From Bacteroidota bacterium (lineage in GTDB: Bacteria > Bacteroidota > Bacteroidia > Bacteroidales > B39-G9): a stretch of DNA of 45,959 nt. The position numbers and the translations under genes are program-made. The stretch covers positions 1 to 45,959 of the forward strand of contig JADFUR010000114.1 in the NCBI GenBank assembly GCA_015222055.1, given 5' to 3'. Shown here in pieces: positions 1 to 45,959 of this stretch. How positions within the stretch are numbered: position 1 is the first letter of the stretch; the number at the start of each line of letters is the position of its first letter. The notes below the pieces were generated by a model. It saw nothing but the letters and a program-made list of their open reading frames with translations. It was not told where the DNA came from and did no database searches.

Positions 1-3
1 AAT

Positions 4-40
4 AAAAAAAATACCTCACATTAATGTGAGGTTTTTTTTT
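4..40 (-). terminator. Rho-independent terminator downstream of the susCD pair
   Basis: A perfect 18-base palindrome (positions 14-31, core ACATTAATGT) is flanked by an A-run on the left (4-10) and a T-run on the right (32-40). It therefore works as a hairpin plus U-tract in either direction. It lies 15 bases past the stop codon of the SusD-like gene on the minus strand, so it most likely ends the susC-susD transcript. It may also end a gene reading in from the left of the window. Confidence 0.85.
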
Positions 41-55
41 ATTTTATAAGTTATT

Positions 56-1594
56 TTATGGTTGCCACCATAATTTAGTTGTTTGTAAGTCACCACCCAT
101 TGCTACACCAGCAGCAACAACATTAGTTCCATTAATATTAGCCTCGTTTAATAAATATTTATTACGAGCTGGTAAATCTGTTAAACCTCCAATAGTAAGG
201 AATTCAGCATTTACAGTTGTTTCAGTAAGAACACCATCAACATCTTTCATATAAGTATATGTATAAGGAACATTAGGTTTAATTAATGTATGAGGATAAC
301 CAGTTCTTCTGTACTCACTCCAAGCTTCCGAAGGTTGCATATAAAGAGCAATATATTTTTGCGTCATTACATTTTCTTCGTCAGCAGGTTGAACAGCAGC
401 AATATAAGCATTAATATCAGAATTAGCTACACCAAATTTTTCCATAGAGGCTCTTATACCTTTTTCATACCATGTTTGATCCCAACCATTATTTTCACTC
501 ATAATGAAACAAACTTCAGCATATTCCATATATTCTAAAGTAGCATCAGCTTTAAGTATTTCACTTCCTGGCCATGATTTATCAGTAAACGCTTTAACCT
601 CTTCGTTGCTTCCTGTTAAAGGAATACCTACTTTTTGGCCATCATCATTATCATTAACAAATATATCTAATCTAGGGTCAAGAACACCAACATTTGTTCC
701 ACGATCACCTTTTAGTAAATCAACAAAACTGCAAGAAGGAGCAAAGTCATCACGAGCATCAACAACAAAAGCAACATACATTGGAGCTCCATTAAGAGCG
801 TTACCTTCGTAAGTTACAGCAGCATTGTCAGCATTTGATTCAAAAACATCAGTAGCAGTAAGTTCCGCAATAACAGCTACACCTTCAGGACTAACACCTT
901 TAATTCTGTTAGCAATTCTTAAACGTAAAGAATTAGCAAATTTTATCCACTGTTTAGCATCGCCATTATAAAAATTGTCACCGTCAATCATATTCTCTTC
1001 AGTATCAATAGAATTAATTGCTAATTTAAGATCACTAAGCATATCAAGATATATATCTTCTTCAGAAGCATATACAGGTTGAGTAATACCATCAGTTTTT
1101 ATCATATTAGCTTGAAAATCAGGATTTGTACCTGAATATGACCAATAAGGAACATTTCCCCATAACTCAACAGCATGCAAATAAACATAAGCTAACATAA
1201 TACGTGTAGCAGCAATTTGGTTAATATTAGGAGCATTTGAAAATTCTATCATGCTTGCCGCAGTTGCTTCATCAGTATTCAAAGCAATAAGATCAATTAA
1301 ATCCTGAGCATTTCCATATATATCATTCCATGCATATTCATTTACATTTTCACGATATTGAAAACGATCTTCCTCAGTATAGTTTACTTGTTGCCAATAT
1401 TGCATCCAAAGTAAAGACTGACGACCGGAAAACCATTCATCTCGTGTATTATCCAAAAAATCTTTTTGAACACGGTTCATAATCCCGTAAGTGGGAGGTA
1501 TCTCTGTTTGATTAGGATCTTCGAGATAATCTACCTCACAAGAGTATAGCAGAAGTCCAATCATTAAAATTGTTAAATATTTTAAAGCTTTCAT
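56..1594 (-). CDS. SusD/RagB-like outer-membrane nutrient-binding lipoprotein
   Basis: This 512-residue surface lipoprotein should cap the SusC channel encoded just upstream and capture oligosaccharide or peptide ligands for TonB-driven import. The N-terminus is a lipoprotein signal with the lipobox LYSC, so Cys19 is the predicted lipidated residue. Family features visible are the early helical segment rich in W, Q and Y (around residues 55-95), a KFANSLRLRIANR helix in the middle, and the late EAWSEYRRTGYP segment typical of SusD/RagB proteins. It starts 19 bases after the susC stop, so the two are co-transcribed. No glycoside hydrolase, protease or regulator that would reveal the substrate lies alongside. 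It is closer in feel to the SusD_and_RagB-like group than to starch-binding SusD, so no substrate is assigned. Confidence 0.93.
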   Translation of the reverse strand: MKALKYLTILMIGLLLYSCEVDYLEDPNQTEIPPTYGIMNRVQKDFLDNTRDEWFSGRQSLLWMQYWQQVNYTEEDRFQYRENVNEYAWNDIYGNAQDLIDLIALNTDEATAASMIEFSNAPNINQIAATRIMLAYVYLHAVELWGNVPYWSYSGTNPDFQANMIKTDGITQPVYASEEDIYLDMLSDLKLAINSIDTEENMIDGDNFYNGDAKQWIKFANSLRLRIANRIKGVSPEGVAVIAELTATDVFESNADNAAVTYEGNALNGAPMYVAFVVDARDDFAPSCSFVDLLKGDRGTNVGVLDPRLDIFVNDNDDGQKVGIPLTGSNEEVKAFTDKSWPGSEILKADATLEYMEYAEVCFIMSENNGWDQTWYEKGIRASMEKFGVANSDINAYIAAVQPADEENVMTQKYIALYMQPSEAWSEYRRTGYPHTLIKPNVPYTYTYMKDVDGVLTETTVNAEFLTIGGLTDLPARNKYLLNEANINGTNVVAAGVAMGGDLQTTKLWWQP

Positions 1595-1613
1595 ATTTTT
1601 TTATTTTTATTTA

Positions 1614-4600
1614 TTAAAAAGTAAGTATAACATTAAATCCATAAGAACGTGTTCCTGGTACTAAACCACCTTCAATACCTTGTACGTTTCCTGATCCAGC
1701 AACAATAGATTCTGGGTCAATTCCTTTATTGTCAAGACCCCATGTTGCTACATTCCTACCATAAGCAGAAACTTTAATATTTTGAATGAATGTAGTAAGC
1801 TTAGGAAGAGTATATCCAATACGAACTTCACGTAATTTTATATAACTAGCATCAAATACACTAGTTGCACTTGGTGTTCCATAAGCATGATAAAATCTAG
1901 CTGCATAACCATAAGCAGAAATGTTAGTTGTATTAACATCTCCAGCTTCAGTAACACCGTCAAGAACTAAACCGTCTTCACGAATAGTGTTTCCATCAGA
2001 TGTAGGAGTAGTCGTATTTTCTAACATACCCGAGTATGTACCCCACATATTAGATAATGAATAATAAACACCACCCTGTGAGATGTCAATTAATGCACTA
2101 AAATCGAAGTTTTTATATCTCAAAGTGTTTTTAATACCTGCTGTGTAATCAGGTAATACAGAACCTACTGATTCTAATTCACCTCTTTCGTAGAAACCAT
2201 TGCTACCAATTATTTTATTTCCATTATCATCAAATTTATAATTATAAGCATATAATTCCTGAAAAGTAGCACCTTCAACAGTGTTAATATAAGCTCCAGC
2301 GAAAGGAGCAGATCCTAACTGAATCTTTTTTAAGCCTTCAGGAAGATCTTTAACTTCATTTATATTCTTAGCAAAGTTGATACTTATATCCCAAGAAAAA
2401 TCTTTTGTTTTTACTGGTGTACCAAATGCTAATACTTCAATACCTTTATTGTTTATTTTACCAGCATTAATAATAGAAGCAATATAACCAGAAGCACCAC
2501 TAACTTCACTATGTACAATTTGATTTTCAGTATTTCTGCTATAAAGACTTAAGTCGAAACCTAAACGATTATTAAAGAATACACCTTCTAAACCAAGCTC
2601 AACTTCTTTAGTAAATTCAGGTACTAATTCTGGATTATTTAATGTTCCAGAGTTATAAAGTTGAGGGCTTCCATTAAATGGGTCACCAAAATAATATGTA
2701 TTAAATACAGAATATGCGTCAGTACCATTACCTGTTTCACCATAGTTAGCACGTAATTTCAAGTTGTTCATCCAATCAAAATCTAAAAATTCAGAAAGAA
2801 TAAGACTAGTAGATACTGAACTATAAGCATAAGAGTTGTTGCCATTAGGTAAAGAAGAATCATAATCTTTACGGTAAGAAGCGTCAACATAAATAAAGTT
2901 TTTGTATCCAAAACTTGCAGAACCAAACCAACTTTTTACTTGTTTTTCTCTTAAATATTGAGTTACTATAGCTTGATTAGCTGAATTACCTAAAGTATAT
3001 AAACCATCAACAATTAATCCACCATTAGATTCTCCTGTTAAACGTGTAAATTTTTCATTACGATCATTTCCACCAATCATTGCAAGAATGCTGAGGTCGT
3101 TAATATTCTTTTTAAAGTTTAATTTTCCTTCTATGTTAGTTTCAAGATTCTGACGAGTTGCTTCAGAATATTTTGACATAGCTTGAGAACCTATAGAAAC
3201 TCTTTCTCTTGCGTTAAAAGTATAGCTATCTAAATAGATTGTTCCAGTAGCAAATAAGTAATCAGTAATATTAGCTTTAATACTTGTTTTACCAAAAAGT
3301 CTGTTTCTGTCGTCATCCTGATAGTTTTTATAAGCAGTCCAATATGGATTGTCAGAATAATTAGGCCTACCATCTGTTAAAGATCTACGGTTCCAAGTTC
3401 TCTGAGTACCATCTTCATTAATATAATTGCTTAATTTATCAAAATCTAACGAACGTTGTCCCCATTGGAAGAATTTTTGTGATTGTGAATTATCACCATA
3501 TCCAGCTTGTGGACGACCTTTAGTATATGTATTTGCATAATTTAAATTAGTATTAATTTCAATTACGTCTTCAAATAAAGACATACTTCCATTAATATTA
3601 AGATTATGTTTCTGTTGTGATGAATTAGGAACAATACCTGTCATATCTACGTTTGTGTAACCAACACGAAGAGCTGAATTTTCAGCAGTTGAGATAATAT
3701 TAACAGAATTTTGATATGTAACACCAGTTTCATAGAAATCTTTTACATCAGCTGCAGGAGCAACCCAAGGAGCTGTTTCTGGAGTAGAAGTTATTCCTTT
3801 ATAATAATCTTCAGCACCCCACCAATGTAATACTTGAACATTTTCGTCATATTTAGGACCCCAACTTTCGTCAGTTCCAAAATCATTAACATTATATTCA
3901 ACACCGTTAATAGTTGTTGGTGTAAAACCATAACCACCACCATAACTTGTTTGTAATTCAGGTAAAATACCTACTTGGTCAAAATTAACACCAGAGTTTA
4001 CTTCAACTTTAAATGATTTTTTTCCTTTTTTCCCTGATTTTGTTGTAATCATGATAACACCATTTTGTCCACGACTACCATAAAGAGCTGATGCAGCACT
4101 TCCTTTTAAAACTTCAATATTAGCAATGTCGTTAGAGTTTAGGTCATTAGTCATTGAACCATAGTCATAACCATCGCCACCACCATTTACGTAGTTGTCG
4201 TCATTAAAGTTTTCATTACTGATAGGAATACCGTCAACAACAAAAAGAGGTTGGTTGTTTCCACTAAATGAACTAGCACCTCTAATCATTATGTTTTTAG
4301 AGCCTGCAAAGTTTTGTCCTGAAATAGTAAGACCCGCAACTTTTCCTGAAAGAGAAGAAATTGGGTTCACATCATTTGTTGCCATAATTGCTTCTTCTTT
4401 AACACCCTGAGATGCGTAACCTAGAGATTTTTTCTCTCTAGAAATACCAAGAGCAGTAACAACAACTTCGTCAACACCAATTGTTTCTGTTGCAAGTTGA
4501 ACGTCAATAATGTTAGAAGCTCCAAGGGTAATTTCTTGGGCTTTCATTCCAACAAAAGAATAAATTAATGTTGTAACATCATTTGATACTTCTAATTGGT

Positions 4601-4781
4601 ATTTACCGTTAATATCGGTAGAAGTACCAATTGTTGTGCCTTTTGCTGAAACTGACACACCAGGTAAAGTACTACCATCGTCTACGTTGGTAACTGTACC
4701 TGTGATTTTTCTGTTCTGTGCATTAACCACCTGTATCCCGATAAAAACCAGTATCGCAAGCAGCATTGTAAATTTTCTCAT
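1614..4781 (-). CDS. SusC/RagA-family TonB-linked outer-membrane transporter
   Basis: A 1055-residue TonB-dependent receptor that imports the ligand bound by the neighbouring SusD-like lipoprotein. Domains in order: a signal peptide ending at VNAQ (about residue 21); a carboxypeptidase-regulatory-like beta-sandwich (about 23-100, with the TLPGVSVSAKGT and DINGKYQLEV signatures); a plug domain beginning at VDEVVVTALG and holding the SusC motif FVVDGIPISNE and the segment EVLKGSAASALYGSRG; and a beta-barrel to the C-terminus, which ends in an aromatic residue (LTF) as expected for barrel insertion. Its length is normal for the family. It is first in a two-gene operon with susD. The 304 bases upstream hold no exact TAnnTTTG promoter in the right orientation. 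Confidence 0.95.
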   Translation of the reverse strand: MRKFTMLLAILVFIGIQVVNAQNRKITGTVTNVDDGSTLPGVSVSAKGTTIGTSTDINGKYQLEVSNDVTTLIYSFVGMKAQEITLGASNIIDVQLATETIGVDEVVVTALGISREKKSLGYASQGVKEEAIMATNDVNPISSLSGKVAGLTISGQNFAGSKNIMIRGASSFSGNNQPLFVVDGIPISNENFNDDNYVNGGGDGYDYGSMTNDLNSNDIANIEVLKGSAASALYGSRGQNGVIMITTKSGKKGKKSFKVEVNSGVNFDQVGILPELQTSYGGGYGFTPTTINGVEYNVNDFGTDESWGPKYDENVQVLHWWGAEDYYKGITSTPETAPWVAPAADVKDFYETGVTYQNSVNIISTAENSALRVGYTNVDMTGIVPNSSQQKHNLNINGSMSLFEDVIEINTNLNYANTYTKGRPQAGYGDNSQSQKFFQWGQRSLDFDKLSNYINEDGTQRTWNRRSLTDGRPNYSDNPYWTAYKNYQDDDRNRLFGKTSIKANITDYLFATGTIYLDSYTFNARERVSIGSQAMSKYSEATRQNLETNIEGKLNFKKNINDLSILAMIGGNDRNEKFTRLTGESNGGLIVDGLYTLGNSANQAIVTQYLREKQVKSWFGSASFGYKNFIYVDASYRKDYDSSLPNGNNSYAYSSVSTSLILSEFLDFDWMNNLKLRANYGETGNGTDAYSVFNTYYFGDPFNGSPQLYNSGTLNNPELVPEFTKEVELGLEGVFFNNRLGFDLSLYSRNTENQIVHSEVSGASGYIASIINAGKINNKGIEVLAFGTPVKTKDFSWDISINFAKNINEVKDLPEGLKKIQLGSAPFAGAYINTVEGATFQELYAYNYKFDDNGNKIIGSNGFYERGELESVGSVLPDYTAGIKNTLRYKNFDFSALIDISQGGVYYSLSNMWGTYSGMLENTTTPTSDGNTIREDGLVLDGVTEAGDVNTTNISAYGYAARFYHAYGTPSATSVFDASYIKLREVRIGYTLPKLTTFIQNIKVSAYGRNVATWGLDNKGIDPESIVAGSGNVQGIEGGLVPGTRSYGFNVILTF

Positions 4782-4999
4782 AAAATTATAAAATTTAGGT
4801 TAATAAATAGTTAATATTATTTTAAAACTTAGTTGTAAATTTATATAATTTTTGTTAATAACAAAAAATATTACATCTTTTTTATTATTCATAAATTTTT
4901 TTGTAAAATTTTATATAATTTTTTTTTATTATAAAAATCTGAATATTAATAGTTTATGGAATGAGGGTGTTTTTTTTGTGATTGTATTTTTTTTTAAAA
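4782..4999. other. AT-rich leader region of the susCD operon
   Basis: This gap between susC and the T9SS cargo gene is almost entirely A and T and has no credible reading frame. It must contain the promoter and 5' leader of susC on the minus strand. Only off-spacing versions of the Bacteroidota -7 element are visible (a CAAA run followed by TA near 4862-4870), so no promoter is called. Confidence 0.4.
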
Positions 5000-5031
5000 A
5001 TTATTGAAAAAAACATTGTTTTTTCAATAAT
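5000..5031 (-). terminator. Terminator hairpin downstream of the T9SS cargo gene
   Basis: A perfect 13-base-pair inverted repeat (5000-5012 with 5019-5031) encloses a six-base loop. On the minus strand it is followed directly by a short T-run (complement of 4996-5000). It lies about 55 bases beyond the stop of the minus-strand cargo gene. The stem is A/T-rich, so it is a weaker terminator than the others in this window. Confidence 0.6.
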
Positions 5032-5085
5032 ATTGACCATTGCATTAATTAGATTTTATAATAGTAGGTTTTTTTTGCGATGAGT

Positions 5086-7113
5086 TTAGTTACGAACAAT
5101 TTTTTTAGTGTAAATAATATTGTCACTTAAAATTTTTAGGTAGTAAAAACCGGAATTTAAACCTTCCGCCGATAAAGAAATTTTATTTTTTGAAATTTTA
5201 TGAAAGGATTTTACCATTCTGCCTTGAATATCAATAACATCAATTCTGTAATATTTTTTATCTTTAGGTAGATAAATTGTTGTAAAATTTTTAAAAGGAT
5301 TTGGATAAACTACAACATGTTTGCAATTATTAATATTTGTAATATCGTTTGTGCCAACACTAACGTTTAATTTTACAGTATCTCCATTACAACCGTTGTC
5401 TGCAGTTTCGAGAATGGATATTTTATTCATTCCAACTATTTGCCAATTAACGGATATCGAGTCTGTACCTTGACCGTTTAAAATTTCACCACCATAAACA
5501 TTCCAGCTGTAAACTGAATTAATTGTTTCAGAAATTGAATAAACAGCAATGTCATCTTTAAAAGCATTTGTTGGTCCTGAAATTGTGCTTGTAATAACTT
5601 TATTTGGTTCTGATAACATTATGCTGTCAACTTTTGTGCATCCATTATTGTCAGTTACCGATATATGGTAAAATATGTTTGCTTCTAATCTAGAGACTGA
5701 TGAAGTAGTTGAATTTTCGGCATTATCCCATTGATAAATATAAGGTTCTGTCCCTCCAGTAACATTAATAGTTGCATTGCCATCATTAAAACCATAACAC
5801 GAAACGTTTGTGCTATAAGAAAAATTAATTAGTAATTCATCGGGTTGACTTAATTTTATACTGTCTGTTGCTTCGCATTGAACAGAATCTGTAACAACTA
5901 CATGATAATAAATATTGGCAGAAAGATTGTCTACAGTAGGAGATGTTGTGGTTAAATTATCGTCCCATTGGTAAAAAAAAGGTTGAATACCACCACTAGC
6001 AGTAATAGTAGCTGTTCCGCTATTGTCGCCAAAACATAAAATGGATGAACTCTCTGTAATTGAGGCAGCTAAATGGCATTCGATTTCAGACAAAAAATAT
6101 TCAATTTTAGAATAGTTATCCCAAATTTCAGTTTCGTTATTCCAATTAAATGATGTTTGTTTAGTAATATTCTTTTTTTTATCAAAGCTGTTGATACTTT
6201 TCGATTTGTTTATCCAGAACGTTGTTTCTTCATCCCAAATTTGGGATAAAAAAACAGAGTCGTTTCCATATTCATCGTAAATTAAAGTGTCTCTATAACA
6301 GTTTATCCAAGCATGTGTTGTAGTGTCATTTATTTGAAAACGATATTCTATTTTTTTATTCTCTGAATCGTAAATTAAGGTGTACTGATAATTATTTATC
6401 CAATCATTGCTAGTTGTATCCCATTGTTTTGCGGTAAGCCCTGTTTCTTCTCCTGCATAATTGTATGAGATTACTTTTTTTTCATTATTTATCCATTCAT
6501 TTATTGTCGTATCCCATAAAAAGGAGGTGACGTTCATCAAATTTGGTTCGTAAGTATAATCGTAATATTTATTATTTAGCCAATTATTTGAAACAGAATC
6601 CCAATTTTTTATTGTGTCACTTGAAAGTTGATTGTTGCTATATAATGATATTTTATAATTTTTATTAGCCCATGTATTATATAAGGTATCCCATTGAAAA
6701 AATTTTTCATATATTTCTTTACCTGCATCATCGAAATATATTGTGTCGTGAGATGAATTTTTCCATATATTATTTAATGTATCCCATTTTTGTAAAACAA
6801 GATTGTAAATATTTTCATAATTGTTATATGAAATAATATTTTTAGTTTCGTTTTGCCATTGGTTGTTATTTAATTCATAGTATTTTCGTAGATATTCAAT
6901 TCTATTTCCTAAATTATCGTATTTGTAATTGTAAAAACTACAATAATCCCAATCTTCGTCTGTTGTGTTCCATAAAAATGAAATGCTGGAATCAACAACT
7001 TGCTTATAAGTATGAAAATCGGAATTTGAAGCAAAAGAATTATAGCTTGCAAAGAAATAGAGACTGGTGATTATTAATATTTTATAATAAATATTGATAT
7101 AATTTTTATACAT
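5086..7113 (-). CDS. T9SS-exported surface protein with Trp-rich repeats, two SprB repeats and a type A sorting domain
   Basis: A 675-residue secreted protein. After a signal peptide (about residues 1-28) come roughly ten degenerate repeats of about 30 residues over residues 45-340, each carrying a W-(D/N)-x6-W core such as WDTLNNIW, WDTTINEW or WDTTSNDW, followed by a Tyr-rich strand and often DxxGN. Next are two SprB-type repeats, each beginning near a Cys (CFGDNSGTATITASGG and CYGFNDGNATINVTGG), then a PKD-like stretch. The C-terminal 75 or so residues (VVYPNPFKNFTTIYL ... GFYYLKI ... KIVRN) form a type A T9SS sorting domain, so the protein is exported by type IX secretion and usually anchored to surface lipopolysaccharide. 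SprB repeats are known from gliding adhesins, so an adhesive role is an inference. It is a single gene, divergent from the LytTR regulator. Confidence 0.85.
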   Translation of the reverse strand: MYKNYINIYYKILIITSLYFFASYNSFASNSDFHTYKQVVDSSISFLWNTTDEDWDYCSFYNYKYDNLGNRIEYLRKYYELNNNQWQNETKNIISYNNYENIYNLVLQKWDTLNNIWKNSSHDTIYFDDAGKEIYEKFFQWDTLYNTWANKNYKISLYSNNQLSSDTIKNWDSVSNNWLNNKYYDYTYEPNLMNVTSFLWDTTINEWINNEKKVISYNYAGEETGLTAKQWDTTSNDWINNYQYTLIYDSENKKIEYRFQINDTTTHAWINCYRDTLIYDEYGNDSVFLSQIWDEETTFWINKSKSINSFDKKKNITKQTSFNWNNETEIWDNYSKIEYFLSEIECHLAASITESSSILCFGDNSGTATITASGGIQPFFYQWDDNLTTTSPTVDNLSANIYYHVVVTDSVQCEATDSIKLSQPDELLINFSYSTNVSCYGFNDGNATINVTGGTEPYIYQWDNAENSTTSSVSRLEANIFYHISVTDNNGCTKVDSIMLSEPNKVITSTISGPTNAFKDDIAVYSISETINSVYSWNVYGGEILNGQGTDSISVNWQIVGMNKISILETADNGCNGDTVKLNVSVGTNDITNINNCKHVVVYPNPFKNFTTIYLPKDKKYYRIDVIDIQGRMVKSFHKISKNKISLSAEGLNSGFYYLKILSDNIIYTKKIVRN

Positions 7114-7417
7114 TTTTATAAAATTTTAAAAAAACAGTATTTTGAAAATTGTGTTTTTGTAAACAACTTATTTTTAAAAAGAAGAAAGAAATTATGTTTA
7201 ATTATTACTATAAATTTAAAATTTCCTTAATTATTTAAATTTACAACAAAATATTACAAGAAAATAATTTTTTTGATATATGGATACTAATATTTGATAA
7301 GTAAACTTACTTTTTGATTATTATAGTGAATTATTGGATTGCTCTAATTTCATAAATTTTTGATTATATTTGTAAAAAATTTGATAAATATGCTTTATTT
7401 AATAAATAAAAATAGTT
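7114..7417. other. Divergent intergenic region between the T9SS cargo and the LytTR regulator
   Basis: About 300 AT-rich bases with no credible coding frame. They must hold the promoter of the minus-strand cargo gene, for which no good match to the Bacteroidota consensus was found. They also hold the promoter of the plus-strand regulator, annotated separately. No strong hairpin or repeat was seen. Confidence 0.4.
7339..7372 (+). promoter_or_regulatory. Candidate Bacteroidota sigma promoter for the LytTR regulator
   Basis: TATATTTG at 7365-7372 is an exact match to the TAnnTTTG -7 element. A TTG at 7339-7341 stands 23 bases upstream, the upper end of the spacing accepted for the -33 element. 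The ATG of the regulator follows 45 bases later. The match is clear, but the long spacer lowers certainty. Confidence 0.5.
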
Positions 7418-8122
7418 ATGAACTGTATAATTATTGATGACGATAAATTATCAAGAAAAGTAATTGAAGAATTTGTAAAAAAAACAGATTTTTTGACTTT
7501 ACTAAACTCTTATTCAAATGCTATAGAAGCGATGAATGCTTTTTCAGGCGAAGATGAGATTCATTTAATTTTTCTTGATGTTGAGATGCCAGAAATGTCT
7601 GGATTAGAATTTTTAAAAAGTATTGAAAATCCTCCACAAATAATAATTGTTTCAGGGCAGGAAAAGTATGCACTTGAAGCGTTCGAATATGATGTTGTTG
7701 ACTATTTACTCAAACCAATTTCGCTACAACGATATTATAAATCAGTAAATAAAGTCTATAAAATTTTTAATGAGAAGAATTATATTGTTGAGAAAAATAA
7801 TCAGATTTTTATTAAAAGCAAAAATTCAACATTAGTTAATTTAAAATACGAGGATATTTTATGGATTGAAGCTCTTGAGAATTATGTAATAGTAAACACT
7901 TTTAATGATAGATATACTATTCACTTTACCATGAAGGCAATAGCAAATAAATTACCCTCTCATATTTTTAAGCGAGTTCATCGTTCATATATTGTAAATG
8001 TTAATCAAATTGGAATGATTGAAGACAATACGATTGTATTTGAAAATAAATCAGGAACTAAAGTAATTCCAATTGGGAAATCGTATAAGGATAATTTAAT
8101 GAGCGATTTAAATTTAATTTAA
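7418..8122 (+). CDS. LytTR-family response regulator (orphan)
   Basis: A 234-residue transcriptional regulator of the LytR/AlgR type. The receiver domain (1-115) has the acidic pair D7/D8, phospho-acceptor D54 in FLDVEMPEMSG, Ser79 in IIIVSG, and Lys99 in DYLLKPI. A LytTR DNA-binding domain (about 135-234) follows, with the family signatures DILWIEALENYVIV, FKRVHRSYIVNVNQI and VIPIGKSYKDNL. The usual partner, a LytS-type or his_kinase-domain sensor, is not adjacent: upstream is the divergent T9SS cargo and downstream an aminotransferase. Control of the cargo gene across the shared intergenic region is possible but is only inferred from position. Confidence 0.93.
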   Translation: MNCIIIDDDKLSRKVIEEFVKKTDFLTLLNSYSNAIEAMNAFSGEDEIHLIFLDVEMPEMSGLEFLKSIENPPQIIIVSGQEKYALEAFEYDVVDYLLKPISLQRYYKSVNKVYKIFNEKNYIVEKNNQIFIKSKNSTLVNLKYEDILWIEALENYVIVNTFNDRYTIHFTMKAIANKLPSHIFKRVHRSYIVNVNQIGMIEDNTIVFENKSGTKVIPIGKSYKDNLMSDLNLI

Positions 8123-8434
8123 TATTTTTGTGACAAAAGAGAATGACAAAAAATGATTTAATATCAAGATTTTTTAGATTTTATTTTTTTTAACATACTG
8201 CTAATTTTTTTACCATTAAATTTTTATTTCCAATCTTTAAATTTACTCTGTAATTTAATAGTCAAACAATTTTTAGAACCTGAGTTTAAAAAAAATATTT
8301 TACTGCTAAATAAATGTTTTTATAAGTAGTCTCAATTTTAGTTTAGAACTATATTTTATAATTAATTTTTATTTTAGAAAAAAATAGAGAATATTAACAA
8401 CCCCGTTTTTATAAATAATTAATACTTTTTACAA
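8123..8434. other. Intergenic region with no recognised feature
   Basis: 312 bases, very AT-rich, with stops in all frames on both strands. A TATTTTTG (8123-8130) matches a -7 element but has no -33 partner. No hairpin terminator for the LytTR gene and no riboswitch-like structure could be picked out by eye. Confidence 0.4.
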
Positions 8435-9628
8435 ATGATTTCACAACGTCAATTATTTTTAAAGCATATTGCACAACCTTCGTCAACACCATTATTACTG
8501 GAAATTGAAAAAGCCGAAGGAATTTATTTATATTCAAAAGAAGGTAAAAGATATATTGATTTGGTATCAGGTGTTTCGGTAAGCAACGTTGGACATTGTC
8601 ATCCAAAGGTAGTGAAAGCGGTGAAAGATCAGGTTGAAAAATATATGCACCTAATGGTTTATGGAGAATATGTTCAAACTCCTCAAGTTCAGTATGCAAA
8701 ATTACTTACAGAAAATTTACCGAAAAAGTTAGATACTGTATTTTTTGTAAATTCAGGAAGTGAAGCCATTGAAGGGGCATTGAAATTAGCAAAACGCGTT
8801 ACTCATCGTTCAGAAATAATAGCTTTCAAAAATGCTTATCATGGTAGCACTCATGGAGCCCTTAGTATATTAGGTAGCGAGATACTGAAAAGCTCATATC
8901 GTCCTTTGCTCCCAGACATTAAGTTTTTAGAATATAATAATGCTGCTCAACTTGAATCAATAACAAATAAAACAGCGTGCGTAGTATCCGAACCTATTCA
9001 AGCAGAAGCAGGTATTATTGTTCCCAAAGATGATTTTTTGTTAAAATTAAGAAATAAATGCAATGAAACAGGATCACTATTGATTTTTGATGAAGTTCAA
9101 ACTGGATTTGGACGCACAGGATCTCTTTTTGCTTTTGAGCAATTTAATGTAATTCCTGATATAATGGCTATTGCCAAAGCTATGGGAGGTGGTATGCCGA
9201 TTGGTGCCTTTGTATCATCAAAAGAAATTATGGATACTTTTAAATTTAAGCCTGCACTAGGTCATATTACAACTTTTGGGGGGCATCCAGTTTCGAGTGC
9301 TGCAGCTCTTGCATCGTTAAATATTATTTTAGATGAAGATCTTGCTAACGAAGCTAATAGAAAAGGTGAGTTATTTAAAAAGTATTTAAAACATCCTGCA
9401 ATAAAGACAATTAGAGGAAAAGGATTGTTTTTAGCTGTTGAATTAGAAAATGCAGAGAAAGTTTTAAAACTTCATAAAATTTGTATTGAGAAAGGACTTA
9501 TTTTCGATATGTTCCTTTTTTGTAATAATGCATTTAGAATTGCTCCCCCTTTAATTATTACTGATGAAGAAATTAAAAATATTAGTGATTTATTGTTGCA
9601 AGCTATTGATGAAGCTATAAATAATTAA
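8435..9628 (+). CDS. Class-III pyridoxal-phosphate aminotransferase (acetylornithine/ornithine-type)
   Basis: A 397-residue fold-type I, class-III aminotransferase. Signatures present are the phosphate-binding FFVNSGSEAIEGALKLA near residue 105, the substrate-pocket segment FKNAYHGSTHGALS, the EPIQAEAGI segment, the cofactor-contacting LLIFDEVQTGFGRTG, and the Schiff-base lysine in AIAKAMGGGMPIG (about residue 250). These enzymes move an amino group from an omega-amino substrate such as acetylornithine, ornithine or 4-aminobutyrate to 2-oxoglutarate. The sequence is family-typical and full length, but no arginine-biosynthesis neighbours are present, so the exact substrate cannot be fixed and no gene symbol is given. 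Its stop codon overlaps the stop of the convergent DUF6132 gene. Confidence 0.88.
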   Translation: MISQRQLFLKHIAQPSSTPLLLEIEKAEGIYLYSKEGKRYIDLVSGVSVSNVGHCHPKVVKAVKDQVEKYMHLMVYGEYVQTPQVQYAKLLTENLPKKLDTVFFVNSGSEAIEGALKLAKRVTHRSEIIAFKNAYHGSTHGALSILGSEILKSSYRPLLPDIKFLEYNNAAQLESITNKTACVVSEPIQAEAGIIVPKDDFLLKLRNKCNETGSLLIFDEVQTGFGRTGSLFAFEQFNVIPDIMAIAKAMGGGMPIGAFVSSKEIMDTFKFKPALGHITTFGGHPVSSAAALASLNIILDEDLANEANRKGELFKKYLKHPAIKTIRGKGLFLAVELENAEKVLKLHKICIEKGLIFDMFLFCNNAFRIAPPLIITDEEIKNISDLLLQAIDEAINN

Positions 9629-9813
9629 TACGACAAGGCAATACCAAAGATTATTCCAAATAAAGTGCTGTTTGTCGGGCTCGAGGTTATTGTACAAGAG
9701 CCTGATTGACAACCAAAAAAATAATAGTACAAGAAGCCTGCAAGTCCGCCTAATAGGAATCCGATTAGAACACGCTTAGAAAATAATTTTTTAATTATAC
9801 TTTTCATAATCAT
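9625..9813 (-). CDS. DUF6132-family small membrane protein
   Basis: A short protein of about 62 residues. It has a basic N-terminus, then a glycine-rich membrane segment GFLLGGLAGFLYYYFFG, a loop GCQSGSCTITSSPTNS with two Cys, and a second hydrophobic segment LFGIIFGIALSY. This GC-x-SG-x-C-x-ITS-x-P-xx-ST pattern is that of DUF6132 proteins, common in Bacteroidota and of unknown function. The frame extends to 9873, but that would overlap the divergent gene. The ATG at 9811-9813 follows an A-rich leader and is preferred, and the next ATG at 9805-9807 is equally possible. It converges on the aminotransferase with a four-base stop overlap. Confidence 0.75.
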   Translation of the reverse strand: MIMKSIIKKLFSKRVLIGFLLGGLAGFLYYYFFGCQSGSCTITSSPTNSTLFGIIFGIALSY

Positions 9814-9865
9814 TTTTTTATTTTTGTATCTGTAAAAATAATAAATATATTGAAGAAAACTAATT

Positions 9866-10732
9866 ATGTACATATATAGATGTAAAATATTGTTGTTTGT
9901 CGCAGTAGTTTTTTTTTCTAACAGACTGTTTTCGCAAAATGTTAGTTATGATAATTCTAATTTGAAATTGCAAGAAGATAGTTTGCGAATTTATTTCGAT
10001 AGCCTTACAAAACAAAAAGACGACAGCTTAAAATTTCAATTAAACGATAAAATTTTGGAAATATTTCAACGAATTCTTTCAAATAATGAATCTTTTGATT
10101 ACGTTTTTACTTTAAGACATATTGGGATATTGAAGTCCCCCGATAATGTTTTTAAAATTTATAATTGGAATGTTTCGTTAAATGACGGCACCTACGAATA
10201 TTTTGGTTTTATTCAATATTTTTATAAAAAGTCAAAACAATTTTTAATCTACAAGTTGTATGACAAATCAGATGAGATAGCGAGCCCAGAAACTGCACAG
10301 TTGACAAATTTAAATTGGTTTGGTGCTTTATATTATGAGATTATTCTAAAAAAATCAGGAAAACAAAATTATTACACTCTGCTTGCTTGGGACGGAAACA
10401 ATGATTTTTCGAAAAAAAAATTAATTGAGGTATTATATTTTTCAAATAAAGGAGAGCCATGTTTCGGAAAAAATATTTTTATAATTAATAAGGAAAAAAA
10501 GACACGATTAATTCATGAGTATTCATATTTAACAACAATGACACTTCGATATAATGATAATTTGAAGATGATTATTTTTGATCATTTGGAACCTTCTAAA
10601 CCATCACTTAAAGGGCAATTCCAGTATTATGGTACAAATTTTACTTACGATGGATTATATTATAAAAAAGGCAAATGGATTTTTAAGCAAAATATTGATG
10701 TACGCAATCCTGGAAAAAATAAAAAAAGATAA
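9866..10732 (+). CDS. Secreted protein of unknown function
   Basis: A 288-residue protein with a clear signal peptide (hydrophobic stretch ILLFVAVVFFSNRLFSQ, predicted cleavage after about residue 24), so it is exported to the periplasm or envelope. The mature part is rich in aromatic and lysine residues. It contains a DSLRIYFDSL helix, then mostly predicted beta-strand, including LNWFGALYYEIILKK, YYTLLAWDGNNDFSKKKLIEVL and a C-terminal FTYDGLYYKKGKWIF. The LAWDGN-type segment recurs in uncharacterised Bacteroidota secreted proteins, but I cannot name a family. The start is chosen because it begins the signal peptide. It stands between a divergent DUF6132 gene and a receiver-domain gene 94 bases downstream. 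Confidence 0.75.
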   Translation: MYIYRCKILLFVAVVFFSNRLFSQNVSYDNSNLKLQEDSLRIYFDSLTKQKDDSLKFQLNDKILEIFQRILSNNESFDYVFTLRHIGILKSPDNVFKIYNWNVSLNDGTYEYFGFIQYFYKKSKQFLIYKLYDKSDEIASPETAQLTNLNWFGALYYEIILKKSGKQNYYTLLAWDGNNDFSKKKLIEVLYFSNKGEPCFGKNIFIINKEKKTRLIHEYSYLTTMTLRYNDNLKMIIFDHLEPSKPSLKGQFQYYGTNFTYDGLYYKKGKWIFKQNIDVRNPGKNKKR

Positions 10733-10826
10733 AAAGAAATATCTTGGTTTTATTTATAAATAAAAGGATTTAAATTGTTTATAAAAAAAAATATCATTAA
10801 TTTGGCATATAAAATTAAATTTTGCT

Positions 10827-11351
10827 ATGTTTTATTTTAAAGATAAAGATGTATTAGTTTTTTTAATTGATGATAATAAGCTTGAATTAAAGCTGTTGAA
10901 AAATCAATTTGCTACATGTAAGGAAAATTACAAAGTTAAAACATACATTACTGGTGAAGGCTTTATAAATGAAATTATTGAAAATCCTATTCCTGAAAAA
11001 TATATAGTATTTATAATTTTAGACTATTTTTTAAAAACAAAACAGAATAAAGAAGCCAGAGATGGAATTCAAATTTTAAATCTTATTAAAGAAATAAACC
11101 CTAAATTTAATATAATTATTTTATCTGCTTACGAAAAGGATGATAATCTTGACTTTAAAAAGCAATATAAGGACTTACGAGCTACTGCTTATGTAAGAAA
11201 AAATGAATTTTCATTCCCGATTATTAATAATATTATTCAACGTATTGTTTTTGAGAAAAATTTCAAAAGACGTAGAATTGAAAGTCGTTTGTTAACAATA
11301 GTATTAATTATTGCCACATTAATTATTTTAATTTTTTCTATTTTTTATTAA
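10827..11351 (+). CDS. Receiver-domain protein with a C-terminal membrane anchor
   Basis: A 174-residue protein. Residues 8-145 look like a CheY-type receiver: acidic pair D15/D16, phospho-acceptor D66 in IILDYFL, Ser100 in IIILSAYE, and Lys125 in YVRKNE, in the right order and spacing. There is no DNA-binding or enzymatic output domain. Instead, a basic linker (KNFKRRRIESR, 145-154) leads into a single hydrophobic helix of about 20 residues (LLTIVLIIATLIILIFSIFY) at the extreme C-terminus. The receiver would therefore sit on the cytoplasmic face of the inner membrane as a tail-anchored protein. No histidine kinase is adjacent. Function is unknown; it could act as a phosphate sink or a docking module. 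Confidence 0.8.
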   Translation: MFYFKDKDVLVFLIDDNKLELKLLKNQFATCKENYKVKTYITGEGFINEIIENPIPEKYIVFIILDYFLKTKQNKEARDGIQILNLIKEINPKFNIIILSAYEKDDNLDFKKQYKDLRATAYVRKNEFSFPIINNIIQRIVFEKNFKRRRIESRLLTIVLIIATLIILIFSIFY

Positions 11352-11382
11352 TTCCATTAACCGATTTACTCTAGTATTTTTT

Positions 11383-11562
11383 CACTCCATTTTATCATAA
11401 ATTATTATAGTTCTTGATTGTTTGTTATTTTTAAATTTCGCACTTCATTATCATAAAAAGCAAATAAAAGAGGGTCGTGAATTTATTCCATTTTTAACTG
11501 CCTATTTGTCATAAATTAATTATTGGCACATACTTTGAAAAATAAGCACTGTTTATCATAAA
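11383..11562 (+). repeat. Four short TATCATAAA-type repeats upstream of htpG
   Basis: The heptamer TCATAAA occurs at 11395-11401, 11451-11457, 11509-11515 and 11556-11562. It is usually preceded by TTTA, TTA or TTG, so the shared form is close to TTATCATAAA. An ACT lies 9-14 bases in front of each copy. Start-to-start intervals are 56, 58 and 47 bases. The copies fill most of the 236-base gap between the anchored receiver gene and htpG. They could be operator sites or remnants of a decayed repeat. Confidence 0.45.
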
Positions 11563-11587
11563 GTTTAACATTAAAAATTAATATAAA

Positions 11588-13636
11588 ATGCAAAAAGGTA
11601 AAATTGGAGTAACTACAGAGAATATTTTCCCTGTAATTAAAAAGTTTCTTTATTCAAATAATGATATTTTTTTACGCGAAATGGTTTCAAATGCTGTTGA
11701 TGCCACACAAAAACTTAAAGTGTTAGCTTCTGTAGGTGATTATAAGTCTGAATTAGGCGACACAACTGTAAGAGTTTCTGTTGATAAAAAGAATAAAACA
11801 ATAACAATTTCTGACCATGGAATTGGAATGACAAAAGAAGAAATTGACAAATATATTAATCAAATTGCATTTTCAAGTGCTGAAGAATTTGTTGAGAAAT
11901 ATAAAAATGATGTAAATGCAATAATTGGACATTTTGGTTTAGGTTTTTATTCAGCTTTTATGGTATCTAATAGGGTAGAGATTAAAACAAAATCTTATAT
12001 AAATGATTCTAAAGCGGTGCATTGGGAATGTGATGGAAGTCCTGATTTTTCTATTGAAGAAATTGAGAAAGACATTGTAGGTACAGATATTATTTTACAT
12101 GTTGATGACGAATCTCAAGAGTTTCTTGAAGAAAACAGAATTAATGAATTGTTAAATAAGTATTGTAAATTTCTTCCTGTTGAAATATCTTTTGGTAAGA
12201 AAAAAGATTACAAAGATGGAAAGGAAGTTGAAACAGATGAAGATAATATTATAAACGACACTAAGCCTGCATGGACAAAAAATCCAGCAGATTTAAAAGA
12301 AGAGGATTATAATAAATTTTATCATCAACTTTACCCTTCAATTGTTGAAGACCCATTGTTTAATATTCATCTGAATGTTGATTATCCTTTTCATTTAACC
12401 GGTATTTTATATTTTCCTCACATTAAAGAAAATATAGAAATACAAAAAAATAAAATTCAACTCTATTCTAATCAGGTGTTTGTAACAGATTCTGTTGAAG
12501 ATATTGTTCCTGATTTTTTAACACTTCTTCATGGTGTTATTGATTCTCCTGATATTCCTTTAAATGTATCCAGAAGTTTCTTGCAAAACGATTCGAATGT
12601 TAAAAAAATATCAAGTCATATTTCAAAAAAAGTTGCCGATAGATTAAATGAAATATTTAAAAAAGACAGATCGGAATTTGAGAAAAAATGGAGTGATCTT
12701 AGATTATTTATTGAATATGGAATTCTTTCTAATGAAAAATTTTATGAACGTGCAAAAGATTTTACTTTGCTAACAAACACTGATAGCAAGTGTTTTACCT
12801 TCGATGAGTACAAAAATATTATTAAAGAGAATCAAACAGATAAGGACGGAAACTTAGTTTATCTTTATGCTACAAATGTTGACGAACAATTTAGTTTTAT
12901 CGAAAATGCTAAAACTAAAGGATATGATGTCTTATTAATGAATGGGCAACTTGATGTTCATTTCATCAATTTTTTGGAGCCCAAATTTGAAAAATCACAT
13001 TTTGTTAGAGTTGATTCAGATGTTGTTGATAAATTGATTCCAAAAGAAATCGTTAACGAAAGCAAGTTAACTGTTGAGCAGCAAAACAGAATTAGACCGG
13101 TTTTTAAAAGTCGCCTAAAAAAGTCTGAAGTTTTTAGTGTCGTTTTTGAAAATATGGATGAGAACGAAGCTCCAGTTTTAATAACTCAATCAGAATTTAT
13201 GCGTCGAATGAAAGATATGTCTGCTTTAAATCAGATGAATTTTTATGGCAATTTGCCCGACAATTATAATTTAGTTATTAATACTAATCACCCTCTTATT
13301 GTTAAAATTGCTCAAGATGTTGATAAAAAGAATGATGCTAAATTAATTAAATTTGATGATGAATTAACTCCAATAACCGAAGAAAAGTCTGCATTAGAAG
13401 AAAAGAATAAAGACAAAAAAGAGGAGGAAATTGAACAATTAGATAAAGATAAAACTAAAGAAATTCAAACAAAGATTGATGAAATTAATAAAAATAAAGA
13501 TTTGGTTTTATCAGGCTATGGATTGAAAAATAAGATTGTAAAACAATTAATTGATCTCGCTCTAATATCAAATAATATGCTTAAAGGAGAAGAACTAAAC
13601 TTGTTTGTAAAAAGAAGTATTGATTTAATAAAATAA
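11588..13636 (+). CDS. htpG: Hsp90-family molecular chaperone HtpG
   Basis: A 682-residue cytoplasmic ATP-dependent chaperone. The N-terminal GHKL ATPase shows LREMVSNAVDATQKL (about residue 30), the ISDHGIGMTKEEI motif, and the lid/glycine loop IIGHFGLGFYSAFMV (about residues 113-127). The middle domain has PLNVSRSFLQND with the catalytic-loop Arg. The C-terminal part includes a strongly charged stretch rich in K and E (about residues 590-640), longer than in E. coli HtpG. It is a single gene between four upstream repeats and a strong downstream terminator, which suggests its own regulated transcript. Confidence 0.97.
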   Translation: MQKGKIGVTTENIFPVIKKFLYSNNDIFLREMVSNAVDATQKLKVLASVGDYKSELGDTTVRVSVDKKNKTITISDHGIGMTKEEIDKYINQIAFSSAEEFVEKYKNDVNAIIGHFGLGFYSAFMVSNRVEIKTKSYINDSKAVHWECDGSPDFSIEEIEKDIVGTDIILHVDDESQEFLEENRINELLNKYCKFLPVEISFGKKKDYKDGKEVETDEDNIINDTKPAWTKNPADLKEEDYNKFYHQLYPSIVEDPLFNIHLNVDYPFHLTGILYFPHIKENIEIQKNKIQLYSNQVFVTDSVEDIVPDFLTLLHGVIDSPDIPLNVSRSFLQNDSNVKKISSHISKKVADRLNEIFKKDRSEFEKKWSDLRLFIEYGILSNEKFYERAKDFTLLTNTDSKCFTFDEYKNIIKENQTDKDGNLVYLYATNVDEQFSFIENAKTKGYDVLLMNGQLDVHFINFLEPKFEKSHFVRVDSDVVDKLIPKEIVNESKLTVEQQNRIRPVFKSRLKKSEVFSVVFENMDENEAPVLITQSEFMRRMKDMSALNQMNFYGNLPDNYNLVINTNHPLIVKIAQDVDKKNDAKLIKFDDELTPITEEKSALEEKNKDKKEEEIEQLDKDKTKEIQTKIDEINKNKDLVLSGYGLKNKIVKQLIDLALISNNMLKGEELNLFVKRSIDLIK

Positions 13637-13650
13637 AGTATTATAAAAAA

Positions 13651-13690
13651 AATAAATCCCGTTAAATGTTTTAACGGGATTTATTTTTAA
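13651..13690 (+). terminator. Strong terminator after htpG
   Basis: A 16-base-pair perfect stem (13651-13666 with 13670-13685, centred on CCCGTTAAA/TTTAACGGG) with a three-base loop is followed by a T-rich tail. It starts 15 bases after the htpG stop codon. The flanking A-run makes it usable in both directions, but only the plus strand has a gene ending here. Confidence 0.9.
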
Positions 13691-13705
13691 TTTTTATTAA
13701 AAAAA

Positions 13706-13737
13706 TTGTTAATTTTTAAATAAAAAGAGTATTTTTA
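13706..13737 (+). promoter_or_regulatory. Candidate promoter for the phosphatase cluster
   Basis: TTG at 13706-13708 and TATTTTTA at 13730-13737 are separated by 21 bases, the right layout for a Bacteroidota housekeeping promoter, although the last base of TAnnTTTG is A instead of G. It lies between the htpG terminator and the first SpoIIE-type gene. Confidence 0.35.
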
Positions 13738-13791
13738 CTACACTTGTACTTTCGTTTATATGAAGGTGTAGTTTTTATAACTCTTATATTT

Positions 13792-15633
13792 ATGAATCAA
13801 AATAGAAAAAGTGCTTTTTTTGGTGTTTTACTTATTCTTTTACTAATATCTCCCATTGTAAAATCCCAATATAAATTACCTGAAGAACTTCAAAAGAGGA
13901 TAAATAATTATCAAGAACAAATAACTCAAGCTCAAATTAATGAAGAGAAAAATGAAGAAGGGCGGTTGCTTAATTTATTATCATCATTATATTGGGATAA
14001 TAATTTTAACAAAGAAGCAATAACCTGCTTTAAAAAGTCACTCGAAATAAACAAACAAATAGGAAATAAATATGCTATTTATCAAATAAATACCAACATT
14101 GGTTTAATTTATTCTGATATGATGAGTTATGCTCAGGCAATGAACTACTTTAATGATAGTTATACAATAAGCAAAAAATTAAAAAGCAAGCCTAAAAAAG
14201 CCTCTGCATTAAATAATATTGCACTTACATTTCAATATTCTGGCAAATATCAAAAGGCAATAAATAATTCACAAGAAGCTTTAAGATTTGCTAAAGAAAC
14301 AAAGGATATTAAGCTTATTAAGAGTTGCTATGGAATAATAGCCGAGAATTACAAAAAGCTAGGAAATACTGAGAAATCTTTTGAGTATTTTAATTATTAT
14401 TCGTCCATTAGTAAACATATTCAAAATCAAGAAATAATAAAGAAGGAACAAAAGAATCAACAAGAGGTTGATAAGATGAAGAATATTACAAATAAAGCCA
14501 TTGAAGATAAGGAAGAAAAAGAAAAACAATTAATAATAACAGAAAGCGATTTGTCAAACCAAAAAGAGTTGACTAAAGGGAAACAGTTGCAAATTGATAT
14601 TCTTGATAAAGAAAAAAAAATTAAAGAATTAAAAATCAATGAACAAAAAGCACAAATTAAAACTGATGCTTTAATAAGAAATTTTTTTATTATTGGGTTC
14701 ATAGTTGTCTTAATATTTTCAGCATTATTATATAGATTATTACTTGAAAAGAAAAAAACTAATAGAATATTAGAAAAAACCAATGTTCAACTTAAGGAAC
14801 AAAAAGAAAAAATTGAACAACAAAGCAGTTTGCTTGCTGAAGCACACAAAAATTTAAAAAAGAGGAATTTGCAAATTCTTGACAGCATTAGTTATGCAAG
14901 CAGAATTCAAGATGCTATTTTGCCATATCAAAATTTTATAAGAAAACAACTACCAAATTCATTTGTGTTTTTTAAACCTCGTGATATTGTAAGTGGTGAT
15001 TTTTATTGGTATTCAGAACAAAATAATAAAATTTTTATTGCAGCAGCTGATTGTACTGGGCATGGTGTGCCAGGTGCTTTTATGTCAATGATTGGAAACA
15101 CTTTATTAAATGAGATTATTAAAACAAAACAAATTTTATCTCCATCATTAATACTCGAAAGATTAAACAAAGAGGTTGTCTCTATATTAAATCAGGATAG
15201 TGATAATCAAAATTTTCAAGATGATGGCATGGACATTAGCATTTGCTGTATAGATAAGGATAATGACGAATTTACAATTGCATGTGCTAACAGTACAGCA
15301 TATTTTATCGAAGATAATAATCTTCATACTATAAACGGAGATGTTTTTTCAATTGGAGGAGTTTTTTCTAATAAGTTTGACGTTTCTTTTAATAATCATT
15401 CTTTTAAAACTAATAAAGATTCTGTACTATATATGTTTTCCGATGGGTTTAAAGATCAATTTGGTGGTAAAAACAATGAGAAATTTATGATAGGTCAGTT
15501 TGAAGATATGTTATTGAATATTCATGCGAAAAATATGGATAAACAAAAATTAATAATTGGTGATACTTTGAATGATTGGAAAGGCGATTTTTCTCAAGTT
15601 GATGATATTCTGATTATTGGTGTTAAGTTTTAA
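13792..15633 (+). CDS. TPR sensor with membrane-anchored SpoIIE/PP2C phosphatase domain
   Basis: A 613-residue inner-membrane serine/threonine phosphatase. An N-terminal signal-like segment (about 6-24, ending VKSQ) is followed by periplasmic tetratricopeptide repeats (about 56-210). A charged coiled coil leads to one transmembrane helix (about 296-318), then a second cytoplasmic coiled coil. The SpoIIE domain (about 383-613) shows PRDIVSGDFYW, ADCTGHGVPGAFMSMIG, DGMDISICCID, MFSDGFKDQFGG and QVDDILIIG, which supply the metal-binding aspartates. The ATG at 13792 is preferred over the upstream TTG at 13744 because it starts the signal segment. It is first of three consecutive phosphatase genes, with the next ATG 10 bases after its stop. 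It is a SiaA-like candidate phosphatase for the SiaC proteins downstream. Confidence 0.88.
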   Translation: MNQNRKSAFFGVLLILLLISPIVKSQYKLPEELQKRINNYQEQITQAQINEEKNEEGRLLNLLSSLYWDNNFNKEAITCFKKSLEINKQIGNKYAIYQINTNIGLIYSDMMSYAQAMNYFNDSYTISKKLKSKPKKASALNNIALTFQYSGKYQKAINNSQEALRFAKETKDIKLIKSCYGIIAENYKKLGNTEKSFEYFNYYSSISKHIQNQEIIKKEQKNQQEVDKMKNITNKAIEDKEEKEKQLIITESDLSNQKELTKGKQLQIDILDKEKKIKELKINEQKAQIKTDALIRNFFIIGFIVVLIFSALLYRLLLEKKKTNRILEKTNVQLKEQKEKIEQQSSLLAEAHKNLKKRNLQILDSISYASRIQDAILPYQNFIRKQLPNSFVFFKPRDIVSGDFYWYSEQNNKIFIAAADCTGHGVPGAFMSMIGNTLLNEIIKTKQILSPSLILERLNKEVVSILNQDSDNQNFQDDGMDISICCIDKDNDEFTIACANSTAYFIEDNNLHTINGDVFSIGGVFSNKFDVSFNNHSFKTNKDSVLYMFSDGFKDQFGGKNNEKFMIGQFEDMLLNIHAKNMDKQKLIIGDTLNDWKGDFSQVDDILIIGVKF

Positions 15634-15643
15634 GATGGAATTT

Positions 15644-18600
15644 ATGAAAATATTTTTAAAAAATACAATCTCCATACTTTTTATATTTTTGATTTCTGGG
15701 TTTATTCTATTAGGCCAAGATAATTATCCAAAAGGCTTGCCATTTATAAAAAATTATTCCTTTGAAGAACAGAAAATAAGCTTGCAAAATTGGGCAATTG
15801 CTCAGGACAATTCTGGTATAATGTATTTTGCTAATACAGATGGAGTATTAATATATGACGGTGTTTCTTGGGAGTTATTAAAATTACCTAATAATACGAA
15901 TACTCGTGCTTTGGTTGTTGATAGTTTAGGAGTAATATATGCTGGAGCAACTAACCAATTTGGGTATTTGAAAAATAGCTCAAAAGGAAAATTAGAATAC
16001 ATTTCATTGTCTGACAGCATGTCAGAAATTGATTTTGAAGAAACCTGGAAAATTTTTTCTTCAACTAATGGAATGTATTTTATGGCAGGACGAAGAAATA
16101 TTTATAATTTTCACAACAAGAAACTTACAAAGGTTTATGTTCCTTCTCAAATGTCAATTTTTAGGTTTTTTCAGGTAAATGATGATATCTATGCTGTTGA
16201 TGAAAAGGAAGGTTTTTTTAAGATTGTAGGAGATACATTAATAAATCTTCACCAAGGTAAATCAATTAGCAATAAGTATGTATATACTATGCTACCATAT
16301 AAAAACAACAAGATTTTAATTGGAACAAGAAATTCTGGACTATATTTGTATTCCCCTAAAGACAATAATAATAAACAAGTTCATTTTGATCAATTATCAA
16401 ATAATTCAAGCTTAGATAAGTCAATTGTAAAATTTGAAACACAAATTGATGATTATTTTTTGAATTCACGTATTTATTCAGGAAGTTTATTGAGTAATGG
16501 AAATTATATTATAACAACATTAAGGAGGGGGTGTGCTATTATATCCCCTGAAGGCAAGCTTGTTAATATTTTTAATAAAACTTTGGGGCTGTCTTCAAAT
16601 TCAGTTTATTTTTCTTTTCAAGATAAGCAAAAAAATTTATGGTTAGCAACAGAAAAAGGCGTTTCAAAAATTTTAATAAATTCGCCAATTACCCAATTAA
16701 ATGAAAAAAATGGAATTTCGGGCAGTTTGCAGTCAGTTTTTGAATTCAATAAAAACTTGTTTGTCACATCTACATCAGGAATGTATTATTTGCCGAAATT
16801 AGATAATAAATGGATTAAGAATAAACATTCAATATTGCCCCTTTCAACGCAATATCTTTATTATAAGACAGATTTTTTAGAATTAAAATTGGCTGACAAA
16901 ATTTTTTTATTAGCAGGATCTTTAAGAGATATTGTTAAAATTAATGATAATTTGACCATTTCACCAATAAAGGAATTTTATGCTTGTAATAGTATTTGTG
17001 AATCAGTAATTAATCCAGGAAGAGTCTTTTTTGGTAGCCAAAATGGTATTTCATCATTATCATTTAAACGGGATTTTAATAACAAGATTGTTATTAAAGA
17101 CGAAGGTTTTATTAAAGATTTTAATGAAAACGTTTTACTACTTAATACTGATAAAAAAGGAGATTTGTGGATTTCTACTTTTCTGAATGGAATAATTAAG
17201 ATATGTTTTGATGACAAAGAAAATTTGTCAAATTATAAAAAGTGCTATTTCGATACTACTAATGGGTTGCCGAATACAGATGAGCATAAGACTTATTTTG
17301 TTGATGATAAAATAGTTGTTGCTACCAAAAAAGGACTTTATACTATTAACGATACTACTGTTGATTCAAATAATTATCAATTTGTGCCCTTAAAAGATTA
17401 TGGGTTAGATTATTCAATTGATTTATTGTCAATTAAGGACATATTTGTTGACAAGGACAATAACAAATGGTTTAACACATCGCAAGGTATATACAAATAT
17501 AATGACAGGCTAAAAAAAGTAGTTGTAAATCCATTTAAAATAATATCAAAATATTTTTTTAAAAATATTTTCATTGATAAAAATGGCATCGCATGGTTTT
17601 CTTCCTCAGATATATTATTTCGCTTCGATAAAAAAGTCCAATATTCTATAGATTGTAATTTTCACCCTTTGATTAGAAAAGTTACAATAGCTAAAGATTC
17701 TATTATTTATCATGGATATTCAAAAAAAGATTCTTCTATAGTATGCAATACAAAAATAAATTTCAAAAACAATTCAATTTTTTTCGAATATACTTTACCT
17801 GATTATAATTCTGAAAAAGATAATAAATTTAAATATTTTCTTCAAGGTTTTGATGAGGAATGGAGTGATTGGTCTTCTCAAACAAAAAAGGAATACACAA
17901 ATTTACGAGAAGGAACATATTCTTTTAGAGTTAAAGCTAAAAACGTTTATGATTATGAAAGTGGTGAGTTCGTTTATAAGTTTACAATTTCTCCACCTTG
18001 GTATAGAACAATTATGGCTTTTATTATTTACATTATTTTGATAGCTTTAATAATTTATCAGTATATAAATTTAAAAACTTTACATCTGAAAAGCGAAAAG
18101 CAAAAATTAAAAAAAGGAATAAAGATTGCAGTAGAAGAGCTTGAACAACAAAAAGAAGAATTAAAATCACAAACAGAAATTTTAGTTGATACTAATAAGG
18201 AACTGGAAAAATTATCACTAGTAGTACAAAAAACAGAAAATGCCATATCTATAATAGACAGTGATGGTAATTTTGAATGGGTTAATCCAGGGTTTACTCG
18301 TATGTATGGTATGAATTTTAAGGAGTTTATTTCTAAAATTTCACCAAATATTAAAACTGTAGAAAAAGGAGAAAAAGTAACAACGGTCGTTGAAAAATGT
18401 TTTAATGAAAAGGTATCTGTTAGTTATGAATTCAAGACAATTGATTCGAAAGGTGATCGATTATGGGCAAAAACAACCCTAACTCCAATACTCAATAACA
18501 ATGGAAATATTATTAAAGTTGTTGCTATTGATACAGATATAACTAAACTTATTGATGCTGAAGAACGAATTGAAAAACAAAACGAGAAAATTCTTAAGCA

Positions 18601-19837
18601 AGCCAATAATTTAGTTAGCATTAATAAGGAATTGAAAAAATTGTCGATTGTTGCAAGTAAAACGGACAATGCAGTGGCTTTAATGGATGCTAAAGGTAAT
18701 TTTGAGTGGGTTAATTATGGTTTTACCAATATGTATGGTTATACTATTGACGAATTAGTTAATGAAAAAAATAATATTATTGGATTTGATGCAAGTCTTG
18801 ATATAAATGATTTAATAAGTGTTTGGTTTGGTAAGAAACAAGCAATTATTTATGAAACAGAAAAAGTTACTAAAAGAGCTGAGAAAATTTGGGTTCAAAC
18901 GACTTTAACACCAATTTTGGATGAAAGTAATAAAGTACAAAAATTAATTGCAATAGATTCTGATATTAGTAAAATAAAAAGAGCAGAAGAGCAAATTCAA
19001 CAAAAAAATGATAAAATAGAAACACAACGAGATTTTGCTTTAAAACAGAGGGATGAAATTTCAATGCAAAAACAGGAAATTATTGATAGTATAATTTATG
19101 CTAAACGAATACAAACAGCAGTACTCCCTTCAAAGAAAAGAATAAGTAAAATTATCCCGGAATATTTTATTTTATATAAACCACGCAATATTGTTAGCGG
19201 TGATTTTTATTGGATACAAGAGAAAGATAATAAAGTAATAATTGTAGTTGCTGATTGTACAGGACATGGTGTGCCAGGAGCTTTTATGAGTCTTATTGGA
19301 ATCTCTTTTATTAACGAGATTGTAAACGTAAATAATATTATAAAACCAAATGAAATTTTAGATAATCTAAAGACACGAATCATTAACTCCTTACAGCAAA
19401 CGAGCCGAGAAGACAGCATACGTGATGGTATGGATATGTCAATTTGCGTAATTGATAAAGAAAAAAATGTTTTAAATTTTGCAGGAGCTAATAATCCGAT
19501 ATATATTGTAAGGGATGATGAGCTTATTGAAGTCACTCCAGACAAGATGCCTGTTAGTATTTATAAAAACATTTCAAAACCATTTACAAATCATAAAATT
19601 AATTTAACTAAGGGCGATTTACTTTATTTGTTTACCGATGGTTACGCAGATCAATTTGGAGGTGAAAAAGCAAAAAAATTTAAGTATAGACAATTTAAAC
19701 AATTGTTTTTAAAAATTAAAGAAGCAAGCATGTTTGAACAAAAACTTATTCTTGACAAAGAGTTTGAGAGATGGTCTGGAAATTTAGAGCAGGTAGATGA
19801 TATTTTAGTATTGGGTATTAGATATAATGGACAGTGA
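15644..19837 (+). CDS. Propeller/Y_Y_Y sensor with two PAS domains and a SpoIIE/PP2C phosphatase
   Basis: A giant 1397-residue membrane sensor. A signal peptide is followed by a periplasmic two-component-regulator-type beta-propeller (about 30-690, with repeats such as NSGIMYFANTDGVLIYDG and QKNLWLATEKGVSKI) and a Y_Y_Y domain (about 729-782, FLQGFDEEWSDWSSQTKKEYTNL). One transmembrane helix (about 787-807) and a coiled coil lead to two PAS domains in tandem (about 862-965 and 1002-1110; both contain NAxxxxDxxGNFEWVNxGFTxMYG and end with IDxDIxK/T). The SpoIIE phosphatase (about 1165-1397) follows, with SGDFYWI, ADCTGHGVPGAFMSLIG, LFTDGYADQFGG and QVDDILVLG. The architecture is that of Bacteroidota hybrid two-component systems, with a PP2C output in place of a kinase. 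It is 10 bases downstream of the TPR-SpoIIE gene. The ATG at 15635 is an alternative start. Confidence 0.9.
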   Translation: MKIFLKNTISILFIFLISGFILLGQDNYPKGLPFIKNYSFEEQKISLQNWAIAQDNSGIMYFANTDGVLIYDGVSWELLKLPNNTNTRALVVDSLGVIYAGATNQFGYLKNSSKGKLEYISLSDSMSEIDFEETWKIFSSTNGMYFMAGRRNIYNFHNKKLTKVYVPSQMSIFRFFQVNDDIYAVDEKEGFFKIVGDTLINLHQGKSISNKYVYTMLPYKNNKILIGTRNSGLYLYSPKDNNNKQVHFDQLSNNSSLDKSIVKFETQIDDYFLNSRIYSGSLLSNGNYIITTLRRGCAIISPEGKLVNIFNKTLGLSSNSVYFSFQDKQKNLWLATEKGVSKILINSPITQLNEKNGISGSLQSVFEFNKNLFVTSTSGMYYLPKLDNKWIKNKHSILPLSTQYLYYKTDFLELKLADKIFLLAGSLRDIVKINDNLTISPIKEFYACNSICESVINPGRVFFGSQNGISSLSFKRDFNNKIVIKDEGFIKDFNENVLLLNTDKKGDLWISTFLNGIIKICFDDKENLSNYKKCYFDTTNGLPNTDEHKTYFVDDKIVVATKKGLYTINDTTVDSNNYQFVPLKDYGLDYSIDLLSIKDIFVDKDNNKWFNTSQGIYKYNDRLKKVVVNPFKIISKYFFKNIFIDKNGIAWFSSSDILFRFDKKVQYSIDCNFHPLIRKVTIAKDSIIYHGYSKKDSSIVCNTKINFKNNSIFFEYTLPDYNSEKDNKFKYFLQGFDEEWSDWSSQTKKEYTNLREGTYSFRVKAKNVYDYESGEFVYKFTISPPWYRTIMAFIIYIILIALIIYQYINLKTLHLKSEKQKLKKGIKIAVEELEQQKEELKSQTEILVDTNKELEKLSLVVQKTENAISIIDSDGNFEWVNPGFTRMYGMNFKEFISKISPNIKTVEKGEKVTTVVEKCFNEKVSVSYEFKTIDSKGDRLWAKTTLTPILNNNGNIIKVVAIDTDITKLIDAEERIEKQNEKILKQANNLVSINKELKKLSIVASKTDNAVALMDAKGNFEWVNYGFTNMYGYTIDELVNEKNNIIGFDASLDINDLISVWFGKKQAIIYETEKVTKRAEKIWVQTTLTPILDESNKVQKLIAIDSDISKIKRAEEQIQQKNDKIETQRDFALKQRDEISMQKQEIIDSIIYAKRIQTAVLPSKKRISKIIPEYFILYKPRNIVSGDFYWIQEKDNKVIIVVADCTGHGVPGAFMSLIGISFINEIVNVNNIIKPNEILDNLKTRIINSLQQTSREDSIRDGMDMSICVIDKEKNVLNFAGANNPIYIVRDDELIEVTPDKMPVSIYKNISKPFTNHKINLTKGDLLYLFTDGYADQFGGEKAKKFKYRQFKQLFLKIKEASMFEQKLILDKEFERWSGNLEQVDDILVLGIRYNGQ

Positions 19838-19963
19838 GTTTGTAATTTGAAGAAAAATATTTTTGTTAGTAATTAATAATAATTTAAATTATAGACAAAA
19901 GGCGAATACCAAAATCATTATAGGCAAATATAAAAACGAATAGTCTATTTAACATATAGATAC

Positions 19964-22900
19964 ATGAAAAATTTGAAAATTTATATTTTATTAGTGCTTT
20001 TTCTTTACGTCTCAAACTGTTTTTCGCAGAAAGTAGATTATAAAGGGATGCCGTTTATAAGAAATTTTTCAGCAAAAGAATATAATGGGCAAGGTCAAAA
20101 TTGGGCCGTTGCACAAGATATAAGAGGAGTAATGTATTTTGGAAATGGTTCTGGAATATTAGAATTTGATGGAGAAAATTGGAGAAAATATAAAATTACT
20201 AATCATTCAAATGTTCGATCATTAGCAATTGACAGCAACGGAACTCTTTTTGTTGGGGCTTTTAACGAATTTGGATATATGACATCCGATTCTTCGGGGA
20301 GGCTTAGCTATGTTTCTCTAATGAATAAATTAGAAGAAAAAGATAGAAAGTTTAATGATGTTTGGAAAATTTGTATTACTACAGAAGGTGTTTTCTTTTT
20401 AACAATAAATAAGATTTATAAATATCACAATAATGAATTTAAAGTAATAAATATTAAATTACTTTCGTCATTGGGTTTTGTGGCAAACAACCAACTATTC
20501 CTTATTCAAGAAGATAAGGGTCTATTTGTGTTTAAAAACGATACCGTAGTAAAACTGCCACAAACCTCAAATATTTATGTTGATTTTATTATTCCATTTT
20601 ATGATAATAAAATTTTAATTTATAACTCTAAAGGTTTTTATGTTTATAATCTGGCATTAGTTAGTAGAAATGAAAATTCAAAAAAATATTATGATAAAGA
20701 TTTTCCTTCATCAATAATTAAAAAAATTAATTTACAGGTCGAAAATTATATTCGTGAAAATGGCTTGTATTCATTCTCAAAAATAGATGACAATTCATTT
20801 GCAGCAGGAACTATGCGAGGAGGGATGATAATTTTTGATAAAAAAGGAGATTTTGTTCAGCTTGTAAACAAAAATTTTGGGTTGCAAAACAATACAGTTT
20901 TATTCATATATGTTGATAAGAGTAAAAATATTTGGGTAGCTTTAAACAGTGGGATATCTTATTTGCAAATTAATTCTCCAATTACTCGTTATACCTCTTT
21001 AAATAAGATAGAAGGGGGTGTATTAAATTTAACTAGACATAATAACACAACTTATTATTGTACTGCACACGGAGTTTTTTACATTCCAGAATTTAATTTA
21101 AAAAATGCAAATAAAAAATATTCAGTATTAAAAGTAAAAAATGCAGATTTTACCTTTTGGGATTTTATTAAAATAAATGGATGCCTGCTTGCTGGTGGTA
21201 GTTATGGCATTGTTCAAATTAAAGATTCAATAGCAATAGAAGTTGCTGCAACTAATTCAATTTATTCCTTTGGAAAATCCAAAAGATTATCTAATTATTT
21301 ATTTCTAGGTTTAACATCGGGATTTATGTCATTAGAAATAGACACAAATAATAAAAGTGGAAATGTAAAATTTATTAAAAGACATAATTTCGATGAATTT
21401 AACGAACCTATTAGACTTATTACAAGCGATAGTCTTGGTAATCTTTGGTTGACTTCTGAATATAACGGAATATATAAAGTCGACTTTTTGTCAGACAATG
21501 ATGAAAAATACAAAATTACGCATTATGACACTGCTGACGGTTTGCCCCAACTAGATAATAATTTTGCATATAATATTAATAATAAGATGCTTATTTCAAC
21601 ATCAAAAGGCGTTTTTAAACCAATCCCTAGTAATAAAGGAAAAAATATTAAATTTGTTCGAGACACCTCTTTTCAAGAATTTTTTAATTCGAAAAGAGTT
21701 AATAAAATTGATATTGATAAAGGAAATAAATTATGGGCAAGTACTGATTTTAATATAGGCTCTTTCCAGAAAGGTGAGAAATCAAAATTGATTTATAACG
21801 ACACTGTATTTAGAAAGTTAACTAATTTGTATAGTTTTTGTATTGATTCATCAGGAGTAATATGGATTTATAATGAAAATGAAAAAATTTACCGTTATGA
21901 TGATAATATTAAGCAAGATTATCACATTTCTCATAGAGCTTTGATTAGAGAGGTGAAAATATCCTTAGATTCTTCAATTTTTTATGGGACGTATTTTAAT
22001 GATACTATTAAAAAAAGCAAATATTATACTAGGCTATCCTATACACAACCAAATACTTTAATACCTATAATAAATCATAAAAATAATTCAGTTAGCTTTT
22101 CCTTTTCGTCAACATTTTTTGAGAATTCAAAAACAAATAAGTATAAATATAAATTAATAGGTTTTGATAAGAAATGGAGCAATTGGGTAGAACAAACAAA
22201 AAAAGAATATACAAACCTACCGAATGGAGATTACAATTTCGTAGTTAAATCAAAAAATTATTATGGAATTGAGAGTTCTCAGGCATCTTTCAAATTTACT
22301 GTTTTGCCACCTTGGTTTAAAACAATTTTGGCTTATGTTTTTTATGCAATAATTTTCATTTTATTAATATTTCTAATTTTACGAATTAATTCAAAGCGTC
22401 TTTTAGCAGCGAACTTGAAACTTGAAGAAATTGTTAGACAACGTACTTCAGAAATTAGACAGCAAAAAGAGGAGTTGCAAGCAAATAGTAAATTAATAAA
22501 ATCTGTTAATAAAGAACTGAAAAGGAAAAGTGTTTTAATAACCGATAGTCTCAGCTATGCAAAGCGAATACAAGATTCAACACTACCCTCAAATGTGATG
22601 ATTAAAAAATATTTACCACAATCATTTGTTTTTTTTCATCCTAGAGATATTGTTAGTGGTGATTTTTATTGGTTTGCAACATATAACAACAAAGAAATTA
22701 TTGCTGTTGTAGATTCTACTGGTCATGGTGTGCCAGGAGCTTTTATGTCAATGATTGGTAATACTTTATTAAACGAAATTGTAATTAATGAGAAAGTATA
22801 CAAACCGTCTCTTATATTGGAAAAATTAAACTCAGGTATTATAAAGGTTTTAAATCAAGAAATTGAAACTGATGATGTGCAAAATGATGGCATGAATATA

Positions 22901-23302
22901 AGCATTTGTTGCATTGATAAGATTAATAAACAAATAGAGATTGCTAATGCCGATCAAATGGCATATTTAATTAGAGACAATAACGTTATAACAATTGATG
23001 CAGATATATTCTCTGTGGGTGGAAATTTTAGCAGGAAGTTTGATGTAAGATTTACAAATAGAATATTTGATTACAAAGAGGGTGATATGCTATATTTATT
23101 TTCCGATGGTTATCAAGATCAGTTTGGAGGAAAAAATAATACTAAATTTATGGCCAGTAATTTTAAACAATTATTATTGAGTTTAAGTAAAATTGAAATA
23201 CAAAAACAATTTGAGACTTTAAACGATACATTCTTTAAATGGAAAGGTAATACTCGTCAGATTGATGACGTTCTGGTTATTGGAATAAGATTAGATTTTT
23301 AG
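19964..23302 (+). CDS. Propeller/Y_Y_Y sensor with SpoIIE/PP2C phosphatase (no PAS)
   Basis: A 1112-residue paralogue of the preceding gene. It has a signal peptide (cleavage near NCFSQ), a periplasmic propeller with the same opening signature (YKGMPFIRNFSAKEYNGQGQNWAVAQDIRGVMYFGNGSG), a Y_Y_Y domain (about 725-780), a transmembrane helix (about 785-807), a coiled coil and a SpoIIE domain (about 882-1112). Both PAS domains of its neighbour are absent. The catalytic motifs are intact: SGDFYWF, VDSTGHGVPGAFMSMIG (Ser in place of the Cys of its two neighbours), LFSDGYQDQFGG and QIDDVLVIG. It is 126 bases after its neighbour and could be co-transcribed. Its stop codon overlaps that of the convergent siaC-like gene by four bases. 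Confidence 0.9.
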   Translation: MKNLKIYILLVLFLYVSNCFSQKVDYKGMPFIRNFSAKEYNGQGQNWAVAQDIRGVMYFGNGSGILEFDGENWRKYKITNHSNVRSLAIDSNGTLFVGAFNEFGYMTSDSSGRLSYVSLMNKLEEKDRKFNDVWKICITTEGVFFLTINKIYKYHNNEFKVINIKLLSSLGFVANNQLFLIQEDKGLFVFKNDTVVKLPQTSNIYVDFIIPFYDNKILIYNSKGFYVYNLALVSRNENSKKYYDKDFPSSIIKKINLQVENYIRENGLYSFSKIDDNSFAAGTMRGGMIIFDKKGDFVQLVNKNFGLQNNTVLFIYVDKSKNIWVALNSGISYLQINSPITRYTSLNKIEGGVLNLTRHNNTTYYCTAHGVFYIPEFNLKNANKKYSVLKVKNADFTFWDFIKINGCLLAGGSYGIVQIKDSIAIEVAATNSIYSFGKSKRLSNYLFLGLTSGFMSLEIDTNNKSGNVKFIKRHNFDEFNEPIRLITSDSLGNLWLTSEYNGIYKVDFLSDNDEKYKITHYDTADGLPQLDNNFAYNINNKMLISTSKGVFKPIPSNKGKNIKFVRDTSFQEFFNSKRVNKIDIDKGNKLWASTDFNIGSFQKGEKSKLIYNDTVFRKLTNLYSFCIDSSGVIWIYNENEKIYRYDDNIKQDYHISHRALIREVKISLDSSIFYGTYFNDTIKKSKYYTRLSYTQPNTLIPIINHKNNSVSFSFSSTFFENSKTNKYKYKLIGFDKKWSNWVEQTKKEYTNLPNGDYNFVVKSKNYYGIESSQASFKFTVLPPWFKTILAYVFYAIIFILLIFLILRINSKRLLAANLKLEEIVRQRTSEIRQQKEELQANSKLIKSVNKELKRKSVLITDSLSYAKRIQDSTLPSNVMIKKYLPQSFVFFHPRDIVSGDFYWFATYNNKEIIAVVDSTGHGVPGAFMSMIGNTLLNEIVINEKVYKPSLILEKLNSGIIKVLNQEIETDDVQNDGMNISICCIDKINKQIEIANADQMAYLIRDNNVITIDADIFSVGGNFSRKFDVRFTNRIFDYKEGDMLYLFSDGYQDQFGGKNNTKFMASNFKQLLLSLSKIEIQKQFETLNDTFFKWKGNTRQIDDVLVIGIRLDF

Positions 23303-23670
23303 AATTCAATTAATTCAAAAGTTAAATCCATAAGTTTTGAATATTTTAAGCCTGAAGCATACATATCTGTATCTTCTTTCTGGTAATACCATTTGATTGT
23401 AACTTTACTTATTTCAGATAACTTTTCCAATAAGAAAAATATTTTTACCAATTGTTTTGCTGTTGAAGTAGAAAAGTAATCTAATTTAAAAGTAAATATA
23501 TTTTCATTATTAGGCTTATCTATATAATTATTTAACCATGTAAATACAGGATGAAAAAAAGCAATAGCATCTTCGGGTAGCGATTTGGATGAAATAGTAA
23601 ATTTGTTTTCGTCAGGAGAAAAATAAATTTCAGGTGTGTCTTCAGTTACTTTTATGTGTAATTTTTCCAT
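23299..23670 (-). CDS. SiaC-family (DUF1987) regulatory phosphoprotein, copy 2
   Basis: A 123-residue cytoplasmic protein of the DUF1987/SiaC family. In Pseudomonas, SiaC is a partner-switch protein phosphorylated on Thr68 by the SiaB kinase and dephosphorylated by the SiaA PP2C phosphatase; the unphosphorylated form binds its target. Here the conserved segment is FKLDYFSTSTAKQL, with Thr at residue 68. Also conserved are TPEIYFSPDENKFTISSKSLPEDA at the N-terminus, PVFTWLNNYI in the middle, and WYYQKEDTDMYASGLKYSKLM near the end. It is 14 bases downstream of a paralogue and ends inside the end of the convergent phosphatase gene. It is the last gene of the siaB-siaC-siaC run. The downstream target is not in the window. 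Confidence 0.9.
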   Translation of the reverse strand: MEKLHIKVTEDTPEIYFSPDENKFTISSKSLPEDAIAFFHPVFTWLNNYIDKPNNENIFTFKLDYFSTSTAKQLVKIFFLLEKLSEISKVTIKWYYQKEDTDMYASGLKYSKLMDLTFELIEF

Positions 23671-23684
23671 ATTATATAAAATAT

Positions 23685-24056
23685 TTAATATTCAAGAATT
23701 TCAAATTCAACATCGATAAGTTTATCATAACGCAATCCCGATGATTGCATATCTAAATCACCTTTTTTGAAAAACCATCTAATTTTTACGTTTTTTAATT
23801 TTTCAATATCTTCCAGCATTAGTAATAATTTTGTTATTTGTTTCGCAGATGCTGTATTAAAATAGTCTAATTTAAAATCAAAAATTGTCTCAGAATTTGG
23901 ATTGTTTTTGTATTTTTCTATCCAATCAAAAATAGGAGTATAAAACTCTACAGCATTTTCAGGAAGAGATCTTTCCGAAATAATAAATTCATTCTCGTTT
24001 TGTTTGAAAGATATTTTAGGCGTTTCTTCAGTTGCCTCAATTGTTAAATCAGTCAT
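23685..24056 (-). CDS. SiaC-family (DUF1987) regulatory phosphoprotein, copy 1
   Basis: A second 123-residue SiaC-type protein, the same length as its neighbour and roughly half identical to it. The phospho-acceptor segment is FKLDYFNTASAKQI with Thr68 preceded by Asn, closer to the classic NTSS-type motif than the other copy (STST). The C-terminal WFFKKGDLDMQSSGLRYDKLIDVEFEI matches the family. It starts two bases after the stop of the double SiaB kinase, so kinase and substrate are translationally close. Two SiaC copies beside a two-domain kinase suggest that each kinase domain may serve one substrate, which is an inference from copy number only. Confidence 0.92.
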   Translation of the reverse strand: MTDLTIEATEETPKISFKQNENEFIISERSLPENAVEFYTPIFDWIEKYKNNPNSETIFDFKLDYFNTASAKQITKLLLMLEDIEKLKNVKIRWFFKKGDLDMQSSGLRYDKLIDVEFEILEY

Positions 24057-24058
24057 AA

Positions 24059-25171
24059 TTAATCTTTATATTCTATAGCAGTTCTAATAGTAAAAAAAGA
24101 AAATTTTTCATTGATTCTATTGAAATTGTAAACTATTTTGTTTTTGCTCTTTAGACGCAGCTCTATTAATCCTAAGCCAGCTTCTTTACTGCTATCAATT
24201 TGAAAGTTAAATAATCTATCATTATAAAATTTATTAAGATTTTTATCATCTAAACTATTTACATGTTCGATTTTTAATTTTAAGTTATCTACTTTGTTGT
24301 TATAAATGTAATTTCCTGAATTTAAATAATATGTATTATTTTTTTTGTTTATAAAGAATATCCCAGAATTACCCTTGTCTTTTTCAAGAGCATCCCCATG
24401 TTTTACAATGTTTTGAAGCATTTCAACCATAATATTAAAAACTCTCTTTTTTAGTAACAAGGCATTTGACATATGTTCCTCAATTATTGAAAGCAGATTG
24501 ATTAAATTATCTTGGTTTAAAATACCATTGAATATTAATAGAACATCTTCTTTATTTAGAATATTATGAAGCTGTTTTATGTTTGTTAATGAGTAAGTAA
24601 TATTTTCATTTTTAGCATCTTGTGATATGGAAATCTCTGTGTAAAGATAAAAGTAAGAGAATTCATCATCAATTTTTTTAAAATCATAAGTTAATTTGTT
24701 GCCAGACTTTCTTGCTATTTCTATAAGACCTAATCCTGCTCCACCTTTATTCGACATCATATTGTCGTTTAAAACCGACTTGTAAAATTTTTTCAGTTCT
24801 TCTTTTTCAAGACTGTTTATTTTATCTAATTGACTTGTTAATTTTGGGATATGATCTTTTGCAATGAGGTTTCCGGTAGTAATATAATATCTATTTTTTT
24901 TTTGTTGGATAACAAAAATTCCAGATCTGTCATCTTTACTTAGTAAATCTTGATGGCGAGTTATATTTTGGAGTCCTTCAACCATGATTGAAAAAACTCT
25001 TTTTTTCATTTTGGAAGATTCTCCAAAATTTTCCAAATTTGTTTCTGTCAACGAAATAATTTTATCAGTTACACCTTGAGTAAAAAGACCTCTATAAATG
25101 TAACTTAAATTATCCTTTTCCATGCCCTCAAATAATTGAAAAGCAAAACTCAAATCATTTAACATAAACAT
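24059..25171 (-). CDS. Tandem double-domain SiaB-family protein kinase
   Basis: A 370-residue cytoplasmic protein made of two SiaB-family (DUF6272) kinase domains in one chain, whereas SiaB is normally a single domain of about 180 residues. Domain 1 (about 1-180) has the GHKL-like N-box VFSIMVEGLQNITRH (E65, N69) and glycine box GGAGLGLIEIARKSG (about 143-157). Domain 2 (about 190-370) repeats these as VFNIMVEMLQNIVKHGD (E250, N254) and EAGLGLIELRLKS (about 330-342). Both boxes are intact in both halves, so neither is obviously dead. It should phosphorylate the two SiaC proteins encoded directly downstream. ATGs at 25169-25171 and 25163-25165 are both possible starts. It lies 81 bases from dapF, on the same strand. 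Confidence 0.88.
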   Translation of the reverse strand: MFMLNDLSFAFQLFEGMEKDNLSYIYRGLFTQGVTDKIISLTETNLENFGESSKMKKRVFSIMVEGLQNITRHQDLLSKDDRSGIFVIQQKKNRYYITTGNLIAKDHIPKLTSQLDKINSLEKEELKKFYKSVLNDNMMSNKGGAGLGLIEIARKSGNKLTYDFKKIDDEFSYFYLYTEISISQDAKNENITYSLTNIKQLHNILNKEDVLLIFNGILNQDNLINLLSIIEEHMSNALLLKKRVFNIMVEMLQNIVKHGDALEKDKGNSGIFFINKKNNTYYLNSGNYIYNNKVDNLKLKIEHVNSLDDKNLNKFYNDRLFNFQIDSSKEAGLGLIELRLKSKNKIVYNFNRINEKFSFFTIRTAIEYKD

Positions 25172-25252
25172 GTGTCTTAAAAAAATATTTTAAATATACT
25201 ATTTTTATATTGTTTTGTCAAAAAAAAATAGAAAATGATAGAAAAATATATA

Positions 25253-26035
25253 TTAAATATTAATATTTCCAGCAAATACTATGTTTGCAGGACCTTCAAT
25301 CCATATATTGTTAAAAGTATTGTTCTCTGTTTTATCAAGAAAAACTTTTAAGTCTCCTCCTTTCGTAGTAATGAAATACTCTTGGTTGCTTAATTTGCTT
25401 AGTAAGGAGAAACTAATAGTAGAAGCAATTACTCCTGTTCCACACGATAAAGTTTCATTTTCTACACCGCGTTCGTAAGTTCTAACAAAAATAGAGTTTT
25501 CCATTATTTCAACAAAGTCAACATTCGTTCCTACATCTTTAAATCGTTTGTTGTTTCTTATTTTTCCACCTTTTTTATTTACGTCAAGATCTTCAATGTT
25601 TTTCACAAAACATACATAATGAGGTGAGCCTGTATTTAAATAATAATAATTTTTACCGATTTCAACCTCATTAACATCTTGCATTTTTAGTTTTACATTT
25701 TCAAACTCATCTATTTTTGCAGAGTGAATCCCATCAATAGCAACAAATTCAGCTAAATTATTTATAATCCCTAAATGTTTTGCAAAAGAAACGATACATC
25801 TTCCTCCATTTCCACACATTGAAGCTTCTTTTCCATCAGCATTAAAATAATGCATTTCAAAATCAAGAATAGAGTGGCTGTTTAATAATATTAACCCATC
25901 GGCACCAATACCAAAACGCCTGTCGCAAAGCAAATTTATTTCTGCTGTAGAAATTTCAGCAAACAGATTGCTTCTGTTGTCTATTAAGATAAAATCATTG
26001 CCAGTTCCTTGATATTTACAAAACGAAATATTCAT
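25253..26035 (-). CDS. dapF: Diaminopimelate epimerase
   Basis: A 260-residue cytoplasmic enzyme that converts LL- to meso-diaminopimelate in the lysine and peptidoglycan precursor pathway. The N-terminal FCKYQGTGNDFILIDN motif, the first catalytic cysteine in SMCGNGGRC (Cys74) and the second in ETLSCGTGVIAS (about residue 200) are all present, as is the RTYERGVE substrate-binding segment. Length is slightly short but normal for Bacteroidota. It precedes the SiaB kinase by 81 bases with no terminator between, so read-through into the sia genes is possible. Confidence 0.96.
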   Translation of the reverse strand: MNISFCKYQGTGNDFILIDNRSNLFAEISTAEINLLCDRRFGIGADGLILLNSHSILDFEMHYFNADGKEASMCGNGGRCIVSFAKHLGIINNLAEFVAIDGIHSAKIDEFENVKLKMQDVNEVEIGKNYYYLNTGSPHYVCFVKNIEDLDVNKKGGKIRNNKRFKDVGTNVDFVEIMENSIFVRTYERGVENETLSCGTGVIASTISFSLLSKLSNQEYFITTKGGDLKVFLDKTENNTFNNIWIEGPANIVFAGNINI

Positions 26036-26247
26036 AACACAACTTTAGTAATTCATTACAATTTAACAAAAAAAAATATAGAATGCAATAATTAAATATT
26101 AAAAATAATTTTCAACAAAAATATAGAAATTATCTATCATTTTATTAGTTTATAATATGAATATTAAATTTTAAGTTATGAAAGTGAATTTTTTTTAATA
26201 GTATTATTAAATGGATTTATACGAGACTTAATTTTAGTTGTAGTGTT

Positions 26248-26845
26248 TTGTTTCAGAGAATAAGAATTTCAATAATTATTGCTTATCGAAAAAACTTGAA
26301 AGCGAAAAATATAAAAAAAATTGAAGGTATATATATTAATGGAGTTAATGAAAATGCAGTCGCTAAAAATGCAGGAATTATTCAAGGAGATATTATTTTA
26401 AAAGTGGCAAATATACCTGTTAATAAAGTCTCTGAATTACAAGAGCAGATTAGTAAATACAGACCTGGAGACAAATTAAATTTTACGATAAAACGGGGTG
26501 ATAAAATTAAATCTGTATTAGTAATTCTACACAATAGACAAGGCAATACAAAAGTTGTAAATAAATAGGAAAAAGTTTCGTATTTAGAAGTTGATTTTGA
26601 GGAGATTACTCCTCTAGAAGCAAAATATTTTAGGATTAATAATGGTGTAAAAATTGTTGCCTTAAAAGCAGGCAACAATTAAAAAGACAGGGATAAAAAA
26701 GGGATTTATTATTACAAAAATTAATCGTCAAACTGTTGAAGTATCAGAAGATATAAAAAGTATTATTAGTAATGTTTCTGGAGGTGTTTATTTTGAAAGC
26801 ATAAACCCAAAAGGAATGTCTGTTTATTATACTTTTGCAATGTAG
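26248..26845 (+). pseudogene. Decayed C-terminal remnant of an HtrA/DegP serine protease (two PDZ domains)
   Basis: The frame from 26248 encodes a recognisable first PDZ domain (GVNENAVAKNAGIIQGDIILKV, then SELQEQISKYRPGDKL). It is cut by a TAG at 26566-26568. The same frame continues EKVSYLEVDFEEITPLEAKYF to a second stop at about 26680. The family's second PDZ and C-terminus (GFIITKINRQTVEVSEDI ... GGVYFESINPKGMSVYYTFAM) resume in another frame and end at 26845. No catalytic trypsin-like domain was found upstream. The order matches Bacteroidota Do proteases, which read LQEQVSKYRPGD, KKGFIIT and GGVYIEGIYPNGMxAYYAF in these places. With the protease domain missing, one internal stop and one frameshift, this is a dead gene. 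Confidence 0.82.
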
Positions 26846-26978
26846 TTATATATTTTGATAAAAAGGTAACTATTTTTTTTTTTAATCGTAATCACTATTG
26901 GAAACTATAAAATTAAGAATTTTTTTTAAAAAAAAGAGTAAAACACTTAAAAAATATATAAAATATTGATTGTTTAAA

Positions 26979-27009
26979 TTGACTTTAGTGTTAATTTATT
27001 ATACTTTTG
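26979..27009 (+). promoter_or_regulatory. Promoter of rpoD
   Basis: TTG at 26979-26981 and the exact -7 element TACTTTTG at 27002-27009 are separated by 20 bases, the best match to the Bacteroidota primary-sigma consensus in this window. The rpoD ATG follows 20 bases downstream, giving a very short leader. Confidence 0.7.
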
Positions 27010-27029
27010 CAAAAAATTGAAATAACAAT

Positions 27030-27890
27030 ATGAGACAATTAAAAATTACAAAATCCATTACAAACAGGGAGAGTGCTTCACTTGACAAGTATTTACAAGA
27101 AATCGGCAAAGAAGAGTTGATTTCTGTTGAAGAGGAGGTGGAGTTAGCACAAAGAATAAAAAAGGGTGATAGAATTGCATTAGAAAAATTAACAAAAGCA
27201 AATTTAAGATTTGTTGTCTCAGTTGCTAAACAATATCAAAATCAAGGATTAAGTTTGCCAGATTTAATAAATGAAGGTAATCTTGGTTTAATTAAGGCAG
27301 CAGAAAAATTTGATGAAACAAGAGGTTTTAAGTTTATTTCTTATGCTGTATGGTGGATTCGTCAATCCATTTTACAAGCATTAGCCGAACAGTCTCGTAT
27401 TGTTAGGTTGCCTTTAAATCAAGTTGGCTCATTGAATAAGATAAATAAAGCTTTTTCTAAATTTGAACAAGAAAATGAGAGAAAACCCTCAGCTGAAGAA
27501 GTTGCAGATAGTTTAGAATTAACTAAAGATAAGATTGAAGATACATTACGTGTTTCAGGTCGTCATATTTCTGTTGATGCTCCATTTGTTGATGGTGAAG
27601 ATAATAGTTTGCTTGATGTTCTTGAAAATAAAGATTCTCCCATTGCAGATAATAATCTTTTAAATGAATCTTTAAGAAAAGAAGTTGATAGAGCCTTATG
27701 TACTCTTACCGAAAGAGAAAGAGATATTATTAAATTGTTTTTCGGAATAGGAATTCCTGAAATGACACTTGAAGAAATTGGTGATCGTTTTGGATTAACT
27801 CGTGAGAGAGTTCGTCAGATTAAAGAAAAAGCAATTAGACGCTTACGTCATACTACAAGAAGTAAGCTGTTAAAAACATATTTAGGATAA
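27030..27890 (+). CDS. rpoD: RNA polymerase primary sigma factor (RpoD/SigA, Bacteroidota type)
   Basis: A 286-residue sigma-70 protein, the short form typical of Bacteroidota, which lacks region 1.1 and the non-conserved insert. Region 1.2 is at residues 14-50 ([31 protein letters not shown]). Region 2 carries the core-binding and -10 recognition helices ([24 protein letters not shown], then [15 protein letters not shown]). Region 3 follows, and region 4 holds the helix-turn-helix [28 protein letters not shown]. It directs transcription from the TTG/TAnnTTTG promoters noted here. It has its own promoter and terminator and converges on uvrB. Confidence 0.96.
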
Positions 27891-27906
27891 AATTTTACTT
27901 TAATTG

Positions 27907-27936
27907 AAAGGTTGCAGGTTTGCAACCTTTTTTTTT
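27907..27936 (+). terminator. Terminator after rpoD
   Basis: A ten-base-pair stem (27907-27916 AAAGGTTGCA with 27921-27930 TGCAACCTTT), a GGTT loop, and a T-run continuing to 27936. It begins 16 bases after the rpoD stop and just overlaps the end of the convergent uvrB gene. On the minus strand there is only a weak T-tract. Confidence 0.88.
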
Positions 27937-29938
27937 ATTTAGAAGTCAAAAGTTTTTCAAGCTCATACATTTCATCTCGTAATCTTGAAGCTTCAATAAA
28001 ATCGAGGTTTTTCGCAGCTTTTTCCATTTGTTTTTTTGTGTTCTCTATGGATTTTTTCATAGCATTTTTATCCATATATTTTACTACTGGATCAGCCGCT
28101 ACATCTTGTTTCTTTTGTGTGTAATATTCATATTCGTCCATATTCATATTACTTATAGTAGCTTTGGTTGGTTTTACTATTTGTTTAGGTGTAATATTAT
28201 GTTCGGTATTATATTTCAATTGTTTCACTCTTCGACGATCTGTTTCACTTATCGTTTTCTGCATCGATTTTGTCATTTTATCTGCATACATAATGACTTT
28301 GCCATTAATATTACGGGCAGCCCTTCCTGCAGTTTGTGTTAGTGAGCGTTCAGATCGCAAAAAACCTTCTTTGTCGGCATCAAGAATTGCCACTAATGAT
28401 ACTTCAGGTAAGTCAAGACCTTCTCTTAAAAGATTTATACCGATTAAAACATCAAAAATACCCATTCTTAATTCATCCATAATTTTTACACGCTCAAGCG
28501 TATCAACATCTGAATGAATATATCTACATCTAATATTTAATTTTGTGAAATATTTTGCTAATTCTTCAGCCATTCTTTTAGTAAGAGTAGTAACTAAAGT
28601 TCGTTCGTTTTTAGAAGATCTTATATTTATTTCACCAATTAAATCATCTATTTGATTAAGACTTGGTCTCACATCAATACTTGGGTCAAGTAGCCCGGTA
28701 GGTCTTATTATTTGTTCAACAATAACCCCTTCACTTTTATTTAATTCATAATCAGCAGGAGTAGCACTCAGATAAATAACTTTATTTGTAATATTTTCAA
28801 ACTCGTCAAAAGTTAAAGGTCTGTTATCTAAGGCTGCTGGTAATCTAAAACCATATTCAACTAAATTTTTTTTTCGGGCACGATCCCCACCAAACATTGC
28901 TCTAACTTGAGGTATGCTAACATGACTTTCGTCTATTACAGTAAGAAAGTCGTCTGGAAAATAATCAATAAGACAAAAGGGTCGTGAGCCCGGATTTCTG
29001 CCGTCAAAATAGCGTGAGTAGTTCTCAATACCTGCACAATGACCTAATTCACGCATCATCTCAAGATCATAAGTAACTCTTTCTTCAATTCGTTTTGCTT
29101 CAAAAGGTTTCCCAATTTCGTTAAAGTAACTTATTTGTTCAACAAGATCGTCTTGTATTTGATGAATTGCTTTGTGAATATGGTCTTTAGTTGTAACAAA
29201 AATATTCGCAGGATAAATAAAAACATCCTCAAGTTTTTCAATGGTTTTCCCGTCAATAGGATTGAAAGAAGAAATTTCTTCAATTTCGTCACCCCAAAAA
29301 ATTATTTTGTAAGCAAAATCACTATATGCAGGAAAAATATCAACTGTATCGCCTTTTACTCTAAATTTACCTCTGTCAAATTCAATTTCGTTGCGAGAGT
29401 ATAAACAGTCGACAAAACGCAAAAGAAGTTTGCTGCGAGATATTGATTGTCCAATTTTTAATTTTATAATATTGCTATGGAAATCTTCAGGATTACCTAT
29501 TCCATATATGCAAGAAACTGATGAAACTACAATAATGTCTTTTCGCCCAGACAATAATGACGAAGTTGTATGTAAACGCAGTTTTTCAATTTCTGCATTA
29601 ATTTGTAAATCTTTTTCAATATAAGTATCACTAACAGGTAGGTAAGCCTCGGGTTGGTAGTAGTCGTAATATGAAACAAAATATTCAACGGCATTGTTAG
29701 GAAAGAATTGCTTAAACTCGTTATACACCTGAGCCGCAAGAGTTTTGTTGTGACTTAATATTAGAGTTGGTTTTTGTATTTTTTCAATAACATTAGCAAC
29801 AGTAAAGGTTTTACCTGATCCGGTAACTCCTAACAATGTTTGATATGTATCATTATTATTTATTCCTTCAACAAGTTGGTTTATTGCTTTAGGTTGATCA
29901 CCAGTTGGTTTGAAGTTTGATTCAAGCTTAAATTTCAC
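27935..29938 (-). CDS. uvrB: Excinuclease ABC subunit B
   Basis: A 667-residue DNA-damage-recognition helicase-like subunit of the UvrABC nucleotide-excision repair complex. Walker A is GVTGSGKTFT near residue 40. The beta-hairpin region YDYYQPEAYLPVSDTYIEKD, the Walker B-like DESH in TVIDESHVSIPQVRAMFGGDRARK, and the C-terminal helicase motif TQTAGRAARNINGKVIMYAD are all intact. The last 40 residues are the UVR domain that contacts UvrC (KKQMEKAAKNLDFIEASRLRDEMYELEKL). Length is typical. It is a single gene, convergent with rpoD. Confidence 0.97.
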   Translation of the reverse strand: MKFKLESNFKPTGDQPKAINQLVEGINNNDTYQTLLGVTGSGKTFTVANVIEKIQKPTLILSHNKTLAAQVYNEFKQFFPNNAVEYFVSYYDYYQPEAYLPVSDTYIEKDLQINAEIEKLRLHTTSSLLSGRKDIIVVSSVSCIYGIGNPEDFHSNIIKLKIGQSISRSKLLLRFVDCLYSRNEIEFDRGKFRVKGDTVDIFPAYSDFAYKIIFWGDEIEEISSFNPIDGKTIEKLEDVFIYPANIFVTTKDHIHKAIHQIQDDLVEQISYFNEIGKPFEAKRIEERVTYDLEMMRELGHCAGIENYSRYFDGRNPGSRPFCLIDYFPDDFLTVIDESHVSIPQVRAMFGGDRARKKNLVEYGFRLPAALDNRPLTFDEFENITNKVIYLSATPADYELNKSEGVIVEQIIRPTGLLDPSIDVRPSLNQIDDLIGEINIRSSKNERTLVTTLTKRMAEELAKYFTKLNIRCRYIHSDVDTLERVKIMDELRMGIFDVLIGINLLREGLDLPEVSLVAILDADKEGFLRSERSLTQTAGRAARNINGKVIMYADKMTKSMQKTISETDRRRVKQLKYNTEHNITPKQIVKPTKATISNMNMDEYEYYTQKKQDVAADPVVKYMDKNAMKKSIENTKKQMEKAAKNLDFIEASRLRDEMYELEKLLTSK

Positions 29939-30039
29939 AGAGAAATTATTATTTGTTAAATAATTAGTAGCTTCCTGAACTTACATGTAAAGGAAGAAAA
30001 ATATAAATTGCTCAATTGCTATTTTTTTATTAAAACAGA

Positions 30040-31077
30040 TTATTTTCGTGTTAAAATAAAATAAACAGGAAAATGATCGCTGAAACCACCATAATAATTA
30101 TCTCCGCCATAAGTTCTGTTAGGAACAAAATTCCCTGATTTGTCTTTATAACAAATCCATTCAGGATGGAAAATTTTTCCGCTGTTATAGTTTAAAGAAT
30201 ACGATTCTTTATTATTTAGTAAAGACTGAGTAACTATTAGGTTGTCAAGCATATTCCAATTTTTTTTATAATAGAGCGTCCCTTTGTCTTCAATATTTTC
30301 TTTATCATATAGAAGATTGTATAAATCTTTATAAGTAGTGTTCTTTCTTTTGTTATTAGCGTTAAGTTCGCTATTAATGCTAATATTTGTAGGTTCATCG
30401 TTAAAATCGCCCATGATTATAATTTTAGCATTATTATTAATTTTTTGTAGAGAATCTACATGCTCTCTTAGTAGTTTTGCAGTAAATATGCGTTTAGCTT
30501 CTGATTTTATTTGCCCACCTCGGCGAGAACTCCAATGATTAAGAAATATGTGTAATGTGTCGGTATTAGAAGCAATTCCTTTTATATAAAGGATATCTCT
30601 GGTTTTTGTGTTTTTTGCAAAAGGAAAGTTAATTGGTATTTTTTTATGAGACAAATATTTAAATTCATCTGCTCTAAAAAGTAAGGCTACATCAATACCT
30701 CTAAAATCAGGGCTCTCCTCATGAACAAAATTGTAATTTCCTTTAGTGAGATTTTTTTCTTTAATAAGAGCTTTTAATACATAGTCATTTTCAATTTCGT
30801 AAAGTCCAATAATTTCAGGAAGTTCATTTTTGTTGATTGAAAATAAAACTTTTGAAATTTTATTTATTTTTTCATTAAAACGTTCCTCAGTCCATTGTTT
30901 TTTGCTGGTAGGTGAAAATTCATCATCTTTTTTTTCAAAATCGTCATAAATGTCAAATAGGTTTTCAACATTGTATGATACTATTGTGAAGTTTTTGTTT
31001 TTATCATATTTAGTATCTTGACCAAATGACAGGAAGTATGTAAGTAGAAAAATTATTAAAAATATATTTTTTTTCAT
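30040..31077 (-). CDS. Secreted endonuclease/exonuclease/phosphatase-family protein
   Basis: A 345-residue protein with a signal peptide (MKKNIFLIIFLLTYFLSFGQ) and one EEP-fold domain. Motifs of the DNase I-like superfamily run in order: VSYNVENLFD (Asn), IIGLYEIEND (metal-binding Glu), LNHWSSRRGG (catalytic His), IIMGDFNDEP (Asp and Asn) and GGFSDHFPVYF (terminal SDH). Export suggests an extracellular or periplasmic nuclease or phosphodiesterase, perhaps for scavenging DNA phosphate; the substrate cannot be told. It lies 205 bases beyond the STAS gene on the same strand, too far to be confidently in that operon, and 101 bases upstream of the uvrB start. Confidence 0.87.
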   Translation of the reverse strand: MKKNIFLIIFLLTYFLSFGQDTKYDKNKNFTIVSYNVENLFDIYDDFEKKDDEFSPTSKKQWTEERFNEKINKISKVLFSINKNELPEIIGLYEIENDYVLKALIKEKNLTKGNYNFVHEESPDFRGIDVALLFRADEFKYLSHKKIPINFPFAKNTKTRDILYIKGIASNTDTLHIFLNHWSSRRGGQIKSEAKRIFTAKLLREHVDSLQKINNNAKIIIMGDFNDEPTNISINSELNANNKRKNTTYKDLYNLLYDKENIEDKGTLYYKKNWNMLDNLIVTQSLLNNKESYSLNYNSGKIFHPEWICYKDKSGNFVPNRTYGGDNYYGGFSDHFPVYFILTRK

Positions 31078-31282
31078 ATGTATTAGTCTTTATAATTTGC
31101 TTGTGTTTGAAATAATAAAATTTGGATTTAGTTATAAATTTATTCTATTTCACTAATTGTAAAACAAGCATTTAAATAAAAAAAAACGAAAAATTATGTA
31201 GATAATCTTATATTTATTTTACAAATATTAATTGTGTAATAAATACTATATTATGTTGTTGTAATTTGAAAAAATATATGTT

Positions 31283-31624
31283 TTATTCAAAACTAATAAT
31301 GCAGTTGTCAATATTATCATAAATATCGAAAACTTTATCAAGTTTAGTTATATGAATTAACTCCATTGTTTCATCTGACACATTGCAAATTTTAAAAAAA
31401 GAATTGTTGAGTTTTGATGTTTTATAAGCAGATACTAGAGCCCCAAATCCTGAACTGTCAATAAAGTGAACACCTTGCAAATTTAATATTAGTTTTGTTC
31501 CACTATTAACTAAATGCTTGTTGAGATCTTTTTTTACATCCTCAGAAATTAAAATATTAAATCTGTTAATATTATTCTCAAAAGAAGCCAGTAGAATATC
31601 TTTAAGTTCTTTTATTATTAACAT
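31283..31624 (-). CDS. STAS-domain anti-sigma-factor-antagonist-like protein
   Basis: A 113-residue single STAS domain. The central strand and helix LILNLQGVHFIDSSGFGALVSAYKTSK is diagnostic, and D56-S57-S58-G59 lines up with the SpoIIAA phospho-serine motif, so Ser58 is a likely phosphorylation site. Such proteins switch partners when phosphorylated by an RsbW-type kinase and dephosphorylated by a SpoIIE-type phosphatase. No RsbW-type kinase or matching sigma factor is adjacent. It follows the hybrid histidine kinase gene by 21 bases and looks like the last gene of that operon. Three SpoIIE phosphatases lie 8-18 kb away and could be functional partners, which is only inference. Confidence 0.88.
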   Translation of the reverse strand: MLIIKELKDILLASFENNINRFNILISEDVKKDLNKHLVNSGTKLILNLQGVHFIDSSGFGALVSAYKTSKLNNSFFKICNVSDETMELIHITKLDKVFDIYDNIDNCIISFE

Positions 31625-31645
31625 ATGTTTTTGAGTTAAAAATTA

Positions 31646-33919
31646 TTAAAAATTTTTAATTAAAAAATCAAGTTCATGAAGAACCAATTTTAAAATTTTT
31701 TCAAATTTAGAAATAATTAATGGATATTTCTCAATTTCTTTTTCTTCTTTTGCACAAATTTCTAAATTTTTCATATCATCGGCGAGTTCTGATATACCAA
31801 GCATTGCAACTGATGATTTTGCTCGATGAGCTACTGAGCTAAGTTCTTGCCATTTTTTGTCATTATAGGCAGTATTTAATTCTTCAATAAATTCAGGTAT
31901 CTGGGATTTAAAAATATTAATAAATTCTATAATAATATTATTGTCGTTTTCAGCAACACTTTTTAAATAAGAAAGATTAACAAATTTTTCAATAAATGGC
32001 TCATTATTATTTGCAGTATTTGATAAAAAAGTTGAAATTTTTTTAAAGAAAATGTTTTGTTTAAAGGGTTTAGAAATATAATCGTTCATGCCAATATTAA
32101 GACATTTTTCTTTTTCGCCTTTAATTGCTGCTGCAGTAAGTGCAATAATTGGGATGTTCTTTTTGTTAATATCAAAATTGTTTCTAATATATTGTGTCGT
32201 TTCGTACCCGTCCATTTCAGGCATGTGCAAGTCCATTAGTATAAGATCGTAGTTATTATCTTTAAATTTTTCGATAGCAATTTTACCATTATTTGCTACA
32301 TCAACATTTATTTGAATTTTTTTTAACAGAGTAGCTACAAAGAGTTGGTTTATCTCGTTGTCTTCAACTAAAAGAATGGATTTTTTTAAATTATAATTTA
32401 AATTATGAAATGAATTTTCTGCTTTTACATCAATTGTTTTCCCGAGTGATTTTTTAGTTCTATCAGATTTTTTAAAGGTAATATTAAATGAAAATGCACT
32501 TCCTTTTCCCAGAGTACTTTTAACATAAATATTTCCTCCTTGCAATTCTATTAATTGTTTGGTTATTGTAAGTCCTAATCCTGTGCCACCATATTTTCTT
32601 GTTGTGTCGCTTCTTGCTTGACTAAAACTTGAAAAAATTGTGTCAAGTTTATCTTTTGAAATCCCAATTCCTGTATCAATAATTGAAAATAATATAGTTG
32701 TATTTTTTAAGTCATTTTCAACAACTTTAGCTATTATGGAGATACTTCCTTTTTTAGTGAACCTAATAGCATTACTAATAAGATTTGATAATATTTGAAT
32801 TAATCTGATTTGGTCACCTAAAATATATTCAGGGACATTGCTATTTATGTCAAGTTTAAGTGAAAGTTTGTTCTGTTTTGTTTTATAATCAAAAGTAGCA
32901 ATGAGCTTTTTTAATATATCATATAGATTAAATTCAACTTTTTCAAATTCAATTTTTCCAGCTTCTAATTTAGAGAAGTCAAGTATATCGTTGATGATAA
33001 TTAATAGGTTGTCAGCTGAATTAGTAATATTGCCAAGGTATAGAATTTGATTTTCAGCAAGTGAAGTGTCTGCTAAAAGGTTTGCCATTCCAATAATGCC
33101 ATTAATTGGAGTGCGAATTTCATGGCTCATGTTAGCAAGAAATTGTTCTTTAATTTTAACGGAACTTTCTGCTTGTTCTTTAGCAAGAGTTAATACAATA
33201 TTTTGTTTTTCAATTTGTGTAAGCATTATATTGAAACCTTGAATTAACTGACCAATTTCATCATTGCCTTTTTTTTCAATACGAATCGAGAAATCTTTAT
33301 TTGTTGATATTTCATCAGTCAGTTTAGCGAGACTTAAAATAGGCCAGGAAATGATTTGTTGCAATTTTATTGAAAGCAAAAAAGCAATAAATAAAGAAAA
33401 AAATAAAATTAATGAAATCACTTTAAAAAAATTTGATATACGTTCACTAAATTCTTCTAAATCGGAATTAATATATATAGTTCCAATCACTTCATTATCT
33501 AAATAAATTGGTTTGAATATAATAAGTGAGTTATTATTAAAAATAGTAGAATCTTTATGTGTTGAAGGAAGACTAATTTTTGTAGAAAATGAAGGGTCTC
33601 TTTTAAATTCTGCAAATAAATCCCCATTTTTGTTAAATATTGATGCTTCCCTAATATGTTTGTACGAACTTAAAAAGCCAAGAATTTTAATAGCTTCGTC
33701 TTTACTGTTGAAAAAAAGGTTTGCCGTATTATTGTCACCAATAACCTCTGCTAACGTTGTTAAGTCTCTAATTGACTTTACTTCAAACTGAGTTCTATCA
33801 TAAGCGTAAAATATAAGACCTGATAGAATCAGAGATACAGAGGAAATAATAAGAACAAGTCCTACAATTTTGAACTTTATCGAAATGTCATTAAAATTTA
33901 ATTTCATTTGAGGATACAA
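31646..33919 (-). CDS. Hybrid histidine kinase with CHASE8-like sensor, HAMP, receiver and Hpt
   Basis: A 757-residue inner-membrane kinase. Transmembrane helix 1 (about 17-40) is followed by a periplasmic domain (about 46-160, with [43 protein letters not shown] and [14 protein letters not shown]) resembling CHASE8, the sensor type found in YfiN. Transmembrane helix 2 (about 165-188) leads to HAMP, then HisKA ([13 protein letters not shown]), an ATPase domain ([18 protein letters not shown]), a receiver ([16 protein letters not shown], with Lys in YISKPF), and a C-terminal Hpt ([13 protein letters not shown]). The phosphorelay is complete, but no final response regulator follows. The start overlaps the yfiR-like gene by 29 bases, or 17 if ATG 33905-33907 is used. 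Coupling to YfiR suggests that the periplasmic sensor is controlled by it. Confidence 0.93.
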
Positions 33920-34469
33920 TTTTAGCTAAAATTAGAAGCTTTGAGCTAATTATAATATTTGATTGAATAGCGATATCATTGTTTATTTCAAATCGATGGC
34001 TTGAATACTGCTGCAAAAAATTTAAAATGCCTCCAGATATGCAAAAATTTTCAATATTATCTCCAATTGTTAGTACTGCTTTATTTTTAGTTTTATCAAT
34101 AATTTTAATGAGTTCAGACTTGTCAACTTGCGAAATAAATAATATATGACATTTGGTAATATCTTCAGGTTTGTTAAAATATTTTATTATCCACTTTCTA
34201 CCATTAACAGTTCTTTTGTTAATAGTTCTATTTAGAATAACTCCAAAGGGGTTTGTCCCATATACTCCTAATATTAAGTGAGATGTTTTAGATGAAAAAG
34301 AATTTTCTGGCCATTTTACAAATTTTGCAAAATTAAAAATATAGGCTGCTTTTACTTCATATTCTGTATATGATTGGCTGTATGATTTTAGAAAAATTGC
34401 ACACATTAATATACTCAAAAATGAAATATGAGTGAGGTAAAGTTTATATTTTGTAAAAATATTCCTCAA
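33891..34469 (-). CDS. YfiR-family (DUF4154) periplasmic regulator
   Basis: A 192-residue protein with a signal peptide ending near YSQSY. The family pattern is clear: [20 protein letters not shown] at the start, [21 protein letters not shown], and the C-terminal block [20 protein letters not shown], then [28 protein letters not shown]. In Pseudomonas, YfiR is a periplasmic protein that represses the CHASE8-HAMP-GGDEF cyclase YfiN. Here it stands one base from the upstream OmpA gene and overlaps the downstream CHASE8-HAMP histidine kinase, so it probably controls that kinase. Two Cys are visible in the mature part, fewer than the four that form disulfides in the Pseudomonas protein. Confidence 0.9.
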
Positions 34470-34470
34470 G

Positions 34471-36951
34471 TTATTTTTTTTTATTTTTAGTAATTACATC
34501 GAAAATTTTAATATCGACTTTTCTATTTTTTAATAGTTGCTCTTTATTTTTTTCACCAAATGATTTACTTTCACCAAATCCTTTTATTATTGTGCGTTTG
34601 GTATCAATATTTTTATCAACAAAAAATTTTAAAACCGAGTTCGCCCTTTTAATAGATAAATTGAGATTGAAATATTCTTCTCCCTGTGTGTCGGCATAAC
34701 CGAAAATTTCAATTCCTAATGAGGGATTATTTATTAGTAATTCTGATATTTGATTTAATTTTATTATATATTTTTTATTAATTAAAAATTTGTTTTTGTT
34801 AAAGTATAGATTATACTCTAAAATGATTTTTCTATCGTTTTTTTTTGATGTGCGCATATTAACAGCATTCGTATTTTTGACAAATTTTTCAGCTTCTTTT
34901 TTTTTGAAATTATTAATGTAAGTGCCTCTTTTTGTATTCGTTTTTGTATAAAGCGTCGGAACAGTATAAATTGTATCTTCATCAATAATAAATTGTTGTA
35001 AATTATTTTTTTTATTGTCTGTTGCATAAAAATACGATTGTGATGATTTTTTATTATAAAGCGTATTTTCGTCCAATATTTGCAAAGAAACAGTGTCAGT
35101 GGTTTCAATAGCTTTTTCAATTAAAGAAAATAATCTATCATAATTTTTTTCTTCTTTAGAGCTGTCAGAAAGTGTGTTTTCATTAGAGTGCTCAAGTTTT
35201 TCAATCCCAATAGAATCGGTAGTGTTTATTATGTCTTCAACGAGTTTTAAGAGTTGGTCGTAATCTTTTGTTCCTGTTGTGTCATATTTTATTATTGAAT
35301 CAGCAAAAGGTGTTTTATATATATCGTAAAAAGTATTATTAACAGAAATATTTTCTCCAACTTTTTTACCCAAACTTGTTATAGGACGCAGATGAATTTC
35401 CTGAAATAATTCATAAAAATATGTTTGGTTTGGTATATATATATGTATTCTTTGAGGCAAGTAGTTCTTGGCTTCAACAATCATATCGTAATTTTTGTCT
35501 GGAGGGAAAATCATTAAGTATCTTCCGGTTTTTGGGTTAGGATTATAAACATATTTAATTTTGGTATTTGTTTTATTATCAATCACTTTAATTTTAGCAC
35601 AAATAGGCTTTTTCGGATCTCCTGAAAATATTCTTCCCTTTACTAATGTTAAGGGGATTGAGCCTTTTAAGTTAATTTTGTAAATATGTGTATTTATCAA
35701 AAGATTGTTTTGTATTGAAGAGTAGTAGCCTGACTGACCATCTGCTGTTAATACAAAATATAAATCATCTTTTGTAGTGTTTGGGAATCCAATGTTTTTA
35801 GGTTCTGACCAGTTATTTTTTGTTAATTTTGATTTAAAAATGTCACAGCCGCCAATTGTTTCATGACCTTTTGAACTAAAATATATCGTTTTTCCGTCAG
35901 GATGAATAAATGGAGAACCATCATCATATATAGAATTTATTGGCAAATTCAAATTTATTGCTTTTCCCCATTCCCCATTAGATTTTTTAATTGATGTGTA
36001 AATATCTTTGCCTCCAAAGCCACCTGGTCTGTCACTTGAAAAATATAGTTGTTGTCTGTCAGGTGTAATGCTCACTCTTCCCTCATTAAATTTTGAATTA
36101 ATATTTTTGTTTAATTTTTTTAAATTAATGCAATTTCCAGCTATAAATTCGCAAGAATAAATATCTTGTCTCTTATTATTATAAATATTTATAAATAATT
36201 GAGTCCCATCTGGCGATAGACCTGCTAATGAAATATTTTTTTTGCTGTCAGAATAAGGAATTGAGAATTCTATAGGATCACTCCATACCCCATCATTATT
36301 ATTAGAATAAAAGAAATGGATTTTTTGGTCATATTTTTTAAGTTTAATGTTAGAGTTCTCTTCATTATTTATTATTCTTGTAAAAAACATTATACTTTCG
36401 TCTGATGATATTAGAGGGTTCAATTCCGAATTTTTAGTAGATATAGGATAACCAACATTTTCTACGTCTGCATTAAACTCTTGGGAAGTAATTTTTTTTG
36501 CAGTATTACAAATTTTTATCATTCGTTTTGCATAGATAAGATATTTGTCATTTTTGCTGGAAAGAGAAATATATTTTTGGAAATTTGTAATTGCTCTGTC
36601 AAATTGATAATCTAAATGATAAAGTGTTCCTAACTCTTTAAACACAATCTTAGGTTCTTCAATACTTTTATCTTTACTAACAGCCTCAAGGTAAGGAATG
36701 GCATTGGTTTTTTTGTGTTTTGAGTTCAAATAACAAGCTCCAACTTTATATTTAATAACATTATCATTCGGAATTAAAGAATCTAATTGAAGGAAATTTT
36801 TTAATGCTTCACTATATTTTTCATCATTAAAAAGTTTTCTTGCCGTTTTTAATAGTTTATGAGTATTAATATCTGAATTTTGAGCAAAAGTTTGTACCTT
36901 TATGCTCGAAAGCAGAATTGATGATATAATTATTATCAATATTTTTTTCAC
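34471..36951 (-). CDS. TPR-PD40-OmpA outer-membrane/peptidoglycan-binding protein (PorE-like layout)
   Basis: An 826-residue exported protein (signal peptide ending TFAQ). Order: TPR-like helices (about 30-150); a PD40/WD40-like propeller (about 165-425) with DRQQLYFSSDRPGGFGGKDIY and DGKTIYFSSKGHETIGGCDIF; a carboxypeptidase-regulatory-like beta domain (about 440-525); a low-complexity linker with two similar DYDQLLKLVEDIINTTD / NYDRLFSLIEKAIETTD segments; and a C-terminal OmpA peptidoglycan-binding domain (about 715-820, IEIFGYADTQGEEYFNLNLSIKRANSV). This layout matches PorE of the T9SS, but many paralogues exist. It is first in the operon leading to yfiR-like and kinase genes, where it occupies the place of the OmpA lipoprotein YfiB. 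It is a paralogue of the 38265 gene. Confidence 0.87.
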   Translation of the reverse strand: MKKILIIIISSILLSSIKVQTFAQNSDINTHKLLKTARKLFNDEKYSEALKNFLQLDSLIPNDNVIKYKVGACYLNSKHKKTNAIPYLEAVSKDKSIEEPKIVFKELGTLYHLDYQFDRAITNFQKYISLSSKNDKYLIYAKRMIKICNTAKKITSQEFNADVENVGYPISTKNSELNPLISSDESIMFFTRIINNEENSNIKLKKYDQKIHFFYSNNNDGVWSDPIEFSIPYSDSKKNISLAGLSPDGTQLFINIYNNKRQDIYSCEFIAGNCINLKKLNKNINSKFNEGRVSITPDRQQLYFSSDRPGGFGGKDIYTSIKKSNGEWGKAINLNLPINSIYDDGSPFIHPDGKTIYFSSKGHETIGGCDIFKSKLTKNNWSEPKNIGFPNTTKDDLYFVLTADGQSGYYSSIQNNLLINTHIYKINLKGSIPLTLVKGRIFSGDPKKPICAKIKVIDNKTNTKIKYVYNPNPKTGRYLMIFPPDKNYDMIVEAKNYLPQRIHIYIPNQTYFYELFQEIHLRPITSLGKKVGENISVNNTFYDIYKTPFADSIIKYDTTGTKDYDQLLKLVEDIINTTDSIGIEKLEHSNENTLSDSSKEEKNYDRLFSLIEKAIETTDTVSLQILDENTLYNKKSSQSYFYATDNKKNNLQQFIIDEDTIYTVPTLYTKTNTKRGTYINNFKKKEAEKFVKNTNAVNMRTSKKNDRKIILEYNLYFNKNKFLINKKYIIKLNQISELLINNPSLGIEIFGYADTQGEEYFNLNLSIKRANSVLKFFVDKNIDTKRTIIKGFGESKSFGEKNKEQLLKNRKVDIKIFDVITKNKKK

Positions 36952-37172
36952 TTTTTTTTTTCTAAGATAATGTAAAAAAAAAGATTCTATATTTTTTTTA
37001 CATTAAATGTACAAAATATTAGCTGTTTGTATTTTTATTTTACACTAAAAGTAATGCAATATTAATATAAATGTGTCTTTTTTTAAAAAAAAATAAAAAA
37101 ATGTTTTTAAAAAAATATATTATTATTTATTTGTTATAATTGAAGAATGTTAAATAATTAAATTTATTGTTA

Positions 37173-38237
37173 ATGAAAAAATATTTTATTCTTATAATCA
37201 TTGTCAACATGTTCCCATTATTTTTGTATTCACAAGTTAATGATTCGTTGGCAACAACCGATACAAGCTCTACCTTAATTGTGGCAGAGAATCAAGAAGC
37301 CGAAGTTGCTTATAATGAAGGAACGAAATTTTTTAGTGAAAATAAATTGCAAGATGCTCTAACTTCTTTTGGCGAAGCAATTAGATTAAAACCTAATTTT
37401 GATAAAGCTTATTTTAATAGAGGGAGTGTAAGAACACAACTATCTGATTATAAAGGGGCAATGAGTGATTTTGATTTTGCAATAGAATTAAATCCTGATA
37501 TGACAAATGCTTATTATGGAAGAGGATATGTAAAATATTTACAAAATGATTTTAAATCAGCTTTAAATGATTTTAAAATGGCTGTTTTGAGAGGATATAA
37601 CCAAGCAAATGTTTTTTATTATAGAGGGGTTGCTAAATTTCAATTAGAAGATTTTCAGGGAGCTATTGATGATTTAACTGTTGCAATATCCAAAAAATCT
37701 GATTATGCATATGCATTTAATGATAGAGGAAGTGCAAAATTAAGACTAAAGGACTACAAAGGAGCTATTGCAGATTATAATATGGCGGTTAAAATAGATC
37801 CAATTATGGCGATTGCTTATAATAATCTTGGTAGTGTTAAAAGAAAAACAAAAGATTTAACTTCCGCAATTCTTAATTATAGTCTTGCAATAAAAGTAAA
37901 ACCAGATTATTATATTGCATATAATAATAGAGCAAGTGTAAAATATGATTTGAAAGATTATAAAGCAGCTTTATCAGACTATAACAATGCTTTATTTATT
38001 AAAGATGATTATGAATTTGTTTATAACAACATTGGGACAGTTAAAATGAAGTTAAAAGATTTTCAAGGAGCAGTTGAATCATTTAGCAAAGCAATTGAGA
38101 TTAATTCTAATTATGGTGTTGCTTATTTAAACAGAGGTACTGCTAAAGAAATGTTGCGGAATTTTAAAGGGGCTAAATCTGACTGGAAAAAAGCGGCTGA
38201 ACTTGGAGTGGAAAAAGCGAATTCATTTTTACAATAA
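37173..38237 (+). CDS. Secreted tetratricopeptide-repeat protein
   Basis: A 354-residue exported protein with a signal peptide (KKYFILIIIVNMFPLFLYSQ). A short linker is followed by about eight consecutive 34-residue TPR units from residue 50 to the end. These have the repeated pattern of DYKGAxxDFxxAIxLNPxxxxAYxNRGxxKxxLxD, so the whole mature protein is one superhelix for protein-protein contacts. The ATG at 37173 is used rather than the TTG at 37167. It lies 27 bases before the PorE-like gene and is probably co-transcribed with it, so it may be an envelope partner of that protein. Confidence 0.9.
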   Translation: MKKYFILIIIVNMFPLFLYSQVNDSLATTDTSSTLIVAENQEAEVAYNEGTKFFSENKLQDALTSFGEAIRLKPNFDKAYFNRGSVRTQLSDYKGAMSDFDFAIELNPDMTNAYYGRGYVKYLQNDFKSALNDFKMAVLRGYNQANVFYYRGVAKFQLEDFQGAIDDLTVAISKKSDYAYAFNDRGSAKLRLKDYKGAIADYNMAVKIDPIMAIAYNNLGSVKRKTKDLTSAILNYSLAIKVKPDYYIAYNNRASVKYDLKDYKAALSDYNNALFIKDDYEFVYNNIGTVKMKLKDFQGAVESFSKAIEINSNYGVAYLNRGTAKEMLRNFKGAKSDWKKAAELGVEKANSFLQ

Positions 38238-38264
38238 AGCAAATATTTGAAAAAGATTAAAACG

Positions 38265-40334
38265 ATGAAACAGATGAGAAAAATTGTTACTTTAATAAGC
38301 ATTTTATTTATTTTTACTTCAATAAATTTATTTGCTCAAAAGAATGTTGAATTTACAAAAGATAATTTTAAATCTAATAAAGAAGGCTTTAAAAGAGCAT
38401 ATAATAACCTAAAAGAAGGGAATAAATTTTTTGAAGATGGAAAATATCTTTTAGCCCTTGAAGTATACTTAAAAGCAAATCATTTTAATTTAAATAATGC
38501 AAGCCTTAATTATAGAATTGGAGTTTCTTACTTACAATCAGTTCAAAAAACTAAATCTTTAAAGTTCCTGAAAAAAGCATATACCTTAAAGCGAAATGTT
38601 GATCCCGAAATAGACTTAATGTTGGGACGCTCATATCATCTTAATTCACAGTTTGATAAAGCCATTGAGGAATATAAAACTTATAGAAACTCATTGTCTT
38701 TTAATGATTTGCAGAAAAAAGGAATTATTATTGATAAGTATGTTGAAGAATGTAATAATGGAAATGATTTAATAAAGACACCAGTAAGGGCTTTTATTGA
38801 CAATTTTGGTAAAATTGTCAATTCCCCATATAGTGATCACAGTCCTGTAATTTCTGCCGATGAAGAAACAATGTTTTTTACTTCAACAAGAGAAAATTCT
38901 GTTGGAGGTAAAAAAGATGTTTATAACCAAGAGTATGATGAAGATATTTATGTAACTAGAAATCATAATGGGAAATGGAGTAATCCTCACAATATGAGAG
39001 ACCCATTAAATACGTCAAAAGATGATGCTACTGTTGGTTTATCCTCTGACGGACAACAATTATTAACTTTTAATGGTAGAAAAAATGGAGGAGATATTCA
39101 AATTTCTTATTTATCAGGAGTTACATGGTCGAGTCCTAAATCATTTTCAAAAGCAATAAACACCCCATATCATGAATCATCAGCCTGTTTCTCTTCAGAT
39201 GCCAGCATTATTTATTTTGTATGCGACAAACCAAATGATAATTATGGAGGAAGCGATATTTTTTATTCCAAAAAAGGAAGAAATGACAAGTGGGGAGATG
39301 CAATTAATATAGGACCGGTTATAAATACAAAATACGATGAAGACGGAGTATATATGCACCCTGATGGCAGAACAATGTATTTTAGTTCAAAAGGACATAA
39401 CTCTATGGGAGGATTTGATATTTTTAAAACAACTATGGATGATAAAGGAAAATGGAGTGAGCCGGTTAATTTAGGTTATCCAATAAATACTCCTGACAAT
39501 GACTTATGCTTCGTTCTTTCCGGTAGTGGTAAGCATGGCTATTATTCCTCAGAACGAGACGGAGGCTTTGGTCGATCAGATATTTATATGGTTACTTTTT
39601 TAGGCCCTGAGAAACCGCTTGTTCAAAGCAATGAAGATAATCTTATTGCCAGTATTGCGAACCCAATAACAGAAACTGTAGTTGAAGCAACCGTTGAAAT
39701 AAAAAAAATTCGTTTGACTATTGTCAAAGGTACAGTTAAAGATGCAATTAGTTTAAACCCTGTGTCTGCTCAGATTGAAATTGTTGATAACGACAAAAAT
39801 GAAGTTGTTTTAAATTATTCCACTAATAGCGAATCTGGTAAATATTTGGTTTCATTACCTTCTGGTAAGAATTACGGGATGACAGTTAAAGCAACTGATT
39901 ATTTATTTCATTCAGAAAATTTTAATATCCCACAAGCAACTGCTTATATGGAGATTGATAAAGATATATTGTTGAATAATATTAAGAAAGACGCCAAAAT
40001 TATTCTTAAGAATGTTTTTTTCGATGCAGGAAAAGCAATTTTACGTCCTACATCTTATGCTGAACTTGGTCGTTTAACAAAGTTGCTTAACGAAATTCCT
40101 ACTTTACGTATCGAAATATCAGGTCATACTGATAATACAGGCTCGTTGCAAACAAATAAGAAATTATCAGAATCGAGGGCTAAGTCAGTTGTTGAGTTTA
40201 TTGTGTCGGAAGGTGTTGATAAAAGTAGGCTTGAATATAAAGGATACGCTTATTTTCAACCAATTTCTACTAACGACACCAAAGAGGGTCGTCAACAAAA
40301 TAGAAGAGTGGAATTTAAAATTTTAAGTAAATAA
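38265..40334 (+). CDS. PorE-like TPR-PD40-OmpA outer-membrane protein
   Basis: A 689-residue exported protein (signal peptide ending NLFAQ). It has TPR helices (about 40-160), a PD40 propeller (about 180-450: SADEETMFFTSTRENSVGG, DGRTMYFSSKGHNSMGGFDIF, GYYSSERDGGFGRSDIYMV), a carboxypeptidase-regulatory-like domain (about 480-570: VKGTVKDAISLNPVSAQIEIVD) and a C-terminal OmpA domain (NVFFDAGKAILRPTSYAELGRL, then IEISGHTDNTGSLQTNKKLSESRAKSVVEF). This is the architecture of PorE, which links the type IX secretion machinery to peptidoglycan, and a T9SS cargo is encoded in this window; many non-T9SS paralogues share it. The ATG at 38265 or 38274 is preferred over the TTG at 38247. It follows a TPR gene in the same transcript. 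Confidence 0.88.
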   Translation: MKQMRKIVTLISILFIFTSINLFAQKNVEFTKDNFKSNKEGFKRAYNNLKEGNKFFEDGKYLLALEVYLKANHFNLNNASLNYRIGVSYLQSVQKTKSLKFLKKAYTLKRNVDPEIDLMLGRSYHLNSQFDKAIEEYKTYRNSLSFNDLQKKGIIIDKYVEECNNGNDLIKTPVRAFIDNFGKIVNSPYSDHSPVISADEETMFFTSTRENSVGGKKDVYNQEYDEDIYVTRNHNGKWSNPHNMRDPLNTSKDDATVGLSSDGQQLLTFNGRKNGGDIQISYLSGVTWSSPKSFSKAINTPYHESSACFSSDASIIYFVCDKPNDNYGGSDIFYSKKGRNDKWGDAINIGPVINTKYDEDGVYMHPDGRTMYFSSKGHNSMGGFDIFKTTMDDKGKWSEPVNLGYPINTPDNDLCFVLSGSGKHGYYSSERDGGFGRSDIYMVTFLGPEKPLVQSNEDNLIASIANPITETVVEATVEIKKIRLTIVKGTVKDAISLNPVSAQIEIVDNDKNEVVLNYSTNSESGKYLVSLPSGKNYGMTVKATDYLFHSENFNIPQATAYMEIDKDILLNNIKKDAKIILKNVFFDAGKAILRPTSYAELGRLTKLLNEIPTLRIEISGHTDNTGSLQTNKKLSESRAKSVVEFIVSEGVDKSRLEYKGYAYFQPISTNDTKEGRQQNRRVEFKILSK

Positions 40335-40367
40335 TAATAATAATAAACAAGAGAATTTAAATAATAT

Positions 40368-40399
40368 AACACCCTTTTACATTAATGTAAAAGGGTGTT
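40368..40399. terminator. 32-base perfect palindrome after the PorE-like gene
   Basis: A perfect inverted repeat of 32 bases (arms 40368-40383 and 40384-40399, centre ACATTAATGT) begins 34 bases after the stop codon of the PorE-like gene, just past a run of TAA/ATA triplets. It can form a very stable hairpin, but no T-tract follows on either strand. It may be an unusual terminator, a 3'-end stabiliser, or a protein-binding palindrome. Confidence 0.55.
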
Positions 40400-40518
40400 G
40401 TATTATTAGTTTATCTATTTATGTTAATATAAATATAGATGCATTTAGTGATATGTTTTTTTGCAAAAAAATTCTAATATTTAAAAATATTATGAACATA
40501 AAAAAAGTAAATTATTAT

Positions 40519-40526
40519 TAATTTTG
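40519..40526 (+). promoter_or_regulatory. Candidate -7 element upstream of gcvT
   Basis: TAATTTTG at 40519-40526 matches the TAnnTTTG consensus exactly and lies 29 bases before the gcvT ATG. No convincing TTG -33 element is found at the right distance, so this is tentative. Confidence 0.35.
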
Positions 40527-40554
40527 TTTTTTTTAAATAAATATCTATAAAATA

Positions 40555-41658
40555 ATGAAAAATACAGCTTTTACTAAATTCCATGAACAAATGGGTGCTA
40601 AAATGGTGCCATTTGTTGGTTTTAATATGCCAATTCAATACAATAGTATTCCAGAAGAGCATATGACTGTTAGAGAAAAACTTGGTGTTTTTGACGTTTC
40701 TCATATGGGTGAATTTTGGGTTACAGGCTCAAAAGCTTTTGGCTTTATTCAAAAAGTTACAACTAATGATGTAGCATTGTTATTTGACGGCAAAATTCAA
40801 TATTCTTGCTTTCCTAATGGCAAAGGTGGAATCGTTGACGATTTACTTGTTTATCGTATTAACGAAGAAAAATATTTGCTTGTTGTTAATGCCGCCAATA
40901 TTGAAAAAGATTGGAACTGGTGTGTTGAGAATGCAAAACCGATGGGTCTTGAAATAGGAAAAGATCTTGTAAATGTATCTGACGATTATTGTCAACTTGC
41001 TATTCAAGGACCATTAGCTTTAAAAGCAATGCAAAAGTTAACCAAAGAAACTGTTACAGATATGGAATATTATACTGTAAAGCTTATTGAATTTGCTGGT
41101 ATTAATGATGCGATATTCTCAACAACTGGATATACAGGTTCAGGTGGTTGCGAAGTTTATGTTCGCAATGAAGATGGTGAAAAATTATGGAATGCTGTTT
41201 TTGAAGCAGGTGAGGAGTTCGGCATTAAACCTATAGGTTTAGGTGCTCGCGATACTTTGCGTCTTGAAATGGGATTTTGTTTATATGGTAATGATATTAA
41301 CGATACCACATCTCCAATTGAAGCCGGTTTAGGATGGATTACTAAATTTTCAGAAGGCAACAATTTTATTGATAGAGAATATATGGAGAACCTTAAAGCT
41401 GAAGGTGTTTCTCGCAGACTAAAAGGCTTTGAAATGATTGATCGAGGAATTCCTCGTCAACATTATGAGATTGTTGATGCTGAGGGTAATAATATTGGTG
41501 AAGTTACTTCTGGTACAATGTCTCCTGTTCTTAAAAAAGGTATTGGCATGGGGTATATTAAAAAAGGTTATACCAAAGTAGGAACGGAAATTTTTATTAA
41601 AGTAAGAAAAAAACTGCTTAAAGCAGCAGTTGTGAAATTCCCTTTTTATAAACAATAG
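40555..41658 (+). CDS. gcvT: Aminomethyltransferase, glycine cleavage system T protein
   Basis: A 367-residue cytoplasmic enzyme that transfers the methylene group from the aminomethyl-lipoyl H protein to tetrahydrofolate, releasing ammonia. Family signatures are the N-terminal [50 protein letters not shown] (with the folate-contacting Asp), [34 protein letters not shown] and the C-terminal [21 protein letters not shown]. Length is normal. It stands alone here, without gcvH or gcvP, as is common in Bacteroidota. A strong bidirectional terminator separates it from the convergent cdd gene. Confidence 0.96.
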
Positions 41659-41673
41659 AGAGTTCTAAAATAT

Positions 41674-41711
41674 AAAAAACAGCATAAAATTAATTTTATG
41701 CTGTTTTTTTT
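41674..41711. terminator. Bidirectional terminator between gcvT and cdd
   Basis: A perfect 36-base palindrome (41674-41709, core AAATTAATTT, stem containing ACAGCATAAA) is bounded by an A-run on the left and a longer T-run on the right. It forms a hairpin with a U-tract in both directions. It begins 16 bases after the gcvT stop and ends 19 bases before the cdd stop, so it serves both convergent genes. Confidence 0.9.
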
Positions 41712-41727
41712 TATTTTTTTTAGATTT

Positions 41728-42210
41728 TTAATCAAAATTATTATTATCAAAACTTAAAGGTAATAATTGTTTAGCATTCTCAATAATTGAAATTCTATTT
41801 TCACCAAATAGAATAATTTTTATTGGAGAATTAAATCTCACTTCTGTTTCTAATAATACTTGTCGGCAAGAACCACATGGAGGAACAGGCTCGCTCATAA
41901 ATTTAGAATTAGAATATGCACATATTGCAATAGCTTTAACAGCTACGTCAGGATATTTAGCATTAGCGTAAAACATAGCAACTCTTTCCGCACACAATCC
42001 TGATGGATAGGCTGCATTTTCCTGATTGTTTCCTTGAATGAATTCTCCATTTTTAAGTAAAACACATGCTCCGACATTAAATTTCGAATAAGGTGCGTAT
42101 GCTTTTTTTGCGGCTTCTTTAGCTTTATTAACAATTAATATTTGTTCTTCTGGTAATTCTTCAATTGAATTATATTCGTTAATTATAGTTTTAATTTCTT
42201 TGGTTTGCAT
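41728..42210 (-). CDS. cdd: Cytidine deaminase
   Basis: A 160-residue zinc enzyme of the homotetrameric class, deaminating cytidine and deoxycytidine to the uridine forms in pyrimidine salvage. Motifs visible are AYAPYSKFNVGACVLLKNG near residue 35, the catalytic SGLCAERVAMFYA (zinc Cys and catalytic Glu) and the second zinc site PPCGSCRQVLLE. Length is slightly above the 130-140 residues of the minimal form because of an N-terminal helical extension. It is a single gene, convergent with gcvT. Confidence 0.95.
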   Translation of the reverse strand: MQTKEIKTIINEYNSIEELPEEQILIVNKAKEAAKKAYAPYSKFNVGACVLLKNGEFIQGNNQENAAYPSGLCAERVAMFYANAKYPDVAVKAIAICAYSNSKFMSEPVPPCGSCRQVLLETEVRFNSPIKIILFGENRISIIENAKQLLPLSFDNNNFD

Positions 42211-42394
42211 ATATTTTATTTTGGTGCGTAAAATATTGTTAATGCTTATACTGGTATATTAATAATTTGTTTCAAACTTGCTCAGCAAATTTATTAAAAT
42301 TATATGAATTATTGTACAGTAATGATTTTTTTTGATCAACAGAGTGTTTTTTTATAAAAAAATATAGTTATTAAGGTTACTTTACGAAAATTGT

Positions 42395-42402
42395 TAAATT
42401 TG
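42395..42402 (+). promoter_or_regulatory. Candidate -7 element upstream of the glucosaminidase gene
   Basis: TAAATTTG at 42395-42402 matches the TAnnTTTG consensus and is 16 bases before the ATG. No TTG occurs at the expected -33 position. If used, the leader would be under ten bases. Confidence 0.35.
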
Positions 42403-42418
42403 TAATTAAATTAGTTTT

Positions 42419-43375
42419 ATGATAAAGAGAGTATATATATTATTTGTTTTCATTTTTGTATTTCATGAGATTGCTTTTTCGCAATCAAATTCGCATAGTC
42501 TTTCCATTAATAATTATATTAAGCAATATAACAAAATTGCAATAAAAGAAATGAAGAGAACCGGTGTTCCTGCGAGTATTACTCTTGCTCAGGGAATTCT
42601 AGAATCTAATAACGGGAATAGCACTCTTGCAAGAAAAGCTAATAATCATTTTGGAATTAAGTGTCATTCAAATTGGAATGGTAAAAGAATATATCACGAT
42701 GATGATAAAAAAGGAGAATGTTTTAGAAAATACAGAAATGTGTATGAATCATACAAGGATCATTCAAATTTTTTAAAGAAAGGGCAGCGTTATCAATTTT
42801 TATTTAATTATAAAACAACCGATTATAAACATTGGGCAAAAGGTTTGAAAAAAGCAGGTTATGCAACAAACAGACATTACGACAAATTGTTGATTAAAAT
42901 AATTGAAAATAACCGTTTGTATGTGTACGATTCTAAAAGAAAAATGAAGAAAATGGAAGATGATGAAAAAAAATCTTCTGTTAAATTAGCCGATGTTGAT
43001 AATTTATATATTGATCCGTTTAAAAGCGATGTAAAACAGAGAAATAGAATTAATTATATAATTGTTAAAAAAGGGAATACTTTTTATTCTTTGTCAAAGA
43101 AGTATGAATTAATGCAATGGCAATTGTATAAGTATAATGAATTAACCGAGGATTCTATTCTTAAAGTAGGACAGATATTATATCTTCAACCAAAACGAAA
43201 TAAAGCTGACGTTCGACATAAATATCATAGTGTAAAAGAAGGTGAAACAATGTATTCAATTTCGCAGTTGTATGGTATTAAATTAAAAAAGTTATATAAA
43301 AAGAATTTTTTGAAAGTAGGTGAGGAGCCAAATGTTGGCGATAAGATTTACTTAAGAAAGAAAAAAAGAAAATAA
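42419..43375 (+). CDS. Secreted N-acetylglucosaminidase with two LysM domains
   Basis: A 318-residue exported cell-wall hydrolase. After a signal peptide (ending IAFSQ), residues 30-165 form a mannosyl-glycoprotein endo-beta-N-acetylglucosaminidase (GH73-like) domain: YNKIAIKEMKRTGVPASITLAQGILESNNGNSTLARKANNHFGIKC includes the catalytic Glu in ILESNNG. It continues with FRKYRNVYESYKDHSNFL and WAKGLKKAGYATNRHYDKLLIKIIE. Two LysM peptidoglycan-binding repeats follow (about 214-258, YIIVKKGNTFYSLSKKYE; and about 268-312, YHSVKEGETMYSISQLYG). It probably cleaves glycan strands during growth or division. Its stop abuts the stop of the convergent fmt gene with no spacer. Confidence 0.92.
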   Translation: MIKRVYILFVFIFVFHEIAFSQSNSHSLSINNYIKQYNKIAIKEMKRTGVPASITLAQGILESNNGNSTLARKANNHFGIKCHSNWNGKRIYHDDDKKGECFRKYRNVYESYKDHSNFLKKGQRYQFLFNYKTTDYKHWAKGLKKAGYATNRHYDKLLIKIIENNRLYVYDSKRKMKKMEDDEKKSSVKLADVDNLYIDPFKSDVKQRNRINYIIVKKGNTFYSLSKKYELMQWQLYKYNELTEDSILKVGQILYLQPKRNKADVRHKYHSVKEGETMYSISQLYGIKLKKLYKKNFLKVGEEPNVGDKIYLRKKKRK

Positions 43376-44344
43376 TTATATTATAGAATAGTTTTCAATA
43401 TTAAATCCGCGTAAGAAATCTTTTATATTAAGGCGCTTTTTACCCTGTAGCTGAAGTTGTTCAATGCTTATAAATCCATCTTTAACAGCTATTTTTATAT
43501 GATTTTTGTTATCAGATAATATTTTTCCAGGTTCAAAAGAATGGATTTCAGAAATTTTTAAAGTTTTAAAAATTTTTAAAGAGAATTTTTTATTTTCTGT
43601 TGATTTAATTTCTGTCCAAGCAGCAGGGTAGGGGCTTAATCCTCTAATAAAGTTATGAATTTCTTTAAGCTCATTATTCCAGTTAATTTTACAATCTTGC
43701 TTAAATATTTTAGGTGCTGTTTTTAATTCATTCGAATTTTTTATTAATTCTAGCTGTTCAACTTTAGGAAACTGTTCATTTTCAACAGCTTTGAGTGTTT
43801 TAAGAATTAATTCTGCTCCAACATTCATAAGTTTGTCATGAAGTGTTTCAAAATTATCGGTTTCTTCAATAATAATTTTTTGCTGAAAGATAATATCTCC
43901 CGAATCAATCTTGTGTTTCAAAAAGAAAGTGCTTACACCGGTTTCTGCTTCCCCATTAATAATAACCCAGTTAATTGGTGCTGAGCCACGGTATTGTGGT
44001 AGTAGCGATGCATGAAGGTTTATAGATCCTAATTTTGGCATATTCCAAACAATTTCCGGTAACATGCGAAAAGCAACAATTATTTGCAAGTCTGCATTTA
44101 ATGATTGAAGCTGTTCAATAAATTCGAGATTTTTAAGGTTCGTTGGTTGTAAGATATTAAGTTTTTTTTCAAGAGCAAATTTTTTAACTGCCGATTGTTG
44201 AATTTTTTTTCCTCTTCCTGCTGGTTTATCAGGTGATGTTATTACGCCAACAATATTATAGTTGTTTTCAATTAGAGTTTTGAGCGTGTCAACAGCAAAG
44301 TCAGGCGTGCCCATAAAAATAATTCGCAAGTTGCTTTTGCTCAT
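43376..44344 (-). CDS. fmt: Methionyl-tRNA formyltransferase
   Basis: A 322-residue enzyme that formylates initiator Met-tRNA using 10-formyltetrahydrofolate. N-terminal formyltransferase signatures are RIIFMGTPDFAVDTLKTL, VITSPDKPAGRGKKIQQSAVK, the active-site stretch SINLHASLLPQYRGSAPINWVIINGE, and TGVSTFFLKHKIDSGDII. The C-terminal tRNA-binding domain begins near INWNNELKEIHNFIRGLSPYPAAWTEI. Length is normal. It lies 12 bases after the downstream end of the long GH16-like gene on the same strand, so the two may be co-transcribed, and it converges exactly on the glucosaminidase gene. Confidence 0.96.
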   Translation of the reverse strand: MSKSNLRIIFMGTPDFAVDTLKTLIENNYNIVGVITSPDKPAGRGKKIQQSAVKKFALEKKLNILQPTNLKNLEFIEQLQSLNADLQIIVAFRMLPEIVWNMPKLGSINLHASLLPQYRGSAPINWVIINGEAETGVSTFFLKHKIDSGDIIFQQKIIIEETDNFETLHDKLMNVGAELILKTLKAVENEQFPKVEQLELIKNSNELKTAPKIFKQDCKINWNNELKEIHNFIRGLSPYPAAWTEIKSTENKKFSLKIFKTLKISEIHSFEPGKILSDNKNHIKIAVKDGFISIEQLQLQGKKRLNIKDFLRGFNIENYSII

Positions 44345-44356
44345 CTTTTATTTAGC

Positions 44357-45959
44357 TTAAATTTGTTCGTAGCATCTTACCCAATCAATATTTAACGATG
44401 CAGGTAATTTATTATTGTCAATATCTGTTAGTATTGCTGAACTTAACAATAGGTACATTGGCTCATCAGGGATGCCTTTTGTTTGAGTTTTAATGACGGT
44501 GTCATTTATTTTCCAGACAAGTTTTTCGGCTGTCCACTCAAGTGAGTAAATAAAGTATTTATCACAAAATTTATCGGCATTAATTTTCGAGCTACTTTTT
44601 TCGAAACTATTTTTAGCAGTATCGCCCCAATAGTTTGTCATCTGTAGTTTATTTTTGTTATTATATTTTAGAATATCAATTTCAGGAACGATTTTGTCAG
44701 ATAGCATCCAAAAAGCATGCTGAACAGGAAAAGTTTTATTAACTTTTATTTTAGCTTCAAAGAGCCCGTGTTTTTGTCTAAAACTATGAGCCGTGCTGAT
44801 TAAACCAGAAGTGTAATTAAAGTTTTTTTCTATAAATCCGAGTTTCTCATTCCACACTTTACCTTTTATATTTTCTTTTTTTGTAATAATGCTTAATTCG
44901 CTGTTGTGTATTTCAAAATTTTCACCATCAGTGAAAAACTGCTTTTCGTTTTTTGTTACGTAAGTTTGATTTAGTAGAATTTTACCCCAAAAATAATTTG
45001 TAATCCACTTGTTAGAATCTAATTCAGGAGAAACAAAATCATCTTCAAATGTTAGGTTCCATTTTTTTATTTCGTCGAATTTTTTTGAACCAATTAAACT
45101 AAAATACCATTTAATTATATCGGAATTTTTTAGTTCAAAATATTTTTGTTGTTTTTGATATTCTTCGGTTTTTTCAAATTTCTTTTTATCTTCCATATAC
45201 TCTTTAAAATCGATAAATTTTTGAGAGTTTATATAAGTTTCAAGTTCCTCATAATCGATAATTTCTTTTGAGCCGTCAAGGATTTGAAATTCTTTGTATC
45301 TTTTCGAGTTGTTAAATTTAAAGTAAGTAATAATAGGTTCAGATTTTTTTAGATTATTGTATTCTTCCAGTTTTTTATATTCGTCGGTATTTTTAAATTC
45401 AAGCGAGTGAATTAAATCTGCAAAATTTTTTGAATTTACGTATTTCTCAAGTTCTTCGTAATCAGAGATTTCTTTTCCGCCGTCAAGCTTTAAATATTCT
45501 GCATATTTTGACGAATTTTTAAATTTATAATATTTTATAATTTGTGATGATTTTTTTAATTTATTGTATTCTTCTAATTTTTTATATTCATCAGTATTTT
45601 TGAACTCAAGAGATAATAGTAAATCTTTAAATTTTTGTGAAGTTACGAGGTTTTCTAATTCTTCAAAATCAGTAATTTCTTTGCTCGCATCAAGTTTAGA
45701 AAAATTAGCGAGTTTTTTTGAATTCTTAAATTTATAATATTGTTTTAAATCAGATGACTTTTTTAATTGCTTATATTTTAATAAATTATTATGATCATCA
45801 CTTGATTTAAAGTCTTTAGCTTTTTTGTGTTCTTGAAATTCTTTTGAATTAACAAGTTTTTCAAGCTCTTCAAATTCAGATAATTTTTCAGAACCTTCTA
45901 TTTTATTGAAATTTGCAAGTTCTGTTGATTTTTTTGTTTTGTAGTAATTTTTAATATGT
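44357..45959 (-). CDS. Partial: long protein with 69-residue tandem repeats and a C-terminal GH16-like domain
   Basis: The frame is open from 44357 to the right edge (at least 533 residues); its start lies outside the window and the ATG at 45194-45196 is internal. Visible N-terminal part: four tandem helical repeats, three of exactly 69 residues and one of about 72. Each begins YYKFKNSxK and contains a DYEELExYVNSxxF helix and an EFKNTDEYKKLEEYNxLKKS helix, then a partial fifth. The last 230 or so residues are a GH16/concanavalin-A-like fold (LTFEDDFVSPELDSNKWITNYFWG, FEAKIKVN, HAFWMLSDKIVPEIDILKYNN, INIDWVRCYEQI-like end). The GH16 catalytic motif ExDxxE reads EIDILK, so the acid/base Glu is a Lys and the domain is probably a binding module. 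It is 12 bases upstream of fmt. Confidence 0.82.
   Translation of the reverse strand, partial: HIKNYYKTKKSTELANFNKIEGSEKLSEFEELEKLVNSKEFQEHKKAKDFKSSDDHNNLLKYKQLKKSSDLKQYYKFKNSKKLANFSKLDASKEITDFEELENLVTSQKFKDLLLSLEFKNTDEYKKLEEYNKLKKSSQIIKYYKFKNSSKYAEYLKLDGGKEISDYEELEKYVNSKNFADLIHSLEFKNTDEYKKLEEYNNLKKSEPIITYFKFNNSKRYKEFQILDGSKEIIDYEELETYINSQKFIDFKEYMEDKKKFEKTEEYQKQQKYFELKNSDIIKWYFSLIGSKKFDEIKKWNLTFEDDFVSPELDSNKWITNYFWGKILLNQTYVTKNEKQFFTDGENFEIHNSELSIITKKENIKGKVWNEKLGFIEKNFNYTSGLISTAHSFRQKHGLFEAKIKVNKTFPVQHAFWMLSDKIVPEIDILKYNNKNKLQMTNYWGDTAKNSFEKSSSKINADKFCDKYFIYSLEWTAEKLVWKINDTVIKTQTKGIPDEPMYLLLSSAILTDIDNNKLPASLNIDWVRCYEQI
45200..45947 (-). repeat. In-gene tandem repeat, period 207 bases
   Basis: Within the long GH16-like gene, the DNA repeats with a period of 207 bases (for example, the segment at 45382 reappears at 45589). 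This encodes 69-residue helical units. Four units are visible on the minus strand, the last slightly longer, and the repeat array continues towards or beyond the window edge. The copies have diverged at many third positions but keep length exactly, so the array is old and under selection. Confidence 0.8.

Follow-up and report, generated by a model that had tools for sequence, protein, structure and literature searches.

The Sia switch controls biofilm signalling in Pseudomonas, and to our knowledge the only role established for its phosphoprotein, SiaC, is to activate a single diguanylate cyclase. When unphosphorylated, the SiaC of P. aeruginosa binds a helical stalk of SiaD, with Thr68 placed between the helices, and phosphorylation blocks the binding (PMC8457831). 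DUF1987 was called widespread in the same eLife paper and was proposed to modulate adjacent proteins (PMC8457831). Apart from that remark, a search of freely available papers returned no account of such modules from the Bacteroidota.

The locus described here lies in a 45,959-nucleotide stretch of DNA from a Bacteroidota bacterium, referred to as the window, and has several properties that resemble the SiaABCD system of P. aeruginosa (PMC7647112, PMC8457831, PMC12834913). As in that system, membrane SpoIIE/PP2C phosphatase genes are found together with a gene for a SiaB-family GHKL kinase, and the likeness extends to Thr68 of SiaC, the PP2C metal ligands, the linker motif and the kinase fold (6kko, Z 19.9). 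The window differs in having three phosphatases, whose sensors are TPR repeats or propellers, rather than one SiaA; in having two SiaCs, a tandem kinase and convergent genes rather than one operon; and in coming from a genome without SiaD or any GGDEF domain. The SiaABCD equivalog models (NF038263, NF038264, NF038265) remained below cut-off, with 124 of the 225 bits needed for SiaB and 62 and 67 of the 150 bits needed for SiaC. Because of these scores and the missing cyclase, the window system is not SiaABCD itself.

The locus also shares with RsbU-RsbW-RsbV and SpoIIE-SpoIIAB-SpoIIAA a PP2C phosphatase that opposes a GHKL kinase on a small phosphoprotein, and the C-terminal domain of its kinase has a predicted fold like that of UsfX/SpoIIAB. 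However, SiaC belongs to a separate Pfam family (PF09345) and not to the STAS proteins, no sigma factor is known to take part, and the locus holds no STAS substrate, the STAS gene of the window being 6 kb away with a hybrid kinase. The hybrid two-component systems of Bacteroides (HTCS; 3v9f, 4a2l) resemble the phosphatases P2 and P3 in their Reg_prop propeller and Y_Y_Y sensor, but the output of P2 and P3 is a PP2C phosphatase rather than a histidine kinase, and Pfam detected no HisKA domain in either. The parts of the locus belong to known families, with the cyclase-less, multi-input arrangement a probable variant of the SiaABC-type switch. The locus is probably a SiaABC-type partner-switching module that has several inputs, no diguanylate cyclase, and a target gene that is not beside it.

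The phosphatases, SiaC proteins and kinase of the window

The six genes were found at the positions given by the original prediction, three phosphatase genes on the forward strand and three sia genes on the reverse strand. The phosphatase block (P1-P3, 13792-23302, +) is located downstream of htpG; a hairpin followed by a T run (13654-13682, +), 3' of htpG, is likely to be a terminator that parts htpG from the phosphatase genes. The sia block (23299-25171, -) has the order kinase, SiaC1, SiaC2 and is convergent with the phosphatase block. As predicted, the two blocks meet in a four-base overlap of stop codons, the TTAG at 23299-23302 that ends both P3 (+) and SiaC2 (-). The switch had also been called complete, which is accurate as far as kinase, phosphatase and substrate are concerned; the locus does not include a target gene.

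P1 (13792-15633, +; Pfam TPR_12 and SpoIIE) consists of a signal peptide, periplasmic TPR repeats, one transmembrane segment, a coiled coil (DSISYASRIQDAILP) and a PP2C domain, with a TTG at 13744 as a possible alternative start. Pfam and sequence comparisons resolved P2 (15635-19837, +) into a Reg_prop propeller, a Y_Y_Y domain, a transmembrane segment, two PAS domains, a SiaA-type linker (DSIIYAKRIQTAVLP) and a PP2C domain, and P3 (19964-23302, +) into propeller, Y_Y_Y domain, transmembrane segment, SiaA-type linker and PP2C domain. All three align to the crystal structure of the P. aeruginosa SiaA PP2C domain (6k4e), with alignments that run from the coiled-coil linker to the C terminus. 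This structure was the best PDB sequence match of P1 (E 4.9e-35, from the linker through the C-terminal end), and the corresponding values for P2 and P3 were 1.5e-33 and 4.1e-27. The active-site Asp residues named for SiaA (PMC7647112) are conserved in P1, P2 and P3, as are the PP2C motifs SGDF, DxTGHG, SDG/TDG and DD and the linker DSxxYAxxIQ; with Asp metal ligands and SiaA linker in place, all three carry phosphatase domains of the SiaA type. Against the full-length SiaA model they score 157-193 bits, below the cut-off of 700, because their sensors differ. In sequence searches, the sensors of P2 and P3, the two largest phosphatases, match 3v9f and 4a2l, which are sensors of Bacteroides hybrid two-component systems, in agreement with the original prediction. 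The claim of three membrane SpoIIE/PP2C phosphatases stands, but not that each has a different sensor, since these two are of one kind (propeller plus Y_Y_Y).

SiaC2 (23299-23670, -) and SiaC1 (23685-24056, -) match PF09345 with 111.8 and 114.6 bits against a cut-off of 24.5 and so belong to the SiaC family, an assignment that for SiaC2 also draws on alignment. PF09345 is the only family that either protein matches, and no STAS-family substrate occurs among the switch genes. Thr68, in the numbering of each protein, is the predicted phospho-acceptor of both: its codon is 23467-23469 in SiaC2 (motif YFSTSTAK) and 23853-23855 in SiaC1 (motif YFNTASAK), and SiaC1 was aligned with the SiaC of 6kko/6k4f, where the motif is YLNTSS. 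Position 68 is Thr or Ser in all 152 related SiaCs.

The kinase (24059-25171, -) contains PF19788 twice and matches the NCBIfam model SiaB_fam_kinase (NF038262) in two stretches, with 271 bits against a cut-off of 85; it has the N-box Glu-Asn and the G2 box of a SiaB-family protein kinase. The predicted double kinase is thus real in having two SiaB-family domains, but the domains are unequal. The N domain (aa 6-180) is canonical, with Glu65, Asn69 and His73 and the G2 box GGAGLG, whereas the C domain (aa 204-370) has Glu250, Asn254 and His258 with a changed G2 box, KEAGLG. In an AlphaFold2 model (pLDDT 86), the N domain resembles SiaB (6kko; Z 19.9, rmsd 2.0, 167 aligned) and the C domain resembles the anti-sigma factor UsfX (8ih8; Z 12.0, rmsd 2.5, 124 aligned). 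The N domain is a canonical SiaB domain; the C domain retains its catalytic Glu, but its ATP lid has diverged.

The same asymmetry is common among double kinases. The halves of 61 double kinases fall into two separate clades on a tree (60 of 61 N halves, 58 of 61 C halves), arguing for one old duplication and fusion, and the G2 box has its first Gly in all 61 N halves but in only 11 of the C halves. The C-terminal half may be a pseudokinase, a reading to which we assign slightly less than an even chance: it would act only as a built-in dimer partner or as a dock for SiaC, leaving one active site for both SiaCs. The related kinases SpoIIAB and RsbW act as dimers, which fits this idea, and the separate clades suggest that the roles of the two halves were fixed early. 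Nevertheless, the catalytic Glu and the N-box Asn are invariant in both halves of all 61 proteins, the C domains have His or Tyr at the end of the N-box, and SiaB itself is without the first Gly of the GG pair.

Linkage in relatives and distribution of the switch genes

A kinase-alignment scan of 84,980 genomes yielded 80 Bacteroidota loci. The double kinase is conserved across Bacteroidales, and SiaC usually comes next. In a first sample of 59 double-kinase loci, SiaC directly followed the kinase in 43 and was fused to it in 5 more; in a second, partly overlapping sample it was adjacent or fused in 31 of 34, including 7 fusions. Kinase-kinase-SiaC fusions were seen at 12 loci (L252-L258, L065, L069, L070, L071, L080), and single-kinase-SiaC fusions beside a second SiaC at three others (L160, L161, L199). 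Some loci (L205, L216) have three or four SiaC genes in tandem, and the array at L216 is flanked by genes for type IX secreted proteins (SprB repeats, Por_Secre_tail).

The phosphatases show a looser but frequent association. A convergent SpoIIE gene is located behind SiaC in 12 of 61 double-kinase entries, counting the window. Several second-sample loci have one too, and the total is about 16 loci; about three quarters of double-kinase loci have no SpoIIE next door. Another member of the genus (L225) has the closest relative of P3 at the equivalent position, where it converges on a kinase-SiaC-SiaC cluster and the contig then ends. One locus (L227; G177:C27:108000-127000) has five SpoIIE genes around one double kinase-SiaC pair, three before it and two after. 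SpoIIE occupies 23 of 161 gene slots behind SiaC, where 1-3 would be expected, and on a tree the PP2C domains adjoining double kinases group together, needing 8-9 label changes where shuffled labels needed 14-24 and none of 1000 shuffles came as low, although both statistics treat related loci as independent and their p values are indicative only. With linkage and co-occurrence (see below) far above expectation, chance adjacency of phosphatase and sia genes was rejected. In keeping with the original prediction, phosphatases and sia genes do occur together in relatives, and several phosphatases facing one kinase-SiaC pair recur in other families.

The host genome has much more of this machinery. 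It contains 20 SpoIIE genes, 12 SiaC matches, 5 SiaB-type kinase genes and no GGDEF gene; 17, 10 and 4 of the first three lie beyond the window locus, which therefore appears as one node of a larger network. Most of the host SiaC and SpoIIE genes do not adjoin a kinase, and SiaC and SpoIIE copy numbers climb together genome-wide. These facts lend some weight to the idea of a shared pool, in which the 20 phosphatases, 5 kinase genes and 12 SiaC matches all take part in cross-talk and the window locus is no more than a physical cluster, a possibility that we hold to be the less likely one. The clustering on the PP2C tree argues against it: the double-kinase-linked domains fall into groups of their own, mostly apart from other host phosphatases, which suggests dedicated pairing. 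One exception is a 375-aa host phosphatase (L046) that falls inside the linked group. Because the linked PP2C domains cluster while their sensors differ, the phosphatase domain seems to have been kept with the switch and the sensor exchanged.

Two other features of the host inventory deserve mention. Three SpoIIE proteins of 394 aa (L035:3686-9148, L047:6008-7192) have an N-terminal PP2C-like domain in which some metal-ligand motifs are absent, and from these motifs they are possibly catalytically dead. One SiaC gene (L035:18932-19321, G000:C11), beside DUF2721 and PALP genes, has an in-frame TAG in mid-gene and is a possible pseudogene.

SpoIIE proteins usually act on STAS proteins, and the host has three STAS genes, one of them in the window. 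On this basis P1-P3 might serve classical STAS/RsbW anti-sigma switches and be placed beside the sia genes by accident, but we regard this as very improbable. The host has 20 SpoIIE genes against only 3 STAS and 2 RsbW-type genes above cut-off, the linker DSIxYAxRIQxAxLP is common to SiaA and 15 of the 20 host SpoIIE proteins, and the best solved match is the SiaA PP2C domain. Furthermore, SpoIIE numbers track SiaC across genomes. Among 247 genomes of the order, 103 have SiaC. All of these, but only 2 of the 144 others, have DUF6272, the domain of the kinase (Fisher p 1e-68). At least six SpoIIE genes were present in 85 of the 103 genomes with SiaC and in none of the 144 without it; the median was at least 12 in the former and 1 in the latter, with a maximum of 5, so that SpoIIE copy number is raised only where SiaC is present. 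In a broad draw from the phylum, DUF6272 was above cut-off in only 8 of 148 genomes, and the network is accordingly typical of part of the Bacteroidales and some other Bacteroidota rather than of the whole phylum.

The predicted absence of a cyclase was borne out. No GGDEF domain was found anywhere in the host assembly, which is 98.6% complete and may thus lack about 1.4% of the genome, while control genomes gave matches; the SiaD model NF038266 likewise had no match in the host. Within the order, GGDEF occurs in 11 of 247 genomes and is not enriched with SiaC (4 of 103), leaving 99 of the 103 SiaC-bearing genomes with none. Since a group with almost no such cyclase has by far the greater number of SiaC relatives, the usual function of the family may differ from cyclase activation.

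A working model and the search for a target

The prediction of a SiaA-SiaB-SiaC-type switch with many inputs is partly upheld by the parts, the active-site residues, the conserved linkage and the absent cyclase, but needs amendment in that the kinase halves are unequal and two sensors are alike. By analogy with the SiaC-SiaD mechanism of P. aeruginosa, we infer the pairing of phosphatases with SiaC, the direction of signalling and the kind of target as follows. The two-domain kinase would phosphorylate SiaC1 and SiaC2 at Thr68 by default and hold them in that state until a phosphatase releases them. Each membrane phosphatase would sense a periplasmic cue, P1 by its TPR repeats and P2 and P3 by their glycan-sensor-like propellers, P2 also by its PAS domains. 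The cue would pass via the coiled-coil linker to the PP2C dimer, which would take the phosphate off Thr68, and any of the three stimulated phosphatases could then free SiaC, giving several inputs to a common SiaC pair. Unphosphorylated SiaC would bind and alter a partner protein, probably via a helical stalk as with SiaD; this partner would not be a GGDEF enzyme and would be encoded elsewhere. If true, this arrangement would show a rewiring of histidine-kinase-type sensors to Ser/Thr phosphatases, with many inputs to one switch.

A broader proposal, for and against which we see the chances as evenly balanced, is that Sia switches form the main Ser/Thr partner-switching network of Bacteroidales. 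Dozens of sensor phosphatases per genome would converge on a few SiaB-type kinases. These kinases would include kinase-kinase-SiaC fusions and single-chain tandems whose halves are unequal, and the targets under SiaC control would be an undescribed class unrelated to c-di-GMP.

Apart from SiaC and SpoIIE, no recurrent gene that might be the target was found beside the double kinase, the other neighbours being housekeeping or local genes. The neighbours of other host SiaC genes (Mfd, radical SAM, M48 protease, Macro domain, PALP enzyme, Era-like GTPase) were considered and rejected as they have no common theme. SiaC sites picked as possible orphans mostly turned out to adjoin a single-domain kinase, and so revealed no targets of a lone SiaC; it was there that a transporter surfaced. 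Single-domain kinases occur in phosphatase-kinase-SiaC operons. The gene that follows encodes an ABC-2 transporter whose N domain is TerB-like, and CheB and CheR genes frequently lie upstream. The transporter is co-directional in such operons in 24 single-kinase entries, and in 26 of about 60 other loci a kinase-SiaC pair is convergent with the same transporter family. The host itself has a copy (L029; G000:C101:28000-44000), a SpoIIE(GAF-PAS-PAS)-SiaB-SiaC-TerB/ABC-2 operon of a type conserved in many Bacteroidota. Like the window, this module combines SpoIIE, a SiaB-type kinase and SiaC with no cyclase; it differs in its single-domain kinase, co-directional operon and adjoining transporter.

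From this gene order, the TerB/ABC-2 transporter is the most promising candidate target of SiaC in Bacteroidota. That the transporter (about 1020-1050 aa) is the target, and that the window module acts on it in trans, is nonetheless doubtful. The recurrence beside kinase-SiaC in two gene arrangements, together with the host copy, speaks for it, but the transporter is not beside the double kinase in the window or at other double-kinase loci, and adjacency in relatives can be inherited order. For the SiaABC-type module preferred here, the kinase-SiaC fusions, the transporter of the sister module and the dedicated phosphatases offer direct routes to the function of the SiaC family.

A separate set of genes in the window (31283-36951, -) encodes, in a row, a STAS protein, a CHASE8-HAMP-HisKA-receiver-Hpt hybrid kinase, a YfiR/HmsC-like protein and a PD40-OmpA protein. 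These resemble the parts of YfiBNR with a histidine kinase in place of the GGDEF output. In this GGDEF-free genome they would be the second rewired cyclase regulator of the contig.
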